Shown here piece by piece: positions 1 through 62,437 of a stretch of DNA of 62,437 bases. The translations under genes were made by a program, and so were the position numbers. The notes under the pieces are model-generated. The model was not told the DNA's origin and did not search any database. It was given only the letters and a program-made list of their open reading frames with translations. Each line of letters opens with the position of its first letter. Position 1 is the first letter of the stretch. This stretch comes from a virus. Location of the stretch: the IMG/VR virus record IMGVR_UViG_3300021425_000035, positions 1-62,437 of that record. One strand, written 5' to 3'.

Positions 1-847
1 CACCGCCGCCAGCATTTCTTCCTGCTCCGCCAGCAGCACCTCCAGCACCATTGCCACCTGCTGCAGTTGAGTTATTATTAGCACCATTTCCACCAGCACC
101 AGAATAACCGCCAGCGCCACCGCCGCCTCCGCCAAAATTTGAAGTTCCATTATTAGCATTACCACCAGAACCACCAGAACCACCAGTTCCAGTAATAACA
201 GTTCCTCCAGCACCTCCATTACCTGCTTCAGCACCACCACCACTGCCACCACCTGCAGAGCATAAGGTAGTTCCACCACGACTTAATGAACTATTTCCTC
301 CAGCACCTCCATTTGCTCTCCTTCCACCACCATTACCACCAGTGCCTACAGTGACAGTAAGAGATTCTCCAGGAGTTGTGGTGATATTATTGACATATGC
401 CAAAGCACCTCCACCTCCGCCACCACCGAGTTCGTCATCTTGGTCAGATCCGCCGCCACCGCCACCGCCACCGACACAAACTACAGAAATAGAAGTGACA
501 TCATCTGGAACAGTAAAAGTTCCATTTGAAGTAAAGAGTTGCTGACCAGTTGGTAATCCAGACGCAGTTGTAAATTGGGAATCAATACTATCTAAATGAA
601 GTTCTAAATTTGTAGTATCTATAGTACCAAAATTAAGAATTTCATTAATTTCTGTGAGGACAAAAAGATCCCCTGCTGAATCAGTACACATTCTTTGGTT
701 TCCACTCAAAGATGATGTGGTATTTTCGTCAATATCTGTTGCAAATACGATAGATTCTGATGATATATTGAAAGGTCTACTACTGTTATCATCAAACTCA
801 TATGCATATAATACCCCAGTATTGGATAAGCGAGCTACAATTGGCAT
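1..847 (-). CDS. Glycine-rich tail fibre/adhesin protein, 3' end cut by window edge
   Basis: Open frame from ATG at 847 running leftwards without a stop to the window edge (282 codons visible). Residues 1-130 are an ordinary beta-type fibre head; from about residue 140 the protein becomes extremely glycine-rich, with runs of Gly broken by Asn, Ala, Ser and Thr. This is the pattern of glycine-rich domains seen in phage adhesins and receptor-binding tips. The preceding segment has the motif LFTSNGTFTVPDDVTSISVVC, typical of the strand leading into such domains. It starts 5 bp after the stop of the upstream fibre gene, so it is the distal cistron of the fibre operon. Likely role: distal tail fibre or receptor-binding tip (inference). 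The true C-terminus is not visible. Confidence 0.8.
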   Translation of the reverse strand, partial: MPIVARLSNTGVLYAYEFDDNSSRPFNISSESIVFATDIDENTTSSLSGNQRMCTDSAGDLFVLTEINEILNFGTIDTTNLELHLDSIDSQFTTASGLPTGQQLFTSNGTFTVPDDVTSISVVCVGGGGGGGGSDQDDELGGGGGGGALAYVNNITTTPGESLTVTVGTGGNGGGRRANGGAGGNSSLSRGGTTLCSAGGGSGGGAEAGNGGAGGTVITGTGGSGGSGGNANNGTSNFGGGGGGAGGYSGAGGNGANNNSTAAGGNGAGGAAGGAGRNAGGG

Positions 848-852
848 AATAA

Positions 853-2592
853 TTAAGGTGCAAAATAACTAAAATCTAAACTATCAGTAGTTTCATTATA
901 TGTAATTTCAAATCTTTCTGTAGAAGCTGTACTTTCTACTCTGATTGCTGCGGGCGATCCTGTCGTTCCTTTGATAGTAGCGGTATTGACTACTCTGATA
1001 TTATTTATGTCCAGTGTTTCAGATGAAGAATTATACCTTAAACCAGAAGCATCTGTTTTTACTGATATTTCACCAGTATCTGTTGTCGCAAAAAGTGGAA
1101 AACATGTAGTATCTGTAGATTCATCTGCTGCAATGATATTAGGAACAACATCGCCCCAAATAGGAGCAGTCCCTGTACCTTGAGATGTTAGTACTTGACC
1201 CGAAGTTCCATAGTTAGCACCACCAAGACCAATTTCACCACTCTTATTAAATCTAAATCTTTCAGTTCCATTCTCAGTAATTCTGAAGTCAGTTGCGGCA
1301 GCTTCTAATTGCAACTCTAGGTAATCTCCAGTTCCATTGTAATTAAACCAAGCGTCATTAGTAGTTCCAAAATTTAGTTGAACATCATCACGCAATAGTA
1401 CTGACGTAGAGACATCAACAGAAGATACTGATAAAGTTCCATTAGAAGAATTGAATGTTAAATTAGCATTAGTTTTTAATGCTTGTTCTCCTGTAGCGTC
1501 AAGCGAAAATGTAAGAAATGTTGTTGTATCAGTAGTTTCATCTGCTAAATTAATTGAAGAAACATCAGAAGCAAAATAAGTTTTAGCATTTGCTGCTGTA
1601 ATGCTCCTATTAGTTCCATTAGCACCATCATCAATTATGAATAAATCAGCAGCGTTTAATTCTGTGGTTGCAGTACCGCCATCAATATTTAGAGAACTTA
1701 ATGCTACCTTATCTGCATTATCAATTGTTCCAATATAATCGTCATTAATTGCCGCTCCTTCCCAGGCACCAGTTGTAATTGTTCCTACTGATGTAAGTGA
1801 TGAATTAACCACATTACTACCAAGAGTATCTGCACTTAAAACTGAAGTATTGTTAATTTTATATACTTTTGTATCTGCTAAATTTAAATTTTCAGAAGAC
1901 CCTAAATTATCTCCTGTTGCTTCAAACTGGAATGTTTTGTTTCCTTCACCAGATACAATAGTAATACCACCACCATCAGCTGCAGCATCATTTGCAGCAC
2001 CTGTGCCTAATTCAAGGTTTTTATCATCCACTGTCATCGTGGTTGAATTCACAGTTGTGGTCGTTCCGTCGATTTGGAGATTACCAGCAATTACAACTGT
2101 GCCTGTATTCTCTCCAACTGCTGCTGGATCAATTGTTAATATTGCTGGACCACTAATTGTATTATTGGTAATTGTAATTCCACTATCATCAGTTGTAGTA
2201 ACTAAAGATGTAGATGCTCTAAGAGTTCCAGTTACATCCGAACCAGTTGTTGTAGTAGAAAACTTTAAAGCATTATCGTAATAAAGATCTACTGCTCCAT
2301 TCGTGGAAAATACTGCCTTATTTTGATCTCCTAATGCATTTGTAATCGAAACCGTTCCATCACTTGCAAAAACTAATCCACCAGTTCCATTATCTTTAAC
2401 AATACTATTACTTCCATCATGGGAAATCTGTAAATCATTATCGGCACCAAAATTCAATATATCACTATCACCAAGAAATACATTTCCTTGGAATGTAGAA
2501 TTACCAATAGTAGTTAATACGGTATCGTTTTCGGTATAACCTGCAATACCAATGGTTTGTGTTCTTTTGTCTGTAGAATTATACTGTGGCAT
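853..2592 (-). CDS. Tail fibre-like repeat protein (579 aa)
   Basis: Low-complexity Thr/Ser/Asn/Gly/Asp-rich beta protein with no Cys cluster or enzyme motif. It carries modules that recur in phage fibre proteins: ADNDLQISHDGSN near residue 50, VDLYYDNALKFSTTTTG near residue 101, and DGTTTTVNSTTMTVDDKN near residues 174-192. The C-terminus ends in a compact beta segment (ERFEITYNETTDSLDFSYFAP). It sits between a 114-aa structural protein and the glycine-rich fibre, with 1-5 bp gaps, so all three are probably co-transcribed late. Probable virion fibre; exact position on the particle cannot be told from sequence. Confidence 0.75.
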   Translation of the reverse strand: MPQYNSTDKRTQTIGIAGYTENDTVLTTIGNSTFQGNVFLGDSDILNFGADNDLQISHDGSNSIVKDNGTGGLVFASDGTVSITNALGDQNKAVFSTNGAVDLYYDNALKFSTTTTGSDVTGTLRASTSLVTTTDDSGITITNNTISGPAILTIDPAAVGENTGTVVIAGNLQIDGTTTTVNSTTMTVDDKNLELGTGAANDAAADGGGITIVSGEGNKTFQFEATGDNLGSSENLNLADTKVYKINNTSVLSADTLGSNVVNSSLTSVGTITTGAWEGAAINDDYIGTIDNADKVALSSLNIDGGTATTELNAADLFIIDDGANGTNRSITAANAKTYFASDVSSINLADETTDTTTFLTFSLDATGEQALKTNANLTFNSSNGTLSVSSVDVSTSVLLRDDVQLNFGTTNDAWFNYNGTGDYLELQLEAAATDFRITENGTERFRFNKSGEIGLGGANYGTSGQVLTSQGTGTAPIWGDVVPNIIAADESTDTTCFPLFATTDTGEISVKTDASGLRYNSSSETLDINNIRVVNTATIKGTTGSPAAIRVESTASTERFEITYNETTDSLDFSYFAP

Positions 2593-2593
2593 T

Positions 2594-2938
2594 TTAGTTT
2601 AGAGTCTCCAAAATTGATACAAGATATTCTAAATTTCCAGGATTTGCTGTTATATCAGTTGATCCTTGAATAACCAAAGAATCACCAGACTGTAAAAATA
2701 ACTTACCACTAATTACGTTAGTGGCATCTTCTCCTGGAATTGGAAAATTTTCTACAATTGCAGTGTCTGTTGCCTCTCTTCTATGCCATACAGAAATTTT
2801 TTCTACTGATGCTCCAATATTTGCAATATTTCCAAGAAGAACTACTCCAGTATATCCTGTTGGTGCAGTATAAACAACTGTTGCTGTAGCTGTAGTAACT
2901 CCAGGAATAGTCCTGTAAATGTTTAATTTTAATGCCAT
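2594..2938 (-). CDS. Small virion protein, probable fibre accessory (114 aa)
   Basis: All-beta-looking 114-aa protein beginning MALKLNIYRTIPG, with a central VWHRREATDTAIVEN segment and GDSLVIQGST near the end. This kind of short protein is commonly found among fibre genes of T4-like cyanophages; I do not know a function. Spacing is 4 bp from the upstream 1263-aa fibre and 1 bp to the downstream fibre, consistent with one late transcript. No signal peptide, membrane segment or catalytic motif is visible. Confidence 0.7.
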   Translation of the reverse strand: MALKLNIYRTIPGVTTATATVVYTAPTGYTGVVLLGNIANIGASVEKISVWHRREATDTAIVENFPIPGEDATNVISGKLFLQSGDSLVIQGSTDITANPGNLEYLVSILETLN

Positions 2939-2942
2939 GGTA

Positions 2943-5900
2943 TTATGCTCCTAATGCAAGAATGAATGGTGTTACTGTTGCAAATAAACTTTGCGAATAT
3001 GATGTTCCCGAAATCCTACCAAGTGCCTGGTTGATTTCAACACCATCCCCAATTTTGAAATTACCAGATTCATTAGTGCTGGTATAAACAACTAGACCAC
3101 CATTTTTACTAATAGTTTCTTTTTCTGGAGTTGGAATACCTCCAGTTTGTGGAAGTGCCGTATTGATATTTACACCAGATCCTATGTATTCGAATGAGTG
3201 TGATGACGCAAGCAATCTACTTTGTCTGAAGAAATATGCTGTATCACTAACTGCCAGATTAATAGGAAGTTCATTTGCAAATGTAACATCGTATACATCA
3301 GGTGTTGCGGTATTGTTAGTTGATTCTACAATAAAATAAGAAGGTATTAATTCTACAGTTGCTGTTGCTTGAGTTCCTGTAGTTGGTGGAGCAATTGTTA
3401 CTGATGGAGGAGTAGATCCATAACCTCTACCAGAAGAAACAACATCAACTGCTGTAACCACTCCAGTATTTGAAACAATTGCAACACCAGATGCATCAAT
3501 ACCCCAAGTTTCTGGAGAAGCACCTATAGTTACTGCTGGTGGATTATCTGGGACGTAACCGCTACCTCCGTTAGTAATATTAATTCTGACTACTTCATAA
3601 TATAAAGTATCAAAATAAACAACTTGACCAGCATAAGGTCTGATAATATCTAAGGTTGCATAACCACTGGCAAGAGAAGTTCCGACATTAACTGAAAACG
3701 TGTCCGCATCAATAGTTGTTACTACTAAACTAACTCCAGCTGCAGGATCTCCAGCTCTTGGATATGAGAATGTATCTGTGTAATTATCAGAACTACACTT
3801 AAAATTTAAAGATTCTGTTGCTAACAAAACCTGATCATTAGTTTGCAAACCATGTCCAGTGATTGTAAATACCGCTACTCCAGTAGCACCATCATAAGTT
3901 ACAAGTGTTGGGGTGTATGTAGTTCCTACTACAGGAGATGAATCTGCACTAACCGTAACTTCAACAGAATTTGGATTTGAAGATTGGAAAATATGATTTG
4001 CTGGTAGATACGTATGTGTTAGATTATTTGTTCCTACTGTACAAGTAAACTGATTTGCTGATGGAACATCAGTAATTTTGAAAGTATAACCATAATTTCC
4101 AGATGGGAACAATTGTGTAATTGGACCATATCCACCAACGTTAACTGTAATAGTGTTTGCAGTAACAGCATCAACAGTGATGTCTATTCCTGCATATGGA
4201 TCAGTTGCTGCAGGACGTGTTTCTTGAGTTTGATTGTTATCTTGATCGCAAGTAAATGTAAATGAATTGGTTGCTAATTGAATTGTGTCACCAGCAGATA
4301 ATCCATGATTGGCAATCGTTATAATGAAGACACCTGTAGTCGAATCATAATCTGCTGCAGTAACAGGTCCAATTACAGTAGAGCCACCACCAGTTGTATT
4401 TGTAACAGCATTTTCAGTAGCACTGATAAATGTATGATTACCAGAATTACATGACATCAAAACATTTTCAAGTTTTACATCATTACCAACGGCAAACGGA
4501 TGTGCCCCTGCTGTTGTGATAGTAGCTGTTCCAGCAGTGTTGTTATACTGAACATCCACAATAATTTGTCTAGTTGTGGAAATGTTAATTCTAACTGTAG
4601 TATCTGCTGCACTTGCTGCTTGTGCAACTGATCCAGTATACTTAAGAGGACTTACACCATCCGCAATCAATCCATTTAATCCAAATGAAGAGTTGGAGTT
4701 TGTGAGATCGCAACCACCACCATCTTCACAAAGAATTGCAGTATCGGTACAGATAGTAAACATAGACACCAATTGTGCATATGCCTCATTACTAATCGTT
4801 GCTCCAAATCCGTCAGGATTGAATTGGGTAAATGAATCAACAACCATAGATTTGATATTGCCGATACAATCATTACCATTAATTTTTAGACCAGTACTAC
4901 TTGGAATAAAATTAGTGCAGTTTTGAATATATGGCGATTGATCGATATATGGAGGATCATTAGGATTGAATGCTACAATAGCACCAGTATTCGATGATCC
5001 GACAAACGACATATCGGAAATGTAGCATCCATTATTTACATAAAACAAATCACCAGTATTTGCTGGAGTTACTGAAACTTCTCTCAAAGAACTTCCAACA
5101 ATAGAAGTCTGTTTTGGCATTATAATTGGGTTGTTCTCGGAATAAACACCAGCATATACTCTAACAACAGTTCCTGCTGAAGCATTTTCTACTGCATTTT
5201 TAATTGTTAATTTTGAAGTTCCTAGAGTTAATCCATCATTAGCATCATTGCCATCTTTACTAACATAAAGAATATTTGTCTCTGGAGCTGAAGGTGCATA
5301 TCCCCATGCAACTGTTTGAACACCACCAACGTCTTTGCTTATTAGAGCATAATCTGTGGTGCCAGCACTTCCTGTATTGTCTAAAAGGCTTCCATTAAAT
5401 CTTATACTTCCTGTAGTATCAATTGTATGATCTGCGGATATAGTTCTATCTAAAGTTGTATGAACATATTGAAGATGATCATCATCAGCAAGACCTGATA
5501 AGATTCCGTGATCAGTAATAACTGCTTCTCTACCACCTACCAGATTAATAAAATTTGTAAGTCTTTTATCGTCAAATTCTATAAGTCGTGCTTTTCTTGT
5601 GTTAGTATAACTATCACTTACCTGATAAATTAATTTATATAATAATCTCATATCAGAAGTTGGTGTCTGATCTGGATCTGGGAAATTTCCAAAATTATAT
5701 GTTGCCCAAGATACTCCTTTTGCTTCTGTTAGAGTTGCATACTCATCCTGACCCATGAAAGAAACAATAGGAATATTTGGATCTGATGTTGCAACAATAT
5801 ACATAACACCGTAATAATTATTAGTTATTTCGGTTGTTGACCAAACTCCATCAAGCGTTGATGAATTATAAACCATCCTTCCATTAGTGACATTTTTGAA

Positions 5901-6734
5901 AGGAAATGTAGTTGCGGTGTCAATAACCCAAGGACCCTCTGTTGGTGGTGTCGTCCCTGTATCTTTACCAGATCTGTAAATTACAGGAATAACTCCTGGA
6001 TTACTTGTGTTTCCAATATTTTGTTCAAAATTATTTGTTGGAGTTGAAGATGCTACGATAGTTACTTCAAGATCTTCGTTAAAAAATGTTCCTCCAGCCA
6101 TACCAATTTGAGCATGACTATCTAAAGAACCATCTTGATTTTCGGAATAATAAAGTAGATTAAAACCTTCATATACTGCTGCACCTCTTGTTTTTTGTAA
6201 ATACTCATGTGTTTGCCAATCCAGCGTAATACCGTGGCGAGTGTCATATACAAAAGGAGCAGCACCAGCAGCACCAGTTAGAGCGTTCCAAAATAATATC
6301 GCAACAGGGGTTTCATCTTTCCACGAAAACTCCGCCGTTGCTGAAGCTTTATTCTGAAGAACTCCATTTTGATCAAAATAGACATAATAAAGTCCTGTAG
6401 TATTTGGAATTTCAGTAGTTTGTGCTGAAGTAAATGCAAACCTAATTCCCTTACACCAGACATCAAATCTTGTCGTTACTGGTGCAATAGTAAATACTCT
6501 ATTCGTGTTATTAAAAGATATGGTGCTTTGAGTTCTATCTTGATGCCCGTTGGGTTCTCCAGTTTCTTGAAATGCCGTAACATCTACAATACGCTCTGTG
6601 CCGCTCTGGTCTCTTTTCAAAAAGAGTTTACCATCATGCGTATTAATAGCTACTTCGCCCAGATCTATCTGAGTAGTAGTGGGGGCGTTTCCAGATGTTG
6701 CTGAACGCCTAAGACGAATCTTTGGTGCTGCCAT
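2943..6734 (-). CDS. Large tail fibre protein with beta-helix region (1263 aa)
   Basis: The N-terminus KIRLRRSAT...IDLGEVAINTHDGKLFLKR (residues 5-41) is the attachment segment typical of phage fibre/hyaluronidase-like proteins. Residues 408-423 hold DHGILSGLADDDHLQY, a motif recurrent in phage tail proteins. From about residue 488 the sequence LYVSKDGNDANDG followed by VVRVYAGVYSENNPIIMP looks like a pectate-lyase-type right-handed beta-helix, without obvious catalytic residues. Later segments repeat ITNGGSGYVPDNPPAVTIG-like units shared with other structural genes here. The C-terminus (ESGNFKIGDGVEINQALGRI) is fibre-like. Probable receptor-binding or side fibre. TATAAATG overlaps its start codon but is unlikely to be its promoter. 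Confidence 0.8.
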   Translation of the reverse strand: MAAPKIRLRRSATSGNAPTTTQIDLGEVAINTHDGKLFLKRDQSGTERIVDVTAFQETGEPNGHQDRTQSTISFNNTNRVFTIAPVTTRFDVWCKGIRFAFTSAQTTEIPNTTGLYYVYFDQNGVLQNKASATAEFSWKDETPVAILFWNALTGAAGAAPFVYDTRHGITLDWQTHEYLQKTRGAAVYEGFNLLYYSENQDGSLDSHAQIGMAGGTFFNEDLEVTIVASSTPTNNFEQNIGNTSNPGVIPVIYRSGKDTGTTPPTEGPWVIDTATTFPFKNVTNGRMVYNSSTLDGVWSTTEITNNYYGVMYIVATSDPNIPIVSFMGQDEYATLTEAKGVSWATYNFGNFPDPDQTPTSDMRLLYKLIYQVSDSYTNTRKARLIEFDDKRLTNFINLVGGREAVITDHGILSGLADDDHLQYVHTTLDRTISADHTIDTTGSIRFNGSLLDNTGSAGTTDYALISKDVGGVQTVAWGYAPSAPETNILYVSKDGNDANDGLTLGTSKLTIKNAVENASAGTVVRVYAGVYSENNPIIMPKQTSIVGSSLREVSVTPANTGDLFYVNNGCYISDMSFVGSSNTGAIVAFNPNDPPYIDQSPYIQNCTNFIPSSTGLKINGNDCIGNIKSMVVDSFTQFNPDGFGATISNEAYAQLVSMFTICTDTAILCEDGGGCDLTNSNSSFGLNGLIADGVSPLKYTGSVAQAASAADTTVRINISTTRQIIVDVQYNNTAGTATITTAGAHPFAVGNDVKLENVLMSCNSGNHTFISATENAVTNTTGGGSTVIGPVTAADYDSTTGVFIITIANHGLSAGDTIQLATNSFTFTCDQDNNQTQETRPAATDPYAGIDITVDAVTANTITVNVGGYGPITQLFPSGNYGYTFKITDVPSANQFTCTVGTNNLTHTYLPANHIFQSSNPNSVEVTVSADSSPVVGTTYTPTLVTYDGATGVAVFTITGHGLQTNDQVLLATESLNFKCSSDNYTDTFSYPRAGDPAAGVSLVVTTIDADTFSVNVGTSLASGYATLDIIRPYAGQVVYFDTLYYEVVRINITNGGSGYVPDNPPAVTIGASPETWGIDASGVAIVSNTGVVTAVDVVSSGRGYGSTPPSVTIAPPTTGTQATATVELIPSYFIVESTNNTATPDVYDVTFANELPINLAVSDTAYFFRQSRLLASSHSFEYIGSGVNINTALPQTGGIPTPEKETISKNGGLVVYTSTNESGNFKIGDGVEINQALGRISGTSYSQSLFATVTPFILALGA

Positions 6735-6753
6735 TTATAGATACCTATCTAGG

Positions 6754-6975
6754 TTAAAATGATTCACTATCACTATCTGTATTTACAGATTTTTTGCGTG
6801 ATGGAGACTTTGGTTGATTTTCCAATTCGGAAACTCTTTTAAGAGTTTCTGCGAGAGTATTATCTAATACTCTCATTTGTGCTTTTAATGCCAAAATTTG
6901 ATTGAGATTATTGAAAAGTTCTTCTTTCATAACCTCAACCAAAGTTCCATAATCTACTTGTATTTCGTTTTTCAT
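6754..6975 (-). CDS. Small coiled-coil protein in fibre cluster (73 aa)
   Basis: 73 aa with a heptad-like helical stretch (residues 9-52: EVMKEELFNNLNQILALKAQ then VLDNTLAETLKRVSELEN) followed by a basic/Ser tail (KSPSRKKS). Probably a coiled-coil oligomerisation or assembly factor (inference). Preceded 22 nt upstream by a GATAAATA late box that overlaps the stop of the 599-aa fibre gene, so it likely has its own late promoter. No family assigned. Confidence 0.65.
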   Translation of the reverse strand: MKNEIQVDYGTLVEVMKEELFNNLNQILALKAQMRVLDNTLAETLKRVSELENQPKSPSRKKSVNTDSDSESF

Positions 6976-6996
6976 AACAAAATAATTATCTTAATC

Positions 6997-7004
6997 TATT
7001 TATC
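6997..7004 (-). promoter_or_regulatory. T4-type late promoter box GATAAATA
   Basis: GATAAATA on the minus strand, 22 nt before the 73-aa coiled-coil gene and overlapping the stop of the 599-aa gene. Matches the T4-type late -10 box except for its first base. Confidence 0.6.
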
Positions 7005-8802
7005 AGAATGATCCACCATCTATTACTACGTTATATAAATGTCTGCCTGCGGTGGCATCGGTTACACTAAATTCAGTGTTTGCTCCAGCAGCAGTTAAGT
7101 GACCGATGACAACATCATCAATAAGAGTACCTTCTGTATTAAAATTATCTCCTTCTACACGTCTTGAAGTAGAATCTGAGATTCTCAATGCGCCAACTTG
7201 AATTGGTACGAAATCAAGAGGAGTTGGAGTAGTAATGTCAGCACCAACAAATGCTGCTTGGAATGCTATGTTGGTGCTACTTCCAGTTGTTGCACTTGAA
7301 GTAAATGCAATTATAAATGGAAATGGATTATTAGTAGCTACACCTCCTTCATCAAAACCAACAAAGATATTTTCTTGACTAGTACCTCTTTGAAGCAAGA
7401 ATCCAATATCATTTAAATTATTCGCAGTACTACCAACACCATCATTAAGAGTAATTAATGTGTCAGTAATGCTGGTATTTGTCGTTTGAATGTTAGTTAT
7501 TGTTTGCTGACCAGTAACAGTTAAGTTACCGTTGATAGTAACTGTAGTTTGATTTGTTTCTGCTGCAGAACCAATATTAACAGCAGTTGTGCTGCCAGTA
7601 TCACCATTAGTAGCAATATTAACTGTTTTAGTATTTCCTGATAGAGTTGCACCAGTTGCAATATTTACTGTGGTTGCATCAGTGCCGTCATTACCAAGAT
7701 TCAGTGTTGCTGAAAGACCCGCAATATCTACAGTGCCAGTTGAAGTGTCAAAGAGTCCAACAGTATTAGTAGGAGTACCTGGGTCAGCAACAATATTTCC
7801 TCCTACAACTGAGAGATCACCACCAATTGTTGCGTTTAACGCAACACCAAGACCACCATCCATCTGGACAGCACCAGTTGCTACACTACCAAGTGTATTG
7901 TCATCTGTTCCTAGGAATACAGTTGCTCCAGATGTTGCAGAACCAATATTGATATTTGTTGTGCTATTGACAGCAGCACCAGTACCAACATTTACTGTTT
8001 TTGTATTAAGTGCTGCAGTAGGTTCTGTTGCAAAATTAGTAGTAACACTTCCAGTATCAGTAGAACCAGTGCCTGAAAAATAACCAGTGGATGCTACATA
8101 CTCACCAGTAATTTGAAGACTGGAAATAGTTCCACCACCACTTCCATCTTTGTCTGGATAAAGAACTACATTTTCCTCTGTATAAAAAATCTCAAGTGCT
8201 GGAGAACCAGTTTGATTATTATCAGCAACAAATGTTAAAAAATAATCATTAGCAGCTCCAGTATCATCAGGTACTTGTTGAGTTTCTAGTTGTATTGATG
8301 CACCTACAGGTACAAATGACAGTTGACTTGAAGTACTATTATATTCTAAGACATACTGATTATTTGCGGATCCAGTCGCTGCATCTGTTGGCCAAATTAA
8401 TTCATAACTATTATTCAAAGAATTCTGATTTGGTGCTTTAAGCGTTATTGTATTAGTTCCAGTACCACCTTCTTCCCAAATTACTTTACCACCTTGGCTG
8501 TCAATCGAGTTAGTCGGGTCTTTATCTACTAAGAAACTATCAACTCTGGCAGTATAAGAAGATCCACCGATGTGAACAAAACTAGATCCACTATCTGCGA
8601 TATAGAAGTCTCCAGTACCTGTACCTGCCTCGGTATCATTAGTTACAGGACTTAATCCAACATATGTGGGATTGGTATTTGTAAACAGAGGTTCGCCAAC
8701 TAGAGCTTCCGTAGCAGAACCACTTGCAAAAACCTCTCCAATATCAGTTAAAGTTACTGGATTATTCGTACCTCTACGTAATCTTAAGCGGGGTGCTGCC
8801 AT
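7003..8802 (-). CDS. Tail fibre-like protein (599 aa)
   Basis: Begins MAAPRLRLRRGTNNPVTLTDIGEVFASGS, the same fibre-type N-terminal attachment pattern (LRLRR...GEV) as the 1263-aa protein. The middle is a long series of beta-repeat units rich in TVNIGTG/TVNIATG/AVNIGSA (about residues 265-425), followed by a GNLTVTGQQTITNIQTTN module and ENIFVGFDEGGVATNN (about residues 430-495). Likely a trimeric fibre shaft plus tip. Late box TATAAATA lies at 8828-8835, 26 nt before the start. Downstream is a small coiled-coil gene. Confidence 0.75.
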   Translation of the reverse strand: MAAPRLRLRRGTNNPVTLTDIGEVFASGSATEALVGEPLFTNTNPTYVGLSPVTNDTEAGTGTGDFYIADSGSSFVHIGGSSYTARVDSFLVDKDPTNSIDSQGGKVIWEEGGTGTNTITLKAPNQNSLNNSYELIWPTDAATGSANNQYVLEYNSTSSQLSFVPVGASIQLETQQVPDDTGAANDYFLTFVADNNQTGSPALEIFYTEENVVLYPDKDGSGGGTISSLQITGEYVASTGYFSGTGSTDTGSVTTNFATEPTAALNTKTVNVGTGAAVNSTTNINIGSATSGATVFLGTDDNTLGSVATGAVQMDGGLGVALNATIGGDLSVVGGNIVADPGTPTNTVGLFDTSTGTVDIAGLSATLNLGNDGTDATTVNIATGATLSGNTKTVNIATNGDTGSTTAVNIGSAAETNQTTVTINGNLTVTGQQTITNIQTTNTSITDTLITLNDGVGSTANNLNDIGFLLQRGTSQENIFVGFDEGGVATNNPFPFIIAFTSSATTGSSTNIAFQAAFVGADITTPTPLDFVPIQVGALRISDSTSRRVEGDNFNTEGTLIDDVVIGHLTAAGANTEFSVTDATAGRHLYNVVIDGGSF

Positions 8803-8827
8803 TTGCCTTTGTACTCCTTGACTAATT

Positions 8828-8835
8828 TATTTATA
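8828..8835 (-). promoter_or_regulatory. T4-type late promoter box TATAAATA
   Basis: Perfect TATAAATA 26 nt before the 599-aa fibre start, just after the stop of the 97-aa gene. Confidence 0.75.
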
Positions 8836-8837
8836 AT

Positions 8838-9131
8838 TTAGAATGAGCCATAATCAATATAATCATCAGCAGGTGCAACTGGCTGACCTAAAGAGCTATC
8901 TGCTCTATCAACAACAACAAATGGCGGTACATATTCATGTTTACCTAATGTTTCATTCCATATCAAAACATATCCTTCTTGTCTATTAGAACTATCAATA
9001 TCATCGAGATCTGCGACAGTTCCTGTTATATCAATTTGCTGTAAGTCAACATCTACTAATCTTTGAGAAGTTGCTCTCGGCAAACCAACTTGAATATTGG
9101 AAGAATTGTGTAACGTTACTTGATATTTCAT
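8838..9131 (-). CDS. Small virion protein next to fibre genes (97 aa)
   Basis: 97 aa; contains NRQEGYVLIWNETLGKHEYVPPF (residues 49-71 region), a 'view/evaluate' segment common at the ends of phage fibre proteins. The ATG at 9131 overlaps the TGA of the 116-aa gene (ATGA), implying translational coupling. The acidic C-terminus is DDYIDYGSF. Function unknown; the position suggests a fibre or baseplate accessory. Confidence 0.65.
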   Translation of the reverse strand: MKYQVTLHNSSNIQVGLPRATSQRLVDVDLQQIDITGTVADLDDIDSSNRQEGYVLIWNETLGKHEYVPPFVVVDRADSSLGQPVAPADDYIDYGSF

Positions 9132-9478
9132 AGAACTGATGGTTTTACTGTTATTATACCTTCTATAACTTTTTCTGTTTTCCCTGAACCATTCTCTATA
9201 AAAACAGTATATACATATCGTCCAGGTTTAATATCTTGCGTTTTTGTTACTAAAACACCTCCAGAATTTGGCATTTGTAGTTTTATTAAACCTTCTAATG
9301 GTGTAACAATTTGTGGATTTAAACTATATTTAACTGTGGAAGTATAATTTTTTGCCATCTTAGCAGTAACTGTAATCCCAGTAAGATTCAAAAAATTTCC
9401 AAAAGCATCCCTTAGATTAAAAGAAACCTCCCAATCTTCTCCATTTTCTATAATTAAATTAATTGGTACTGCAGACAT
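9128..9478 (-). CDS. Ig-like/BppU-type beta protein (116 aa)
   Basis: Sequence INLIIENGEDWEVSFNLRDAFGNFLNLTGITVTAKM (residues 6-41) is the usual opening of the small Ig-like or BppU N-terminal-like beta domain found on phage tail and fibre proteins (family inference by pattern). The rest alternates strands (KPGRYVYTVFIENG, VIEGIITVKP) and has no catalytic motif. Translation starts 25 nt after a TATAAATA late box sitting inside the upstream terminator hairpin. It overlaps the next gene by 4 bp (ATGA). Confidence 0.7.
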   Translation of the reverse strand: MSAVPINLIIENGEDWEVSFNLRDAFGNFLNLTGITVTAKMAKNYTSTVKYSLNPQIVTPLEGLIKLQMPNSGGVLVTKTQDIKPGRYVYTVFIENGSGKTEKVIEGIITVKPSVL

Positions 9479-9490
9479 GCAAAAAGAAAA

Positions 9491-9518
9491 CCTCTTCTTA
9501 TATATTTATAAGAAGAGG
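9491..9518 (-). terminator. Strong terminator, 12-bp stem, likely bidirectional
   Basis: Perfect 12-bp stem (CCTCTTCTTATA and its complement) with a 4-nt loop. T-rich tracts flank it on both strands. It follows the 62-aa gene and contains a late promoter box. Confidence 0.85.
9503..9510 (-). promoter_or_regulatory. Late promoter box TATAAATA inside terminator hairpin
   Basis: Perfect TATAAATA lying across the loop and inner stem of the hairpin 9491-9518, 25 nt before the 116-aa gene. The same DNA can end one transcript and start the next. Confidence 0.7.
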
Positions 9519-9524
9519 TCTTTT

Positions 9525-9713
9525 TTATTCTGAAAGAATTGCTTCTTGAGAATTTTCTTCCTGATCTTCTAGCAATGATAAAGTTTCTAATCCACCTAAA
9601 AGTTTAGTTTTATATTCTTTTGCTTTGAGCAAATTTTCCTCTAGTTCTTTAATTTGTTTTTCAACTGAATCAAGTTGTTCAGTAAAATTTGTTTTTAATG
9701 ATGATGTATCCAT
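9525..9713 (-). CDS. Small coiled-coil protein (62 aa)
   Basis: 62 aa with a continuous helical segment TEQLDSVEKQIKELEENLLK (residues 11-30) and an acidic tail (LLEDQEENSQEAILSE). Such one-helix proteins are frequent between structural genes in T4-like cyanophages; function unknown. It has its own late box CTATAAATA (9740-9748), which overlaps the stop codon of the 4040-aa gene, and is followed at once by a strong terminator (9491-9518), so it may be a single-gene late transcript or the end of the giant-gene transcript. Confidence 0.65.
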   Translation of the reverse strand: MDTSSLKTNFTEQLDSVEKQIKELEENLLKAKEYKTKLLGGLETLSLLEDQEENSQEAILSE

Positions 9714-9739
9714 ATTTAAATTAATAATAAAACTATAAG

Positions 9740-9748
9740 TATTTATAG
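9740..9748 (-). promoter_or_regulatory. T4-type late promoter box CTATAAATA
   Basis: Full CTATAAATA overlapping the TAA stop of the 4040-aa gene, 27 nt before the 62-aa gene. Confidence 0.75.
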
Positions 9749-12700
9749 ACCCTGATCAAACGCAAATTCACTGGATAGATGTGCAATATCACTAATGAAT
9801 ATTGTATTATTACTATCTAAGAAAACGCCATCATTATCAAAGAACATAATATAATACAAACTAGAATTTAATAAATTTTTATATAAAACAGCATATCCAT
9901 TTGTCCCAGCTTGAGCACCGTAAACACTATACTGTTTATTATACACAGTGTTTTCAAATCCAATAATTGCTCTTTCATCCAGAACACCTTCTTCATATGG
10001 AGCATTATTTAAAACTCCATTTCCATCAACACCCGTATTGTTAGGAACAATTAAACCATTTTGGAGTTCGGAAAGATTAGAATAGAATCTACCGTTATTA
10101 ATAACAGTAACATTATCAATCTCGCCATTTTCATTTGTGGAAAGGTTTATTCTGGCATCTAAACCAAACTCAGAACTTACTTGACAATTAACAAATGTAG
10201 TCAAAGGTTCGTAACCAGATCCTGGGTATATAATTCTTGGCGCAATAAGACCTTCTTCAAATAGTGATAGAGGAGCAGATGTAAAAATTGGACTTCCAAA
10301 ATTGGGATCTGCTGGATCTGTTATTGTTCCAATTTGTTCTGGGCCAGTTCTAAAGTCTGGTAAAACTAAACCATTGTATTCATAATATGTACATGGTTGA
10401 CATCCAATAACAATATAATCATTTAACTCATTTGTTTCTACTGGAGCACCAGATTCGTATTTAAAATAAACAAGTCTAGATCCATCCCACGCTAATAAGT
10501 TTCCATCCAAAACAGAAGATTTAAATCTGTAAAGTGTAGTATTACCAGCAGTCTCTAAAATTTTAAAAGTTCCGTTATTAATATCATACTGTTCTGGTGT
10601 AAGATTAATTGTACTTGGTAATGGTATATTTGATTTGATAAATCTAACAGCAAGAGTTATTTTATCTTGCACCGCAGCAATATAAGTATTAAATCCTCCA
10701 TATTCTATGGCAGTAATTTCCTCGTCTTCGGAAATTAGATTGAATGATAAATCAATTACAGTTCCATCACCAATTGGGGTAGTAACATTGGCAGTAAATT
10801 TAGTGCCCACTAAATCGGTTGAAGCTCCAATTCCAATCCAGTTTGTACTTCCAACGCTAGAAATAATATAATCCTGACCTGCTATTATTTCAGTGACTGG
10901 AATAATTTTATCCCTGTATAAATCAACATCGTACCAAACTCTAGCATTTGGAGAGTACCTAATAAATTGTCTATTGGTAACAGTATTAAAACCAGCACAC
11001 ACAAATTGACCATCATTGTAAGTTATTGATTTTACATCAAATTGGGCGGTACTATCTGGGGAAGTAATATCAGAAAAGTTTTCATATTCATAGATTTCAA
11101 TAAATGGATTTTGATATACTCCTTGGAATAATACTCTATATCCCGCTTCAACAAATTTTCCTAATCCGTAAGCTATTGATGTTGTTTTGATCGGCGTAAA
11201 GACATTATTGTAACCTTTAATTCTATCGCTAATCACATTAATGTTTATATTTGCTCCTGTAATATTTGAAAGAACATAGTTTTTATAGAAATTAGTTGAG
11301 GAAATTTGATCAAAAATTATTACATAATTATAGTCATCAAATTGAGCATCAATTACAGTATTAGTATTTCCTACTTCGATGCTATTCCACGTAATAGCAT
11401 CTGCCGATACAGAACTTGGATTTATTGCTGTGTAAAAGACACCATTATCACCTTGAATAAATGTATAAGATCCAATTCTTTTTATAAATTTTATAGTTGT
11501 TGCTAAAGGTAAAGTGTAATCTATTCCCGATCCAAGAGCAATATCAGACAATGCTATAGATTTAAATGTTCCGTTATTAAATGATATAAAAAGATTAGAT
11601 GTTTCTTTATGGAAAGAGAGATATGTTACTTGACTTGTAAATGTTCTATCTAACCAATTCTCTGCATCAAACGACCAATAAATTTTTGATCCAGAGAATG
11701 AGAAGAACACTGGTCTATCTAGATATAATCCAGAAGTAATATATTCTACTTTTCCATCAAATATTGGTTGCTGATTGGTAGGAATTTCTGACCAATAAAT
11801 TGGTCTGTTTTTCGAAATAAAGTTTCTTTGTTTGAAAACAAATCTACCAAGAGTAGTTCCAATAGACTTAGTGAACATTTCTCTGGTCGCTCTGGTCTGG
11901 ACAGTTTCAATATCAAAAATTGCTCCATCAGTTCCATCGGCTATAATACTAGTATTAACAATTTGCTGTCTTTGGTTATTTTTAAATCCACCAAGTTCAA
12001 TAGCACCAATTTCAAAATCTCGGGTGGAAAATCCATCACTACTTGCTACGTACATTGCAGTAGCATTAAAACTGCCACCAGTACTAAATAATGATAATAT
12101 TTCCAATAAAGTATTAGAAATAATATTACCAACATAATATTTTCTGGAACTTGAAACAATGTTGATTGGGTCAAAAGAACTTAGTGAAATAATAAACGAT
12201 ACTGTATCACCAACAGAAATATTTTCCGTTGTTCCCGATTCCAGAGGAACGAGATACTTAAATCTCCTCACATAAAATGTAATAACTCCAGACACAGGAC
12301 CAGTTAAAGCTTGTGTTAAATATACTACTTTATCAAAGTAGTTGATAGATTTTACTTTTGTTCCTGGTGCTATGCCAGCCCCCTCTACAAAACATTCTTC
12401 ATCATGAAGATAAGTAACATCACTTAATATAACAAAAGATAAAATATTTCCAACTTCACTAAATGATGATTTAGTCTTTAAATCTTTATTGATAGTGTAA
12501 AGATAATTATTAGACGTTATTGTACCTGGGATCAAAGATTTGTAGTTATCAAAAAGAACTGCTTTTTGTGGTCCATAAACTAGTCCTCGAACATTAGGAA
12601 CTCTTTCATATTCCGTCGTATAATCTTGTGATTTTACGATAACAGTATCTTTTAGTTTAGTTGCTAACTTTAGAGGTGTTGTTAGATTTACCTTAATATA

Positions 12701-15700
12701 TTTTTTCGCAAGATCTATTTGTGTACCAAATGTATTAGTAGCATACACCAATTGAGATTGTGCATTGGATATGATATTTGAAGCATCTGTAATACTCAAG
12801 AATGATGATGTAGTTTGAGAAGGTGTTTCATAACTAGTAGTACTTGGTTCTGTTCTACCTGATAATAAAGGAAGATTTGTAATAGAAAATACATTAGGAT
12901 TGGAATCTACAAGGCTAAAAGAAGCAATAGGACCGTATGGACCATTGATATCTGCTTCTGCTGAAGATAGATTTAGAGATCCAAATAAACCACCCCTAGT
13001 AGAATTGCCCTGATATGTAGTTCCAGTGAAATATGCTACATTGTTATAGACTTTTAGTGATTGATTTCTACTAATAGTATCTGTAAGCAAATAATCTTGT
13101 GCGGTAGATCCAAATTCTTTTGTTAGAATTATGTTTCCATCTGTATCTAACTGGAAAATAAACAAATCATTTCCAGTTTCTCCACTATAAGTTAAACCAT
13201 ATACTGTAACAGTTCCAGTTGCTTTGTCAATATCCATACCTCCAACAGGATATTCACCTGATCTATTACCATCAAAAACTTTACCCCACTGATAAACACC
13301 ACTGCTATTTAATTTGTATACTACAGTATACTCGTATCTGTAAGTATTGATGCTGCTGGTTCCGCCATATTCATAAGCAAGCACATAGATATTATCATTA
13401 TCATCTACTTGCAGAGCAGAAACATATTCGGAATTATTATATGACGTATCAAATTGAGTATATGTTTTTTGCCATATCAAACTATTACTTGAATTATACT
13501 TATAAACAGAAGAAAATTGACCGTATATGTTTATAAGAAGAATTTTGTTTCCAGCAGAATCAAATTTTATGTCTCTAATTTGCCACTGATATGAATTACT
13601 TCCAATATACTTATTATCGAGAATGGTGGTTAGATTATTATCAACTTTGAAAATTAGGCCGCCTTCATATGAACCAGTCTTACTCATTCCAGTAGAGATT
13701 CTGTCACTAATTCCATGCTGACCAGCAAGGAAATTGAAATCGTTATAGTTCCAAACTACTTGATTGTTATCAGTAAAAGTGACATTAATTTCTTTCAGAT
13801 CAACATTATCCATATAAGTTGACCAATAATAACCACCAGCAAATATACTGAAGTAGTATTCATTGGAGTCAAATGCTTGTATAGTAAATGTATGCTGTGG
13901 TGATGCTGGTTTTACATTTGTTTTGGAATAATATATTTGCATTTGAGCAGTTGATGGATTATAGTCCATCCAATAAAATACATTTTGTTTTATGCCAACA
14001 AATGGTGCAGTACCAGAAAGAATTGTTGTATTAATTGCTTGCTGTTCATGTGGATTAGACGCTGATCCGCCAGTTGTTTTATAATATCTAACAGTATTAC
14101 TAGTATCTCTCCAGACATTGCCAGTAAAAACAAATGAAGCATATTCTAAAGAACTGCTTGTATGTCTTTGCATATTGTAATAGTCGCCGTGCTTATCATT
14201 TTGCTTTGTCCAACCAATACCAAATACTCCAGATGTGGTATTATTATTTGGGTCGGACATTTCAATATTGAATGAAATGCTAAATGGTCTATTCCATGCA
14301 TACTTGTTTTCTGTGTAAAAATTATTAGTTTGATAATCACCATTATAAAAACACATTCTCAAGTCTTTACCATTGACTATATTATATCCAGTTCTATATC
14401 CGTTATGACCGTCATACAAAGTATGGAGAGCAAATCTCCATCCACTTGTATTTGGAACAGAAGGTAATTTTATACTATAATGATAATTTCCAAATAGATA
14501 TGATAAACTTGCTATTCTTTCACCTTCAAATGAGAATGCTCCTCCACCTTGCGGACTATTTCCTCCACTGCTATAAACATTATTATTTGTATCTGTTGAA
14601 ATATGTATTAAATTATTATCGTTTTCATAGAATCTAATTTCATGGAATTTATTTGGAGATCCAAGAGCACCAGTACTACTAGTACTTCCTTCGTAAACTA
14701 TATGATATACTCTATTTGGTGCTGTTCCTGTAATTCCATATCTAATTCTCTGGCACGAATAATTGGATCTAGTTCCAAAAAATACTTTGTCTTCCGCTGG
14801 ATATGTGTTTGTAAAATTGCTATTACTTGGATTATATGAACCAAATATAATTGCTCCTTTAGTACTCAAGTATGCTGTATTGTGAAGTCTTCCTTGGAAA
14901 TTTACATTCCAAGGAAGAGAAATTTCCCAATAACCATTGTAGTTATCTCCCACGGTTGGAGTGGTAGATTGACTCCAATCTGCTGGGAATAAACCAGTAA
15001 ATCTAGTTGTTCCCGTTATCCAAAGATCTCCATTTGAATCAAACTCAAATCCTCCATATGGTTCTTCTATACCACCAGATGATATTTTCTTATCTGCTAA
15101 TAAAACACCATTGGTGGTAAATTTCATAATATGAATACTAAAATCTGATCTATTTCTTAGAAGACAGAAAATCTGATCATTGTATATTTTTAGTCCTTCT
15201 GGTCTATAACTAAAATTAAAAGGGCTTTGAATTGCTTTTGACCAAATTACTTCTCCAGTAACATCATACTTAGTGACAAATGCTCTGTCTCCAGTAATGC
15301 TTGAACCATAATATTCAGTATTCAATACATAAATGTTTCCACTAGAATCTATATCTATACCGCAAGTTGCTTGCTGATAAATTCCATATTGATTAGTGTG
15401 TTGGAAATTTGTAATAAAGTTTGACAAAACTTGTTGATCCTCGCCACCATCTGGATATTCAATAGATTCAATTTCGTAATCATTACCTTCAAAAGATAAA
15501 ATATAATTGCCAGTAGTTTTATTTCCAAATTCATCATACTTTGGTGATAGTCCAGTAAGAGTTTCTGGATCTAAAATTTTATCCGAAAGGTACATAGTTT
15601 TACTATATTTTTTGGAAGCAAAAGAAATATACTTTGAGAATAAACATTTTACTGGTTTGATATCAAGACATCCTGATAGAGGAATATATTTAAATCCTTT

Positions 15701-18700
15701 CCCATTGTTAAATTTATTGGCAGCAGTAATTATACCATCGTTTAGACCCGATAAAATTTCGGAATCGACAATATACATCTTTCTAAATGGCGTTCCTTCA
15801 TTATTGGAAACAGATGTATTTGTGGTTGGTTTATTAATATAAAAACTTTTGCCATCCTTTAAAAGAGAAACTTTATATCCTGGACCTAATGCGTATGATG
15901 TTTGTATTAGAAGTTCATCACCATTTACAAGTTCTGTTATAATAGATCCTGCTTCTAATTCCAATGTAGTGTCATTAATATAAGTACATGTTTTTGTTGA
16001 ATCTATTTTTTCTGAAAATATTATGTTTTCATTAAATTGTTTTGTTGTAGCATGATTACTACTTAAAGCAATATTAATAAATGGATTATCTACTTCCAAT
16101 CCTGCCACTTTAATTTGAACTGCTGCTAAAGGATTTGGTGGATATGTATCTGTTACAACAACACGAACATTTGATAATTCATCCATACCATTATAAATAA
16201 TTGAATTTTCTTTAATGGCATTATATGGACTAAATGATACAATAGATCCAGATGAGTGTGGTTCTTTGATAATACAATCACCAAAATACTTATTAGTTCT
16301 ATAACCATAGTAAATAATTTCATTATTAATTTTAATATTTCCAAATTGTGGATATGATGGATCAATAGCTTCTGGAACCATAGGAAGAATACCAGTAGTT
16401 TCATTAATACTATTAGTAGCACTATAAGTTTCCGTCGAAACTCTTATATAATCAGTCCCATTTTCAGAAACAAACATTTCAAATTTTGATGGGAATATTC
16501 CGAGGAAAGTACCGCCCCTCCATAAACTAAATCCATCAACTAAAACTGGATCTTGGAATTCAATAATATAACTTGTTGATCCATTAGCACCATGATTAAA
16601 ATCATAAATTACTTCGGATTCAGTAATTCCATTAATTAATAAATTTAAAGTAGATTGATTAAATTCATTACTTGTTCCTGGTCCAGAGATAGTAGCGTTT
16701 GTATATGGAACTTCTACTCCATCATAATATAATTTTATTTCTGAAAAAGCTGTAAAGGTATAGAAAGGAGTCTGAGTTTCAAATATTACTAATTTATAGA
16801 ATCTTTTAGGAATGACAGGATTGGCAAGAATTTCAATTTTAGTATCTGAAGAGTTAATTGAAAGCTCAGTTGTCAATCTTGGATATTTGACAGCAATTTT
16901 TGTTTGTGGTTTAATAAAGAAAGTATTATATTGATTTACTGGAACAGTAAACGTATATGAATTATTATCAAATTGAACTTCTGTGTATGATACAAGTTCA
17001 TTTCCAATAACTACTTGCCCAGATGGAGGAACTAAAAATTCATCTAAATTTTCTGGTGCTTGGGTAAAAGTATCTTGTGTTTTAATTTTATTAAATCCCG
17101 TAATTTGGAATATTTCTGGTTGATTTCTAGGATTATTGACGTTACTATCTAATATTACTTGTACCGCTAATGAATCAACATTTCTAATAACATCAATAAT
17201 TGTCCTAAATTCTGGACTAGTTATTCCAGGTCCATATACTCTTTGTCCAAAAACAATTCCACTTGCTGGGTTTGAAAAAGATAATGTGTTTTGAGACGTG
17301 GTTGCTTCAAATTCTTGGAATAATTTCTGAGCTACTCTTGCCTTTAAATTATATCCAGAACCAGTTGGGAATGAAATGGAAGTACCATTTTTTTCTGTAG
17401 AGATAGAAAGATCCCTAGTAGAGACTGAATTTGCGGCAGTTACATAGTAAACAGTATCCGCATTTAAAATAGTAGATAATTCTGGTGGTATATTAGTAAA
17501 ATAAATACCATTTCCTACTCCAATACTTAAAGTTGGAAAAATAAGACTGTTGGTGCCACTCTGCAATAAATTAGTGCCGTTTGATTCTTGTATAGTATAA
17601 GTTTTTTGGTCCGCAGAAGCAACGTGGAAATATCTTGCTTCTTCATCTTTATCCAAATTCCAGAATACTGAAGGGTCATATTGATCTGGAACATAATAAG
17701 TATTTAATTCAACATCTCCTCGATTCCAGGCAGTAGAGAACCAAACTACTTTACCATTATCCTGAGAATATCTAGTGTTTTTATTTAAGTTTGGAATAGG
17801 GTCAATTAAATATTCGGTATTGACTGGTGGATCACTAGAAAGATCTTTAATTTTCCTGATGTTTACAATTTCCAAAACGGATGGAATGCCCTTAGCAAAA
17901 GTATCATAATTTTCTACAGTTTCTGGTTGCACCAAACTAAGGTTATTTACATAAACATAGTAATACTCTGTTTCTGTTGGGTGATTTTCAAATCCTATAA
18001 CAGGTGCAGTATAATCACTTCCATCATAGAAAACTATTGTAGTATCGTCTTCGTATGCTGGATTAAAATAATCATTAGTTATTTGAGATACATGTGAAAC
18101 ATTTGCCTGAAGATTACCAATATCAGACTTCTTGAGTTTAAATCTAGCACAGGATTGTCCACCAAATGAGGCTAAGTTATATTCATAGATAATAATATCA
18201 CGATATACTTGTCTAGGTGTTCTTACTTTTACTTTTACTGGACTGTAGTATCCAGAACCAATTGTAAATGACGCATTACTAATATATGTACTCCAAATGG
18301 GATTTGGATTTAAATACACATAAGTTCCAAAAGAGGATTGAAATACTCTAGATATAATAAACTCCTCATCTCCAAATGTTGAAATTTTAACAATACCTCC
18401 ACTCGTAATTTTATCTCTATTGGTTACAGAACTAGGCACAAAGAAATAAGCATAACTAATTCCATTTGATTGCCCCCATGTAGTAACGGTTATTTTACCA
18501 GGATCGAAAATTCTGGGATACTCTGGAGAATATTGTTCCAAAGACCAAATAACAGCACCATCTAATGGCAATCCTGGACCATAAATTGTATCACTAACAC
18601 CAATACCAGAACTATCATTTAAAACTATAGTTTCTCCATCTGTTATCGGTTCATATAGATATTTTGCCCTAGAAGAAGACACACTTTCGTTTGAGAAAAA

Positions 18701-21700
18701 TTGATCTCTTGATGCTTGAATTAAAAATGTTTCGGTTTGTGACCTTGGAGTGAAATAAGTGTTATCATCATCAGCAATCCCACTGGTGTTATTTCTAGCT
18801 GAAATAAATGCTTGATATGCTGCACCATATAAATCTTCGTATGCTCTATTGCCAATGGGATATGGTTCTAGATAATATCTTTGTACTACACTTTGTATAT
18901 TATAAGAACTATAAAATGCTGTAGTATTTTTATCATATCCACCATTTTGTTTAGAAGTTCCAAATAGAGCAATATATGGTATTCTTCCTCCTATAGTATC
19001 TACAAACGAAAATTGTGCAACTCCGCCAACCATGCTTCCTTCTGAAACATTTGGATCAAAAATATTTCCAGCAGATTCTAGATATACAATATTATCGATA
19101 AAATCTATTTTAGAAATTTTAGCACCATTTCCATCTCCATTATTATCCAGACCAAACAATCCTGTTATTCTCATAGTCGGGGATAAACCACCAACCTCAT
19201 TAAATTTAATTGAGTTGTTTACCTGATTTACTGAAATTACTTCTCTTTGATATATTTGATTTATGAAAAAGTTACAAGGACCATATAATGGTACTTGATA
19301 ACTAAACCTGTTAGATTTATCTGAAACTGGTTTACCTATAGTACAATAACCATCAATGTTAAGGTATTGTGGATCTATTTGTACACTTCCTTGTCTCCAG
19401 TAAAATCTAGAAGATGTAGATGGATTAAAAGATCCATCAGAATTAAACACGGTATTAGATTGTTCCGATATATCAAGAACTGGCCTTACAGGATTTACAA
19501 TATTGCTAGATTCAAATCCAGTATGAGCTACGGGAGTTGTTCCAAATTGTCCTCGAACAACTCCAGTCAATTCATATCTATTTTCGGAAATTTTAGTATA
19601 CCCTTGAAATTTTATAATTTCATCATCTATTCGTATATAAGGTGTTAGTGAGTATGATGTAGTTGGACCAGTTTGCCAAGTGGAGTCTGTGTTTCCATAA
19701 ATCCATACTTTTTTCCAATATTTTGTTTTTGTAGTTGTCAAAACAGGTTCCGTAGTTCCAATTCTTTCGTTCCAGGAGATAGCTTGAACATCAGTTTCTA
19801 AATTTGCTAATATAATATTCTGAGTAACTCCGCCGCTACTAATATCAGACATCAATTGTGGTAGTGTAACACCACCCAATGGATAAAAATCTGCAAGTAT
19901 GATTGGAGTTGTAGAATTTTCGCCATCTGTTCCTAAGTAAAAGTTATATGAATAAGGATTAGCTACAGTGAGGCTTTCTGCTCCATCGGCATTAGTACTA
20001 ACCCCAATACTGCTTCCTAACGAATTAGTAAATATCGAAACTGCAATTCTATCTTTATTCCTTATAGTGCTAATATCTCCACTCAATGAAGAATTATAAG
20101 AAAAAAATGAGGTCGCAATAGTAAGGTTAACTGGATATTGAGATATCGGTGATGATGGATTGTAGGTAATAGGATAAGATGCTGCAAACCATCGGTAATT
20201 CACAAATGGAATATTTAATGTTATTGATGATGGATAATTAATTTCGTTTATATCTGTATTTGTCCAAAGATATGCTGAGCTACTTCTTCCAATTGTTACA
20301 TGATCTAAATAATTTGTGCTAGTAGAATTTACATCATCAGCAGTTATATTGGATATAAAGAAATCAAATCCAATAGAAGTATAAACTGCTCTAAATCTTA
20401 CTTCTAATCCTACATTTGGTATAGTATCAAGAACAAAAGAACTACTTAACCCCTTTAATAAATTTTTATATATAATAGCATACTGTAAAGTGTTATTTTG
20501 ATCTATGGATAATCTAGATGGATATTTAAAATTTATATAATATTCATAATAAGTAGTTCCTTCTGAACTAATCTTTGTTGCAATTTTGTTATAACCAGTA
20601 ATTGGTGTAGAATCCCATCGATATTTCAAATCCCCTTCAAAATTTGGATTATAAACCTGAGTATAAAATGAATATTCCTCATTTTTTGGATTTGGAATTA
20701 ATACAGACAGATCTTGATCTGTCTGTATTTTTATTGATCTGGTATATTTTGAATAAATTGCATCCCCACTAGTTGCCGATACAACATTAACATTTATAGA
20801 ATTTCTTTCAAGCTGTTTATAATATTCAGCGTTTCTTGTACCAGTTGATGTATTTAATTTAGACCATAAAGAATTGACTCCCCTTTCAAAAGTTATCTCA
20901 TCTCCAACATTTATTTGTGTTTGTGGAGCGGCTGATAAAAAAACATTATAAAACTCAGAAGAATTTGCATTTTCTTCTATAAAATTTACTACGGAGTTTT
21001 GGAAAACCGAACTAACTATATAATCACTCAGTGTCAAACCACTATTATTTAATTCAGATCTTTCTATTGTTATATTATATCCTGTTAACTGAACGCCATT
21101 AACATACAGATCATCATCTCCATCTCTTCCTCCAAATTGAGATCCTTTTATTGTAAGATTTTCGCCTTGAGCATATCCAGAACCAGAAGTAACAATAGAT
21201 ACTGAAATTGGTGACATTGATCCAGATGGTTGTTGGTTTCCGTCTTGATCTTCTTCATAATTTAACCCTAAAACAACTCTAAATGTTGCTCCAGTTCCAC
21301 CAGAAGTGGCTGGTTCATGCTGAACAATATATTCAGTAGGATCATTTTCTCCTAAAATAATTTGAATCTGATCTTGGAGAATTGGGGCTTCACTCTGGCC
21401 AGTCTGAACCACCCCAACAACTAGATTACTAAGTACGTGTCTATATCCAGTTATTGCACCACTAACGCCGTCATCTGGCACTAGGAGAACACCGCTTACT
21501 AATACGTTAAATTTGTCAATAAAATCTTTTCTAATCCATGTTTGACTAGCATCACCATCACCACCAACAGATCCTAAGTTTCTTCCTAACCAATCTACAC
21601 TAGGAATAACTTTAGCATCTGTTAAAGTAGCAGTAGCAAATCTATTAAAGTACTGTGCTCCAAGTGAAGTGCTACCTACATTTTCTTCTTCTAAAGCATC

Positions 21701-21865
21701 ATTCAAATCAAGCAAAACAGCTGGGTCGGTAGCCCAGTTTTTAAAATCTGCCATGTTGGCAGAATCATCAGTTTGTATTAAAATATCTGCGGTTGATGGT
21801 AGTTTACCAATAGAAGATCTGGTGATCTTTTTTGAAAAAAATGATCTTGATACTACTGCTGACAT
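9743..21865 (-). CDS. Giant tail/fibre structural protein (4040 aa)
   Basis: Uninterrupted 4040-codon frame and the largest gene in the window. The N-terminus is MSAVVSRSFFSKKITRSSIG. It is beta-rich throughout. Visible segments: TPYIRIDDEIIKFQGY...VVRGQFGTTPVAH (a module also in the 3048-aa protein); about residues 2190-2300 and 2800-2900, repeats such as FVTKYDVTGEVIWSKAI and YNSSNSLIWQKTYTQFD resembling beta-propeller blades; about 2450-2650, a SPRY/lectin-like jelly-roll region (RPFSISFNIEMSDP, FGIGWTKQNDKHGDYYN); about 3400-3500, a second propeller-like region; about 3650-3700, QDYIISSVGSTNWIGIGAS. The C-terminus has GSGYEPLT repeats. Presumably a virion fibre or baseplate-attached adhesin that may bind glycans (inference). 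Function unproven. Confidence 0.75.
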   Translation of the reverse strand: MSAVVSRSFFSKKITRSSIGKLPSTADILIQTDDSANMADFKNWATDPAVLLDLNDALEEENVGSTSLGAQYFNRFATATLTDAKVIPSVDWLGRNLGSVGGDGDASQTWIRKDFIDKFNVLVSGVLLVPDDGVSGAITGYRHVLSNLVVGVVQTGQSEAPILQDQIQIILGENDPTEYIVQHEPATSGGTGATFRVVLGLNYEEDQDGNQQPSGSMSPISVSIVTSGSGYAQGENLTIKGSQFGGRDGDDDLYVNGVQLTGYNITIERSELNNSGLTLSDYIVSSVFQNSVVNFIEENANSSEFYNVFLSAAPQTQINVGDEITFERGVNSLWSKLNTSTGTRNAEYYKQLERNSINVNVVSATSGDAIYSKYTRSIKIQTDQDLSVLIPNPKNEEYSFYTQVYNPNFEGDLKYRWDSTPITGYNKIATKISSEGTTYYEYYINFKYPSRLSIDQNNTLQYAIIYKNLLKGLSSSFVLDTIPNVGLEVRFRAVYTSIGFDFFISNITADDVNSTSTNYLDHVTIGRSSSAYLWTNTDINEINYPSSITLNIPFVNYRWFAASYPITYNPSSPISQYPVNLTIATSFFSYNSSLSGDISTIRNKDRIAVSIFTNSLGSSIGVSTNADGAESLTVANPYSYNFYLGTDGENSTTPIILADFYPLGGVTLPQLMSDISSGGVTQNIILANLETDVQAISWNERIGTTEPVLTTTKTKYWKKVWIYGNTDSTWQTGPTTSYSLTPYIRIDDEIIKFQGYTKISENRYELTGVVRGQFGTTPVAHTGFESSNIVNPVRPVLDISEQSNTVFNSDGSFNPSTSSRFYWRQGSVQIDPQYLNIDGYCTIGKPVSDKSNRFSYQVPLYGPCNFFINQIYQREVISVNQVNNSIKFNEVGGLSPTMRITGLFGLDNNGDGNGAKISKIDFIDNIVYLESAGNIFDPNVSEGSMVGGVAQFSFVDTIGGRIPYIALFGTSKQNGGYDKNTTAFYSSYNIQSVVQRYYLEPYPIGNRAYEDLYGAAYQAFISARNNTSGIADDDNTYFTPRSQTETFLIQASRDQFFSNESVSSSRAKYLYEPITDGETIVLNDSSGIGVSDTIYGPGLPLDGAVIWSLEQYSPEYPRIFDPGKITVTTWGQSNGISYAYFFVPSSVTNRDKITSGGIVKISTFGDEEFIISRVFQSSFGTYVYLNPNPIWSTYISNASFTIGSGYYSPVKVKVRTPRQVYRDIIIYEYNLASFGGQSCARFKLKKSDIGNLQANVSHVSQITNDYFNPAYEDDTTIVFYDGSDYTAPVIGFENHPTETEYYYVYVNNLSLVQPETVENYDTFAKGIPSVLEIVNIRKIKDLSSDPPVNTEYLIDPIPNLNKNTRYSQDNGKVVWFSTAWNRGDVELNTYYVPDQYDPSVFWNLDKDEEARYFHVASADQKTYTIQESNGTNLLQSGTNSLIFPTLSIGVGNGIYFTNIPPELSTILNADTVYYVTAANSVSTRDLSISTEKNGTSISFPTGSGYNLKARVAQKLFQEFEATTSQNTLSFSNPASGIVFGQRVYGPGITSPEFRTIIDVIRNVDSLAVQVILDSNVNNPRNQPEIFQITGFNKIKTQDTFTQAPENLDEFLVPPSGQVVIGNELVSYTEVQFDNNSYTFTVPVNQYNTFFIKPQTKIAVKYPRLTTELSINSSDTKIEILANPVIPKRFYKLVIFETQTPFYTFTAFSEIKLYYDGVEVPYTNATISGPGTSNEFNQSTLNLLINGITESEVIYDFNHGANGSTSYIIEFQDPVLVDGFSLWRGGTFLGIFPSKFEMFVSENGTDYIRVSTETYSATNSINETTGILPMVPEAIDPSYPQFGNIKINNEIIYYGYRTNKYFGDCIIKEPHSSGSIVSFSPYNAIKENSIIYNGMDELSNVRVVVTDTYPPNPLAAVQIKVAGLEVDNPFINIALSSNHATTKQFNENIIFSEKIDSTKTCTYINDTTLELEAGSIITELVNGDELLIQTSYALGPGYKVSLLKDGKSFYINKPTTNTSVSNNEGTPFRKMYIVDSEILSGLNDGIITAANKFNNGKGFKYIPLSGCLDIKPVKCLFSKYISFASKKYSKTMYLSDKILDPETLTGLSPKYDEFGNKTTGNYILSFEGNDYEIESIEYPDGGEDQQVLSNFITNFQHTNQYGIYQQATCGIDIDSSGNIYVLNTEYYGSSITGDRAFVTKYDVTGEVIWSKAIQSPFNFSYRPEGLKIYNDQIFCLLRNRSDFSIHIMKFTTNGVLLADKKISSGGIEEPYGGFEFDSNGDLWITGTTRFTGLFPADWSQSTTPTVGDNYNGYWEISLPWNVNFQGRLHNTAYLSTKGAIIFGSYNPSNSNFTNTYPAEDKVFFGTRSNYSCQRIRYGITGTAPNRVYHIVYEGSTSSTGALGSPNKFHEIRFYENDNNLIHISTDTNNNVYSSGGNSPQGGGAFSFEGERIASLSYLFGNYHYSIKLPSVPNTSGWRFALHTLYDGHNGYRTGYNIVNGKDLRMCFYNGDYQTNNFYTENKYAWNRPFSISFNIEMSDPNNNTTSGVFGIGWTKQNDKHGDYYNMQRHTSSSLEYASFVFTGNVWRDTSNTVRYYKTTGGSASNPHEQQAINTTILSGTAPFVGIKQNVFYWMDYNPSTAQMQIYYSKTNVKPASPQHTFTIQAFDSNEYYFSIFAGGYYWSTYMDNVDLKEINVTFTDNNQVVWNYNDFNFLAGQHGISDRISTGMSKTGSYEGGLIFKVDNNLTTILDNKYIGSNSYQWQIRDIKFDSAGNKILLINIYGQFSSVYKYNSSNSLIWQKTYTQFDTSYNNSEYVSALQVDDNDNIYVLAYEYGGTSSINTYRYEYTVVYKLNSSGVYQWGKVFDGNRSGEYPVGGMDIDKATGTVTVYGLTYSGETGNDLFIFQLDTDGNIILTKEFGSTAQDYLLTDTISRNQSLKVYNNVAYFTGTTYQGNSTRGGLFGSLNLSSAEADINGPYGPIASFSLVDSNPNVFSITNLPLLSGRTEPSTTSYETPSQTTSSFLSITDASNIISNAQSQLVYATNTFGTQIDLAKKYIKVNLTTPLKLATKLKDTVIVKSQDYTTEYERVPNVRGLVYGPQKAVLFDNYKSLIPGTITSNNYLYTINKDLKTKSSFSEVGNILSFVILSDVTYLHDEECFVEGAGIAPGTKVKSINYFDKVVYLTQALTGPVSGVITFYVRRFKYLVPLESGTTENISVGDTVSFIISLSSFDPINIVSSSRKYYVGNIISNTLLEILSLFSTGGSFNATAMYVASSDGFSTRDFEIGAIELGGFKNNQRQQIVNTSIIADGTDGAIFDIETVQTRATREMFTKSIGTTLGRFVFKQRNFISKNRPIYWSEIPTNQQPIFDGKVEYITSGLYLDRPVFFSFSGSKIYWSFDAENWLDRTFTSQVTYLSFHKETSNLFISFNNGTFKSIALSDIALGSGIDYTLPLATTIKFIKRIGSYTFIQGDNGVFYTAINPSSVSADAITWNSIEVGNTNTVIDAQFDDYNYVIIFDQISSTNFYKNYVLSNITGANININVISDRIKGYNNVFTPIKTTSIAYGLGKFVEAGYRVLFQGVYQNPFIEIYEYENFSDITSPDSTAQFDVKSITYNDGQFVCAGFNTVTNRQFIRYSPNARVWYDVDLYRDKIIPVTEIIAGQDYIISSVGSTNWIGIGASTDLVGTKFTANVTTPIGDGTVIDLSFNLISEDEEITAIEYGGFNTYIAAVQDKITLAVRFIKSNIPLPSTINLTPEQYDINNGTFKILETAGNTTLYRFKSSVLDGNLLAWDGSRLVYFKYESGAPVETNELNDYIVIGCQPCTYYEYNGLVLPDFRTGPEQIGTITDPADPNFGSPIFTSAPLSLFEEGLIAPRIIYPGSGYEPLTTFVNCQVSSEFGLDARINLSTNENGEIDNVTVINNGRFYSNLSELQNGLIVPNNTGVDGNGVLNNAPYEEGVLDERAIIGFENTVYNKQYSVYGAQAGTNGYAVLYKNLLNSSLYYIMFFDNDGVFLDSNNTIFISDIAHLSSEFAFDQGL

Positions 21866-21871
21866 TTTTTC

Positions 21872-24800
21872 TTATACGTCAAAGGTGTTTACGTTGTAGA
21901 GAATTCTATCCGTTCCGAATATAAAGTAGTTGATGATAAAATCTCCAACTATACCATTTTCTCCTGTATCAGTATTTAGCCAAGCATTCTTAATAGAATA
22001 CCATCTATTACCACCAGAAGAACCAATTCTTTCCAGTCCTTTTATAACTGTACCTGCTGTGTTAGCAGTGGAAACATAAATGAATCCAGAAACACCCAAA
22101 TTAGCAGTTAAAACATTTTCACTAAGTCTTCCAATTCTTAGCAATCCTTGATTAGTATCTAATTCGGAAAGACTGGGGGTATAAGTAAAGTTTACTCCGT
22201 TCTCTAAATTGTAAACAAAATTTCCTCCCGATAAAGCACCAGCATCATAGTTACCAACATCATCCACATAAATCTGCCATGTTGTTGGAGCGGGAGATCC
22301 AGTTAATTTATTGGCATATGCCCATTGAAATAATGCTTGTGGCGTTACAAATACATCGTCAATAGATTGTGCTGCTGGACCCCAGTTTTGAGATGGAGAA
22401 ACTTTTTTGGAGAAACCATATTTATCCTCGGTTGCAACTGGAAATCTATACAACGTATTTGGTTGTGCCACTTGAGAATCTTTTAGTTCGAGGCTGGCAC
22501 CATCTCTTATTTTGAGAACGTTAGAAACCTCAATATCAGCAACGGTTACCTTATCGTAAGTAACTGTCTTCGAAGACGCTTCTGCTAATTGAATACGTGC
22601 AGATGACTGTAAGATAGTAGAGAATGCCTCTAGGTTTCCAACGCCACTACTAGAAGCAGCAGTAATATATAGATAATCATCTGGGTTTATTAGTCTAGTT
22701 TGAGCACTTGTTTTTAATTTAGGTGTATTAACTGTTTCTGATTGACTACCTTTGGTATCAATAATTTGGGCACCAATGAAGAAGTCTCCATTGGAGTTAG
22801 TTCCACTAGATCCGTTAAATCCACCGTCAATTTCCTGTGTCTGAGCATTGATAGTTTGCTGCTTGTTAAGAACGATAGTTTGGAATGCAGGGAAACCAGT
22901 TGAGTAGTTACCTGGGCCAAATCCAACATATTCCCAGGTATGTCCAGATGCTCTAATATTACTTGGTCTGTGTAGTTTGACTGCAATTGGTGCCAATCCA
23001 TTTTGATCTTCAAACAATAACATTCTATTACTATATGCAGATCCGTCATTTCTAGTTGTTTCATTTACGACAGTAAAATTATCAAAAAGATCATCATCAA
23101 TACCAATATCGTTTTGTATATTAGATCCACCAACTTTCTTGTAAGGTTCGTTTGATTTGAAATTAATTCTTTTTAATTTTACACCAATCAATGATCCGTC
23201 TCCAGCACTAATTATATTTCCACCTGTTAGTTTTTTAAATGTTATTTGATTAGTTGATGAAGAAGAAATTCTATAAAAAGTGTTTGTATCAATAATAGAA
23301 GAAGATCCAGCGGAGCAGAATTTTATAATATCATCAACAGCTAGATTATTAGTTCCGCTAGTTAAAGTTACTGTTGATCCAACATTACTTCCAATTGTAT
23401 AAAGAGAAACACCAGAATTGATATTAATACCAGATTGTAGATATGTAACAAAAGTTTCTATAGTTTCTGCTGTAGTAGAATATTCCGATCTTCTACTATA
23501 TCCATCCGCTTGTAAGTTAGAAGCATCTACTGTAACGGTCTTGATTGTTGGTGTGGTGTCATAAACACTGTATGATTTTTTAGGGTTCCATTCTGGTTTA
23601 TCGAGGTTTATATCTGGGTATAAGAAATATTGATTTTGAGAATATCCAATTGGAAGCTGATCTGTGGAATTTAAAATATTTTTTACATTGGCATCACCAA
23701 CTGTCAGTAAATAATAACCATCTTGCTGATTATATTGATATTCGATTTGAGTTTCTACGTCATAAATGTAATAACTATTTTCATAATAAGGAGCTTGATC
23801 AAGTTCTAATTTTATGACGTATTTTCTTTCAGGCGGTTTTGCTATTTGATTTTTTGGTATTTTGTAAAGAACTCTCCAAGTATGATCTTTTTGTAGACGA
23901 TTATCTGGTGTCCTCTTAGCATATAAACTTGGGAATGTAGAATTTCCACTAAACTCTCTGGCATCTATTGTATTCAATGCATAATCCGTATTTGAATCAT
24001 AACGCATTGTAATTCTCTTGAGAAGAGTATTTTCCGTAGTGGAATCAATTGGAGTTGCCCCTCCAAAATCAGCATTTGTTTGAGTTGCGGCAAATGATGC
24101 AGCATCTACAAATTCAAAGTAGCTTCCATCTGCAGCTTGTCCCCAATAGAATACATCAGATTCTAAAACAGAATCCATAATGTAAATAACAACATGTCCG
24201 TAATATACTGTGCCTTGCGTCTCAGAATACTCCCAACCATAATATTGTCTAGTATCATTTTCTGGAACTGTAAAGATTGTATTATCTGATGTAGTTTGAT
24301 TTACCTCAGCATCAATGCAAGTTTGACCGTCTTCATTGACAGCTCCTTTTAATCTTAGCCTTGCCTTAAATTCTTTTTGAACTGCAGATCCAATAAAAGT
24401 CGGGAATGAAGTGTATACATATTCATCAAAGTCACTTCCCGTTTCGTAAGTTTCTGTGATTGGATCAAATTTAATATTCTTTCCTTTACCTAAAAGATAA
24501 TTAATACCATCAAGTAATAACCAACGCTTTTCTTGGGGAGTTCCTTTGTTTTCAATGTATTCTGGAACTTCATCTTTACCAAACAATCCATATGGGTTAT
24601 TTGGATTCTTGACGTAGATTTTACTAATTTTAGGTCTGTTTGCTACTTCAGCATTTTGCCAAGCAGAAAATGTTCTTTGATCGATTTCGCCAATACCAAC
24701 TGGTTGTGTGTTTATATAATTGATTCCTCGTGGTGGGACTACTCCAATCAACTGTCCAGTTGAATCTTGATTAAACGCATCTCTTTTATATCCAGAACTT

Positions 24801-27800
24801 AATGTAGCAATATTACCGAAGTTTGAGTTTGAGTTTGTAATAGATACATCAGATCCTGTAGCGGAAATAAAATGATCCGCATAACCAACAGCGAAAACAG
24901 ATACAACCTGCAGGAAAGAATCGTTACTACACTTAATGTGATAATGTCTCCAACCATCAAGATATGTAGAATCTACTTTAGTATGTCTTTGATCTGCATT
25001 TGTAACTACTTTAGTTCTGTCACTATAAGTAGGTTGATTCGTGGGATTATATAGATAAGCTCTGTCATCTCTCTGTAGTGAGATACCAGTGTATTGTGCA
25101 AGAACCATTGATTTGAAACCAGTGGCATCATCACCATTTGCATGTAAACCACCCATTCCATATACGGAACGTAGTGAACAGTTAAAGATATATGGAGAAG
25201 CGGAACTTACAGTATCAATAGAGGTTGGTGATGTTGCATCACCAACGATTCTGTTTTCTTCAATTCTTCGAGTAAGTTCATCTTCACTGATATCTGGATT
25301 AATTTGAGCATTATAAATTCTAACCGACTTTAGATAATACTCATCAAGTTCTTTTGCGTTAGCATACTTGAATGCAACTAGTCTGTGGTGACTACATGGG
25401 AAGCATCCAGTATCATCAATACCATTCTGGTTGCTATATGTAACAAGATTTCCAGATGAATTTACATATTGTGGAAGATTAATCGCATCTTTAATTGTAA
25501 GTTGCCAGAAATAAGAACCACCCGTTACCCTAAAGATAGCACTTTCTTGGTCTCTATCAAATCCATAAGGAACTCTTCTGATAGTAGAAGTTACACTGTC
25601 ATTTAGAATATCAACATATAATGAATATGAGGTCCAAATTGATGAAGCAACATCATTACACTGCGGAATAGATGAATCAAAAAGATCTCCAGATGCAAAT
25701 TTAGATTCTGAGTATGGGGTTTTTATTGAATAAAAAGTTCCTGCTTTAAATGTAAAACCACCATTTGTCGTTTGATTTGTATTAACAGCACTATCTAAAG
25801 TAGCAGATGTTGCAGCTCCATTTCCATCATAAACAACATCTAAAATTTGACGACTTCCAATAATTCCTGGACCTTCAACAGTAACGCCAGGAACAATACC
25901 TAGTTGTGCAGATGCAAAAGTAATTGTAGTACCACTTGTAGTTGCTTGATCCACAAAAGAACTGTTTCTCATTGCCATGATAGCCATATGAGAAACAATT
26001 CTAAGAGTTCTTACGGTATCTAATACTTCATTTGCTCCTTCAATCATTCCTTGATTAAGAACTGCTCCATCGTAATAGAATTTGGCAGTATCATAAATGC
26101 TTGAGTTGCCACCCCTCTGGAGATCTGCAACTAATGCATCTATATAATATCCAATATCTCTCTTACACTTCGCTTTGTTATAATCAGCATTTCCAGGAGT
26201 AAAATTATCTTGCAACCATCCAAATGCTTCTGACTGAATATAGTCTCTATTGTAAATGATTAAATTCCCTGCATCTTGATATCTATGAGGTGTTGCTGGA
26301 GTTGCTGGATCTGGAACATATTTTGGTCTTAGGATCGTTTTTCTTAAATCTAGGCCAATAATAGACGTACCTCTTGGCACTATTATGCCGCCTGAAGGAG
26401 GATTTATTTTATGTAAATTTGCAACTAGTTCTTGTTCTGTGTTGTAATTTGCTGCTGTATTGAAGAAACTAGCAAAGTCTGCATCTGTTTCTTGTTTTCC
26501 TGGTCTATTATCAATATCATAATCACCAGGATAAACAATAATTGTATAGTATTCAAATGCGTCAACACCAACTTCTTCTGCGATACCAGTACCAGTAGGT
26601 GCAATTGAATTCGCAGTAAATATAGTACCAGGATTATTATTTGTAGCACCAATAGTGGTCCAATTCGTGTTACCAGCAATAATAATCTTGTACTGTTTTC
26701 CAGTTATAATTTGTTCTGCTGGAACTTCGCCTAACTGACCTTTACCAGCAACATATGATTGCTTGGCAACCTCAAATAATGCTCTTTCAATACTTCTGAA
26801 TGGTTTGTTTAGACTTCTACCAGTTTCATCGAATGCGTCTGTGGCATATAGTTCATTCTTGCTAACATAAATTGTTCTTTCGTTGTTTGTAAGTTCAATA
26901 TTTGCTGAGTTTTTTGTTGCAAGACCTTGAGCAACAATCGTGCCATCAGCTCTTAGTAGAATTTTTGTATCTGGATCTCCGCCAGTAGTAAAATTAAGTC
27001 CAAAACCATCACGATAAAATCCAGTGTTATCTGAAGTATCAGAAGTATTTCTGAAATCAACAGAAACATCATTGATCGTTCCTGCAGCTATTGATTCATA
27101 ATTTGTTTTTAAATTAGCTGTATTTAAAGTATTTGTATCTGCATTATAATTTAAATCAGGATCGTATTGGATACCAGCAGATTCTCCACTACCATCTAAA
27201 ATAGCTAGTGGTTTATCTATGGTTTGATTTGATTGAGTTAAAATTACTTTTTGCGTTTCAGTTGCTGATAGATTAATTGAAGATGACGAAAGACTTAAAA
27301 CACTAAATCTAGCGTCTAAATTTCCGCTATCTATTTGAATAATATCTCCTACTTTATAACCATCTCCAGGAGAAGAGATAACTAACTCTGTTGGTAATGC
27401 TCCCCCTACTCCTCCAGACCACGAAACAATTAGTCCACTTCCAGATCCTGTAATAAAAGTAGTTGCTACATTAGTATCGGAAGCATTATAACCACTACCG
27501 CCACTATTATAATTTAATGTTTGTACTGGACCAGACCCGATTAACGTTTCTCTAACTTCATTTATAGCAGATACTAATGTAGTTTTTGATGTTGTTGCTA
27601 AATCTGGTAAATTTCCAATTTGATTTAATGCTGAACCTGCATTTGCTAAAGCAGTGTCTGCATCTGCTTGTGCTGCAGCTGCATCTTGAATTCCTTGGTC
27701 AGCTGTAACTTTTACTTCATTTACAGCTGGAATTAATTTAGATGCTGTCGTCGATAAATTATCAATATCTTGTATTTGCGTTACTACAAATGTTGCATCA

Positions 27801-28765
27801 TTTCCGCCAGAAAGAATTGTAATAACATCATTAACTTTATAACCATTTCCACTAGAAACAATAGTAATAACTTGTGGTACAGCTCCACCAGTTCCACCAG
27901 ACCAAGAAACTGTTAATCCAGTTCCACTTCCGTTTGATGACGTTGCAATATTTACTGCAGTGCCTGGATATCCTGATCCACCATTCTGTATTGTTACTGA
28001 TGCAATCTTCCCCGTTAAAGTTATTTGGCTTTTTATTTCATTAATTGCACTTGTAATATCAGAAACATCTACTGTAACTAAGTCAGATAAATTTCCTACG
28101 ATATTGTTTATATTTGTATTATTTGATGATACAGTAGAAGCTAAACTTTGTGCGGTAGAATCTGTAGTATCAAGTCTAGTTTTTAATTCATTTATTGAAC
28201 CAACTACTGTTGATTTTTGTGTTGTTGTTAATGTATTTTTATCACCAACATAATTATTAACTCCTTTTGGTCCGATATATCTATAGCCTTTTATTCTTAT
28301 TTGACCAGTGGAGGTTGAAGTAACCAAACTCGACACATTATCAGAAATGAAATGTAGAACTCCAGTAGTGTAATCAAATATCCATTCATCATTATTTCCA
28401 GTACCATTTGGATATATTCTTTGCGTTCCATTTGATCCATATACTTCAATAGCATACTTCTGACCAAATTCTGGAGAAATCCAATCTTTTAAATTAGTTT
28501 TCCAAGTTCTTTTTGGATCTTTTGCTGAAAAATCTGCAGAACATTGTACAGCAGTTGTATAGCGGTCTTCCACAAATCCAGAAACTGCGGCTGGAGTTGA
28601 TGGTATCTTATCGGAAGCAAACCAAATTAAATCTCCTCTTGCAGAATCTACTGAAATTATAGATTCATTATACGTCGATTTATTATCCGATAAATCTGTT
28701 TTGGCTGATTTATAACCAACTTTTTTATACAGATAATCTAACTTTTCAGAATCTGGAATTGCCAT
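21872..28765 (-). CDS. Giant beta-helix structural protein (2297 aa), possible gp10-position protein
   Basis: N-terminus MAIPDSEKLDYLYKKVGYKSAKTD, then helical repeats with the pattern V.AINEVK..L (VVGSINELKTRL, LIPAVNEVKVTA, LVSAINEVRETL). These are interleaved with two copies of a GGSGY...SWSGG.GGA.P...GYKV.D.I unit (about residues 255-330 and 395-470). From about residue 700: a pectate-lyase-like stretch (YYTIIVYPGDYDI, GIIVPRGTSIIGLDLRKTI), then CKRDIGYYIDALVADLQRGG, a motif common in cyanophage beta-helix virion proteins. It sits between the 4040- and 589-aa proteins with 6- and 15-bp gaps. Its genome position corresponds to T4 genes 9-12, so a baseplate-fibre connector role is possible but unproven. 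Confidence 0.7.
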   Translation of the reverse strand: MAIPDSEKLDYLYKKVGYKSAKTDLSDNKSTYNESIISVDSARGDLIWFASDKIPSTPAAVSGFVEDRYTTAVQCSADFSAKDPKRTWKTNLKDWISPEFGQKYAIEVYGSNGTQRIYPNGTGNNDEWIFDYTTGVLHFISDNVSSLVTSTSTGQIRIKGYRYIGPKGVNNYVGDKNTLTTTQKSTVVGSINELKTRLDTTDSTAQSLASTVSSNNTNINNIVGNLSDLVTVDVSDITSAINEIKSQITLTGKIASVTIQNGGSGYPGTAVNIATSSNGSGTGLTVSWSGGTGGAVPQVITIVSSGNGYKVNDVITILSGGNDATFVVTQIQDIDNLSTTASKLIPAVNEVKVTADQGIQDAAAAQADADTALANAGSALNQIGNLPDLATTSKTTLVSAINEVRETLIGSGPVQTLNYNSGGSGYNASDTNVATTFITGSGSGLIVSWSGGVGGALPTELVISSPGDGYKVGDIIQIDSGNLDARFSVLSLSSSSINLSATETQKVILTQSNQTIDKPLAILDGSGESAGIQYDPDLNYNADTNTLNTANLKTNYESIAAGTINDVSVDFRNTSDTSDNTGFYRDGFGLNFTTGGDPDTKILLRADGTIVAQGLATKNSANIELTNNERTIYVSKNELYATDAFDETGRSLNKPFRSIERALFEVAKQSYVAGKGQLGEVPAEQIITGKQYKIIIAGNTNWTTIGATNNNPGTIFTANSIAPTGTGIAEEVGVDAFEYYTIIVYPGDYDIDNRPGKQETDADFASFFNTAANYNTEQELVANLHKINPPSGGIIVPRGTSIIGLDLRKTILRPKYVPDPATPATPHRYQDAGNLIIYNRDYIQSEAFGWLQDNFTPGNADYNKAKCKRDIGYYIDALVADLQRGGNSSIYDTAKFYYDGAVLNQGMIEGANEVLDTVRTLRIVSHMAIMAMRNSSFVDQATTSGTTITFASAQLGIVPGVTVEGPGIIGSRQILDVVYDGNGAATSATLDSAVNTNQTTNGGFTFKAGTFYSIKTPYSESKFASGDLFDSSIPQCNDVASSIWTSYSLYVDILNDSVTSTIRRVPYGFDRDQESAIFRVTGGSYFWQLTIKDAINLPQYVNSSGNLVTYSNQNGIDDTGCFPCSHHRLVAFKYANAKELDEYYLKSVRIYNAQINPDISEDELTRRIEENRIVGDATSPTSIDTVSSASPYIFNCSLRSVYGMGGLHANGDDATGFKSMVLAQYTGISLQRDDRAYLYNPTNQPTYSDRTKVVTNADQRHTKVDSTYLDGWRHYHIKCSNDSFLQVVSVFAVGYADHFISATGSDVSITNSNSNFGNIATLSSGYKRDAFNQDSTGQLIGVVPPRGINYINTQPVGIGEIDQRTFSAWQNAEVANRPKISKIYVKNPNNPYGLFGKDEVPEYIENKGTPQEKRWLLLDGINYLLGKGKNIKFDPITETYETGSDFDEYVYTSFPTFIGSAVQKEFKARLRLKGAVNEDGQTCIDAEVNQTTSDNTIFTVPENDTRQYYGWEYSETQGTVYYGHVVIYIMDSVLESDVFYWGQAADGSYFEFVDAASFAATQTNADFGGATPIDSTTENTLLKRITMRYDSNTDYALNTIDAREFSGNSTFPSLYAKRTPDNRLQKDHTWRVLYKIPKNQIAKPPERKYVIKLELDQAPYYENSYYIYDVETQIEYQYNQQDGYYLLTVGDANVKNILNSTDQLPIGYSQNQYFLYPDINLDKPEWNPKKSYSVYDTTPTIKTVTVDASNLQADGYSRRSEYSTTAETIETFVTYLQSGININSGVSLYTIGSNVGSTVTLTSGTNNLAVDDIIKFCSAGSSSIIDTNTFYRISSSSTNQITFKKLTGGNIISAGDGSLIGVKLKRINFKSNEPYKKVGGSNIQNDIGIDDDLFDNFTVVNETTRNDGSAYSNRMLLFEDQNGLAPIAVKLHRPSNIRASGHTWEYVGFGPGNYSTGFPAFQTIVLNKQQTINAQTQEIDGGFNGSSGTNSNGDFFIGAQIIDTKGSQSETVNTPKLKTSAQTRLINPDDYLYITAASSSGVGNLEAFSTILQSSARIQLAEASSKTVTYDKVTVADIEVSNVLKIRDGASLELKDSQVAQPNTLYRFPVATEDKYGFSKKVSPSQNWGPAAQSIDDVFVTPQALFQWAYANKLTGSPAPTTWQIYVDDVGNYDAGALSGGNFVYNLENGVNFTYTPSLSELDTNQGLLRIGRLSENVLTANLGVSGFIYVSTANTAGTVIKGLERIGSSGGNRWYSIKNAWLNTDTGENGIVGDFIINYFIFGTDRILYNVNTFDV

Positions 28766-28780
28766 TTCTTATCGATTTAC

Positions 28781-30550
28781 TTAAGAGGAAATACTAATAA
28801 ATGATACCGTTTGAGAAGGAGATAATTTTACTCTAACAAAAATATCATTAGTTAAAGAATTTGAACTATTTTCCGACCCAAAAGTGCAGTATATAACTGT
28901 ATTATTTAGGGATGTATTCAAGATAAGTTTGTTTTCTAAAGCACATCCATTAATAGGAACTCCATAACCAGAATAAAGTTCGGTTGGAGTAATCCATCCA
29001 TTAGTGGTAGTATTATTTTGTAATAAATTACTAATATTAGAAGTAATCCATAATCCACTAATTCCTGTGCTAGAATTAATTTTTATTGGAAAATTTGATA
29101 ATGATTGTCTATTAAATTTAAATGTAAAATATTGACTTCCTGTTCTACCAGAACTTAAATTTGGTCCAGCTGGGATATAATTTAAAGAATAATTTGTTTG
29201 ATCATGTTTTAATAATCCACCAACAACAGTAGCTTCATATGTAGAAATAGTAAATGGAGTATTAAAATTTATTGTTGTAGTGTCCCAAATATTAGATGGA
29301 GTATCTAAATTCGATTTTGATGATACTCTAAGTCCATTACTAGATCCAATACCAACTTCTCCTGATATTATAATATTTTGCTCATCAACTTTTGTAGTTG
29401 AAGCTGTTCCACCTTTTATTAATATAGTTTTATTATAAGATGGTGTATTTGAAGTTACACTATAACTATTATTTAATATAAATTGTGGAAAAGTACTACT
29501 AGCTAAATGAGTATCTCTCAATGGAATAGTAACAGTATGATTTATTGTAGATGAACTTAAATAGTTTGCTGGTAAAGGTGTAACAATTCCGACATCTGTA
29601 TAGGTAATATTTGAGGAGAAATTAAAAGCAGTTGAAGATCCAACAGAAATAAATTCATTTGATGCTGGAAATGTATTTCCAGATAATTTACCCATTGTCA
29701 ATTGTACTTGGAAAGAATTTGATTGTGAGAAATGGGCAATACCGCTACTATAATTATAATTTGTAGTTACTGGTTCAATGATTGATGAAGTTAATGTTGG
29801 TGATCCTGGTGATGCTGTATCATATAACCATGTTAAAATTTGTGTAGATGTTCCAGATTGATCAAATTTTAATGTGTTCCATCCAGATAAAGAAGTTCCA
29901 AAAGCAGACAAATCATAAGAAGTCCATATATTAGCTGGTATATCAACAATTAAATTATAGTCTTGATTATTAGAAATAATTAAATCATCATAGATTCCAG
30001 AATTATCCGCTAAAGATAATGTTACTGATCCAGAAACAGAACCATTTTTTACTACTGAAATAATTCCTTCTTCTCCTGGTCCAACTGATACCAAAGGTTC
30101 CGTGGCATAAGACGAAGATCTAATTACTTTTATTGTACTTCCAGCTCCAGGTAAAGATAAATTGCCATTATTTGACACAGTTACGCCAGAACAATATCTG
30201 TATAAAGAATATGAATTTAAATCAATCGATAAATTTGAAATAGATGGGGGTTTTTCTGGTAAAAGTTTGCCCAGCAAAGTATTTATTTTATCCGTAGCAT
30301 CAGCAACAGTAGTAGTACTTTGTAAATAAACTGCATAGGTATCATTAGTATACGATCCATCTGTTGGCGTACCCAAAACTCCAGCGTCAACATTAGATAC
30401 TGCAGTATTTAAATTATTTACTGCATCTACTAAATTCGTATTACCACCTACCGACAAAGAAGCTAAATCACCTACATTTTGTGACAATAAATTTATCTTT
30501 TGCCTTTGAATTTCAAAAGTATCTGTTTTAGCTACGTTAATTTTTGGCAT
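28781..30550 (-). CDS. Virion structural protein, beta-rich (589 aa)
   Basis: Starts MPKINVAKTDTFEIQRQKINLLSQNVGDL, a short helical head with VDAVNNLNTAVSNVDAG and TTTVADATDKINTLLGKLLP. After about residue 105 it is a Ser/Asn/Thr-rich all-beta protein with many short strands and no catalytic motif. The frame overlaps the 64-aa upstream gene by 14 bp, so translation is likely coupled. Probable baseplate or fibre component by context between the DUF4815 protein and the 2297-aa protein; no confident family. Confidence 0.65.
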   Translation of the reverse strand: MPKINVAKTDTFEIQRQKINLLSQNVGDLASLSVGGNTNLVDAVNNLNTAVSNVDAGVLGTPTDGSYTNDTYAVYLQSTTTVADATDKINTLLGKLLPEKPPSISNLSIDLNSYSLYRYCSGVTVSNNGNLSLPGAGSTIKVIRSSSYATEPLVSVGPGEEGIISVVKNGSVSGSVTLSLADNSGIYDDLIISNNQDYNLIVDIPANIWTSYDLSAFGTSLSGWNTLKFDQSGTSTQILTWLYDTASPGSPTLTSSIIEPVTTNYNYSSGIAHFSQSNSFQVQLTMGKLSGNTFPASNEFISVGSSTAFNFSSNITYTDVGIVTPLPANYLSSSTINHTVTIPLRDTHLASSTFPQFILNNSYSVTSNTPSYNKTILIKGGTASTTKVDEQNIIISGEVGIGSSNGLRVSSKSNLDTPSNIWDTTTINFNTPFTISTYEATVVGGLLKHDQTNYSLNYIPAGPNLSSGRTGSQYFTFKFNRQSLSNFPIKINSSTGISGLWITSNISNLLQNNTTTNGWITPTELYSGYGVPINGCALENKLILNTSLNNTVIYCTFGSENSSNSLTNDIFVRVKLSPSQTVSFISISS

Positions 30551-30731
30551 TGTTTGCGATCTCTCTAAGAAGCTGTTTTATTTCAGATAGTTCTTCCTTC
30601 AAAGTATTTATGTCATCTTTCATAATATTAAACTCAGATGTTAATCTTTTTGTGGGACGATCCTTACTTATGATCGCCCCAGTATTAACATCTCTAACTA
30701 GGTTTGGATGACCTTCAACTGGTAAGTACAT
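30537..30731 (-). CDS. Small coiled-coil structural-cluster protein (64 aa)
   Basis: 64 aa: a conserved-looking head MYLPVEGHPNLVRDVNTGAI, then a helix NIMKDDINTLKEELSEIKQL (residues 35-54). The GHPNLVRD..TGAI head followed by a coil is a familiar pattern in T4-like phages (from memory, not searched). The ATG overlaps the TAA of the 2684-aa gene (TAATG), a re-initiation signal, and the gene overlaps the next one by 14 bp. Possibly a chaperone or assembly factor for a neighbouring fibre (inference). Confidence 0.7.
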   Translation of the reverse strand: MYLPVEGHPNLVRDVNTGAIISKDRPTKRLTSEFNIMKDDINTLKEELSEIKQLLREIANNAKN

Positions 30732-33700
30732 TAGAATGAAGCCACTGCACGAAGATCTTGAATTTTCGGAGCATATGCTGGATCATCTGACTTCATTACG
30801 ATTTTAATTGCAAATGAAGTAAATTCAGGAAGATCTGCAACGCTATATCTAAATTCTTGATATGACGATTGCTTTTCTACAATAGCCGAAATTGAATTTT
30901 CTGCTGTTGCTAAATCATCATTATCTGGAGATCCATCTAGATTAAAATACTTCCAGTTGATATCTTCAAAATTAGATTGTAAAGATGCTTCTTTAATTCG
31001 ATAAAGAACTTTTACATTTTCTCTATCTTTAACATTAGCAGTAATTCTGACATCAATAGTTGTACCAGGACTATTGATAGCAACTTCTTTTGATACATAT
31101 TTTGCTAATGACGAAGTATTTTTTGCACTAGTTTCTGGAGTAAAATCTACACCAGTAGTAAATTCCATTGAAGAAACTTCAACATATCTACCATCACCAG
31201 TTTTAACGATGTCTCCTACTCTAAAGATATCTTGCGATTGATTTGTTGATTGTCTTACAAAAACACTTCCCTTAGTAATTGGGCTAGTGTAATTATTAGA
31301 AATAGGTAAATAACTATTCTCAACAATTAATTCTTTATCTTTAGAATCCCATGAAATAATCTTTCCATTGATAGTATTAGCATAATCAGTATTTACATTT
31401 TCTGGGTAATGCGCAATAAGATCTGCATTTTCTGAGAAGTTAAACAACTGCTCAGCTACGCTAGAAACACTTAGATTTGCACTTGTTATGCGAACTCCTG
31501 ATGAAGTACTGGCAATTAATTGCTCATTGGATTTAAATACAACAGAAGTGTTTAAAATTACCAACGCAACATTATCTGCATAATTTAATATGGTGCCAGT
31601 TGCTTTACTTGTTTCGCCAGTTAAAATTGTTCCTGGTACTAATTGATTAGAAGAGCCAACAATAACTAAACCTATATTATATAAAGAAGAGAATTTTAAT
31701 TTTTGATACCTCTTTCCAAATCTATCTTCATAACCAGTAGAGTTTTCTACTCTATTAGTTGACATTTTAACAGAACATGTATTTAAATCAATTACAGGAG
31801 ATAAGTAAGAAATAGAAGATGATAAATTAACTTTGTACTCTAATGATTTATCAATTGAATTTACTGTCTCATTAATTCTTGATGCCACAATTTTTTGATT
31901 AGAGAAAAAGTGTTCTTGATTTAAGAAAGTTTTTTCGTAATCTGTTTGCGTATATGAGGGGAAATTAATTGATGTAGAATCTACTGGTGTAATGTTAGTA
32001 GTTTTTACAAAACTATCAATTGTAGTTCCTTCTAACTGCAAATAAGAAATTTGAGCATAAAGTTTCTCGTATTTTCTATTATAAGAAGCAAGAACTTTTT
32101 TGCCTCCACCAACAACACTAGATCCAGCTCTATTTGGAGAAATTATATTGTAAGAATCAATTCCAGAATTTGTAACTTCAAACAGTAAAGCATTTAAAGA
32201 TGCGGAAGAAATTCCACCAACAGTTTCTGCATTTCTGAAGAATACGTAAGATTTGCCAGTTCCCTCAAAACCATGATCTCTGTGATTTACCTTAACAATA
32301 GAATTATTATTTTTAAATAGATTTGATGTAGCATTTGTTCCAGATCTTACACTAGTTTCAAATGGATTTGAATCTAATAACTCATAACCTAAATCTTTAT
32401 TAGTTAATAAAAGTTCTGCTGGTCTTGTAATATCAAACTCGGCTCTATAAAGAGTAAATTTAATATCCTCAAATAAATCTTCTGTCCAGTTATCTGTGTT
32501 CTGTGATTTGTAAACAGAACCAAGCAGAGGTTGTGAATTTACAGTAGTGCTGGTAGAAATTTCAGTTTCTCCTAATCTTGATGCCCAGATCTCATAATTG
32601 ATCGAATCTGTTTCGACAGTTAATGCATACTCAGAATCATTCTGTAAATATACTGGATGCTTGAAATTAAATCTTGTTGGAACAATTGATTTAGTATCAC
32701 TAAATTCATCTGTAGCAATACCCATTCGTACCGCTGGGGTATCGATCTCAATTACAGATTGAATTACAGCTTCTCCTGCACCACTACCAATACCTTTGAT
32801 AACTACTGAAGGAGCTTCTGTATAACCACGACCACTTAGTGAAATCTCTGCATTGTAAATTTTGAAATCAGAAACACTAACTGTACCAGTTGCCGTACTT
32901 CCACCTGGGAGTTGAGGACTTTCGATTACAATAGTAGCACTTTCGTAATTATCTCCCACATTAGTAACTTTGAGATCAACAACCTTGCCAGAATCTTTGG
33001 CAATTGTTAAAACTGCATTTTTATTGCGTGTGTTGTTGAACTCTGTAACAGAAGGAATCTCTAAAGGTTCATTCTGCAGGAATGAACCTCCATTATTGTT
33101 GCTTAGAACCAATGTATAAACTTGTTCCTTGTTCAATTGGAATTGAACTGAATTTTCATCCCCAACTAAAATATTATTTTTATCGTATACTTTTAAAATA
33201 GGACCAGTGGCATTTGAATTTTTACCTTTAATAAACTCATTTTTTCTGATAGAAATAGTATCAGAATCTCCAGTTAAATAAACTCTCAAATATGTCTCTG
33301 GATACATTACAGATTCTGAACCAGGAATAACATATTTTCCAGGCTTTCCCGTATCAATATTAGTTAGATATACTCTAATAGGTACGGAAGAATCTTTCTT
33401 ATTGAAGAATAAATCAACTCCAGTTGTAAACATACCACCAGCAAAATTCTCAATCTTGAATGTTTGCGCCAACGGATTTGGTTTTGATTCTTGATCTGTA
33501 TTGCTGTTTACAAGTTGTACTCCTTCGTTTGCTTTAAAGTACGCAACAGAAGTTGAAATTATTGATGGAGGATTTTCTGGGGTAATACCAGAAGAATAAA
33601 ATTTAATTTCTGCGTAAGTATCTGAATTTAGTTTTTCTGAATACTCTGGAGTAGATGCAAATGTAATTGTCTTTTCTCCAGATGTAAATCTAATTTCTTC

Positions 33701-36700
33701 TGAACCTTCATCATACGAAACTGTATTTACATCCCCAGTCCACTTTGAGTTTTCAATTGGGGGATAACCTGCTGGAAATAAAATTACTCCACTTAGGTTG
33801 CCATTTGAATCTGTTACTAATGGAGAATTAAAAGTAGATAAAGAGTTGCCTGCAACGCCAGTAAAGATAGTATCGGGAACAGCCCATCTGTTGATATTTC
33901 TACCATCAACGTAAACATTAATATTAGTATTTGCTTTTAATCTTTGTACTTTAAACTTAATAGGGATAGATCTAGCAAAGAATTGTAGTGAAGATGCAAT
34001 ACTATTATTATTTACAGTTTTTGAGTTTATTCCTTTGCCAATTTCATTATTTTGAGGATTGACATTGGAAGAACTTGCAATAGATGCTTGTTGGACTGAT
34101 GCGCTAATACTCTCACTTGCTACTGAGGCAAATGAATTGATATTTAAAAACGAAGCATTTGTACCCACCCAATTAACTATGAACGAATTGCAAATACTTG
34201 AAAGAGATTCTTTTACTTCATCTTTTGCTTGGAAAATAGTAAAATGGCTTGTATTATTATTTACCGCTAATGGAGCCACAGTGATGTCGTACCACTGATC
34301 AATTATTGGAGTAATATTACAATCGCCAACATATTGAACTACTACAAATGGATTTGGATTAATAGTTTTAGTAGCATATTCATTACCCAATACTTTAATA
34401 GAGTTGAAAGGTAAGGTAACAATATTATCTGATTTTTTATATCCAGCAATAGCACGTTGATCATCTCTAGTATTAATCTCTACTAGATTGAAACTATTTT
34501 CTCTTGTTTGTGGTCTTAGAACTGATTGCTGAGTGTCAATTGAGCATCTATAATCAGGTGATTTAAGATTGCCAATTCCATGAGATTCGAAGTTATCTAC
34601 AATAAAACCACTTTTAAATCTGTCTAAACCAATTTCATCCTTAATTTGCATATTAAGAGCTTGCTGCTCAAGAATGCTGAGAGTTGTATAATACTCTAAA
34701 CGCTCAATACGCTTTTCAAGTTTTCCAATATCCCTCATTGTATATCTACGATTATCAACAGGGATAATTCTTATATCTTTACTATCTACAGTAAATGAAG
34801 GAATGTGAATGTAACAAATTGCAATAGCATCATCAACATTATCTGGTTTAGAAGGATTCATTGAAGAATTACCTTGCTTAACAATAAACTCTCCTTTTTT
34901 ATTTAAGAAAATGCCATCAATGCGATCAAGATATTGGGTTTCACTAAATGATACTGTATACTCTAAATTAATATCGGATGCTGGAGTTGCTGATATAACA
35001 CCACCATCATCAATGAAGTTTACATAACTCTTTCCTTCTGGGTTTGTAAAAATAGAGACATCTTGGAAACCAGTAATTGTAGTATTAGAATCTACTTTTG
35101 GTCTAAAATCAATAACATCTTTTAATGAAACAATTCCGTGAAGAGCTGAGTTAAATGATGGGATCTCTCCAGCTGGCACTCCTGCCTCATGTAAATACGA
35201 ATCTACCGTACAGAAATCTCCTTGAGAATGCTCAAAGTAATCAAATGCAACTACAAGTTGACCAACTGGAGCATCAAATCCTGGTTTTAAAACAATTCTG
35301 GAAACATCATACAACGTATCTCTTTGACCATCATCAAAAGTAAATTTATATGTAATGTCAGTACCACTAATTAATTGACCACTAGCGTCAACATTTGGAG
35401 GAGTAGTAGAAGTACCTTCATATACATATCTCAGTTTATATGCATCGGAATAAGAATAAACCTGAATTGTCTCCTCGTCGTAATCATTACCTCTCAATGG
35501 AATTACTCTATCTCCACTGGAAGAAACAACAATTCTCTTGTTCTTAATTGCAGTTTTTAATCTAGGCTTTCCTTTATCAATTTCTACAGTAGCAGTTAGT
35601 TTCAATTTTGGATAGTTAATTAAACCAGTTCCAAAATAACTATCTGGTAAATTAATTACTGCAGATCCAGTAGTAATCCCAGTAGAATCTGATGTTGGGT
35701 TGTTTAAAGTAACAAACTCGGGGGCAACATAAATTATGTCACCAGATTCAACAAGAGTAGAATCACCGCTATCTAAAACAGTTAGAACGAAAGAATTCTC
35801 CGAATAAGTAACGAATCTTTGGAAACCAGTTCCTAGTTGTGCAGTAAATGTTAAAGTTCCTCCACTTGAAGATAAATCTGTTGTGAAATCTTTACGGATA
35901 TAATATTTAATTTTTGTATCTGATGTATCTTTAACTAATGATGCTATTTGCTTACTTCCCGTTGGATAAATTAATGACGAAGTAACATTTTGAATATTTG
36001 GTCTAATTCTAACAACACTAGTGTTTACAATATCTTGAGGTAGTGAGTAATCTAAATAAATTCTGGATTTGTATACACCTTGTGCATCTGATGTATACTG
36101 CACGATATTTTTTACAACCTGATTAGTTACATCAGTAAATTGTACAATATCTCCTTGAATTAAATCTTTTGCTAAATTTGCTCCAAATCCATTACACTCA
36201 ATAAAACGATCGCCTTGCTTACCTGAAAAAGTGAAATTTGTTATTTGCTTATAAGCAGAGTATTCTGCTTTGTTAAAATCAATATCTGCAGTAAATTTGT
36301 AATTATTGTAGTTGGAATGTAGTGATTTTACATTTTGTGGGGTGTATGTTAATACAGAATTTTTAAATAGTACTGGTACAATAACTGCATAATTTGATGA
36401 AGAGTCAGGCTGCGGAGATGCAGTTACAACTGGAGGTGCGGCGTATTCTTTTTTTAGAGCATTTCTATCTTTAATATTAATTTTATAGATAGATCCTCCA
36501 ATTAATTCTGGAGTAACTTTACTAGAATTTATTGCATCGCCATCAATAATTAATTCAGAATCTGTAGTATAACCATTGCCACGGTTCGTTACGATAAAGT
36601 GAGAAATAGTATTGTCCCTAGCAATTTTTAAACTATTTCCATCTTCATCTGAAATAGTTTCCCCCGAGATAAATTCCCCAGAAAGTACACTAACAAATAG

Positions 36701-38785
36701 TATGTTGCCGCTGCTATAATTTTCTGTAGTGTCTGATTCGATTACACCATATGCATTACTTGTTTTGCCGACAACATACTTGCCAACACCAAATCCGATT
36801 GATGAGGATTCTTCTAAAGTAATTTTAGTGAAGAAAATGGGATTAAAATACGAGAAATTAAATATTCCACTATATGGTCTATTGTTAATACCACTTCTTC
36901 CTCTTGATACAACAATATCAGTATCTTGATTAAATCCCAGTGCTCTGTCAGAAAGAGTAAAATTCTTTGGTTTTGTGATTCCAATTACTGGGGTAATTGT
37001 AGTATTGTAATCAACAATTGTTCCGTAATAACCAGATGAACCAGCTAAAGCATCAGCTTCTGTTTCAAAAAGTAATCGTATTTTGCCTGCACCACCATCA
37101 TCATATTCTAAGAAATAAGTATCTAAAATAGATTTATCTCCTTTGATCGTAAACTCTACAAAGAATTGTCCAGATGATGTCGAAACATCATTTCTCTTGC
37201 ATATAGAACTTGATATCACATCCACATAATCTACTGAAGATGGTTCTCCACCACTTCTGGTTTTGATATACCATAATTTATCAGGATACTCATTTCTAGA
37301 ATTTGGTAAAACATTTGCTACCTGAACATAAATTGTTTTTAGACCATCAGCTAAAGTAAATGATTGTGCTCTTCTTGATTTTGTTAATTTAAAATAAGAA
37401 TCATCTTCTTGGCCATTTAATCCAATCGAACCATCATTAAATACACAATTTAAATAAACATCAGGATAAGCAGTTAAATCTCCTGCAACATTATTAAGAG
37501 GAACACTACCGTAAACATTGGAAATTTTAAAACTAGAAGAACCTTTGGATTTAATAGTTACATTATCTCTTGTTAAGGTATCTCTTGCCTTATCGATTTC
37601 TAGATACTTGGTTTCTTTATTTACAATTTCAAAACCACGAATATATGCTTTTCCTGGTCCAATATTAGCAACCATTTTTCTGGATGCTTCTACTTCACTA
37701 ATTCCATTTACTAAACCAGATTCCGCTAATTTGTACAACCCATTGTTATTATTGTTTTGATAATACTCTCTAATATCAATTGAAAAATCTTTTACTACAT
37801 AGTCTCCCGACTCATCAAAAGTTCTTCTAGCTAAAGTCTCTTCAAGTAAAGTATAATCGGCAGGCTTTACCTGTTTTTCCACAATACCATTCTTAATTTG
37901 AATCAACTGAATGAAATTTTTGTCAGTTAACTCATTATAGGTATATTTTTTTAGATCGAGAGAAATTTTTAATCTATGTGCTCCAGGAGCACTAAAGTTA
38001 GAAAATCCTCTAGCATTATCATATAAAGAAGCATCTTCTTCTGGGGTTACAATGTCCTCGATAATATTAAATCCAACCTTTGCGGATGGCTTATCATAAT
38101 ACTTATCTATGATTAAAAGTTGCTGCTCATTCCTTACAAAATAACCATTAACATAATAAATACCCTCTTCAACCTTTAGTGCAGTGGCGAATCCCATTGC
38201 TGGGCTTGTTAATGATGTAGTTTCTTCTGTATCTGGATTAAACGCAGAAATAGTTGTAGGCATTACACTTCCATCAGTGCCAACAACTAATAAAGGAGTA
38301 TTTACTCCGCCAACTACTTCTAAAGTTTCTCCTTGTCTGAATGTAGATTCATTTCCAGCATCGCCACTATTTACATAGTTAACAAAAATTGTATCCGCTT
38401 CTTCTGTAGTAGCATATTCGGTTTCTACGACAACTCCAGTTACTCCAGAATTAATACCACGAAGAGTAGATCCAACTAAATTTTTGATATCATATTTTTT
38501 GAATACAATTGATCCATTTTCATTTACAGCAACTTCAGAAACTGAAGATAGTTTGACATAATTTAATTTCGTATTCAGACCAATCTCACCAGGAATTACA
38601 AGCTGTCCCTGTTTAAATTGAAACTTAGCATAGTTCTCAATTTGATTTTGCAGGATTGATTGTAGAGAAGTTAATTCTCTGGTTTGTATAGAATACCCAG
38701 GTCTGAAGAGAACTTTATAAAAATTCTTTTGCGGATCAAAGTCGTCAAAATATGGTGATACGTTAAGATTTGTCTTCTGTGGCAT
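30731..38785 (-). CDS. DUF4815-type baseplate/tail structural protein (2684 aa)
   Basis: The N-terminus (NVSPYFDDFDPQKNFYKVLF then RPGYSIQTRELTSLQSILQN) is characteristic of the DUF4815 phage tail/baseplate family. A second family-like block is RRYTMRDIGKLEKRIERLEY near residues 1345-1365, just before IDTQQSVLRPQTRE. The rest is beta-rich, with GDNYESATIVIESP/GRGYTEAPSVVIKG repeats (about residues 1935-2010). The C-terminus FAIKIVMKSDDPAYAPKIQD resembles a receptor or baseplate docking domain. A GATAAATA late box lies 41 nt upstream of the ATG, after a terminator. At 2684 aa it is very long for a DUF4815 protein. Confidence 0.8.
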   Translation of the reverse strand: MPQKTNLNVSPYFDDFDPQKNFYKVLFRPGYSIQTRELTSLQSILQNQIENYAKFQFKQGQLVIPGEIGLNTKLNYVKLSSVSEVAVNENGSIVFKKYDIKNLVGSTLRGINSGVTGVVVETEYATTEEADTIFVNYVNSGDAGNESTFRQGETLEVVGGVNTPLLVVGTDGSVMPTTISAFNPDTEETTSLTSPAMGFATALKVEEGIYYVNGYFVRNEQQLLIIDKYYDKPSAKVGFNIIEDIVTPEEDASLYDNARGFSNFSAPGAHRLKISLDLKKYTYNELTDKNFIQLIQIKNGIVEKQVKPADYTLLEETLARRTFDESGDYVVKDFSIDIREYYQNNNNNGLYKLAESGLVNGISEVEASRKMVANIGPGKAYIRGFEIVNKETKYLEIDKARDTLTRDNVTIKSKGSSSFKISNVYGSVPLNNVAGDLTAYPDVYLNCVFNDGSIGLNGQEDDSYFKLTKSRRAQSFTLADGLKTIYVQVANVLPNSRNEYPDKLWYIKTRSGGEPSSVDYVDVISSSICKRNDVSTSSGQFFVEFTIKGDKSILDTYFLEYDDGGAGKIRLLFETEADALAGSSGYYGTIVDYNTTITPVIGITKPKNFTLSDRALGFNQDTDIVVSRGRSGINNRPYSGIFNFSYFNPIFFTKITLEESSSIGFGVGKYVVGKTSNAYGVIESDTTENYSSGNILFVSVLSGEFISGETISDEDGNSLKIARDNTISHFIVTNRGNGYTTDSELIIDGDAINSSKVTPELIGGSIYKINIKDRNALKKEYAAPPVVTASPQPDSSSNYAVIVPVLFKNSVLTYTPQNVKSLHSNYNNYKFTADIDFNKAEYSAYKQITNFTFSGKQGDRFIECNGFGANLAKDLIQGDIVQFTDVTNQVVKNIVQYTSDAQGVYKSRIYLDYSLPQDIVNTSVVRIRPNIQNVTSSLIYPTGSKQIASLVKDTSDTKIKYYIRKDFTTDLSSSGGTLTFTAQLGTGFQRFVTYSENSFVLTVLDSGDSTLVESGDIIYVAPEFVTLNNPTSDSTGITTGSAVINLPDSYFGTGLINYPKLKLTATVEIDKGKPRLKTAIKNKRIVVSSSGDRVIPLRGNDYDEETIQVYSYSDAYKLRYVYEGTSTTPPNVDASGQLISGTDITYKFTFDDGQRDTLYDVSRIVLKPGFDAPVGQLVVAFDYFEHSQGDFCTVDSYLHEAGVPAGEIPSFNSALHGIVSLKDVIDFRPKVDSNTTITGFQDVSIFTNPEGKSYVNFIDDGGVISATPASDINLEYTVSFSETQYLDRIDGIFLNKKGEFIVKQGNSSMNPSKPDNVDDAIAICYIHIPSFTVDSKDIRIIPVDNRRYTMRDIGKLEKRIERLEYYTTLSILEQQALNMQIKDEIGLDRFKSGFIVDNFESHGIGNLKSPDYRCSIDTQQSVLRPQTRENSFNLVEINTRDDQRAIAGYKKSDNIVTLPFNSIKVLGNEYATKTINPNPFVVVQYVGDCNITPIIDQWYDITVAPLAVNNNTSHFTIFQAKDEVKESLSSICNSFIVNWVGTNASFLNINSFASVASESISASVQQASIASSSNVNPQNNEIGKGINSKTVNNNSIASSLQFFARSIPIKFKVQRLKANTNINVYVDGRNINRWAVPDTIFTGVAGNSLSTFNSPLVTDSNGNLSGVILFPAGYPPIENSKWTGDVNTVSYDEGSEEIRFTSGEKTITFASTPEYSEKLNSDTYAEIKFYSSGITPENPPSIISTSVAYFKANEGVQLVNSNTDQESKPNPLAQTFKIENFAGGMFTTGVDLFFNKKDSSVPIRVYLTNIDTGKPGKYVIPGSESVMYPETYLRVYLTGDSDTISIRKNEFIKGKNSNATGPILKVYDKNNILVGDENSVQFQLNKEQVYTLVLSNNNGGSFLQNEPLEIPSVTEFNNTRNKNAVLTIAKDSGKVVDLKVTNVGDNYESATIVIESPQLPGGSTATGTVSVSDFKIYNAEISLSGRGYTEAPSVVIKGIGSGAGEAVIQSVIEIDTPAVRMGIATDEFSDTKSIVPTRFNFKHPVYLQNDSEYALTVETDSINYEIWASRLGETEISTSTTVNSQPLLGSVYKSQNTDNWTEDLFEDIKFTLYRAEFDITRPAELLLTNKDLGYELLDSNPFETSVRSGTNATSNLFKNNNSIVKVNHRDHGFEGTGKSYVFFRNAETVGGISSASLNALLFEVTNSGIDSYNIISPNRAGSSVVGGGKKVLASYNRKYEKLYAQISYLQLEGTTIDSFVKTTNITPVDSTSINFPSYTQTDYEKTFLNQEHFFSNQKIVASRINETVNSIDKSLEYKVNLSSSISYLSPVIDLNTCSVKMSTNRVENSTGYEDRFGKRYQKLKFSSLYNIGLVIVGSSNQLVPGTILTGETSKATGTILNYADNVALVILNTSVVFKSNEQLIASTSSGVRITSANLSVSSVAEQLFNFSENADLIAHYPENVNTDYANTINGKIISWDSKDKELIVENSYLPISNNYTSPITKGSVFVRQSTNQSQDIFRVGDIVKTGDGRYVEVSSMEFTTGVDFTPETSAKNTSSLAKYVSKEVAINSPGTTIDVRITANVKDRENVKVLYRIKEASLQSNFEDINWKYFNLDGSPDNDDLATAENSISAIVEKQSSYQEFRYSVADLPEFTSFAIKIVMKSDDPAYAPKIQDLRAVASF

Positions 38786-38825
38786 CGTAAATGAATCTCT
38801 CTACTTGGAACCTATTTCCCTATCT

Positions 38826-38833
38826 TATTTATC
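38826..38833 (-). promoter_or_regulatory. T4-type late promoter box GATAAATA
   Basis: GATAAATA 41 nt before the 2684-aa DUF4815 gene and just after the gp8-like terminator. Confidence 0.65.
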
Positions 38834-38848
38834 AGTAAAGATAAAAAA

Positions 38849-38872
38849 AAATCTCCCCGTAAGGAGAGATTT
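38849..38872 (-). terminator. Terminator after gp8-like gene
   Basis: AAATCTC...GAGATTT stem followed on the minus strand by a run of about nine T. Lies 17 bp after the gp8-like stop. Confidence 0.75.
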
Positions 38873-38888
38873 GATAAGTAATTTTAAA

Positions 38889-40724
38889 TCAGAACTCAAT
38901 TACGAGTTTGATATCTTCGATTTGGTCTGGTGCTCTGGTGATTAGTCTTCTGTTTTCAACATAAATCATTTCACCACTGTTTGAAGCAATCTCTGGATTT
39001 GCAAGACCACTTGTAAATGATAGGCCGTCAGGATTAGCTACAGTATATTGAGTATCAACATTACCACTAGTAAAAGATCCAGCACCAGTAATAGCATTGG
39101 CACCATTTGACTCAAAAGCTCTAACTACGCCAGCATCTTTGTGGAGATCTGGAGATTGGATATACTTAAGGACACCATTAGTTGTGCTACCAGAATCAAG
39201 TACCCAAGAAACTACAGTACCATAAGCAGTGCCGCCAGTTACAGTTTGTGAAATTGTTTCATCAGAATTGAAATCTGCAGATGCACCAGTAATTTTAACT
39301 GCATAAAGACCATTAACAGCGTCTGCGGTTGCGAATGTAGTAGTTCCATAAATATATGGATCTTTAAGAATACCAATTCTACGGAAATCATTATCAACTG
39401 GGAAATCTCCCGAACCTTCTGCATATGTTAGACGAATATTTGTCATAACACGCTTAGCATTTAGTTCAATTTCCATGTTTGAACCATGACCACCTTGAGG
39501 TGGAATAATTGGTTCTAATGCTCCAGTTGCGGTTGCACCAACCGCAACGGATGCAGTTAAACCAGCATCACTAAACAAACCGTAAGCAGTTGCTCCAGAA
39601 CCAGTACCAGTTACGAGAGGAACTGATGCGTAAGTGTAACCACTACCAGGAGTTGTTACTGTTGCTGAAACAAGAGCACCAGCAGTAACTACAATTTGAA
39701 CAACACCATTGCTGCCATCACCAATAATAGGAGCATAATGTGTGCCATTTGGAAGATTAGCACCAGCACTTTCTATTAATACAACATCTACTGCACCATC
39801 AACTGCAGCTGCTTCTGTTGCCTGACGAGTTGTGTCAGTAGGAGCAACAATTGGCATAAAATCAGTTGAGAAGAAACGAATTACATCATTTGTGGATAGA
39901 GTAAACAAATACTTCCAGATGTAACCAGCATTACCTGCTTCTTCAGTGAAAATGCCAGCTGCATATGAACCTTGGCCAGCTGAAGGTGTGGTTTTTGGCT
40001 CATTAGTTGCATTTTGCCCAGTTGGATTTGCTGGGTTCTCTCCATTATAGAGGCACTTAAATACCTCATACTGGGAGTTGATTACATAGAACTTAGCTTC
40101 ACCAATTGAAGTAACTCCAGTTGCTGCCTGCTTACCAACTTGACCGCCGCTAGCTGGGGTAGCAGAGTAGTCAGGCTTCCACATATCAAACTTAGGATTA
40201 GCAACTAAATCCCAGTTATAACGACGAATAACTGCACGAGCAAATTCTGGGGTAATTCTTTTTGCTGCAATAATATCGTCGTAAATATCAAACTTTTCTT
40301 TTTGGTTGTCTAGAGGCACTGGTGGAATTTCTTCCGCCGCATATCTGTAAACACCAGCAATTGCAGTAGCACCAGTATCAGCGGTGCCATTGTAACCTTT
40401 TAAGGTTGCACCTGCACCTGGAACTGAAGAAGTTGTTGGACCAACACTATTAAGAAGTAAACTATCTTCGTAAACTGCTTTAATGGTTGCCTTAAAAGTA
40501 GGTGCAGCAGTATATGAAGCACCAACATAAACTTCATTCCCAACAGCAAATGCAGTTGCTGATTTATTGTAAATTTCTACGTATGAATCCCAATCCTGTG
40601 GACGACCAACAAAAAAGTACATTCTGGTACGGTCGGAACCAGTGTCGGTAGAACCTTCCGATAGAGACTCTAGAAATTGTTTAGCATTGAAAATTCTAAA
40701 CTTATCTGAGATAATAGCAGCCAT
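38889..40724 (-). CDS. 8: Baseplate wedge protein gp8-like (611 aa)
   Basis: Starts MAAIISDKFRIFNAKQFLESL, then RMYFFVGRPQDWD (residues 33-45), the opening seen in gp8-type wedge proteins of cyanophages. Also KRITPEFARAVIRRYNWD, FYVINSQYEVFKCLYNGENP and GYIWKYLFTLSTNDVIRFF, all typical of the family. T4 gp8 is 334 aa; this protein is 611 aa, with extra glycine/alanine-rich beta insertions (including a TTPGSGYTYASVPLVTGTGS unit) and a longer C-terminal half. It has two overlapping TATAAATA late boxes upstream and a terminator downstream, so it may be expressed as a single strong late unit. In T4, gp8 dimers form part of the baseplate wedge. Confidence 0.85.
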   Translation of the reverse strand: MAAIISDKFRIFNAKQFLESLSEGSTDTGSDRTRMYFFVGRPQDWDSYVEIYNKSATAFAVGNEVYVGASYTAAPTFKATIKAVYEDSLLLNSVGPTTSSVPGAGATLKGYNGTADTGATAIAGVYRYAAEEIPPVPLDNQKEKFDIYDDIIAAKRITPEFARAVIRRYNWDLVANPKFDMWKPDYSATPASGGQVGKQAATGVTSIGEAKFYVINSQYEVFKCLYNGENPANPTGQNATNEPKTTPSAGQGSYAAGIFTEEAGNAGYIWKYLFTLSTNDVIRFFSTDFMPIVAPTDTTRQATEAAAVDGAVDVVLIESAGANLPNGTHYAPIIGDGSNGVVQIVVTAGALVSATVTTPGSGYTYASVPLVTGTGSGATAYGLFSDAGLTASVAVGATATGALEPIIPPQGGHGSNMEIELNAKRVMTNIRLTYAEGSGDFPVDNDFRRIGILKDPYIYGTTTFATADAVNGLYAVKITGASADFNSDETISQTVTGGTAYGTVVSWVLDSGSTTNGVLKYIQSPDLHKDAGVVRAFESNGANAITGAGSFTSGNVDTQYTVANPDGLSFTSGLANPEIASNSGEMIYVENRRLITRAPDQIEDIKLVIEF

Positions 40725-40761
40725 TTAATTAATCTCTCTAGTGAAAACGTTTCTTCTGACT

Positions 40762-40775
40762 TATTTATATTTATA
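40762..40775 (-). promoter_or_regulatory. Double late promoter box (two overlapping TATAAATA)
   Basis: TATAAATATAAATA contains two overlapping perfect boxes about 38 nt before the gp8-like start; suggests strong or staggered late initiation. Confidence 0.75.
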
Positions 40776-40779
40776 AAAA

Positions 40780-43700
40780 TCAAAATGATCTTAAATATGT
40801 ATTTTGTGTGTGAGAAGCAGCTATAGTATTATCAGCTCCTCTTACCAAACCAAGTAAAGTATTCCCATTCTTCGATGTATATTCTATAATTTCTTTATCT
40901 ATAATAATTCTTCCAAATTCTGGGAATGCAAAAGAATTAGCAATAGTCATTTCTACATCTAGATCAGAAATACTATTAGTCAAAGTTGTTCCAACCTCAT
41001 TTATAGATGGGCCAGCAAAATTAACATAGTCTCCAGATAAAGCAATTGAAGAGTATTTTCTTTGTTCAAAATCAAGAATAGAAATATTTGAATATGCTGT
41101 GTCAAACTCTAGAATTGTTCCATTAACTGCAAATGCTCCAGTGTTAATAAAGGCAAGATTTTCAAAAGCAGTAATAGTATGACCAGCGTTTCCTAATGTA
41201 TAACCTTGATAGAAAGGATCTCTATCTAGACTATCATTAAGAACTGTAATAGTAGAACCATCTCTTAATGTAATTAAATTAATAGAATTATCTAAAGTGA
41301 GTACACCAGTATCTCTAGTTTGTATTTGATTTGCTAAAATAATATTTTCCGTGTAGAAATCTAAAACTCCAGTTTTATAACTAACTTCTATAGATAATGT
41401 TGTGGAATTGTGTTTTATAGAAGGATCTACTACTTCTGTTTTCAATACTTTCAGCCTTTCAGTGAAAGTATTGTGATCAGACTCTATTGATGTTATTGTC
41501 TGAACCGTGATTGTGCCAACAGGTACAACACTTACGACCTTAGGCAGATGCCTTAAATAATCACCTGCATCATGTGTTTGTGCGGTAGTTCCATCTGCTC
41601 CTCTAGTTACAGATAAAAATCTATCTGTTTTTTTCTTTTCATAATAAACAATTTCTTTACCAATCAATAATCTGCTAGAATCTGGGAATCTTCTAGTATC
41701 TGGTATGTAAACTATGTTGTCAGTTTCAGATAAAGGAGCATCCAAGAATGCGCCAATATCATTAATAGAAGCTGTATCTAGTTGAATAAATGCTTCATTA
41801 ATTTGCTTGCTAATTGTCGAAGTTATTTCTTTATCTACTGAAATAACAGTGGAAGAAGAAACGATATCAGAAGAAACATCTAAATGTCTTACAATTTCTG
41901 GAGAAGCTGTAAGAATATCACAAGAAACAATTATATCTGGCAGTAAAATATAGCACTCGCTAGTTTCTGATATTTTGTTAACCTTAGCTAATTCTTCATC
42001 TGGTTGAATTGTGCATAATAAGTCTTTTGCTACTACAGGAACGTTGCTAAAATCAATAAGAGTAAAAAGAAATGCACCAGCTGGCCCAGAAGAAATAATA
42101 CTTATGTGACTACTTGTAGTTAAAACATCAGCAACTGCTGACGGAGGTGAAATATTTAATACAGTAGTAGTATCAAATTCTCTTGATCTCCCTTTAATTA
42201 TATTGTAGCCTCTAGATACAACTACTTGAGGTGGTTCTGTATATCCATAACCACCATCAATTAAAACTATATCTACAATTTGACCACCTACAGAAATTAC
42301 TTCAGCTTTAGCTCCACCACCACTCTGGGTTCTGGGGACAAAATCAATGATAGGTGAAGTATAATATTGATATGCAGTTGGTTGCAACAATATATTATTA
42401 TTGAAAAATAGTAATAAATCTCTTCTATTCCAATTTAATTTTGTCACAGTGCCATTGACATCAACTTCTGCGGTTATACTTAGACCTTCGCCTCTAACTA
42501 TGTCATTGTAATTTGTGGCTTGTACTCGGGAGTAAATATCTTTAGGTAAGAACTCTCCAATATTATACTGCTTCGTATTTACTAGCTCAGGAATTGATAC
42601 AATTTCTCTAAATTCAGACTCACCATCAATCTTAATTAAGTCGCCAACACTTAAGTTAGAATACAGATTTGTTTTTTCTAAATAAGCATCTTTTCCAAGT
42701 TTTGATCCAAACAACCAAGATGGAACATCAACTTGTAGCTTTCTTATCCCATCATCATCTTCTACATATGAAATTGAGGATGATTTTATTCCAAATAGTA
42801 CAAAATTATCACCAGATTTTGGATTTGTGAAAGTTATATCAGAAGAATCTACTTGATAAAAAGCAGAACACAACAAGGTTAGATTTAAATCACTAGCTCC
42901 AGGAACAAATGATTTTATTTTACCAATGTTATTTCCATTTTGTGAAACTATTACATTATATCCCAAATACTTAGATAACCAAGAATATAAATCTAATAAA
43001 TTTGTAGAGCCATTTATCCTTAAATTGCCTTGTGAATAATATGCATTAGGTTCAAAATCATAAAAAGTTAAAGTTTTTGCTTTATCTCTACCATAGAATA
43101 ATAGAATAGAAACTTTTTGTAAAGTTTGCTTTCCTGACTCATCTTCATAATATTGTAAAGGAGAAGAAAATGTTATATTTGGTCCTACAATGTCGTAAGA
43201 TTTTCCAGGTATTTGCAATACGCCATCTATAAAAACTATCACATACAAAGGATCATCAATTTTAACAACAGTATTTTCTACTTCATCTAAAATTAAGAAA
43301 GGACCAGTTCTTCTATATTTTACAGTTCTGGAATCAATTGTTAATCTTCTATATGATCCAATGCTATAAATAAAACACTTTTCTCTTATTGTAATATCAT
43401 CGGTGCTATCATATAATTCGCCATGACTAATCGGAGGCTCTGTGAAAGCTATCTTATCAGCTACAGTTGGATCTTGTGATCTTATAATTGAATAAGAATT
43501 TCTAAATGGTTCATCTTCTGTGGATCTAGCATTTTGTAAAACTCCATTCAAAGCAACAATGAGTTTTTCATTTGGTAAAGTTTTTACAATAGAACCATTT
43601 TCTTCATACAAATCAAATATTCTTGTTTCGCCGTCAAATTGATCTGAAATATTTTTTATCTTTCTGATGTAAGTAGAGTTTAAAGTATTATCTTTAAACT

Positions 43701-46700
43701 TAATTGATTTGCAGTAGAATTTTTGTCCTTCTACTACTTGACCTTCAGCTATTCTTTCCCCTAGTGGAGGTTGTGCGAAGGTTATAGTATTACCTTTTAC
43801 AGTAAATGATTTTCCTGGTTCCTGTAAAACACCATCTAAAGTAATAATTAAAGAACTTTCATTGTATGGAGCATATGCAGTATTTGTCTTTTTATCCAAT
43901 AATGTAAATGTTTTTGTTCCGTAAAGAACACCACTATTTGGATCAAAATCTCCATCAAATGGGCTAGCTAAAATTAACTCTCTTGCTACGGTTTCTGACG
44001 AATCAAATGTATCAATAGCAACAGATCCAATACCTCTTTTAATATTACTATCAACAAAAGATATAATATTTTCGGTGATATATTTTCTTGTATTAACAAT
44101 AGAAATATTTTGAGGTCTTAAATTTATAAATGAGTGAGTCTCAATTTCTCTTACATCAGAAGGTATTGCAGTTTTCCCGTTGGATTCTAGAATTAACTCC
44201 CCAAATAGTTGAAATCCAGCTGGATGTGTTGTCTCTTTAATTAAATCTCTCCAAAAATCAATAGGAGTTCTAGATTTAATTACATATGAATAATCTTGAT
44301 AAAAATAAGAATCGGATAATTTTTGGGAATTTGCACTTAATTTTCCTTTTTCTGAATTAAATCTTCCAAGATTATCAAAATATGTTCTGATATCAGCCGA
44401 GAAAGAAGTTTCTAATTGTGCTACAATAGTAGCCGTTTTTGATTTAGCAAATCCTTTTATAGGAAGATTATTTCTGAATATTCCATTAATATTTTCTATC
44501 TTTAATAAGTTGCTTCCTACTCTCCAGCCATTTTTAGAAACAATAGCATCAGCAACTAATACTCCATTTTCATATTGAACTATTTTCTCCCCAGGATAAA
44601 AAGAATTATCTTCAAAATCTTTTAACACAAAAGTATTTGTTGATTTAAATATTGGTAAAGTAGAATAATCGGAATTATAACCAAAACCATTATTAATCAA
44701 TTTAATATTTTTAGGGATACCAATATTATTAGATGTGAAGAAAATCTTTACGTCAGATTCAAATATTTTTATTTCTGGATTATATGTAAATCCTTCACCT
44801 GGATTTATAATATTAACTGCTTTAATTTTGCCATTTTCGGAAATGCACTCTAACTTATAATTAAAGCCATTTCCATCTGTTATTAATGCTACTGGTTTAC
44901 TATAATTTTGACCTTGATTATTGACGACTATCGAAGACAAGTAACCAGTTGTAGTATCTATTGATGCAGTAACTGACGCTTCATATGAAGAGGTTGGCAG
45001 AATACCTTTACATACAGGAATCAAATCATAATTACTGCCAGTATTTACAATAGATAATGATTTAATTGAGCCTATTGCAAACTGAGATGTTGTATCATAT
45101 TTAATTGTTCCTGTGCCATCATATTGTGGTAAACTATTCATTGAATAAACAAATTTATTTTCAGTTGAATAAATTACAAAATTTTCTCCTGATAATGGAT
45201 CATCTATTACTTTTAATGATGATCCATCAGTATCAACATCAGCAGAAGCTTTGATGAAATAGTAATAGTTATTAAAATTCACTGGAATCTTTTGTTCATA
45301 TTCATTTGACGAAATATTTGGTCCAAATCCAAGTTTAATAGAAACAAAAGATCCTGTAGTTCCTGGTAAATTTGAACTTACATTTTTTTCTTCTGTAAAC
45401 AAATTATAATTTAAACTAGATGAAAAATCTAGGTAGGTATCGACCATTGAAAAATGGCTAGTATCAAAAGTGTACTTGTAATACTTTTGAATATCAATTA
45501 CTGGGTTAATAATAAAATCAACTTCATCCTTACTAAATTCTAGTTTATATTTTGGCTCTTCTACTGATTCAATTTTTACAAATTTACTTGCAATATTTTG
45601 ATCAAAGAAAATGCTACTTTGCAATACACGAATTGGGTTTGTTACTCCATAATCATAGGCTAAAATAAGTTCTCTTGTATTTGAATTATATGAAATAACG
45701 TATGGGGTATTTTGAGCTGTACCTAAAACACCAAAACCAGCATCAAATTTATAAGAAGTTTCGTAAAAATTAACTTTTTGACCGTTAAAGTGATCAACTG
45801 CTTTGGTATTTTTCTGCGCTCTCTCTACGGTAATTGACTTATTATCTTTATCGGCAGAAGTTACTTTAACTACTTCTTCGCCAATTTGTAAAAAGTCACC
45901 ATTTGATATATTATTTATTGAAATTAAAGAAATCTCTGTATTTTCTGCAGAAACTCCTACGTGATCTACAATGATATTTAATCTACTTGTTGATATAGAA
46001 GATGATAATCTGTTTAAATCATTGTCAGCTACAGTTAAAATATCAGATTTTCTATATCCAAAGCCTTTATTAGTTATTTCAACAAAAGAAACTCTACCAT
46101 ATCCAGCACCAAGCTCAAATACAGTTATTCTTGCTCTAGCATTACCTAAATCACCTGGCTTACCAATATTTTTTCTAGCTTTAGATGAATCTACAAATAA
46201 TAACTCAATATCATCGTATACACCTTCTCTATAGTCAGAACCACTATTTAAAAATTCAAATCTACCAATACCAGTATCTACAATTTCGCTATCGAATTTT
46301 AATTCTTGTAAGATGCACTTTTGGTAAAGCCTTTTTCTTACATAATATGTAGTTTCTGTTAAAGAATCATCTGGAAAAATATCTACATTAATTTTATCGC
46401 CTATTCCTAAATTATGAGTACCATTTGTTTCTGCGATTGCAACTTTGTCATTAAGTGTGTTTATTTGTAAGTTTTCACTTAAAGAAGTTGATTTTATAAT
46501 TTTGCTACTTGATGTATCTGAAAGAACATTACTTTTAATAATAAAGTCATTTGAAGCAAAGAAATCCCCAGAAATAAGCCTTATTTTTAGTGAGTTTTGT
46601 CTTAAAGATCCTTCTAAAACAGTTGCTGTTCCAAAAATAACTCCATCCTCTTCCCTAATAAATGATAATGTAGATCCTTTACTATAAGTTGCATTTTTGT

Positions 46701-49700
46701 CAAGTAAAATATTAACTACTTTAATCGTAGCAAACAAAGGCACATCAGTAGTGAATGTTCCATTTACATTTCTAACTACTAATCTATTATCATTAACTAC
46801 ATCGCCTATAATTTCTCCTTGAATCAAGGATGTAGTATTATCTAAAATAACTCTAAAAGAAGACGTTGGGGCAACTGCTAAATCATTTACAACTTTAACA
46901 TTCGGAGAATCTGAATCTTGCTGACCAGTAATCTCTAAGTTATCGACAATAATTTGATTCAGTAATAATCCTTCTGATTGAAATACTATATCTCCAGCAA
47001 ACAAATATGCATTTTGCTTTAGATCAATTAAGATTGCTTTATTTTGTACTGATTCTAGAGAAACAATCTCTTTTCCATTTACAGATGAAACAACAGATTT
47101 TGCGCCAAATCCTCCAGTATTATTACTATCAATAAAAACTTGAGATCCAACAGAAAAAACTTCTGTCGAATAATCGGAATATCCACCAGAAACATTTCCT
47201 TTGGTAGTATCACCAATTAAAGCTAAAGAATTAGCTCCATTAGAATCTATTGCATCATCTCTATATCTAACAACATTTTTTGGAATATCATCTTGTGATA
47301 TATTTGAATTATAGTTAGAATCTACTGGCAAAGAATAGAAATTTTTACCTATGATATATGGAAATGTTGGATTTCCTAGACCATCGATACTAATAAAATA
47401 AGCATAAGTTCCATTTGGATATTCTGGGGTAACACAAAATCTTCCGTTATTTTCATCAAGTTCTGTTTTGTTGCTATTTACAGTAGGTATCCATTCATAG
47501 TCATTCACAAAAGTACCTAATGGGTAATCTACTAGTGAAGGACCATTTTGACGGTTATTTTTTAATTGATAACCACTGCTCATTCTAACAATAGTAGAAT
47601 TGCTATTTCCTGGATCCGAAAATCCATAAGGACCATAAATTGGATTCCCGTCATAGGCAAACCCTAGAATGGGGGAGTGAGTTTTGTCTCCAGTAGATTC
47701 ATTTAAAACACTATTGATATTGTCCCCAGATCTAAATCTAAGATTTGCTGGATTAGCTACTACTCCATAGCCATCGGCAAATTTCGGATTGAAATTAGGA
47801 AATACATAAGAATTATTTGAATCTAATAATAATTTATTCTTTTTGAACCTATCTTTAACCCATTCTCCAACTTTTGCTGTGGCAAAGGCACCTGATCCAG
47901 CTGGGATAACTTCTATAATTAAGCTATTTCTAGTATAAAATCTACCACCATTTATTTTTTGACATTTTGTGATTTTTCCTTCTGGGGAAACAATTGCTTC
48001 ATACTCAGCAAAAGCTCCTTTACCTAAAGCATCAAAAATTCTAATTGTTGGTGGGGAAGAATAATATTCACCTGGATCTTCAATTTTAATACTAGTAATT
48101 TCGCCATTTGTTACTACTGGTTTTAGCTTAGCATTTCTACCAGAAGTAATTGTTATAGTTGGATTTTCTGTGTAAATATCGTCTGAAAGTAATTCTATTC
48201 TATCAACTACTTCACCTGCAAGAAAACATCTTGCTTTATTTGGTTCATTATTAACTAATACAAAAGGCGAATTTTTATAACCAACTCCTTTGGTTTCAAT
48301 ATTAAATGATAAAATAGTACCATATTTTACACAATCAAAATCTTTGTTACTGTAAGCTACAGAACCATCAATTAAAATACCAATATCTCTATTTGAAGTT
48401 TCATAAACTTCAGTAGTATTAATTGGATACTTTCTAACAAGTTTTAAAAATTTTTGATCTCCTAAATTAATTGGAGAATGTTGATTTAAAATTGAATGAT
48501 ATGGGTATCCACTTGAACAAATATAAAAATACTGATCATCTTCGTAAATTGCTGAAACATCAGCATTTAAATCTTTAATCGCATTCGAAATATCTTGACT
48601 AAGAGATGAAAATGCTTTTCTGAAATTTGTATTTAAAAACCAATCTACTCCATTAATTAGTGGATGATTACTAATGAAGCCTGATTTAGATATTTGTACT
48701 TTATCACCAGAACTAGAATAAGGACTTGGATTTGATACATTTAAATTGTATAATACACCAAGTGCAAGTAGATTTACTATACCTCCATCATACTTGCATG
48801 TAATAATATTATCAGTGTAAACATCAGTTCCTATAATATGGGTAGTATTTGGGTTTGATCTACCATTAATGATAAATTGATTTACATTCTTTTCATTAAA
48901 AGCAATAGTTTCTGAATTAACAATAATGTTACCTTTAGGTTGCCACCCTAAAGTCGAATAAACATCAATTCTATCACCAATTGTATCATTTACTGAAATA
49001 TCAGTTTTTAATTTTGTTTGTGCCGCAATATCAAAAGAACCATTAACCGATCCTGGAGATAATACCAATTCAAAAATTCCACCATTCCCCCCATAATTTA
49101 CCGCATCAACTATCGCAGATGCATATGAAGTTTCTGTTTTTTGAACAAGTTTGTTTCCAATTAATTTTTTAGGATCTCCCGATAATATTTTTACTTTAAT
49201 TGAATAATTACTTATCCAGTCAGAAGTAGAAGCTTTTAAAGTAAAGTCCTTTGGATTGTATGTTTCTGGAGTATCTTCAGCACTCTTTGAAACAATTGAG
49301 TTAAAAATAAACTTAATAGATCTATCAGTACCTTTTGCCTTATAGAAGTCACTGATATTTTTGATGAGTACTCGCTTATCTACATCACCTTTTAAATATG
49401 CTTCTGGAAAGCCTCCTAGATACTGCTGCTCAAAGCTCTTAACAAAAGCATATAAAAATAGATTGCTTACATTATATACAGTATCATTTACATAATGTGG
49501 TTCTGCTTGTGTCGTTACAAACTTAGAACTTTCATACAAATCTCCAAGTGTAGTATTTCCACTAACACCTCTAGAAACTTCTAAAAATTCTGTATCTGTT
49601 CTTTCTTTGTAAAAACAAATTTCATTTCCGATTTTAATGTATCCATTCTTCTCTGGAAATGAACTAGCATCTTCTACTATAATGCTAGTGTCAGTTTCGG

Positions 49701-49926
49701 TAATACTAGATGATAATTCAGTAAACTGATTGAGTAAATTTTTCTCGTAATAATTGATGTCACGATATTTCGTAACATTAGAAATGATATCAAGTGGTTG
49801 TCCTTGAATTTCTAATTGCTCGTAGTATTTCTCTACAAACTTGGAAAAGTTTTCGTATTCAGAAACTATAAACCCAGGTAGTTGAGATTCAATTAAGGTA
49901 GAGATATTTCTTGTCTTTGCAGCCAT
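40780..49926 (-). CDS. Giant baseplate wedge-region protein in the gp7 position (3048 aa)
   Basis: Lies between gp6 and gp8 as gene 7 does in T4, but is about three times longer than T4 gp7 (1032 aa). The N-terminus has helical segments (TLIESQLPGFIVSEYENFSK, LFLYAFVKSFEQQYLGGFPE, LIKNISDFYKAKGTDRSIKF) and a FPEKNGYIKIGNEICFYK unit. Two related units, FPDSSRLLIGKEIVYYE...RGADGT and FPEFGRIIIDKEIIEY...RGADNT, close the C-terminus. In between it is beta-rich with NTGSNYD/NQGQNYSKPV repeats and several VALNGVLQ/VFIDGVLQIPGKSY repeats (about residues 2000-2300). Probable gp7 functional counterpart (inference from position). Confidence 0.75.
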   Translation of the reverse strand: MAAKTRNISTLIESQLPGFIVSEYENFSKFVEKYYEQLEIQGQPLDIISNVTKYRDINYYEKNLLNQFTELSSSITETDTSIIVEDASSFPEKNGYIKIGNEICFYKERTDTEFLEVSRGVSGNTTLGDLYESSKFVTTQAEPHYVNDTVYNVSNLFLYAFVKSFEQQYLGGFPEAYLKGDVDKRVLIKNISDFYKAKGTDRSIKFIFNSIVSKSAEDTPETYNPKDFTLKASTSDWISNYSIKVKILSGDPKKLIGNKLVQKTETSYASAIVDAVNYGGNGGIFELVLSPGSVNGSFDIAAQTKLKTDISVNDTIGDRIDVYSTLGWQPKGNIIVNSETIAFNEKNVNQFIINGRSNPNTTHIIGTDVYTDNIITCKYDGGIVNLLALGVLYNLNVSNPSPYSSSGDKVQISKSGFISNHPLINGVDWFLNTNFRKAFSSLSQDISNAIKDLNADVSAIYEDDQYFYICSSGYPYHSILNQHSPINLGDQKFLKLVRKYPINTTEVYETSNRDIGILIDGSVAYSNKDFDCVKYGTILSFNIETKGVGYKNSPFVLVNNEPNKARCFLAGEVVDRIELLSDDIYTENPTITITSGRNAKLKPVVTNGEITSIKIEDPGEYYSSPPTIRIFDALGKGAFAEYEAIVSPEGKITKCQKINGGRFYTRNSLIIEVIPAGSGAFATAKVGEWVKDRFKKNKLLLDSNNSYVFPNFNPKFADGYGVVANPANLRFRSGDNINSVLNESTGDKTHSPILGFAYDGNPIYGPYGFSDPGNSNSTIVRMSSGYQLKNNRQNGPSLVDYPLGTFVNDYEWIPTVNSNKTELDENNGRFCVTPEYPNGTYAYFISIDGLGNPTFPYIIGKNFYSLPVDSNYNSNISQDDIPKNVVRYRDDAIDSNGANSLALIGDTTKGNVSGGYSDYSTEVFSVGSQVFIDSNNTGGFGAKSVVSSVNGKEIVSLESVQNKAILIDLKQNAYLFAGDIVFQSEGLLLNQIIVDNLEITGQQDSDSPNVKVVNDLAVAPTSSFRVILDNTTSLIQGEIIGDVVNDNRLVVRNVNGTFTTDVPLFATIKVVNILLDKNATYSKGSTLSFIREEDGVIFGTATVLEGSLRQNSLKIRLISGDFFASNDFIIKSNVLSDTSSSKIIKSTSLSENLQINTLNDKVAIAETNGTHNLGIGDKINVDIFPDDSLTETTYYVRKRLYQKCILQELKFDSEIVDTGIGRFEFLNSGSDYREGVYDDIELLFVDSSKARKNIGKPGDLGNARARITVFELGAGYGRVSFVEITNKGFGYRKSDILTVADNDLNRLSSSISTSRLNIIVDHVGVSAENTEISLISINNISNGDFLQIGEEVVKVTSADKDNKSITVERAQKNTKAVDHFNGQKVNFYETSYKFDAGFGVLGTAQNTPYVISYNSNTRELILAYDYGVTNPIRVLQSSIFFDQNIASKFVKIESVEEPKYKLEFSKDEVDFIINPVIDIQKYYKYTFDTSHFSMVDTYLDFSSSLNYNLFTEEKNVSSNLPGTTGSFVSIKLGFGPNISSNEYEQKIPVNFNNYYYFIKASADVDTDGSSLKVIDDPLSGENFVIYSTENKFVYSMNSLPQYDGTGTIKYDTTSQFAIGSIKSLSIVNTGSNYDLIPVCKGILPTSSYEASVTASIDTTTGYLSSIVVNNQGQNYSKPVALITDGNGFNYKLECISENGKIKAVNIINPGEGFTYNPEIKIFESDVKIFFTSNNIGIPKNIKLINNGFGYNSDYSTLPIFKSTNTFVLKDFEDNSFYPGEKIVQYENGVLVADAIVSKNGWRVGSNLLKIENINGIFRNNLPIKGFAKSKTATIVAQLETSFSADIRTYFDNLGRFNSEKGKLSANSQKLSDSYFYQDYSYVIKSRTPIDFWRDLIKETTHPAGFQLFGELILESNGKTAIPSDVREIETHSFINLRPQNISIVNTRKYITENIISFVDSNIKRGIGSVAIDTFDSSETVARELILASPFDGDFDPNSGVLYGTKTFTLLDKKTNTAYAPYNESSLIITLDGVLQEPGKSFTVKGNTITFAQPPLGERIAEGQVVEGQKFYCKSIKFKDNTLNSTYIRKIKNISDQFDGETRIFDLYEENGSIVKTLPNEKLIVALNGVLQNARSTEDEPFRNSYSIIRSQDPTVADKIAFTEPPISHGELYDSTDDITIREKCFIYSIGSYRRLTIDSRTVKYRRTGPFLILDEVENTVVKIDDPLYVIVFIDGVLQIPGKSYDIVGPNITFSSPLQYYEDESGKQTLQKVSILLFYGRDKAKTLTFYDFEPNAYYSQGNLRINGSTNLLDLYSWLSKYLGYNVIVSQNGNNIGKIKSFVPGASDLNLTLLCSAFYQVDSSDITFTNPKSGDNFVLFGIKSSSISYVEDDDGIRKLQVDVPSWLFGSKLGKDAYLEKTNLYSNLSVGDLIKIDGESEFREIVSIPELVNTKQYNIGEFLPKDIYSRVQATNYNDIVRGEGLSITAEVDVNGTVTKLNWNRRDLLLFFNNNILLQPTAYQYYTSPIIDFVPRTQSGGGAKAEVISVGGQIVDIVLIDGGYGYTEPPQVVVSRGYNIIKGRSREFDTTTVLNISPPSAVADVLTTSSHISIISSGPAGAFLFTLIDFSNVPVVAKDLLCTIQPDEELAKVNKISETSECYILLPDIIVSCDILTASPEIVRHLDVSSDIVSSSTVISVDKEITSTISKQINEAFIQLDTASINDIGAFLDAPLSETDNIVYIPDTRRFPDSSRLLIGKEIVYYEKKKTDRFLSVTRGADGTTAQTHDAGDYLRHLPKVVSVVPVGTITVQTITSIESDHNTFTERLKVLKTEVVDPSIKHNSTTLSIEVSYKTGVLDFYTENIILANQIQTRDTGVLTLDNSINLITLRDGSTITVLNDSLDRDPFYQGYTLGNAGHTITAFENLAFINTGAFAVNGTILEFDTAYSNISILDFEQRKYSSIALSGDYVNFAGPSINEVGTTLTNSISDLDVEMTIANSFAFPEFGRIIIDKEIIEYTSKNGNTLLGLVRGADNTIAASHTQNTYLRSF

Positions 49927-49931
49927 TTAAT

Positions 49932-51725
49932 CTACTCGGGATAAGCAGTGAACTTACTAGTGGTCATATCAACATCTAGGAAAACCTCTCGTAGAGCATT
50001 GATATCATTGCTCAATGGCTTTACTCTTAATTCAATTCGGTTGTCTTCAAAAGAACCACGAATGATCGTTAAATCATTCAACATTATTTCACCTTTTGTA
50101 TAATTTATTTCTCCAAGGGAGTCATTTAGAACTATTTTTAGTCCAGTTAAATCATCTATTCTATATAGGACGATTATACCATCCCTATCTTCCAAATACA
50201 CGGTATATTCAGGAAATTCAGTAACTGTAAACCCAGTTGATTGTAGTGTTGGACCATTGCATTCTTTATCAAAAGCATTTTGGAAACAAACCTCATAGTA
50301 AAAGCTTGAATTGATGGCAGGATAAAAATCTTTCCTCAACATTACTGTAGTTTGATTAGAATTGATTGATCTGTCTGCATCATCAATCACACCAATAAAT
50401 TTACTATATCTAAATTTACCAGTAAACTTTTCAGTATCTGATTGATCAATATATTGTTGAATTCCTGTTCTTACTTTCTTTACAATCTCAGCTGGAGGTA
50501 AATTTGTCTTGGTCCTATCATAATAAATTTTACTTGTCAATTCTACAAATAAAATTGATGGATCAATGATATCAACAGTAACTGATCCAACCATATATGG
50601 TTGTAATCTTCTTACAATGTCTTGTTTAGTGAATGAAGAAAGTAGGTTTGTATTAGATGGTTTAATTACTACCTTAACTTTGCCATATTCTGGTGGATCT
50701 GCGTCTTGACCACCAAAGGTAATAATATCAGCAACCGCTGGATAAACGTTCCTAACGATGGCTGCATAGTCCTGTGCGGTCACTGCACGATCTTGTGTGC
50801 CGAAATACCTAGGCGCATTGTATTTAATTTTATCGATGCTTTCAATGTTCTCTCCACCAGATGCTGGAGTTACTGAATTGACAACAACATTTAATGGATA
50901 AACCGCATTGTTTCTATCATCAACAATACCATTGAATACAAATGTCTTGGCACCATTAGTATCAGGACCATTGGTTACTAGATAAGTAACCTCAATAAAC
51001 TGACCACTCTCTAGTTTCTTACCTAATACACCATCACCAAAGAAAAGCTCGTAGTTCTCGTCTTCAACTTCATTTAAAAAATATGTCTTAGTTTCTGAAT
51101 TTACATCAAGAATATTATCTGCTCTTTCGTAAAATTCAAAAGCAGATGAATTTTGGGATGGATATACTTTTACTCTAATACTACTCGTATCAACGCCTTG
51201 ATTCTGAATCAAAAAACGTTGAGATTTGAGTGCTGTATTAACAGTATAAGAATTTTTAATTAATGATCCTTCATAAATCGGAACATCAACAAAAGATGCT
51301 GTTCCATTCTCTACTGCAGCAGAAACATCATCTAATGTGGTATATTGATATAGTTCTGAATCAAAAATCGTAGTAAATGCAGATCCAGTTCTTAAAATAG
51401 CAACATCAGGAGTTGTATTAATAAAATTAACGTCAAAATTAATGTAAGCAACAGGTGAAGTAACTGACTTCGGTGTATATCCTAATTGCTTGGCAATTGC
51501 AACAACATTATCTCTCAGGGTTGCTGAATCTAAAAATAACTCGTTGACAACTAGATTGGTGTTGAATGCCGTATAATACGTATTATACGCCAATACATCA
51601 AGTAATGTGCTCCATACAGAACCTTCAAAATCATAATCAGTAAAATCTGACTGTGATCTTAAATATTCCTTCAGTGCAATCTTAATATCATTATAATCTA
51701 AATTTGATACTTGTGTGTATGGCAT
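49932..51725 (-). CDS. 6: Baseplate wedge protein gp6
   Basis: 597 aa, close to T4 gp6 (660 aa). The N-terminal region (YNDIKIALKEYLRSQSDFTD, GSVWSTLLDVLAYNTYYTAF, LRDNVVAIAKQLGYTPKS) is diagnostic of gp6/baseplate J-type wedge proteins in cyanophages. FFGDGVLGKKLESGQFIEV and AVTAQDYAAIVRNVYPAVAD further support the assignment. In T4, gp6 dimers form the iris ring joining wedges around the central hub. The stop of gp25 directly abuts the gp6 start, so the two are co-transcribed and probably coupled. Confidence 0.92.
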   Translation of the reverse strand: MPYTQVSNLDYNDIKIALKEYLRSQSDFTDYDFEGSVWSTLLDVLAYNTYYTAFNTNLVVNELFLDSATLRDNVVAIAKQLGYTPKSVTSPVAYINFDVNFINTTPDVAILRTGSAFTTIFDSELYQYTTLDDVSAAVENGTASFVDVPIYEGSLIKNSYTVNTALKSQRFLIQNQGVDTSSIRVKVYPSQNSSAFEFYERADNILDVNSETKTYFLNEVEDENYELFFGDGVLGKKLESGQFIEVTYLVTNGPDTNGAKTFVFNGIVDDRNNAVYPLNVVVNSVTPASGGENIESIDKIKYNAPRYFGTQDRAVTAQDYAAIVRNVYPAVADIITFGGQDADPPEYGKVKVVIKPSNTNLLSSFTKQDIVRRLQPYMVGSVTVDIIDPSILFVELTSKIYYDRTKTNLPPAEIVKKVRTGIQQYIDQSDTEKFTGKFRYSKFIGVIDDADRSINSNQTTVMLRKDFYPAINSSFYYEVCFQNAFDKECNGPTLQSTGFTVTEFPEYTVYLEDRDGIIVLYRIDDLTGLKIVLNDSLGEINYTKGEIMLNDLTIIRGSFEDNRIELRVKPLSNDINALREVFLDVDMTTSKFTAYPE

Positions 51726-52127
51726 TTATCGAGTTCTCTCTAAAAAGAATTCTACGTTGAGTGGAATATCGTCTCTACCTATAATCTCAAATTCCAATCC
51801 AACATCAAATCCATTATCATCAAAATTTGGTATAACTTCTAACGATATAATATTAATTCTAGGTTCGTAATCTGTTAATACGTTTTTAATCTCAGATTGG
51901 ACCAAGGCTGCTACACCATAATCTAATTGTTCAAATAGTAATCTAGGAATGTCAGACCCAATCTGAGAATTGAATAAACGTTCACCTTTGTTTGTTAACA
52001 AAAGATTAACGATAGCCTGTTTGACAGCAGCCTCATCCTTACTAGTAATTAAATCACCAGTAATTGGATGAGGCTTGAATGTAACATTTAAATCTTTAAA
52101 TGTTTGAAACTGTGGCACAGTAGACAA
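51726..52127 (-). CDS. 25: Baseplate wedge protein gp25 (lysozyme-like fold), TTG start
   Basis: 133 aa, matching T4 gp25 (132 aa). FQTFKDLNVTFKPHPITGD, KDEAAVKQAIVNLLLTNKGE and RLFNSQIGSDIPRLLFEQ are the hallmarks of the GPW/gp25 family, a lysozyme-like fold lacking lysozyme activity that joins sheath and baseplate. The only start giving the expected N-terminus is TTG at 52127; a GTG three codons later is an alternative. No clear Shine-Dalgarno is seen. A perfect late box CTATAAATA lies 14-22 nt upstream, which predicts a nearly leaderless transcript. It abuts gp6. Confidence 0.9.
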   Translation of the reverse strand: MSTVPQFQTFKDLNVTFKPHPITGDLITSKDEAAVKQAIVNLLLTNKGERLFNSQIGSDIPRLLFEQLDYGVAALVQSEIKNVLTDYEPRINIISLEVIPNFDDNGFDVGLEFEIIGRDDIPLNVEFFLERTR

Positions 52128-52140
52128 AAACGTTTGTTAT

Positions 52141-52149
52141 TATTTATAG
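52141..52149 (-). promoter_or_regulatory. T4-type late promoter box CTATAAATA for gp25
   Basis: Full CTATAAATA only 14 nt before the TTG start of gp25, right after the TGA of the 58-aa gene. Confidence 0.75.
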
Positions 52150-52326
52150 TCACTCATGCCACCTCTCCACAAAATCATCAAATCCACCAGCACCGCCACA
52201 TGGTCTGCTATAACGATTTTCGGGAACTTTGTATTGGGCTTTTTTTAACAGGCGATCACTCGCCTGTTCTGAGATCAGAGTCATCCCCGACTCCATAAAC
52301 TCTTTACTCTTATCAACATTAGCCAT
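52150..52326 (-). CDS. Small conserved-type virion-cluster protein (58 aa)
   Basis: Short gene below common ORF length cut-offs: ATG at 52326 preceded by TATGGAGAAAACAG (a good GGAG site). The protein is MANVDKSKEFMESGMTLISE then DRLLKKAQYKVPENRYS and a GGAGGFDDFVERWHE tail. No family recognised. It sits between the 48-aa basic protein and gp25, and its last codons run up to the late box that precedes gp25. Amphipathic helix at residues 8-32. Confidence 0.7.
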   Translation of the reverse strand: MANVDKSKEFMESGMTLISEQASDRLLKKAQYKVPENRYSRPCGGAGGFDDFVERWHE

Positions 52327-52422
52327 CTGTTTTCTCCATAAGGTTTAAACAGAACTTTTAAAGGGGTTGCTATCCCTCCTCAGTGGATTCAGAGATCCAA
52401 TTCTATTTACCCATAAAAAAAA

Positions 52423-52444
52423 CGACCCCCATACACAGGAGTCG
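52423..52444 (-). terminator. Terminator after 48-aa basic gene
   Basis: CGACTCC...GGGGTCG stem (one G-U pair) followed by eight T on the minus strand, 8 bp past the stop. Confidence 0.8.
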
Positions 52445-52452
52445 CCAATATA

Positions 52453-52599
52453 TCAGCCTTTACCTTGCCCACGATAACGCTTACGAGCACCATTACGACT
52501 CGTAGCGGCATACTTCGTGTGTTGCCCATTTCCCTGACGGGACTTCTTCGGCTTAGATTCGATCTGATTGCCACCAGTAAATGAAGGACGACGTGACAT
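52453..52599 (-). CDS. Small highly basic protein (48 aa)
   Basis: 48 aa: MSRRPSFTGGNQIESKPKKS followed by RQGNGQHTKYAATSRNGARK and RYRGQGKG. About a quarter of residues are Arg/Lys, so it is probably nucleic-acid binding or a capsid/tail accessory (inference). The KSRQGNG..TKYAATSRN..KRYRGQG pattern is familiar from small genes near the spike/gp25 locus of T4-like cyanophages (memory, not searched). An AACCTCAGTTGATT-side leader precedes it, and a clear terminator follows at 52423-52444. Confidence 0.75.
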   Translation of the reverse strand: MSRRPSFTGGNQIESKPKKSRQGNGQHTKYAATSRNGARKRYRGQGKG

Positions 52600-52645
52600 A
52601 AAAACCTCAGTTGATTACCCACCTATTGTAGCACACTCAGCCCAC

Positions 52646-53017
52646 TTAGACAACCCCCGTACCAATGTGAACATCCTCATAATAGAACGGTCCTACTAAT
52701 GGTCTGTCTGTCCCTAATAACTGTGCCTTATCACCTTGGACTGCAGGAAGCTGCCCATTGAAAAACACAGAGGTGTTCACATTAGCTACGATAATCCTGT
52801 TACCTGGCTGGCAAGGTAGAGGAATCACGTTAGTGGGCAGTGGAACCCCCTGTACGGGCTCTGGAATCGTCGTTGTGGTGTAAAACTCCACTGCCTCTCC
52901 ATTTATGAAAATATTCGGTGATACCACTGGACTACCACCTAATGGCTCAGCAGGATACGAGCACAGTACATCTGTACTTACAGTGTCTACAGTATCTGGT
53001 CCTACTAAAAATGCCAT
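52646..53017 (-). CDS. PAAR-like baseplate spike tip protein (123 aa)
   Basis: 123 aa with the repeated 'S.NIFINGEAV' and 'NTSVFFNGQLPAVQGDKAQL' units (residues about 29-38 and 82-101) characteristic of PAAR-type proteins that cap the membrane-piercing spike (T4 gp5.4 and its relatives). It is proline/valine-rich and ends HIGTGVV. The operon position just before gp25 and gp6 fits a baseplate hub/spike component. PAAR tips usually bind a metal with His/Cys; the candidates here are C20, C69 and H118, not proven. Confidence 0.8.
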   Translation of the reverse strand: MAFLVGPDTVDTVSTDVLCSYPAEPLGGSPVVSPNIFINGEAVEFYTTTTIPEPVQGVPLPTNVIPLPCQPGNRIIVANVNTSVFFNGQLPAVQGDKAQLLGTDRPLVGPFYYEDVHIGTGVV

Positions 53018-53022
53018 AACTC

Positions 53023-53187
53023 TTAGTTTTCTAATTTTTTTATTCTATTCTCTACTTCATCTAAGTATTCAGTTATACTTACATGTTCCTCCCTCTCGGG
53101 GGGTCTGTACATTAATCTGAGATTATAGAGGGACGCCTCTAATCTCTCAATCCTCTCAATCAAGGAATTCAGGTCTTGGTTCGTCAA
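53023..53187 (-). CDS. Small coiled-coil protein with TTG start (54 aa)
   Basis: In frame from a TTG at 53187 preceded by GAAGGAGACTACATCAA, a strong Shine-Dalgarno 9 nt away that decides this start. The protein begins MTNQDLNSLIERIERLEASL, then LRLMYRPPEREEHVS and a second helix YLDEVENRIKKLEN. The helix-PPERE-helix layout suggests a small assembly factor (inference). The gene overlaps the upstream 71-aa gene by 32 bp in a different frame and ends 5 bp before the PAAR gene. Confidence 0.7.
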   Translation of the reverse strand: MTNQDLNSLIERIERLEASLYNLRLMYRPPEREEHVSITEYLDEVENRIKKLEN

Positions 53188-53371
53188 TTGATGTAGTCTC
53201 CTTCTTTACATTACCATTGGCTGAAATAGTCTCTACATTAATCTCTGGTTTGATACCAGCATAATAATCTCCAGCAATATTCTCAATCATATCAGCAAAT
53301 TCATTGAAGTCATCAAAGACTTGCTCCTTTAATTGACCATCTGTGGTCTTATAAGTTACTCGTTGTTTCAT
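53156..53371 (-). CDS. Hypothetical protein heading the spike/gp25 operon (71 aa)
   Basis: 71 aa beginning MKQRVTYKTTDGQLKEQVFD, then DFNEFADMIENIAGDYYAG and an acidic tail ending DEPRPEFLD. No recognised domain. It is the first gene of the late cluster that leads into PAAR, gp25 and gp6. A GATAAATA late box lies about 77 nt upstream of the ATG. Its 3' end overlaps the next gene and contains that gene's ribosome binding site, so the two are likely translationally coupled. Confidence 0.65.
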   Translation of the reverse strand: MKQRVTYKTTDGQLKEQVFDDFNEFADMIENIAGDYYAGIKPEINVETISANGNVKKETTSIDEPRPEFLD

Positions 53372-53447
53372 GGCGACTTTTTTGGGTAAAAATTTTCTGG
53401 GAAATTTTTTTGGAATTGAAGGATTTCACTTTGGAAATTCCTTTTAA

Positions 53448-53455
53448 TATTTATC
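53448..53455 (-). promoter_or_regulatory. T4-type late promoter box GATAAATA at head of spike/baseplate cluster
   Basis: GATAAATA about 77 nt upstream of the 71-aa gene, at the left edge of the AT-rich tract. Rightmost late box found; no such box was seen among the microgenes to the right. Confidence 0.6.
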
Positions 53456-53880
53456 GGGCTCTGGGAAACGTTTATAGCTTAGAAAGAAGGTACTTTTTTG
53501 GGGGACGCTTATCGTTAATTATAATTAACGAACGATTACGATTAACTGTTAATTATAATACCTTTGCAATCGTAATTACTGTGTTATTCTAATTACTTTA
53601 CAATCGTATTTAATTGTTGTTAATAATAACAAATACATTTATTTACTGTTAATTAGAATTAACAACTAATTGTAATTACAAAGTATTTGTATTATTGTGT
53701 AATTTTATTTGTATAGTATTACTAATACACTGGTAATTATCAAAGTATTAGTAATATTGAATAATTGTGATTAGTTGCTAATTTTAATTACTGTGTAATC
53801 TATGTGTATTTGTATTTGTATACTTTCCTACATTTATTTGATTGTATAAAGAATAGCTAACTGTAAAAAAAGAGAAATAA
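53456..53880. other. AT-rich, dyad-rich noncoding tract
   Basis: No convincing gene in about 425 bp. Holds the 18-bp palindrome cgttaattataattaacg (53513-53530), a near-palindrome gttaattagaattaac (53648-53663), a 12-bp inverted repeat (53717-53728 / 53745-53756) and degenerate repeats around ACGATTGYAAAG. It separates the late cluster from the GC-rich island. Could be an origin, a transcription barrier or an insertion-prone spacer. Confidence 0.6.
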
Positions 53881-53922
53881 AAAAGGGGGCAGGATTTGCC
53901 CCCTGTGAGTATAGCTAACTGT
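53853..53922 (+). repeat. 12-bp direct repeat flanking a terminator
   Basis: atagctaactgt occurs at 53853-53864 and 53911-53922, bracketing the terminator 53885-53903. Confidence 0.6.
53885..53903 (-). terminator. Terminator after 93-aa gene
   Basis: GGGGGCA...TGCCCCC 7-bp stem, then TTTTTTATTTCTC on the minus strand. Confidence 0.85.
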
Positions 53923-53924
53923 GC

Positions 53925-54206
53925 TCAATATCCGCCCTCTTCGATATACTTTAGGTCTCCTACTTTCCTGCCCTTTGCTATCACCGAACCGAGGGAGAAT
54001 CCAAGGAGATCGGGAGATTTAATAATTTCAGTAAGATATACTTTATAGCGATTTGTGGCTTCGAAAAGATATGCTTTCTCGTGGTTCGATTGGAATATGA
54101 TTTCGACGAAATTACCGTCGATCTCGATGTTGTGAATTGCGCTAGATTCGTCTACAGTGAACGTCCGATAGATGGGGGCGTTTGTGATTTCGAAGGAAAC
54201 AGACAT
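53925..54206 (-). CDS. KTSC-like small protein (93 aa)
   Basis: 93 aa; FTVDESSAIHNIEIDGNFVE, then IIFQSNHEKAYLFEA and LLGFSLGSVIAKGR. The 'SSAI..I..DG..VEI.F.S....Y.F' core resembles the KTSC fold (weak pattern match). The gene is moderately AT-rich but stands at the left edge of the GC-rich island, directly downstream of its last GC hairpin (54232-54251). A terminator (53885-53903) follows. Function unknown. Confidence 0.6.
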   Translation of the reverse strand: MSVSFEITNAPIYRTFTVDESSAIHNIEIDGNFVEIIFQSNHEKAYLFEATNRYKVYLTEIIKSPDLLGFSLGSVIAKGRKVGDLKYIEEGGY

Positions 54207-54231
54207 TTCGAGAAAAGTGTAGAGAATGGGT

Positions 54232-54251
54232 GGGGGGCTGTGGTGCCCCCC
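54232..54251 (-). terminator. GC hairpin after 98-aa gene
   Basis: GGGGGGC...GCCCCCC perfect 7-bp stem, 6-nt loop, no T tract. Left-most hairpin of the GC-rich island. Confidence 0.55.
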
Positions 54252-54272
54252 GTTGCTCGCTATCCTAGCAGA

Positions 54273-54569
54273 TCACAGGGCGCTGTTGCGATTCTGTGCC
54301 CACATGGCGAGGCGCTTGGTGCTAGCCTTGCTGAACACCCGATCGGTCTGGGTGATCGTGCCATCGGCATGGGTGACACGGTGACGGTTGGCAGCCTTGG
54401 CACACGCCTGCAGGGCACGGCGACCCTGGCGATCGGTCTGGGCAAGGTTCAGCAGGAGGGTGGCACGGTGCCCACCGATCACACGGGGGCGCTCGATCAG
54501 CAGACGGGCAGCGGTTTCGGCGTCACCGATCAGGGCAGCGAAACGGCTGGAGGGGATGATGGGGAGCAT
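54273..54569 (-). CDS. GC-rich hypothetical protein (98 aa)
   Basis: 98 aa, mostly Ala/Arg/Leu: SRFAALIGDAETAARLLIER, GGHRATLLLNLAQTDRQGRR, ACAKAANRHRVTHADGT. Helical and basic; no family recognised. GC-rich codons (GCC, ACC, CGC) contrast with the AT-rich phage backbone, pointing to foreign origin. Upstream is a candidate promoter TCGACA-16-TAGGAT (54618-54645), and downstream a 7-bp GC hairpin (54232-54251), so it looks like a one-gene transcription unit. Confidence 0.6.
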   Translation of the reverse strand: MLPIIPSSRFAALIGDAETAARLLIERPRVIGGHRATLLLNLAQTDRQGRRALQACAKAANRHRVTHADGTITQTDRVFSKASTKRLAMWAQNRNSAL

Positions 54570-54617
54570 CGGTCTGGGGCGGGGGGTGGTGGAGGTCTGT
54601 CCCCCTCGCTTGAACGT

Positions 54618-54645
54618 ATCCTATCAGATCGGTGGGGGGTGTCGA
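54618..54645 (-). promoter_or_regulatory. Candidate promoter TCGACA-16-TAGGAT (divergent module copy A)
   Basis: -35 TCGACA (54640-54645) and -10 TAGGAT (54618-54623), upstream of the 98-aa gene. A weak GGGG/CCCC hairpin lies just upstream at 54651-54677. Degenerate relative of the island module. Confidence 0.45.
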
Positions 54646-54820
54646 GGGTCTGGGGTCGAAATCGGGACAGTGCCCCAGGTGGCACACGGGGTCGGGGTCG
54701 CTGGCAGTGGGGGGCGCTCGCCGTGCTAGATTGGAGGTAGACCCTATGGTTGTTGCCTATGGGTTGGCAGGGGCGGTGGCGACGGTTGGCGTCTGCAGAG
54801 CTACCCCGCTCCTCGATCGG

Positions 54821-54866
54821 TTGTCTCTGGAATCCTAGCACAGAAAAGGGGGGCGGTGTGCCCCCC
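54821..54866 (-). promoter_or_regulatory. Degenerate hairpin-promoter module (copy B)
   Basis: TAGGATTCCAGAGACAACC (-10 at 54832-54837) directly after the GC hairpin with T tract. The -35 position reads CACACC, so the promoter is weak or decayed. No start codon follows for over 200 nt, so it has no obvious gene. Confidence 0.4.
54848..54866 (-). terminator. GC hairpin terminator after 61-aa gene
   Basis: GGGGGGC...GCCCCCC 7-bp stem followed by TTTTCTG on the minus strand; the only island hairpin with a T tract. Confidence 0.75.
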
Positions 54867-54874
54867 TGGTGGGG

Positions 54875-55060
54875 TCAGATCAGGTGATCTGCCAGATCCC
54901 AGCGGTGGATCGTGAAGCCAGGGTGGCGACGCTGGCAGGTGGCGAGAGCCTCAGCAGCGGTTGCTGCCCGAACGGAGATCACCTCGGGGAAGGGGTGGCA
55001 GTTGCCTTCCTGAACGCCGATGAACAGGAAGTGGCAGGAGCGGTCGGTAGCGATGTCCAT
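54875..55060 (-). CDS. GC-rich small hypothetical protein (61 aa)
   Basis: 61 aa: MDIATDRSCHFLFIGVQEGN then FPEVISVRAATAAEALATCQ and RRHPGFTIHRWDLADHLI. The 'I.V.A.TA.EAL..C.' segment is reminiscent of small phage proteins with a beta-alpha-beta fold, but no family is claimed. It has its own repeated promoter module (55088-55117) and is followed by a GC hairpin with a T tract (54848-54866). No Shine-Dalgarno precedes the ATG; the leader is the repeated GTCAACCACAGACACC sequence. Confidence 0.65.
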   Translation of the reverse strand: MDIATDRSCHFLFIGVQEGNCHPFPEVISVRAATAAEALATCQRRHPGFTIHRWDLADHLI

Positions 55061-55072
55061 GGTCGGGTGTCT

Positions 55073-55117
55073 GTGGTTGACTCTGGAATTCTATCATGGG
55101 AGGGGGGCTCTTGTGAA
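55073..55117 (-). promoter_or_regulatory. Island module copy C: TTCACA-18-TAGAAT plus leader
   Basis: -35 TTCACA (55112-55117) in the hairpin loop region, -10 TAGAAT (55088-55093), then the shared leader TCCAGAGTCAACCAC. Drives the 61-aa gene. Confidence 0.65.
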
Positions 55118-55126
55118 CCCCCCCCC
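55102..55126 (-). terminator. GC hairpin after 82-aa gene
   Basis: Six G pairing with a run of nine C across a loop that holds TTCACA; no T tract. Part of module C. Confidence 0.5.
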
Positions 55127-55134
55127 AGGTGGGG

Positions 55135-55383
55135 TCAGGGGCTGGGGTCGTACCCGTCCAGGATAGCCTCTACGATCTGCTCGTGAGTTTGCTGGCAGAG
55201 AATGCCTGCGATTGCGATCTCTTCAGCCCATTCCCAGGTGCCACCAGTGAGGAAGTCCAAGGGGAGAATGTAGGGGTACATCTTGTTAAACAGATCCTCG
55301 ATCTTACCCAGTTCATTGTAGAGATCCAAGGGGATCTCCCAGGCTTCGTCGATCTGCACGGTGTCGGTGAAGGCGTAGGTCAT
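55135..55383 (-). CDS. Acidic hypothetical protein (82 aa)
   Basis: 82 aa and acidic: MTYAFTDTVQIDEAWEIPLD, then LYNELGKIEDLFNKMYPYIL and EWAEEIAIAGILCQQTHEQI. Likely helical; no recognised domain. It is a single-gene unit with the repeated promoter module upstream (TTGCCA-18-TAGAAT, 55409-55438) and the next module's hairpin downstream. The ATG sits about 20 nt from the predicted transcription start with no strong Shine-Dalgarno. Confidence 0.65.
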   Translation of the reverse strand: MTYAFTDTVQIDEAWEIPLDLYNELGKIEDLFNKMYPYILPLDFLTGGTWEWAEEIAIAGILCQQTHEQIVEAILDGYDPSP

Positions 55384-55393
55384 GGGTGCCTGT

Positions 55394-55438
55394 GTGGTTG
55401 ACTCTGGAATTCTACAGGGTGGTGGGGGGTCTTGGCAA
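55394..55438 (-). promoter_or_regulatory. Island module copy D: TTGCCA-18-TAGAAT plus leader
   Basis: -35 TTGCCA (55433-55438) lies in the loop and first stem base of hairpin 55424-55444; -10 TAGAAT at 55409-55414; shared leader follows. Drives the 82-aa gene. Confidence 0.7.
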
Positions 55439-55444
55439 CCCCCC
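55424..55444 (-). terminator. GC hairpin after 56-aa gene
   Basis: GGGGGGT...ACCCCCC 7-bp stem with 7-nt loop; carries the -35 of module D. Confidence 0.55.
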
Positions 55445-55452
55445 TGGCTGGA

Positions 55453-55623
55453 TCAGTGCCGATCGCTCACGTTCCAGGTGGTGGTGGGGGCATTGGCAGG
55501 GAAGGGGAAGGGGCGACCCTCCTGGAATGCCTTACGGTTGGCAGCGGATCGTGCCTGCATTTGATCGTAGCGGGCGGTGTAGTCTGCCATGATGGCTGCG
55601 AGGTCGATCTTGGGGTTGGTCAT
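55453..55623 (-). CDS. Small hypothetical protein (56 aa)
   Basis: ATG at 55623 directly after the repeated leader. The protein is MTNPKIDLAAIMADYTARYD then QMQARSAANRKAFQEGRPFP and a FPANAPTTTWNVSDRH tail. Short helix plus proline-rich tail; no family recognised. It lies between two copies of the repeated hairpin-promoter module (55409-55444 downstream and 55648-55682 upstream) with no room for another gene, which supports it as the coding content of that cassette. Confidence 0.6.
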   Translation of the reverse strand: MTNPKIDLAAIMADYTARYDQMQARSAANRKAFQEGRPFPFPANAPTTTWNVSDRH

Positions 55624-55632
55624 GGTGCCTGT

Positions 55633-55676
55633 GTGGTTGACTCTGGAATTCTACAGGATGGGGGGCTGGTTGGCAA
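55633..55676 (-). promoter_or_regulatory. Island module copy E: TTGCCA-17-TAGAAT plus leader
   Basis: -35 TTGCCA (55671-55676) in the loop of the hairpin near 55660-55682; -10 TAGAAT at 55648-55653, ideal 17-bp spacing. Drives the 56-aa gene. Confidence 0.7.
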
Positions 55677-55682
55677 CCCCCC
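55660..55682 (-). terminator. GC hairpin after 81-aa gene
   Basis: GGGGGG...CCCCCC stem with inner GGTT/AACC pairing; carries the -35 of module E. Confidence 0.5.
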
Positions 55683-55691
55683 CAGGTTGGG

Positions 55692-55937
55692 TCAGACGGC
55701 GACCCAGTAGGTGTTCACGCACACATTAGGAACTGCCTTACCGATCTCTCGCATCTCCGCCATGATCCACTGATCCTGTGGGCGAGCAGATCGCCAACCC
55801 ATCACCTGGAAGTAGCAGTCCTCCAGGGTGGCGGGGTAGGCAACGGTGCTGACGATCCTACCGTTCCGAACCATCGCCACAGCGAACGGGTAGCGTGTGG
55901 GGGACAGGATGGTCTTGAGTGGGGTGGGGTCGGTCAT
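55692..55937 (-). CDS. GC-rich hypothetical protein (81 aa)
   Basis: 81 aa: RYPFAVAMVRNGRIVSTVAY then ATLEDCYFQVMGWRSARPQD and QWIMAEMREIGKAVPNVCV. A strand-helix pattern with no known motif. The same cassette layout as its neighbours: promoter TTGGCA-18-TAGAAT at 55966-55995 upstream, GC hairpin downstream. Start ATG at 55937, reached by the short conserved leader. Confidence 0.65.
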   Translation of the reverse strand: MTDPTPLKTILSPTRYPFAVAMVRNGRIVSTVAYPATLEDCYFQVMGWRSARPQDQWIMAEMREIGKAVPNVCVNTYWVAV

Positions 55938-55950
55938 CTGTCGGGTGTCT

Positions 55951-55995
55951 GTGGTTGACTCTGGAATTCTACAGCCAGTGGGGGGCTGTTGCCAA
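55951..55995 (-). promoter_or_regulatory. Island module copy F: TTGGCA-18-TAGAAT plus leader
   Basis: -35 TTGGCA (55990-55995) in the loop of hairpin 55980-56001; -10 TAGAAT at 55966-55971. Drives the 81-aa gene. Confidence 0.7.
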
Positions 55996-56001
55996 CCCCC
56001 C
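55980..56001 (-). terminator. GC hairpin after GP88-family gene
   Basis: GGGGGG...CCCCCC stem, loop carries TTGGCA (-35 of module F). Confidence 0.55.
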
Positions 56002-56014
56002 TGGTGTGCAGTGC

Positions 56015-56767
56015 TCAGACCGTCACAGCTTGGCTGGTGGTCGCCTTGCGATAGCCTCCGAACTGCCCAGCCTGGCGACGCTGGCGAATCGCCTTGCCCC
56101 AGTCGCTACCCTTGGGCTGGGTGCCATGCACTAGCAGGGCGAAGGGACGATCACCAAAGCAGTGGCTGTCGTCGTGATCAACCTCTAGCCCCAGGGCGTT
56201 AGCATCATCATCCGTCATCACCACTTTACTATAACGGGGGAACATTCCATCGTCGATCATGTAATCGAACTTACCACCATAGCTTGCCGTCATGTAGAAG
56301 TTAGAGGGCAATTCTTGAGTGATAAAGAATTCGAGAGATTTGCTGTAGCAGTAGAACTTAAGGTTAGGGTTCATCTGTGCAACTTTAACCCACGCTTGCA
56401 GATAGGCGAGGCTGAAGAAGTCGCCCGACTCGTGTATACGAACCAGCTTGGTATTGCGTGTCTTAAAGTGGTTCAACGCAACGCTAATCTGTTCAGCAGC
56501 GTGATCAATACCCACCTGCAGGTATTCCACAACAGTAGCCAGGTTGTTGGCTCGGTTGTAGAATGCTCCATCGTATTGCACCTCAGACGATGCAGCAAAG
56601 CATCGGAATTGCGTGTGCTCGGTGTCTTGAATAGAACGCTTGCCGTTAGCATCAACAACAGCGAAAGACTTACAGAAAAGGGCACCAGGGCAGGTCTTGC
56701 CTGCAGGCAGGTTGAAAATCAGGGTGCTGGTGCCCAGCTTGGCGTTGCCTTTGGAGAAGGTGAGCAT
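56015..56767 (-). CDS. GP88-family phage protein (250 aa)
   Basis: The pattern GNAKLGTSTLIFNLPAGKTC then PGALFC (C26, C32), RCFAAS (C56), RIHESGDFFSLAYLQAW and LKFYCYSKSLEFF matches the GP88 family named after mycobacteriophage gene 88, whose function is unknown. The three conserved cysteines may bind a metal or cluster (inference). I chose ATG 56767 over the longer frame to 56854 because the longer version would read through the repeated promoter and hairpin. Promoter TTGCAA-17-TAGAAT lies at 56793-56821. GC content is between the island and the backbone. Confidence 0.8.
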   Translation of the reverse strand: MLTFSKGNAKLGTSTLIFNLPAGKTCPGALFCKSFAVVDANGKRSIQDTEHTQFRCFAASSEVQYDGAFYNRANNLATVVEYLQVGIDHAAEQISVALNHFKTRNTKLVRIHESGDFFSLAYLQAWVKVAQMNPNLKFYCYSKSLEFFITQELPSNFYMTASYGGKFDYMIDDGMFPRYSKVVMTDDDANALGLEVDHDDSHCFGDRPFALLVHGTQPKGSDWGKAIRQRRQAGQFGGYRKATTSQAVTV

Positions 56768-56777
56768 GGCTCTGTCT

Positions 56778-56821
56778 GTGGTTGACTCTGGAATTCTACA
56801 GGATAGGTTGGCGGGTTGCAA
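56778..56821 (-). promoter_or_regulatory. Island module copy G: TTGCAA-17-TAGAAT plus leader
   Basis: -35 TTGCAA (56816-56821) abuts hairpin 56822-56843; -10 TAGAAT at 56793-56798. Drives the GP88-family gene and forms the right end of the module series. Confidence 0.7.
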
Positions 56822-56843
56822 GGGGCAGGATGGACACTGCCCC
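56822..56843 (-). terminator. GC hairpin after 63-aa gene
   Basis: GGGGCAG...CTGCCCC perfect 7-bp stem, 8-nt loop; directly abuts the -35 of module G. Confidence 0.6.
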
Positions 56844-56855
56844 GATTGGCACACC

Positions 56856-57047
56856 CTATAGTTCTACATTCCAGTGGCGATCGTTTGGTATAGTAACCCA
56901 AAAGAAGTTGCGACCATTGAGTGAACCAAGGTGAACACTATTGCCTTCGATTTTATCCACAATACATTCAGGATTGTGGTCCATAAGATTAGCAAACCTA
57001 TTCTTGGCTTTGCTAGATTTAGGTGCGACAAATGCTTTGGGTTTCAT
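56856..57047 (-). CDS. Small hypothetical protein (63 aa)
   Basis: 63 aa: MKPKAFVAPKSSKAKNRFAN, then LMDHNPECIVDKIEGNSVHL and GRNFFWVTIPNDRHWNVEL. Looks like a small beta protein with a basic head; unknown. Start chosen at ATG 57047 because an extended -10 promoter (TGCTATACT, 57071-57079) ends about 24 nt upstream, which excludes the longer frame starting at 57086. Terminated by the GC hairpin 56822-56843 that belongs to the island's first module. Confidence 0.65.
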   Translation of the reverse strand: MKPKAFVAPKSSKAKNRFANLMDHNPECIVDKIEGNSVHLGSLNGRNFFWVTIPNDRHWNVEL

Positions 57048-57070
57048 GATACAATTGTGTTGACCTTTAC

Positions 57071-57079
57071 AGTATAGCA
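57071..57079 (-). promoter_or_regulatory. Extended -10 promoter TGCTATACT
   Basis: TGCTATACT with TATACT as -10 and no good -35. A GGTCAAC sequence follows, similar to the GTCAAC in the island leaders. Upstream of the 63-aa gene. Confidence 0.45.
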
Positions 57080-57107
57080 ACACCAAATCTACACTGCGAG
57101 TGATACT

Positions 57108-57129
57108 GTGCCACTAAAAGAAGTGGCAC
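57108..57129 (-). terminator. Hairpin after 59-aa gene, no T tract
   Basis: GTGCCACT...AGTGGCAC perfect 8-bp stem with 6-nt loop, 8 bp past the stop. May be a processing or stabilising structure rather than a terminator. Confidence 0.5.
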
Positions 57130-57136
57130 ACACTAA

Positions 57137-57316
57137 CTAGAATGCAATCTCTTCTAGTGTAGGATGAACACCAGCACTGATTGTGTCACCAACTGCCACA
57201 ACAGTTTGCATCACTGATTCCACAGGATTGTCAGTGATAGCATCAAGAATTCTAAGGATTTCAGATCCTGTTTTACCCTGACGAAGGGTGCTAATCATCA
57301 ATTTGGTGTCAATCAT
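57137..57316 (-). CDS. Small hypothetical protein (59 aa)
   Basis: MIDTKLMISTLRQGKTGSEI, then LRILDAITDNPVESVMQTVV and a tail ending HPTLEEIAF. Predicted helical; the 'LRQGKTGSEIL.ILD.I' pattern recurs in small cyanophage early proteins (memory). Preceded by an unusual leader holding two 15-bp perfect hairpins (57348-57430), and followed by an 8-bp hairpin (57108-57129) without a T tract. Confidence 0.7.
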   Translation of the reverse strand: MIDTKLMISTLRQGKTGSEILRILDAITDNPVESVMQTVVAVGDTISAGVHPTLEEIAF

Positions 57317-57347
57317 GTTGGTAATTAGAATAAAGAACTGAGTTTGT

Positions 57348-57458
57348 ATAAAGAATAAAACAACACTGTTTTATTCTTTATATCTTGGACTGTATATAAA
57401 GAATAGAACAACAGTTTCTATTCTTTATATTCTATACTACACTATTCTTGTGTAGTAT
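57348..57458. repeat. Three tandem AT-rich hairpins
   Basis: Hairpin 1: 15-bp perfect stem (57348-57362 / 57367-57381). Hairpin 2: 15-bp perfect stem (57394-57408 / 57416-57430). Hairpin 3: 9-bp stem (57434-57442 / 57450-57458). The first two share the AAAGAATARAAC core. They lie between the 41-aa and 59-aa genes; no coding content. Confidence 0.8.
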
Positions 57459-57567
57459 ACTCTATACTCTCTCCTATACTATAATCATCATAGTCATACT
57501 CTTCATTGTATTCTTTATAGTATTGTAGTTCTTGATTTACATACTCAAGAAATAGTTGATCTTCCAT
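57442..57567 (-). CDS. Very small acidic Tyr-rich protein (41 aa)
   Basis: MEDQLFLEYVNQELQYYKEY then NEEYDYDDYSIGESIEYTTQ E. Ten Tyr and twelve Asp/Glu in 41 residues; possibly a DNA-mimic or decoy type peptide (speculative). Promoter TTGACT-17-TAAATT lies upstream at 57597-57625. The stop codon falls in the loop of a 9-bp hairpin (57434-57458), so the message ends in structure. Confidence 0.55.
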   Translation of the reverse strand: MEDQLFLEYVNQELQYYKEYNEEYDYDDYSIGESIEYTTQE

Positions 57568-57574
57568 AAAGAAT

Positions 57575-57592
57575 TTAATGGTTAAAGGTTAA
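57575..57592 (-). repeat. Leader repeat TTAACCTTTAACYATTAA, copy 1
   Basis: Just upstream of the 41-aa gene; same as 58967-58984 except one base (C/T). Confidence 0.7.
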
Positions 57593-57596
57593 TAAT

Positions 57597-57625
57597 AATT
57601 TATTTGAAAAAACTGAAAAAGTCAA
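57597..57625 (-). promoter_or_regulatory. Sigma70-type promoter TTGACT-17-TAAATT
   Basis: -35 TTGACT (57620-57625) lies in the descending arm of the inverted repeat 57607-57673; -10 TAAATT at 57597-57602. Drives the 41-aa gene. Confidence 0.6.
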
Positions 57626-57673
57626 GATTTGAAATAATTAAGTTTTTTGATTTCCTGACTTTTTCAGTTTTTT
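57607..57673. repeat. 18-bp perfect inverted repeat with 31-nt spacer
   Basis: Arms 57607-57624 and 57656-57673 are complementary (TGACTTTTTCAGTTTTTT). On the minus strand it follows the 73-aa gene and ends in a T tract, so it can terminate. The descending arm is the -35/spacer of the next promoter. A third copy of the 18-mer is at 59031-59048. Confidence 0.75.
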
Positions 57674-57678
57674 AGATT

Positions 57679-57900
57679 TTACGAAATTCCAAACTCTTCC
57701 AAAATCTCAGAATCTGTGCCATAGTGTTCTTTGATCTCACTCACAAGTTCATCTGCTGTGTATTTGGTATAACAATCAACCAATGAATCAAAACAAAATT
57801 GTTCCATGGTCTTCATGTCCATACTATCAAGCACCCATGCAGAATACTTCTCAACAAGTTCAGCAAAATCTTCGTTAGTCATTTTCTCAGTGTCAGTCAT
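57679..57900 (-). CDS. Small acidic hypothetical protein (73 aa)
   Basis: 73 aa from ATG 57900: MTDTEKMTNEDFAELVEKYS, SMDMKTMEQFCFDSLVDCYT, ADELVSEIKEHYGTDSEILE. Helical and acidic; unknown. The longer frame to 57999 is rejected because it lies inside the upstream gene, whose stop overlaps this ATG by 8 bp. Last gene of a four-gene overlapping string. A long inverted repeat (57607-57673) follows and probably terminates it. Confidence 0.7.
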   Translation of the reverse strand: MTDTEKMTNEDFAELVEKYSAWVLDSMDMKTMEQFCFDSLVDCYTKYTADELVSEIKEHYGTDSEILEEFGIS

Positions 57901-58054
57901 TGGTGGGGTGGTTGACAATTTGATCTTCAATTTGATTGGCAAGTTCTTCCATGAACTCACGATCTTCATCTTGTTCATACTGAGCATTGTTACGAACAAT
58001 ACTCAACAAGAAATCAATCTGTTCGTCAGTGAAGTGATACTCTTTGAGTGTCAT
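57893..58054 (-). CDS. Small acidic hypothetical protein (53 aa)
   Basis: MTLKEYHFTDEQIDFLLSIV, RNNAQYEQDEDREFMEELAN, QIEDQIVNHPTND. Helical and acidic. Its start overlaps the upstream stop as ATGA and its end overlaps the downstream ATG, so it is an inner member of a translationally coupled string. The 'LTDEQI.FLLSIVRNNA' pattern resembles small early cyanophage proteins (memory only). Confidence 0.7.
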   Translation of the reverse strand: MTLKEYHFTDEQIDFLLSIVRNNAQYEQDEDREFMEELANQIEDQIVNHPTND

Positions 58055-58179
58055 TTCCGAAGTGGTGAATTGTTGTAAGATTTGAAAATTGTAACCAGGA
58101 TAAAGAGGGTGGCAACCACCCCCACAAATCCTAGCATGGTGGTGGCATCACCACCGAAGCCTAAAGTGTCAACTGTCAT
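58051..58179 (-). CDS. Single-pass small membrane protein (42 aa)
   Basis: 42 aa: MTVDTLGFGGDATTMLGFVG then VVATLFILVTIFKSYNNSPL RK. Residues 14-33 form one clear hydrophobic segment flanked by a basic end (KSYNNSPLRK), so it should sit in the inner or thylakoid membrane (inference). It overlaps both neighbours by 4 bp (ATGA). Small membrane peptides of this kind occur in phage early regions; role unknown. Confidence 0.65.
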   Translation of the reverse strand: MTVDTLGFGGDATTMLGFVGVVATLFILVTIFKSYNNSPLRK

Positions 58180-58346
58180 ACATCGTAACAAATGTTGGAT
58201 TTCTTCATCTCATCATACCACACCTTGTCAGATTCTGACAGTATGCAGGTGAGAGACATCATGAAGCTGGCAAACTCAGCCATCTCATTCAGCAGCGTGA
58301 GACGGTGCTCGTGGTTGCTGACGATGTTCTGGTTGAAGTAGTTCAA
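58176..58346 (-). CDS. Hypothetical protein with TTG start (56 aa)
   Basis: TTG at 58346 preceded by AGGGGATTAACC (good Shine-Dalgarno) is the only plausible start after an upstream in-frame stop. Protein: LNYFNQNIVSNHEHRLTLLN (first residue Met if TTG initiates), EMAEFASFMMSLTCILSESD, KVWYDEMKKSNICYDV. Helical; unknown. First gene of the four-gene ATGA-coupled string; a weak TATTCT -10 with TG extension lies at 58371-58376. Confidence 0.65.
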   Translation of the reverse strand: MNYFNQNIVSNHEHRLTLLNEMAEFASFMMSLTCILSESDKVWYDEMKKSNICYDV

Positions 58347-58480
58347 GGTTAATCCCCTGACGACTCCCTAAGAATAACACCACCAGACCCCTCTGGAAGC
58401 CCCTCTGTGCCACCTCTAGAACTGTCTAGGTGTCATACCACTGGACACAGATTAATATACAATCGAAAGTGAATAAAAAA

Positions 58481-58498
58481 GGGAGCATTTCTGCTCCC
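58481..58498 (-). terminator. Terminator after 54-aa charged protein gene
   Basis: GGGAGCA-GAAA-TGCTCCC, stable tetraloop, then six T on the minus strand. Confidence 0.9.
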
Positions 58499-58507
58499 AA
58501 ATATTAT

Positions 58508-58672
58508 TCAATCCCAATCAACGTGTTCATCGTAATCCTTGAATTTGGATTGACGTTTGTTCCTTGTGGAATAACGTTTCTGATTCTGGACTTCATATCC
58601 GAAGTCTTCATAATCATCCTCAAGGTGCAGATCTTTGAAAGATTCTGTGTACTTACGAGTGGTTTTTGCCAT
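58508..58672 (-). CDS. Small charged hypothetical protein (54 aa)
   Basis: MAKTTRKYTESFKDLHLEDD, YEDFGYEVQNQKRYSTRNKR, QSKFKDYDEHVDWD. Alternating basic and acidic blocks; likely disordered or nucleic-acid associated (inference). Followed 10 bp later by a strong terminator (58481-58498). Leader contains AAAAAGGAACAAAAAC, a reasonable AGGA ribosome site. Confidence 0.65.
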   Translation of the reverse strand: MAKTTRKYTESFKDLHLEDDYEDFGYEVQNQKRYSTRNKRQSKFKDYDEHVDWD

Positions 58673-58721
58673 TTTTGTCTAGTTTTTGTTCCTTTTTGTT
58701 ACAGTTTTGTAATATTTAGGA

Positions 58722-58961
58722 TCAAACTGCCATAATTTGCAGTGTTTGATCTTCACGAATAGCTTTGTTAACAAATCGACCCACACTTTGGTCGTTTTCA
58801 ATAACATTGTTCACAGTATTTACAAAATCTTGTGCAGTAATGCCATTAAGAGTATAACTATACTCTTTACCACTGTTCCAGGTAATACCTACAATACCAG
58901 TAGTATCATATACTACGATATCATTAACAGCAGATGAATCAATGTTCGTAATCTTAGTCAT
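58722..58961 (-). CDS. KTSC-like domain protein (79 aa)
   Basis: 79 aa: MTKITNIDSSAVNDIVVYDT, GIVGITWNSGKEYSYTLNGI, GRFVNKAIREDQTLQIMAV. The 'SSAV..I.YD....I.W.SGKEY.Y' core plus 'GRFVN..IRED' fits the small KTSC domain; biochemical role unknown. It is preceded by a consensus promoter (59100-59128) and a leader that shares sequence with the 57.6-kb leader. Confidence 0.65.
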   Translation of the reverse strand: MTKITNIDSSAVNDIVVYDTTGIVGITWNSGKEYSYTLNGITAQDFVNTVNNVIENDQSVGRFVNKAIREDQTLQIMAV

Positions 58962-58966
58962 TTCAG

Positions 58967-58984
58967 TTAATAGTTAAAGGTTAA
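58967..58984 (-). repeat. Leader repeat TTAACCTTTAACYATTAA, copy 2
   Basis: Just upstream of the KTSC-like gene; pairs with copy 1 at 57575-57592. Together with the shared 18-mer it shows these two leaders are related. Confidence 0.7.
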
Positions 58985-59030
58985 GATTTGACTTTCTCAA
59001 AAATCTCAAAATCTTAAAAATCTTAAATTT

Positions 59031-59048
59031 TGACTTTTTCAGTTTTTT
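59031..59048 (+). repeat. Third copy of the 18-mer TGACTTTTTCAGTTTTTT
   Basis: Identical to 57656-57673. Lies in the leader of the KTSC-like gene, in the orientation that does not form the promoter. Confidence 0.75.
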
Positions 59049-59099
59049 CAATTTTTGAGTTTTTTGGAAATCTTGGAATTCCTTGATTTCCATGTACAC

Positions 59100-59128
59100 A
59101 TGATAGCAGCAATCTCGATAATTGTCAA
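59100..59128 (-). promoter_or_regulatory. Consensus sigma70-type promoter TTGACA-17-TATCAT
   Basis: -35 TTGACA (59123-59128), -10 TATCAT (59100-59105), exact 17-bp spacer. Directs a roughly 130-nt leader into the KTSC-like gene. Confidence 0.75.
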
Positions 59129-59379
59129 GTCCTCTGTGACACTTGGTGAACTGGTACAAGAGTGGTTGACATCGAGTTGTCAAGGGGTTCTGTGCCACTT
59201 TGAGAACTGGCATACATCGGCTTGACTTTTGATAGGTGGCGGGCTAAGACCACTACACCCCCGTACATTTCAGAACATTTCCACTGATAAACTCGGATAA
59301 CAGTATCATTATATGTGTTTAATACAACACATAACTATATTTTTTTAAACATTTATTAATATGATAGTTTTTCACAGGT

Positions 59380-59411
59380 TTTTCCACAATTTTTCCGTAA
59401 GTTGTGGAAAA
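59380..59411. other. Inverted pair of cyanobacterial DnaA boxes (candidate)
   Basis: TTTTCCACA at 59380-59388 and its inverse at 59403-59411, forming a 10-bp dyad with a 12-nt spacer in AT-rich DNA. TTTTCCACA is the DnaA box consensus reported for Synechococcus. A related TTTTTCACA lies at 59368-59376. Could alternatively just form a hairpin. Confidence 0.45.
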
Positions 59412-59508
59412 CGTTACGGAGTAGTAACTAATTGTTTAGAAATAACGTTATTATACAGTTCAATTAGATCATAAGAAAACCAACTAGGACAGTTAGGATA
59501 GTGTCACA

Positions 59509-60135
59509 TTATTTCCAACGTGGACCAAGAACCCAACCTACGAGAGATTTTCTTGTACCTGATTTAACTTTAGTTACTCTATGAGGTAGAGTAGAATCAA
59601 AGATGATCAAGCTACCAAGATGTTGTTCAACAGACCAGGAGGAGTTATGGTTATGGAATTGTAGTTCTCCTCCTGTGAAATCATCTGATAGGAGAAGAGA
59701 GAAAGATAATTTACGAACTAGGTTAGATGATTGGATTTCTTCTCTTGTTGGTATATGATGATTAGAACTATAAGCACGATCAATAGTAACTACGAAGGGG
59801 GATTGCAGTTCAGAATCTACATGCCAACCATAGAAATCATTTTGATTATAGATGGTATATTGGAGATTATCTTCATCAAAGTCAACAAGATCATACATGA
59901 AGTTATGTCTATTAATTTTTTGAATGTATGTCATAATGAAGGAAGAGATCCATGAATCACATTTAATCCATTTATGAGTAGATGATCTAATGTCAGCATC
60001 TTTAGTTAAGACACCAGATTGATCATTAATTTGTGATAGGATGATGGATGATACGTAGGATTCACAGGTGGAGATAATTTCTTCTGTGATTAACTTAGGA
60101 AGTTCTGTGTGGTAATAGTAGGAGGAATAAGCCAT
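59509..60135 (-). CDS. 2-oxoglutarate/Fe(II)-dependent oxygenase (208 aa)
   Basis: A double-stranded beta-helix dioxygenase pattern is visible: H105 and D107 in YGWHVDSE, LLLSDDFTGGELQF (147-160), distal H185 in LPHRVTKV and 2OG-binding R195 in SGTRKSLVGW. Together these make the HxD...H...R triad-plus-Arg of the prolyl-4-hydroxylase type. Such oxygenases are common accessory genes in T4-like cyanophages; the target may be a protein or nucleic acid (unknown). It is the last gene of a coupled operon: its ATG overlaps the TAA of the 70-aa gene (TAATG). The noncoding tract 58962-59508 follows. Confidence 0.88.
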   Translation of the reverse strand: MAYSSYYYHTELPKLITEEIISTCESYVSSIILSQINDQSGVLTKDADIRSSTHKWIKCDSWISSFIMTYIQKINRHNFMYDLVDFDEDNLQYTIYNQNDFYGWHVDSELQSPFVVTIDRAYSSNHHIPTREEIQSSNLVRKLSFSLLLSDDFTGGELQFHNHNSSWSVEQHLGSLIIFDSTLPHRVTKVKSGTRKSLVGWVLGPRWK

Positions 60136-60347
60136 TAGAGTAATTCGTTTAGTTCATATTCGTTATAGTATAGGAAGATTTCATCTTCATCACCTTTCAT
60201 CCATTCAAGGAATTCATCACCAATAGCGATAGCATCTTCCATTCTATCTTCTTGTACTAGATGATAGAATCTATCTTGCATGTAGGATAGTATATTATCT
60301 GACTGATCAGATACAGATTCTTGTTCTTTTAATTCTTTATCAGACAT
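60135..60347 (-). CDS. Small acidic hypothetical protein (70 aa)
   Basis: 70 aa from ATG 60347: MSDKELKEQESVSDQSDNIL, QDRFYHLVQEDRMEDAIAIG, DEFLEWMKGDEDEIFLYYNE. Helical and very acidic. The start is chosen over a longer frame to 60455 because it has a GGAGG-type site (CCTCC on the plus strand at 60357-60361) and overlaps the previous gene by only 8 bp. Unknown function. Confidence 0.7.
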   Translation of the reverse strand: MSDKELKEQESVSDQSDNILSYMQDRFYHLVQEDRMEDAIAIGDEFLEWMKGDEDEIFLYYNEYELNELL

Positions 60348-60579
60348 GAGGACAAACCTCCAGTGTATTAGTGAGATGGTTATAGGAAACGAAATCATAA
60401 TCTGGAGGAAGGGAATCAATGATAGCTTGAGTAAACTCTTGTGGGAAGTGACCATGATATTTCCAGAAGAGTTGTTGTTCTCTATCTGAAAGATTTTCTT
60501 TTGGTTTTACTTTAAGATCCTCTGTAATAGTGAGAAGATCTTTAGCGTGAGTTACTACAACAGAGGATAATTTAGTCAT
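60340..60579 (-). CDS. Hypothetical protein (79 aa)
   Basis: 79 aa: MTKLSSVVVTHAKDLLTITE, KPKENLSDREQQLFWKYHGH, DSLPPDYDFVSYNHLTNTLE. Helical first half and a short beta tail; no family. ATG overlaps the stop of the 76-aa gene (ATGA). Belongs to the operon led by the promoter at 60834-60862. Confidence 0.7.
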   Translation of the reverse strand: MTKLSSVVVTHAKDLLTITEDLKVKPKENLSDREQQLFWKYHGHFPQEFTQAIIDSLPPDYDFVSYNHLTNTLEVCPHV

Positions 60580-60806
60580 TTTACGAAGATGTTTTGTTGA
60601 GTGTGAGTATGGAGGAAATCAACAGTATTTTTGAATAGTTGATATTGATCTGGTGTAAGATCAAGCCAGTCAATAGGATCAGCAGAATCCCAATCAACGT
60701 ATTCAATATCATCTTTTTGAATAATGTCACAGACGATGGGAGTGCCATTAAAATCAATAGCGATAGCTTTGTTATCAATGACAACGTACATCAAATCAGT
60801 GTTCAT
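60576..60806 (-). CDS. Hypothetical protein, first gene of the oxygenase operon (76 aa)
   Basis: Start ATG 60806 is chosen over an ATG 12 nt upstream because GGAGGATAAC precedes it ideally. Protein: MNTDLMYVVIDNKAIAIDFN, VCDIIQKDDIEYVDWDSADP, LTPDQYQLFKNTVDFLHTHT. A beta start and helical end; unknown. It is the first cistron after the TTGACA-17-TAAACT promoter (60834-60862), whose -35 lies in the end of the upstream gene. Confidence 0.75.
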   Translation of the reverse strand: MNTDLMYVVIDNKAIAIDFNGTPIVCDIIQKDDIEYVDWDSADPIDWLDLTPDQYQLFKNTVDFLHTHTQQNIFVK

Positions 60807-60833
60807 GTTATCCTCCAATGGGTTGTTGTAGTA

Positions 60834-60862
60834 AGTTTAGCAGATTATTGAGGGAGTGTCAA
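60834..60862 (-). promoter_or_regulatory. Consensus sigma70-type promoter TTGACA-17-TAAACT
   Basis: -35 TTGACA (60857-60862) inside the end of the 57-aa gene, -10 TAAACT (60834-60839), 17-bp spacer. Drives the operon ending in the 2OG oxygenase. Confidence 0.75.
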
Positions 60863-61018
60863 GAGTGCTTTCAGGATAGTATTCATCTCTTGTGCTTGGG
60901 CATGGAGATAACCATAAGAGAAAGCGTAACCATGTTCAGGATCAGTGGTCATTTCTTTTGTATAATGAAGAGCACTATCCATATTTTCAACAAGGGTTTG
61001 GAGATGTGCTTTATTCAT
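60845..61018 (-). CDS. Small helical hypothetical protein (57 aa)
   Basis: MNKAHLQTLVENMDSALHYT, KEMTTDPEHGYAFSYGYLHA, QAQEMNTILKALLTLPQ. Helical. ATG overlaps the previous stop as ATGA. The final codons (LLTLPQ) carry the -35 hexamer of the next operon's promoter, so coding and promoter functions share DNA here. A 'GYAFSYGYLHAQ.QEMN.IL' pattern is familiar in small cyanophage genes (memory). Confidence 0.7.
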   Translation of the reverse strand: MNKAHLQTLVENMDSALHYTKEMTTDPEHGYAFSYGYLHAQAQEMNTILKALLTLPQ

Positions 61019-61218
61019 GAGATGGGTTCTGCTGTGAGCCAGGAGTTGTTATATACCTCTATAAAATAAGGCAAATCCAAGTCATCGAAGAGGTCATCTG
61101 GGACAGTTTCCAAACTGGGTTCCAGATAAATGTCTTCTGCTTGTGAGAGGATAGATTTCCTCAAGTTTTCATCATTGTAATAGTATTCAGTTGAGTCAAA
61201 ATCAGAAAAGTAAGTCAT
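61015..61218 (-). CDS. Acidic hypothetical protein (67 aa)
   Basis: 67 aa: MTYFSDFDSTEYYYNDENLR, KSILSQAEDIYLEPSLETVP, DDLFDDLDLPYFIEVYNNSW. Very acidic with Tyr-rich head; unknown. It overlaps both neighbours by 4 bp in the ATGA arrangement. No membrane or signal segment. Confidence 0.7.
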   Translation of the reverse strand: MTYFSDFDSTEYYYNDENLRKSILSQAEDIYLEPSLETVPDDLFDDLDLPYFIEVYNNSWLTAEPIS

Positions 61219-61439
61219 GATTCGTGGGAATGATTACCGTATACGAGGTCAAGTTTATCAAGTTGATTGGGGTAGACAAGGATACATACATCACGTTGCG
61301 GATCATCAGGAAATTTATTGACACACACGGTCATGTATTGTTCGCAGGTGAAACGTACTACACCATACATGCCATTATAATATACCTCTGTTCCTTCTGG
61401 CAGCATATGCGTATTCTGTGACTGGATCTTCGTGGACAT
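61215..61439 (-). CDS. Hypothetical beta protein (74 aa, start uncertain)
   Basis: 74 aa from ATG 61439; an internal ATG at 61406 (MLPEGTEVYYNGMYGVVRFT) gives 63 aa and would reduce the overlap with the upstream gene from 65 to 32 bp. The 'GTEVYYNGMYGVVRF.CEQYMTVCV' core resembles a small SH3-like beta barrel found in cyanophage early genes (pattern only). The C-terminus NQLDKLDLVYGNHSHES overlaps the next gene. Which start is used cannot be decided by eye. Confidence 0.65.
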   Translation of the reverse strand: MSTKIQSQNTHMLPEGTEVYYNGMYGVVRFTCEQYMTVCVNKFPDDPQRDVCILVYPNQLDKLDLVYGNHSHES

Positions 61440-61638
61440 GAATACTCAATACTTCAGGGTACATACTATTAGCAATATATTGTGCCATGTAATAACTGTT
61501 GGCTACCATATACATATCAATCGTGATTGTAGATGGTGCATCATCAGGTGCATCTTGGTATTCTACTTCTATTTCTACAAGATACACCCTACCATGTTTT
61601 AAATGATTATCAAAATCAATAACTAAATCAGACATCAT
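61375..61638 (-). CDS. Hypothetical protein (86-87 aa)
   Basis: 87 aa (86 from the second of two tandem ATGs at 61635). MSDLVIDFDNHLKHGRVYLV, EIEVEYQDAPDDAPSTITID, MVANSYYMAQYIANSMYPEV, then YAYAARRNRGIL. Beta-alpha layout with a 'Y.VEIEVEY...A.....A.S.Y.AQ.IA...YPEV' pattern; unknown. It overlaps the coiled-coil gene by 11 bp and the next gene by up to 65 bp. Confidence 0.7.
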   Translation of the reverse strand: MMSDLVIDFDNHLKHGRVYLVEIEVEYQDAPDDAPSTITIDMYMVANSYYMAQYIANSMYPEVLSIHVHEDPVTEYAYAARRNRGIL

Positions 61639-61780
61639 AAAATCTATCGTGGTGTAGGTCTAACTCTTCAGTGAGAGTATCAATTTGTTGTTCGAGGTTA
61701 ATATTTTGTTGTTGCAAATGCTTGATAGTTTCTTTAAGTTCATCAATGAGAGCATTTGCTTGATCGATGTTTGCTGCCAT
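61628..61780 (-). CDS. Small coiled-coil protein (50 aa)
   Basis: MAANIDQANALIDELKETIK, HLQQQNINLEQQIDTLTEEL, DLHHDRFYDV. One long heptad helix (residues 4-42) with Leu/Ile at core positions, so probably a dimer or trimer; role unknown. The stop overlaps the following gene's start region. It starts a new coupled string after a 31-bp gap. Confidence 0.65.
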   Translation of the reverse strand: MAANIDQANALIDELKETIKHLQQQNINLEQQIDTLTEELDLHHDRFYDV

Positions 61781-61811
61781 GTGAGAATAATAGGGACAAC
61801 TAGTATTTAGA

Positions 61812-61925
61812 TTACAAGAATTCTTCCATATAATAATCTACCGTGACTTCAAGTTCTGCGGCATGTTCTTCAATTGCCATCATGAATAGATCATCAATGG
61901 TAGGTTCTTGTGGTTCAGTGTGCAT
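61812..61925 (-). CDS. Very small acidic protein (37 aa)
   Basis: MHTEPQEPTIDDLFMMAIEE then HAAELEVTVDYYMEEFL. Acidic amphipathic helix. Start overlaps the end of the 54-aa gene by 11 bp. Short, so the call rests mainly on tight operon packing and matching strand; function unknown. Confidence 0.5.
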   Translation of the reverse strand: MHTEPQEPTIDDLFMMAIEEHAAELEVTVDYYMEEFL

Positions 61926-62079
61926 CTTGAAGTTCCAAAGTTTCCCAAGCATCAAATAGTTTAGCATACAGTTGCCTCGAATCACATTGACATTGTTGTT
62001 GAAAGAATGCCTCTTGTTTTGTACTCATGTTCTGCATAGCAGACATGATAAAATTAATTTCTTCTGGTGTGAAATTCAT
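61915..62079 (-). CDS. Small hypothetical protein (54 aa)
   Basis: MNFTPEEINFIMSAMQNMST, KQEAFFQQQCQCDSRQLYAK, LFDAWETLELQDAH. Helical, with a CQC pair. ATG overlaps the previous stop (ATGA). Unknown; early-type microgene. Confidence 0.65.
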   Translation of the reverse strand: MNFTPEEINFIMSAMQNMSTKQEAFFQQQCQCDSRQLYAKLFDAWETLELQDAH

Positions 62080-62219
62080 TTGAATACAGCAGTAACACCT
62101 ACAACTTTAGCATTAGGATTACGAGCAAGAGCAGTTTGTTTTGCATCTTGATAATCTCGTGCCTCTACGATCTCATCAAATACTTTGCCTGCGACGTAGA
62201 GTTGTACTTTACACCTCAT
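62076..62219 (-). CDS. Small conserved-type phage protein (47 aa)
   Basis: MRCKVQLYVAGKVFDEIVEA, RDYQDAKQTALARNPNAKVV, GVTAVFK. The beta-alpha-beta pattern 'CKVQLYVAGKVF.E.V.ARDY.DA..TA.ARNPNA' is familiar from T4-like cyanophages (memory, not searched). Overlaps both neighbours slightly (11 bp with the upstream gene, 4 bp ATGA with the downstream gene). Confidence 0.75.
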   Translation of the reverse strand: MRCKVQLYVAGKVFDEIVEARDYQDAKQTALARNPNAKVVGVTAVFK

Positions 62220-62409
62220 AACCTTCCCTCATCAGTTGGAAACGACGTGCTTCATATGCACATTCCTCATTAGGATAGATGCCGATGCGGAAACTGGTCC
62301 GTCGATCAATCAATTCTACCCGATTTGAGTTTACAATGTTCCGCACGATGTACGGCATTGCGGAACCTTGCGGAAATGGTTTCTTCTTTACGAAGATTGG
62401 CTGGGTCAT
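62209..62409 (-). CDS. Small basic hypothetical protein (66 aa)
   Basis: 66 aa: MTQPIFVKKKPFPQGSAMPY, IVRNIVNSNRVELIDRRTSF, RIGIYPNEECAYEARRFQLM. Basic beta protein, unknown. Start ATG 62409 is preceded by GGGAGGAACCCCTT, a strong ribosome site. First complete gene at the right edge; any promoter lies outside the window. The 28 bases upstream may be the tail of another gene. Confidence 0.7.
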   Translation of the reverse strand: MTQPIFVKKKPFPQGSAMPYIVRNIVNSNRVELIDRRTSFRIGIYPNEECAYEARRFQLMREGYEV

Positions 62410-62437
62410 AAGGGGTTCCTCCCTTGACTACCCCCAT

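What the first reader, a model, noticed from the sequence alone, without database searches (positions are those of the whole stretch)
9491..9518. Late promoter nested in a terminator stem-loop
The perfect late box TATAAATA (9503-9510) spans the loop of a 12-bp terminator hairpin between the 62-aa and 116-aa genes. This is the same design as in the GC-rich island, but with a late promoter and unrelated sequence, suggesting that fusing terminator and promoter is a general trick of this phage.
Basis: seen in the sequence. Interest (0 to 1): 0.7.

Follow-up and report, generated by a model that had tools for sequence, protein, structure and literature searches.

The report
Late promoter inside a terminator hairpin
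In this marine T4-like cyanophage the signal that ends transcription of one small gene and the signal that starts late transcription of the next are folded into the same 28 bases, and the same fused signal, with different stem sequences but the same promoter box, recurs in many related phages, so it looks like a selected device and not a coincidence.

Summary
On the minus strand TATAAATA (9510-9503) lies in a 12-bp perfect hairpin (9518-9491) followed by TTTTCTTTTT, between the 62-aa and 116-aa genes. Upstream of 116-aa orthologs, nested hairpins occur in at least 3-4 clades; 17 of 57 box-bearing representatives are nested against 0.9 expected. Stems carry compensatory changes around an invariant box. 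All 12 cultured cyanophage junctions examined (S-PM2, Syn1, S-RSM4 and others) have it between the homologue of the 62-aa gene and gene 13. Unexpectedly, the element follows the upstream gene: every nested 116-aa representative has the phrog_580 gene upstream (17/17 against 15/58). A second, covarying family separates a PqqA-like peptide gene from gene 5. Best reading: the intrinsic terminator of a small late unit, with the next gene's gp55-type late promoter in its loop. Late RNA starts in the 3' arm and cannot form the hairpin. It is not a general trick of this phage: the window has one nested and one tandem case, and several close relatives are tandem or unfused. No RNA ends were mapped. 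Closest known: T4 e/I-TevII hairpins and PeSL cassettes.

The parts
9503..9510 (-). T4-type late promoter box TATAAATA; predicted +1 near 9497
   Evidence: position 24 nt before the ATG; box conserved in most orthologues
9491..9518 (-). Perfect 12-bp hairpin CCUCUUCUUAUA-AAUA-UAUAAGAAGAGG, extendable to about 9487-9522
   Evidence: compensatory changes in relatives
9481..9490 (-). U-tract UUUUCUUUUU directly after the stem (intrinsic-terminator feature)
   Evidence: a T-rich tract follows all 16 gene-5 hairpins that were chosen on pairing alone
9491..9497 (-). GAAGAGG in the 3' arm, the only Shine-Dalgarno-like sequence before the ATG, 12 nt away
9525..9713 (-). 62-aa gene, phrog_580 family, unknown function; small late unit ended by the hairpin
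   Evidence: upstream partner of every nested 116-aa representative
9740..9747 (-). Late box TATAAATA for the 62-aa gene
   Evidence: a late box in the same place in 11 of 12 cultured phages
9128..9478 (-). 116-aa gene driven by the nested promoter; phrog_1084 / L-shaped tail fibre assembly family
38849..38872 (-). Comparison: second intrinsic terminator of the late region, tandem with (not nested on) late box 38833-38826 before the 2684-aa gene

Best explanation
It is a composite late-gene punctuation mark. RNA polymerase that has transcribed the small 62-aa (phrog_580) gene from its own late promoter (9740-9747) makes both arms of the hairpin and the U-tract and stops before the 116-aa gene. 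The gp55-type late box of the next gene lies at the apex of the same hairpin, so new late transcripts start about 6 nt past the box, inside the 3' arm (near 9497). They lack the 5' arm, cannot fold the hairpin, and therefore neither terminate nor hide their start region. One 28-nt sequence thus ends one late unit and starts the next, letting two adjacent late genes be expressed independently. Shown here: the anatomy, strand-specific box, U-tract, recurrence, compensatory changes, and link to the upstream gene. Inferred: that termination and initiation happen there, the +1 site, and the purpose.
For: Hairpin far beyond chance. In unbiased late regions the box is strongly sense-strand specific: ATAAATA 163 against TATTTAT 1 in gene junctions. 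Nested 17/57 against 0.94 expected for 116-aa orthologues and 12/12 against 0.6 in cultured cyanophages. Compensatory pairs: 116-aa set 6 double-change cells against 2.2 shuffled, 94% paired against at most 68% when slid; gene-5 set 12 against 3.7, 95.8% against at most 56%. U-tract directly after the stem in 16/16 gene-5 hairpins chosen without it. The small upstream gene has its own late box and is present upstream of 17/17 nested against 15/58 other representatives. Same element before gene 13 in S-PM2, where the downstream gene differs but the upstream gene is the same family. Where not nested, two close relatives keep a separate GC-rich terminator just upstream of the box (L120, L121).
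Against: No RNA 5' or 3' end data. The window stem has few G-C pairs for a terminator (4 of 16). Most orthologues have the box without a terminator. A crude placement null did not show that terminators and boxes overlap more often than expected in short junctions, so compact packing may explain part of it. Counts are of related sequences, with perhaps 4-6 independent lineages. The 14-sequence CTAAATA set shows little double-sided variation.
Confidence: 0.72

Rival explanations
1. T4 gene e-type translational switch: the hairpin hides the ribosome-binding site on read-through RNA, and only late RNA that starts inside it is translated. Termination is secondary or absent.
For: Same box-at-apex layout in T4 e and I-TevII, recovered by the same scan and described in PMC3014915 and PMC2988022. 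The 3' arm holds GAAGAGG here. In gene 5 the G-run is a constant 8-10 nt from the ATG.
Against: Spacing from the 3'-arm G-run to the ATG is 7-19 nt in the 116-aa set and 13-20 nt in gene 13, too loose for a conserved Shine-Dalgarno function, while the U-tract abuts the stem. The T4 hairpins lack the U-tract. The element follows the upstream gene, not the downstream one.
Confidence: 0.2
2. Mere packing: a terminator and a late promoter forced into a 45-55 nt gap overlap by chance, without functional coupling.
For: Gaps are short, tandem arrangements also exist, and a random-placement null gives as much overlap.
Against: Box centred within 2 nt of the apex in all four nested cases of the unbiased survey; far more nested hairpins than flank shuffling gives; stems covary while the box stays.
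Confidence: 0.15
3. The palindrome acts as DNA (cruciform or recombination site, like the PeSL shuffling cassettes) and not as RNA.
For: The same kind of element sits before different genes (116-aa gene, gene 13, gene 5), as exchange cassettes would.
Against: G-U pairs are tolerated, the U-tract is on one side in most relatives, and the stem sequence is not shared between sites as homologous recombination would need.
Confidence: 0.05

Closest known systems
T4 late-promoter hairpins of genes e, soc, 49, I-TevI/II, segB and Aeh1 mobE (PMC3014915, PMC2988022)
   Same: Late box in the 5' arm/apex of a hairpin just before a start codon; late RNA starts inside and loses the 5' arm. T4 e and I-TevII were found by the same scan.
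   Different: Those act by hiding the RBS on early transcripts and have no U-tract; here a U-tract follows, spacing to the ATG varies, and both neighbours have late boxes.
PeSL composite promoter-terminator cassettes of T4-like phages (Arbiol 2010; Comeau 2014; cited in PMC4503421; originals not held, details from memory)
   Same: Terminator and promoter combined in one small intergenic element of T4-like phages.
   Different: PeSLs use early promoters beside a stem-loop in hyperplastic regions; here a late gp55-type box is inside the stem-loop, in the structural-gene region.
T4-type late promoter NATAAATA / Aeh1-type CTAAATA (PMC2984593, PMC1524935)
   Same: The box itself.
   Different: Described there as a free-standing -10 element; the nested context is extra.

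Membership tests
T4-type (gp55) late promoter | TATAAATA/NATAAATA box correctly placed before a late gene | tested here: met
   Perfect box 24 nt before the ATG of a structural-region gene; sense-strand bias 163:1 in related late regions
T4-type (gp55) late promoter | Mapped RNA 5' end about 6 nt downstream, dependent on gp55 | not testable with these tools
   no transcript data
Intrinsic terminator | Stable stem-loop directly followed by a U-tract | tested here: met
Intrinsic terminator | Transcripts end at the U-tract | not testable with these tools
   no transcript data
T4 gene e-type RBS-sequestering hairpin | Shine-Dalgarno or AUG paired in the hairpin at working distance from the start codon | tested here: inconclusive
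   GAAGAGG in the 3' arm but 12 nt from the AUG; spacing 7-20 nt across relatives, constant (8-10 nt) only in gene 5
T4 gene e-type RBS-sequestering hairpin | An early transcript reads through the gene | not tested
   no transcript data; only weak sigma-70-like matches in the region
PeSL cassette | Early (sigma-70 type) promoter joined to the stem-loop | tested here: not met
   the promoter is the late box; no sigma-70-like match was reported inside the hairpin

The most novel reading that the evidence does not exclude
A conserved composite element of cyanomyoviruses in which termination feeds re-initiation: polymerase stopped at the U-tract stands over the overlapping late promoter and is re-used there with the gp55/gp45 late machinery, so output of the small upstream gene and of the next structural gene is coupled through one nested sequence.
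Probability: 0.12. Interest if true: 0.85.

Novelty: new variant of a known kind. Interest (0 to 1): 0.58.

Why it matters
It shows that T4-like cyanophages repeatedly carry a 30-nt element that looks like the terminator of one late gene and the promoter of the next, conserved in cultured phages such as S-PM2, Syn1 and S-RSM4 and therefore testable. It offers a way to insulate neighbouring late genes in compact genomes, ties it to two small genes (phrog_580 and a PqqA-like peptide gene) whose separate expression seems to matter, and warns that terminator and promoter predictions that exclude each other will miss such sites.

Tried and rejected
Megablast of the region against phages: no match. 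The first terminator detector missed the window hairpin because the stem ran into the U-tract; rewritten. Random-placement null gives no excess of overlap; kept as evidence against. First structure for the CTAAATA set was out of register by two; corrected. Rejected: the antisense (+ strand) terminator as the main function, since no convincing + strand genes flank it and the 5' A-tract is not conserved. PeSL papers and the S-RSM4 genome paper are not held, so 'not described before' rests on the searched library and memory. My automatic classifier called L518 'box only', though its fold is nested.

Full report
What is there. The window (a 62-kb virus record) carries the structural genes of a T4-like cyanophage on the minus strand; its gp6 is 63-72% identical to those of S-PM2 and Sf-FR1. 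Between the 62-aa gene (9713-9525) and the 116-aa gene (9478-9128) the minus-strand RNA reads GACCUCUUCUUAUAAAUAUAUAAGAAGAGGUUUUCUUUUUGCAUG. The late box TATAAATA (9510-9503) has its first half in the 5' arm and its second half as the loop. The fold is far stronger than shuffles (z -6.3) and is the best terminator-like site of the region. Three minus-strand TATAAATA copies stand about 25 nt before three ATGs of this region, including one for the 62-aa gene itself.

Relatives of the 116-aa junction. Protein-guided searches gave about 160 orthologous junctions plus cultured phages. The box is present in most; the hairpin is not. Of 75 representatives, 17 are nested, 3 tandem, 37 box only and 18 without a box. 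Nested ones fall into at least three and probably four clades: the window with L116; L517 (and L518 by eye); L076/L529/L539/L549/L172; and nine that use the Aeh1-type box CTAAATA (PMC1524935). In the window's own seven-member clade, the window and L116 are nested with different stems, L120 and L121 have a GC-rich terminator separate from the box, and L119, L122 and L123 were scored box only. With the box fixed and the flanks shuffled, 0.94 nested sites are expected against 17.

Covariation. In the six nested junctions in the window's register, 4 of 14 pairs change on both sides, 94% of cells pair (at most 68% when slid), and the covariation score is 0.26 against 0.11 shuffled. A second family, found by pattern and then collected by protein, lies before gene 5 (baseplate hub, phrog_430): 11 distinct sequences, TATAAATACT invariant, 12 double-change cells against 3.7, 95.8% paired against at most 56% when slid. 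Its hairpins were picked on pairing alone, yet all 16 are followed by a T-rich tract.

The upstream gene is the key. The ORF just before every nested 116-aa junction belongs to the 62-aa family (17/17 against 15/58 for the rest, Fisher 2e-8, rows not independent). In S-PM2 the same small gene (S-PM2p095, phrog_580) lies before gene 13 instead, and there too a nested hairpin follows. I then took 11 more cultured cyanophages by the small gene alone: all 12 junctions to gene 13 are nested, with two unrelated stem/box versions (GATAAATA, CCTAAATA), against 0.6 expected. A late box also precedes the small gene in 11 of 12. The gene-5 family follows a 23-24-aa PqqA-like peptide gene where this was read (Pfam PF08042, E 1e-11). 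So the nested element is the 3' end of a small, apparently separately transcribed late gene, merged with the next gene's promoter.

Mechanism. Late polymerase from the small gene makes the whole hairpin and the U-tract and should stop; late polymerase that starts at the nested box makes only the 3' arm onward (predicted start near 9497), which no longer folds. The T4 gene e-type alternative, hiding the ribosome-binding site, uses the same geometry (T4 e and I-TevII were recovered; PMC3014915, PMC2988022). But the distance from the G-rich 3' arm to the ATG varies from 7 to 20 nt in the 116-aa and gene-13 sets and is constant (8-10 nt) only in gene 5, and the T4 hairpins have no U-tract. I therefore rank termination first, with RBS hiding possible as an extra layer, most likely in gene 5.

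Limits. No transcript ends are available. A placement null in short junctions shows no excess of overlap as such. Sequences counted are related. Among about 140 late-box gene starts of T4 and 15 other isolates scanned, nested hairpins of any kind are few, so the design is local to certain junctions. In the window it occurs once; the other late terminator (38872-38849) is in tandem with its box.

Noticed in passing
L440, L437 and related loci, upstream of the gene-5 homologue: A 23-24-aa PqqA-like peptide gene (MKWTTPSYTEMRFGFEVTMYILNK, Pfam PF08042 E 1e-11) sits directly before gene 5 in T4-like marine phages.
   Followed up: partly
L202 (Synechococcus phage S-SRM01) about 26864-26920: A 20-bp perfect hairpin with two late boxes before a recombination endonuclease VII gene, with no U-tract and the start codon in the 3' arm: looks like the T4 I-TevI type of translational lock.
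   Followed up: no
window 53884-53904, 54847-54867, 58105-58123, 58481-58498: GC-rich intrinsic-terminator-like hairpins on the minus strand; the stretch 54001-57000 is 54-60% GC against about 33% for the rest and looks foreign. No late box was found in these hairpins.
   Followed up: partly
window 57347-57466: A cluster of nested perfect inverted repeats (TATAAAGAATAAAACA / TGTTTTATTCTTTATA and relatives), several mutually complementary, unexplained.
   Followed up: no
L340, L342, L343, L351, L387: A family of terminator-like hairpins (CCCCG..TATTTATA..CGGGGTTTT) 6-8 nt before ATGs of about 500-540-aa genes, without the sense late box; perhaps another nested control element.
   Followed up: no
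L145, L159, L161, L187 upstream of the 116-aa orthologue: CTAAATA, the late box described for Aeromonas phage Aeh1, stands where relatives have CATAAATA, so the variant seems to be used in marine T4-like phages too.
   Followed up: partly

What the first reader, a model, noticed from the sequence alone, without database searches (positions are those of the whole stretch)
54215..56870. GC-rich island built from repeated single-gene cassettes
Base composition jumps abruptly (by eye well over half GC against roughly a third around it). Within it, small genes alternate with a repeated block: GC hairpin, then TAGAATTCCAGAGTCAAC and a short leader. Five copies (C-G) are nearly identical and two (A, B) are decayed. 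This looks like a set of mobile promoter-gene-terminator cassettes, comparable to PeSL elements known from T4-type phages, but carrying GC-rich cargo as if from a Synechococcus-like source.
Basis: partly seen in the sequence, partly recalled or inferred. Interest (0 to 1): 0.85.

Follow-up and report, generated by a model that had tools for sequence, protein, structure and literature searches.

The report
Shuffled single-gene cassettes in cyanophage island
A virus of photosynthetic bacteria carries a patch of small genes, each with its own near-identical start-and-stop signal, and comparison with related viruses shows that genes are swapped in and out at those signals, much as in a mechanism known from relatives of phage T4 that one earlier study judged unlikely in a related virus.

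Summary
The window is a 62-kb fragment of a T4-like cyanophage. Between gp25 and a 2OG-oxygenase gene lies a GC-rich island (about 60% GC against about 33%) with six small genes. Five of them are preceded by exact copies of TAGAATTCCAGAGTCAACCAC.

Each copy sits in a compact module: a GC hairpin (probably the end of the previous gene's transcript), a sigma-70-type promoter whose -35 box lies in or beside that hairpin, and a short conserved leader. The same design, with other hairpins and alleles, occurs 288 times in 74 related records, almost always on the gene strand.

Module cores resemble each other more within a genome than between genomes. Among related phages, gene content and order change, and exchange breakpoints fall inside modules more often than expected (15 of 44 against 3.5).

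Best explanation: PeSL-like composite terminator-promoter modules that make single-gene cassettes exchangeable. The T4 PeSL promoter sequence is not shared, promoter activity is untested, and recombination is inferred. A recent import from Synechococcus is not supported: high GC persists despite long divergence. New variant of a known kind.

The parts
54207..56858 (-). GC-rich island of six single-gene cassettes with their modules
56771..56858 (-). Module 1: hairpin about 56822-56843, -35 TTGCAA 56816-56821, -10 TAGAAT 56793-56798, leader to the ATG of the GP88 gene
56015..56767 (-). Gene F02, GP88 family (PF17338), 250 aa
55938..56014 (-). Module 2: hairpin, -35 TTGGCA 55990-55995, -10 TAGAAT 55966-55971, leader
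55692..55937 (-). Gene F17, 81 aa, no relative found among the islands compared
55624..55691 (-). Module 3: hairpin, -35 TTGCCA 55671-55676, -10 TAGAAT 55648-55653, leader
55453..55623 (-). Gene F01, 56 aa, C-terminal motif WNVSDRH; relatives in S-PM2, S-RIM32, S-CAM9
55384..55452 (-). Module 4: hairpin, -35 TTGCCA 55433-55438, -10 TAGAAT 55409-55414, leader
55135..55383 (-). Gene F04, 82 aa, relatives in at least seven IMG/VR contigs
55061..55134 (-). Module 5: hairpin, -35 TTCACA 55112-55117, -10 TAGAAT 55088-55093, leader
54875..55060 (-). Gene F18, 61 aa, no relative found among the islands compared
54820..54867 (-). Terminator-like hairpin with T run (54847-54867) followed by the diverged module core TAGGATTCCAGAGACAAC (54820-54837)
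54570..54650 (-). Promoter of another type (TCGACA-16-TAGGAT, 54618-54645) and leader of the next gene, conserved in relatives
54273..54569 (-). Gene MLP, 98 aa, present in ten related contigs and Sf-FR1
54207..54272 (-). Hairpin and diverged promoter region before gene F03 (53925-54206), conserved in relatives

Best explanation
The island is an array of single-gene transcription units in a known hypervariable spot of T4-like cyanophages (between gp46 and gp25). Each unit is bounded by a roughly 70-nt composite module: a GC hairpin that ends or protects the upstream transcript, a host-type sigma-70 promoter, and a conserved short leader that runs to the ATG. In this phage the -35 box lies in the hairpin or directly after it. 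Because modules share a short sequence, a gene with its downstream hairpin can be inserted, deleted or replaced at modules without losing regulation, and module cores are homogenised within each genome. Shown here: the architecture and its statistics, shuffled gene order, enrichment of exchange breakpoints in modules, within-genome homogenisation. Inferred: that the modules start and stop transcription, that expression is early and by host RNA polymerase, that homologous recombination by phage enzymes does the shuffling, and that the genes serve host takeover.
For: Five sigma-70-like promoters, one per module (9 hits found, shuffles 1.9 +/- 1.3). Upstream 45 nt fold better than coding controls (mean z -1.25 against -0.27, p 4e-8) although hairpin sequences differ. 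288 distinct modules in 74 records, 194:7 and 94:1 on gene strand against opposite strand. Copies are confined to one region of the genome: 7 of 7 in 2.5 kb of S-PM2. Gene order and content shuffled. Breakpoints in modules 15 of 44 against 3.5 +/- 1.8, with explicit examples L001/L003, Sf-FR1/L130 and L023/L029. Cores more alike within than between records for unrelated genes. L067 has five near-identical hairpin-promoter modules before five different genes.
Against: No transcript data. Hairpins mostly lack a T run. TATACT-type modules of relatives mostly lack a -35 box. Breakpoints fall equally in hairpin and core halves, and some of the 44 share a record, so selection against broken genes could give part of the signal. 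The T4 early promoter consensus is not met.
Confidence: 0.75

Rival explanations
1. The modules are ordinary promoters kept alike by selection for one regulator or polymerase. Genes come and go by illegitimate recombination, and junctions look modular only because recombinants that break a gene are lost.
For: Breakpoints are spread over the whole module. Conserved -10 and leader across very distant phages shows selection on the promoter itself.
Against: Identical cores are about ten times commoner within a record than between records even for unrelated genes, which a shared function alone does not predict unless each phage has its own regulator specificity. Junctions such as L001 join the hairpin and -10 of one module to the leader of another.
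Confidence: 0.2
2. The island is a recent import of GC-rich genes from a Synechococcus-like host or from a phage of a GC-rich host.
For: GC and GC3 far above the rest of the phage.
Against: Fourfold sites diverged 24-46% between relatives with GC4 kept at 0.48-0.78; comparable GC-rich small-gene island in S-PM2; no relative of the one family tested in genome contigs.
Confidence: 0.05
3. The island is an assembly artefact, a chimera or a collapsed repeat.
For: The window is a metagenome record; near-identical repeats can mis-assemble, and read coverage was not available.
Against: Comparable arrays in the independently sequenced isolate S-PM2 and a smaller one in Sf-FR1, and the same locus in many separate assemblies with both flanks.
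Confidence: 0.03

Closest known systems
PeSLs (promoter-early stem-loops) of T4-like phages (Arbiol 2010, Comeau 2014; known to me through citations in PMC4503421 and PMC5348500 and from memory, full texts not held)
   Same: Composite stem-loop and promoter between small genes of a hypervariable region, many copies per genome, at borders of gene exchange between relatives.
   Different: Promoter does not match the T4 early consensus (GTTTAC -35); in this phage the -35 box overlaps the hairpin; a conserved transcript start (AGTCAACC or CAGTTCA) is present; found in cyanophages.
S-PM2 ORFanage (Puxty 2015, PMC4503421)
   Same: Cluster of small orphan genes with shuffled order in a T4-like cyanophage; PeSLs were considered there.
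   Different: It is another region (5.8-15.3 kb), where the authors found PeSL-like elements too sparse; the modules found here lie at 22.07-24.60 kb of S-PM2.
Small-gene hot spot between gp46 and gp25 of Synechococcus myoviruses (Sullivan 2010, PMC3037559)
   Same: Same locus, same kind of small unknown genes.
   Different: The passages read do not describe a repeated terminator-promoter module; only passages found by keyword were read.
Promoter and inverted-repeat motif of haloarchaeal myovirus HGTV-1 (reviewed in PMC3950731)
   Same: Repeated promoter and inverted-repeat motif before most genes of a region, compared by its authors with PeSLs.
   Different: Archaeal virus and promoter type; no sequence comparison made here.

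Membership tests
PeSL elements of T4-like phages | Stem-loop combined with a promoter in the gap between two genes | tested here: met
PeSL elements of T4-like phages | Many similar copies per genome, dense in a hypervariable region | tested here: met
PeSL elements of T4-like phages | Located at borders of gene gain, loss or exchange between relatives | tested here: met
   15 of 44 breakpoints against 3.5 expected
PeSL elements of T4-like phages | Promoter of the T4 early type (-35 GTTTAC, A-rich upstream element) | tested here: not met
   -35 boxes TTGGCA, TTGCCA, TTCACA, TTGCAA and GC-rich upstream DNA against the consensus in PMC1524935
PeSL elements of T4-like phages | Early transcription from the element | not testable with these tools
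   No transcript data
PeSL elements of T4-like phages | Homologous recombination between copies as the cause of exchange | tested here: inconclusive
   Junctions lie in modules but equally in hairpin and core
Sigma-70 promoter | -35 and -10 hexamers 16-18 nt apart, better than shuffles | tested here: met
   for the five modules of the window
Intrinsic terminator | GC-rich hairpin followed by a T run | tested here: not met
   Hairpins present but a T run only at 54847-54867
Integron-type gene cassettes | attC sites and a tyrosine recombinase of the IntI type | not tested
   No dedicated search was made and the whole genome is not held

The most novel reading that the evidence does not exclude
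Many aquatic cyanophages run a recombinase-free cassette array: a genome-specific promoter/leader core is kept identical across unrelated genes by recombination, so that an incoming gene with its hairpin is captured into a regulated slot. In part of these phages the promoter overlaps the preceding hairpin, which may couple the end of one transcript to the start of the next, and the conserved AGTCAACC/CAGTTCA transcript start is a signal read by a still unknown factor.
Probability: 0.25. Interest if true: 0.75.

Novelty: new variant of a known kind. Interest (0 to 1): 0.6.

Why it matters
Cyanophages hold large numbers of unexplained small genes, and how these are gained and lost is an open question. 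The one paper found that considered PeSLs in a cyanophage judged them unlikely for its region. Finding dense modules in another region of that same isolate, and in dozens of environmental relatives, gives a testable mechanism for gene turnover. It also supplies a search signature (-10, fixed gap, AGTCAACC or CAGTTCA, ATG) that can find overlooked or misannotated small genes, and candidate natural promoters for laboratory work in Synechococcus.

Tried and rejected
Known RNA family in the island: none. tRNA genes in the window: none. Structured RNA in the conserved segment within 54570-54874: no compensatory changes and an unfavourable covariation term. Coding origin of an antisense ORF there: frame open in five relatives but no third-position bias, left open. 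Host origin: no exact module in genome contigs, no MLP relative found (pattern-based, one family only). Function of cassette proteins: only GP88 matched Pfam above its cutoff; NCBIfam and PADLOC gave only weak hits; the MLP model is of low confidence (pLDDT 59), so no fold search was made. The two PeSL papers could not be read. Promoter boxes as a general feature: a -35 box is clear in the window but not in most TATACT-type modules.

Full report
What the window is. The window is a whole 62,437-base virus record. Its long genes are tail and baseplate genes in T4-like cyanophage order, with gp25 at 51726-52127 and gp6 at 49932-51725 by position and comparison with S-PM2, and a 2OG-Fe(II) oxygenase at 59509-60135. 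The isolates S-PM2, S-RIM32, Sf-FR1 and S-CAM9 have clusters of small genes at the same place next to gp25. Sullivan et al. [quoted passage not shown]

The observation. GC jumps to about 60%. Six minus-strand genes fill the island. Five exact copies of a 21-mer lie before five of them. The consensus scan finds all five as sigma-70-like promoters, with -35 boxes TTGGCA, TTGCCA, TTGCCA, TTCACA and TTGCAA 17-18 nt from TAGAAT; nine hits were found on both strands where shuffles give 1.9 +/- 1.3. By position, in modules 2-5 the -35 box sits within the preceding GC hairpin, and in module 1 directly after it. So what looked like 'terminator, then promoter' is in this phage an overlapping arrangement. 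The hairpins lack the T run of a textbook terminator, with one exception at 54847-54867.

How general it is. Exact matches and a short leader pattern bring in other contigs with the same design. Anchoring on the GP88 gene gave 80 loci. Over all loci I count 288 distinct modules in 74 records, in two spacings, TAnnnT-N5-AGTC and TAnnnT-N5-CAGTTC, with the ATG mostly 28-34 nt from the start of the -10. The opposite strand gives 7 and 1 matches where the gene strand gives 194 and 94. In whole records the copies are largely confined to one region: 7 of 7 within about 2.5 kb of S-PM2, 4 in the island of a 190-kb contig, 12 of 13 within 10 kb of a 141-kb contig. Syn9, P-SSM2, S-CRM01, Syn19, S-SSM7, S-SM2, S-RSM4, DSL-LC02, B23 and T4 show 0-3 matches each, about the level of the reversed-pattern control. 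The module is thus typical of a subset of cyanophages.

What is repeated and what is not. Among modules of the window and nine close relatives, the 18-nt core is more alike within a genome (0.861) than between genomes for the same gene family (0.831) or for different genes (0.793), p=0.0005. The 40 nt upstream, which hold the hairpin, show no genome effect (0.576 against 0.566, p=0.19) but follow the gene (0.683). With 180 and 86 modules, restricted to unrelated downstream genes, identical cores are about ten and seven times commoner within a record than between records (12.3% against 1.3%; 15.5% against 2.1%; p=0.001). The hairpin is therefore kept as a structure and the core is homogenised. 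The extreme case is L067, with five near-identical hairpin-promoter modules before five different genes, one of them encoding a pentapeptide-like repeat protein.

Shuffling. In eight contigs (L022, partial, L033, L034, L035, L039, L040, L045, L048) the island runs F02-F04-(optional F08, F09, F12, F10)-F01-MLP-F03. The window runs F02-F17-F01-F04-F18-MLP-F03, with two genes not found elsewhere and F01/F04 in the other order. The same gene carries different core alleles in different phages and the same core precedes different genes. Between aligned stretches at least 88% identical, 15 of 44 gain, loss or replacement breakpoints fall in a module, against 3.5 +/- 1.8 when breakpoints are shifted at random nearby. 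In L001 against L003, cassettes are missing and the remaining module joins the hairpin and -10 of one L003 module to the leader of another. In Sf-FR1 against L130 and in L023 against L029, the stretch from one module to the next is replaced. Limits: some rows share a record, one event is counted twice (L023/L029 and L028/L029), and breakpoints lie in hairpin and core halves about equally (7 and 8). The data show that modules are exchange borders, not that homology between them drives the crossover.

Why GC-rich. Island genes and the adjoining F03 keep GC4 of 0.48-0.78 while gp25 and gp6 of the same contigs have 0.20-0.23; fourfold sites have diverged 24-46% in the former and 58-59% in the latter. 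So the composition is an enduring state, not a fresh import. The intergenic DNA is as GC-rich as the genes, so codon choice alone does not explain it. Selection for host-like composition in early genes, GC-biased conversion at a recombination hot spot, or steady exchange within a GC-rich gene pool remain possible; none was tested.

Relation to known systems. PeSLs of T4-like phages are composite promoter-terminator elements said to mediate gene shuffling; I know them from citations and memory, the papers not being held. Composite structure, multiple copies and position at exchange borders are met here; the T4-type promoter sequence (PMC1524935) is not. I therefore say it works like a PeSL and do not file it as one. 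Puxty et al. 2015 considered PeSLs for the S-PM2 ORFanage at 5.8-15.3 kb and found them too sparse; the dense modules found here lie elsewhere in S-PM2, at 22.07-24.60 kb.

Verdict. A real, non-random, widespread design, and a new variant of a known kind. The sequence evidence for modular exchange is good; transcription and mechanism are inferred.

Noticed in passing
window 54570-54874 (-); antisense ORF 54746-54838 (+): A 305-nt stretch without a minus-strand cassette gene is 92% identical to L039. Part of it holds a 30-codon plus-strand ORF with a GGAGGT-like ribosome site, open in five relatives but without third-position bias; no covariation support for a structured RNA.
   Followed up: partly
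window 55453-55623 and F01 genes of L034, L035, L039, L045, L048, S-PM2, Sf-FR1: Small proteins with different N-termini share a C-terminal motif W-x-[IV]-S-D-R-[HD] just before the stop codon.
   Followed up: no
L050 23768-23974 (S-PM2p074): The gene annotated on the minus strand overlaps a plus-strand ORF starting near 23789 that has a module before it; probably misannotated.
   Followed up: no
window 53480-53860; L045 7579-7701; L048 6920-7097: AT-rich imperfect repeats spaced about 34 or 62 nt stand beside the GC-rich island in several phages.
   Followed up: no
intergenic gaps of many islands, e.g. window 57108-57135, L048 4008-4036: A short palindrome of the form TGTGCCA-N-TGGCACA recurs after stop codons, often followed by CTGTCC.
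   Followed up: no
F04 genes of L039, L034, L035 (alignment A4): L039 F04 matches L035 over most of its length but ends in PTPDIMPIGEMF like L034, which suggests exchange inside the gene as well.
   Followed up: no
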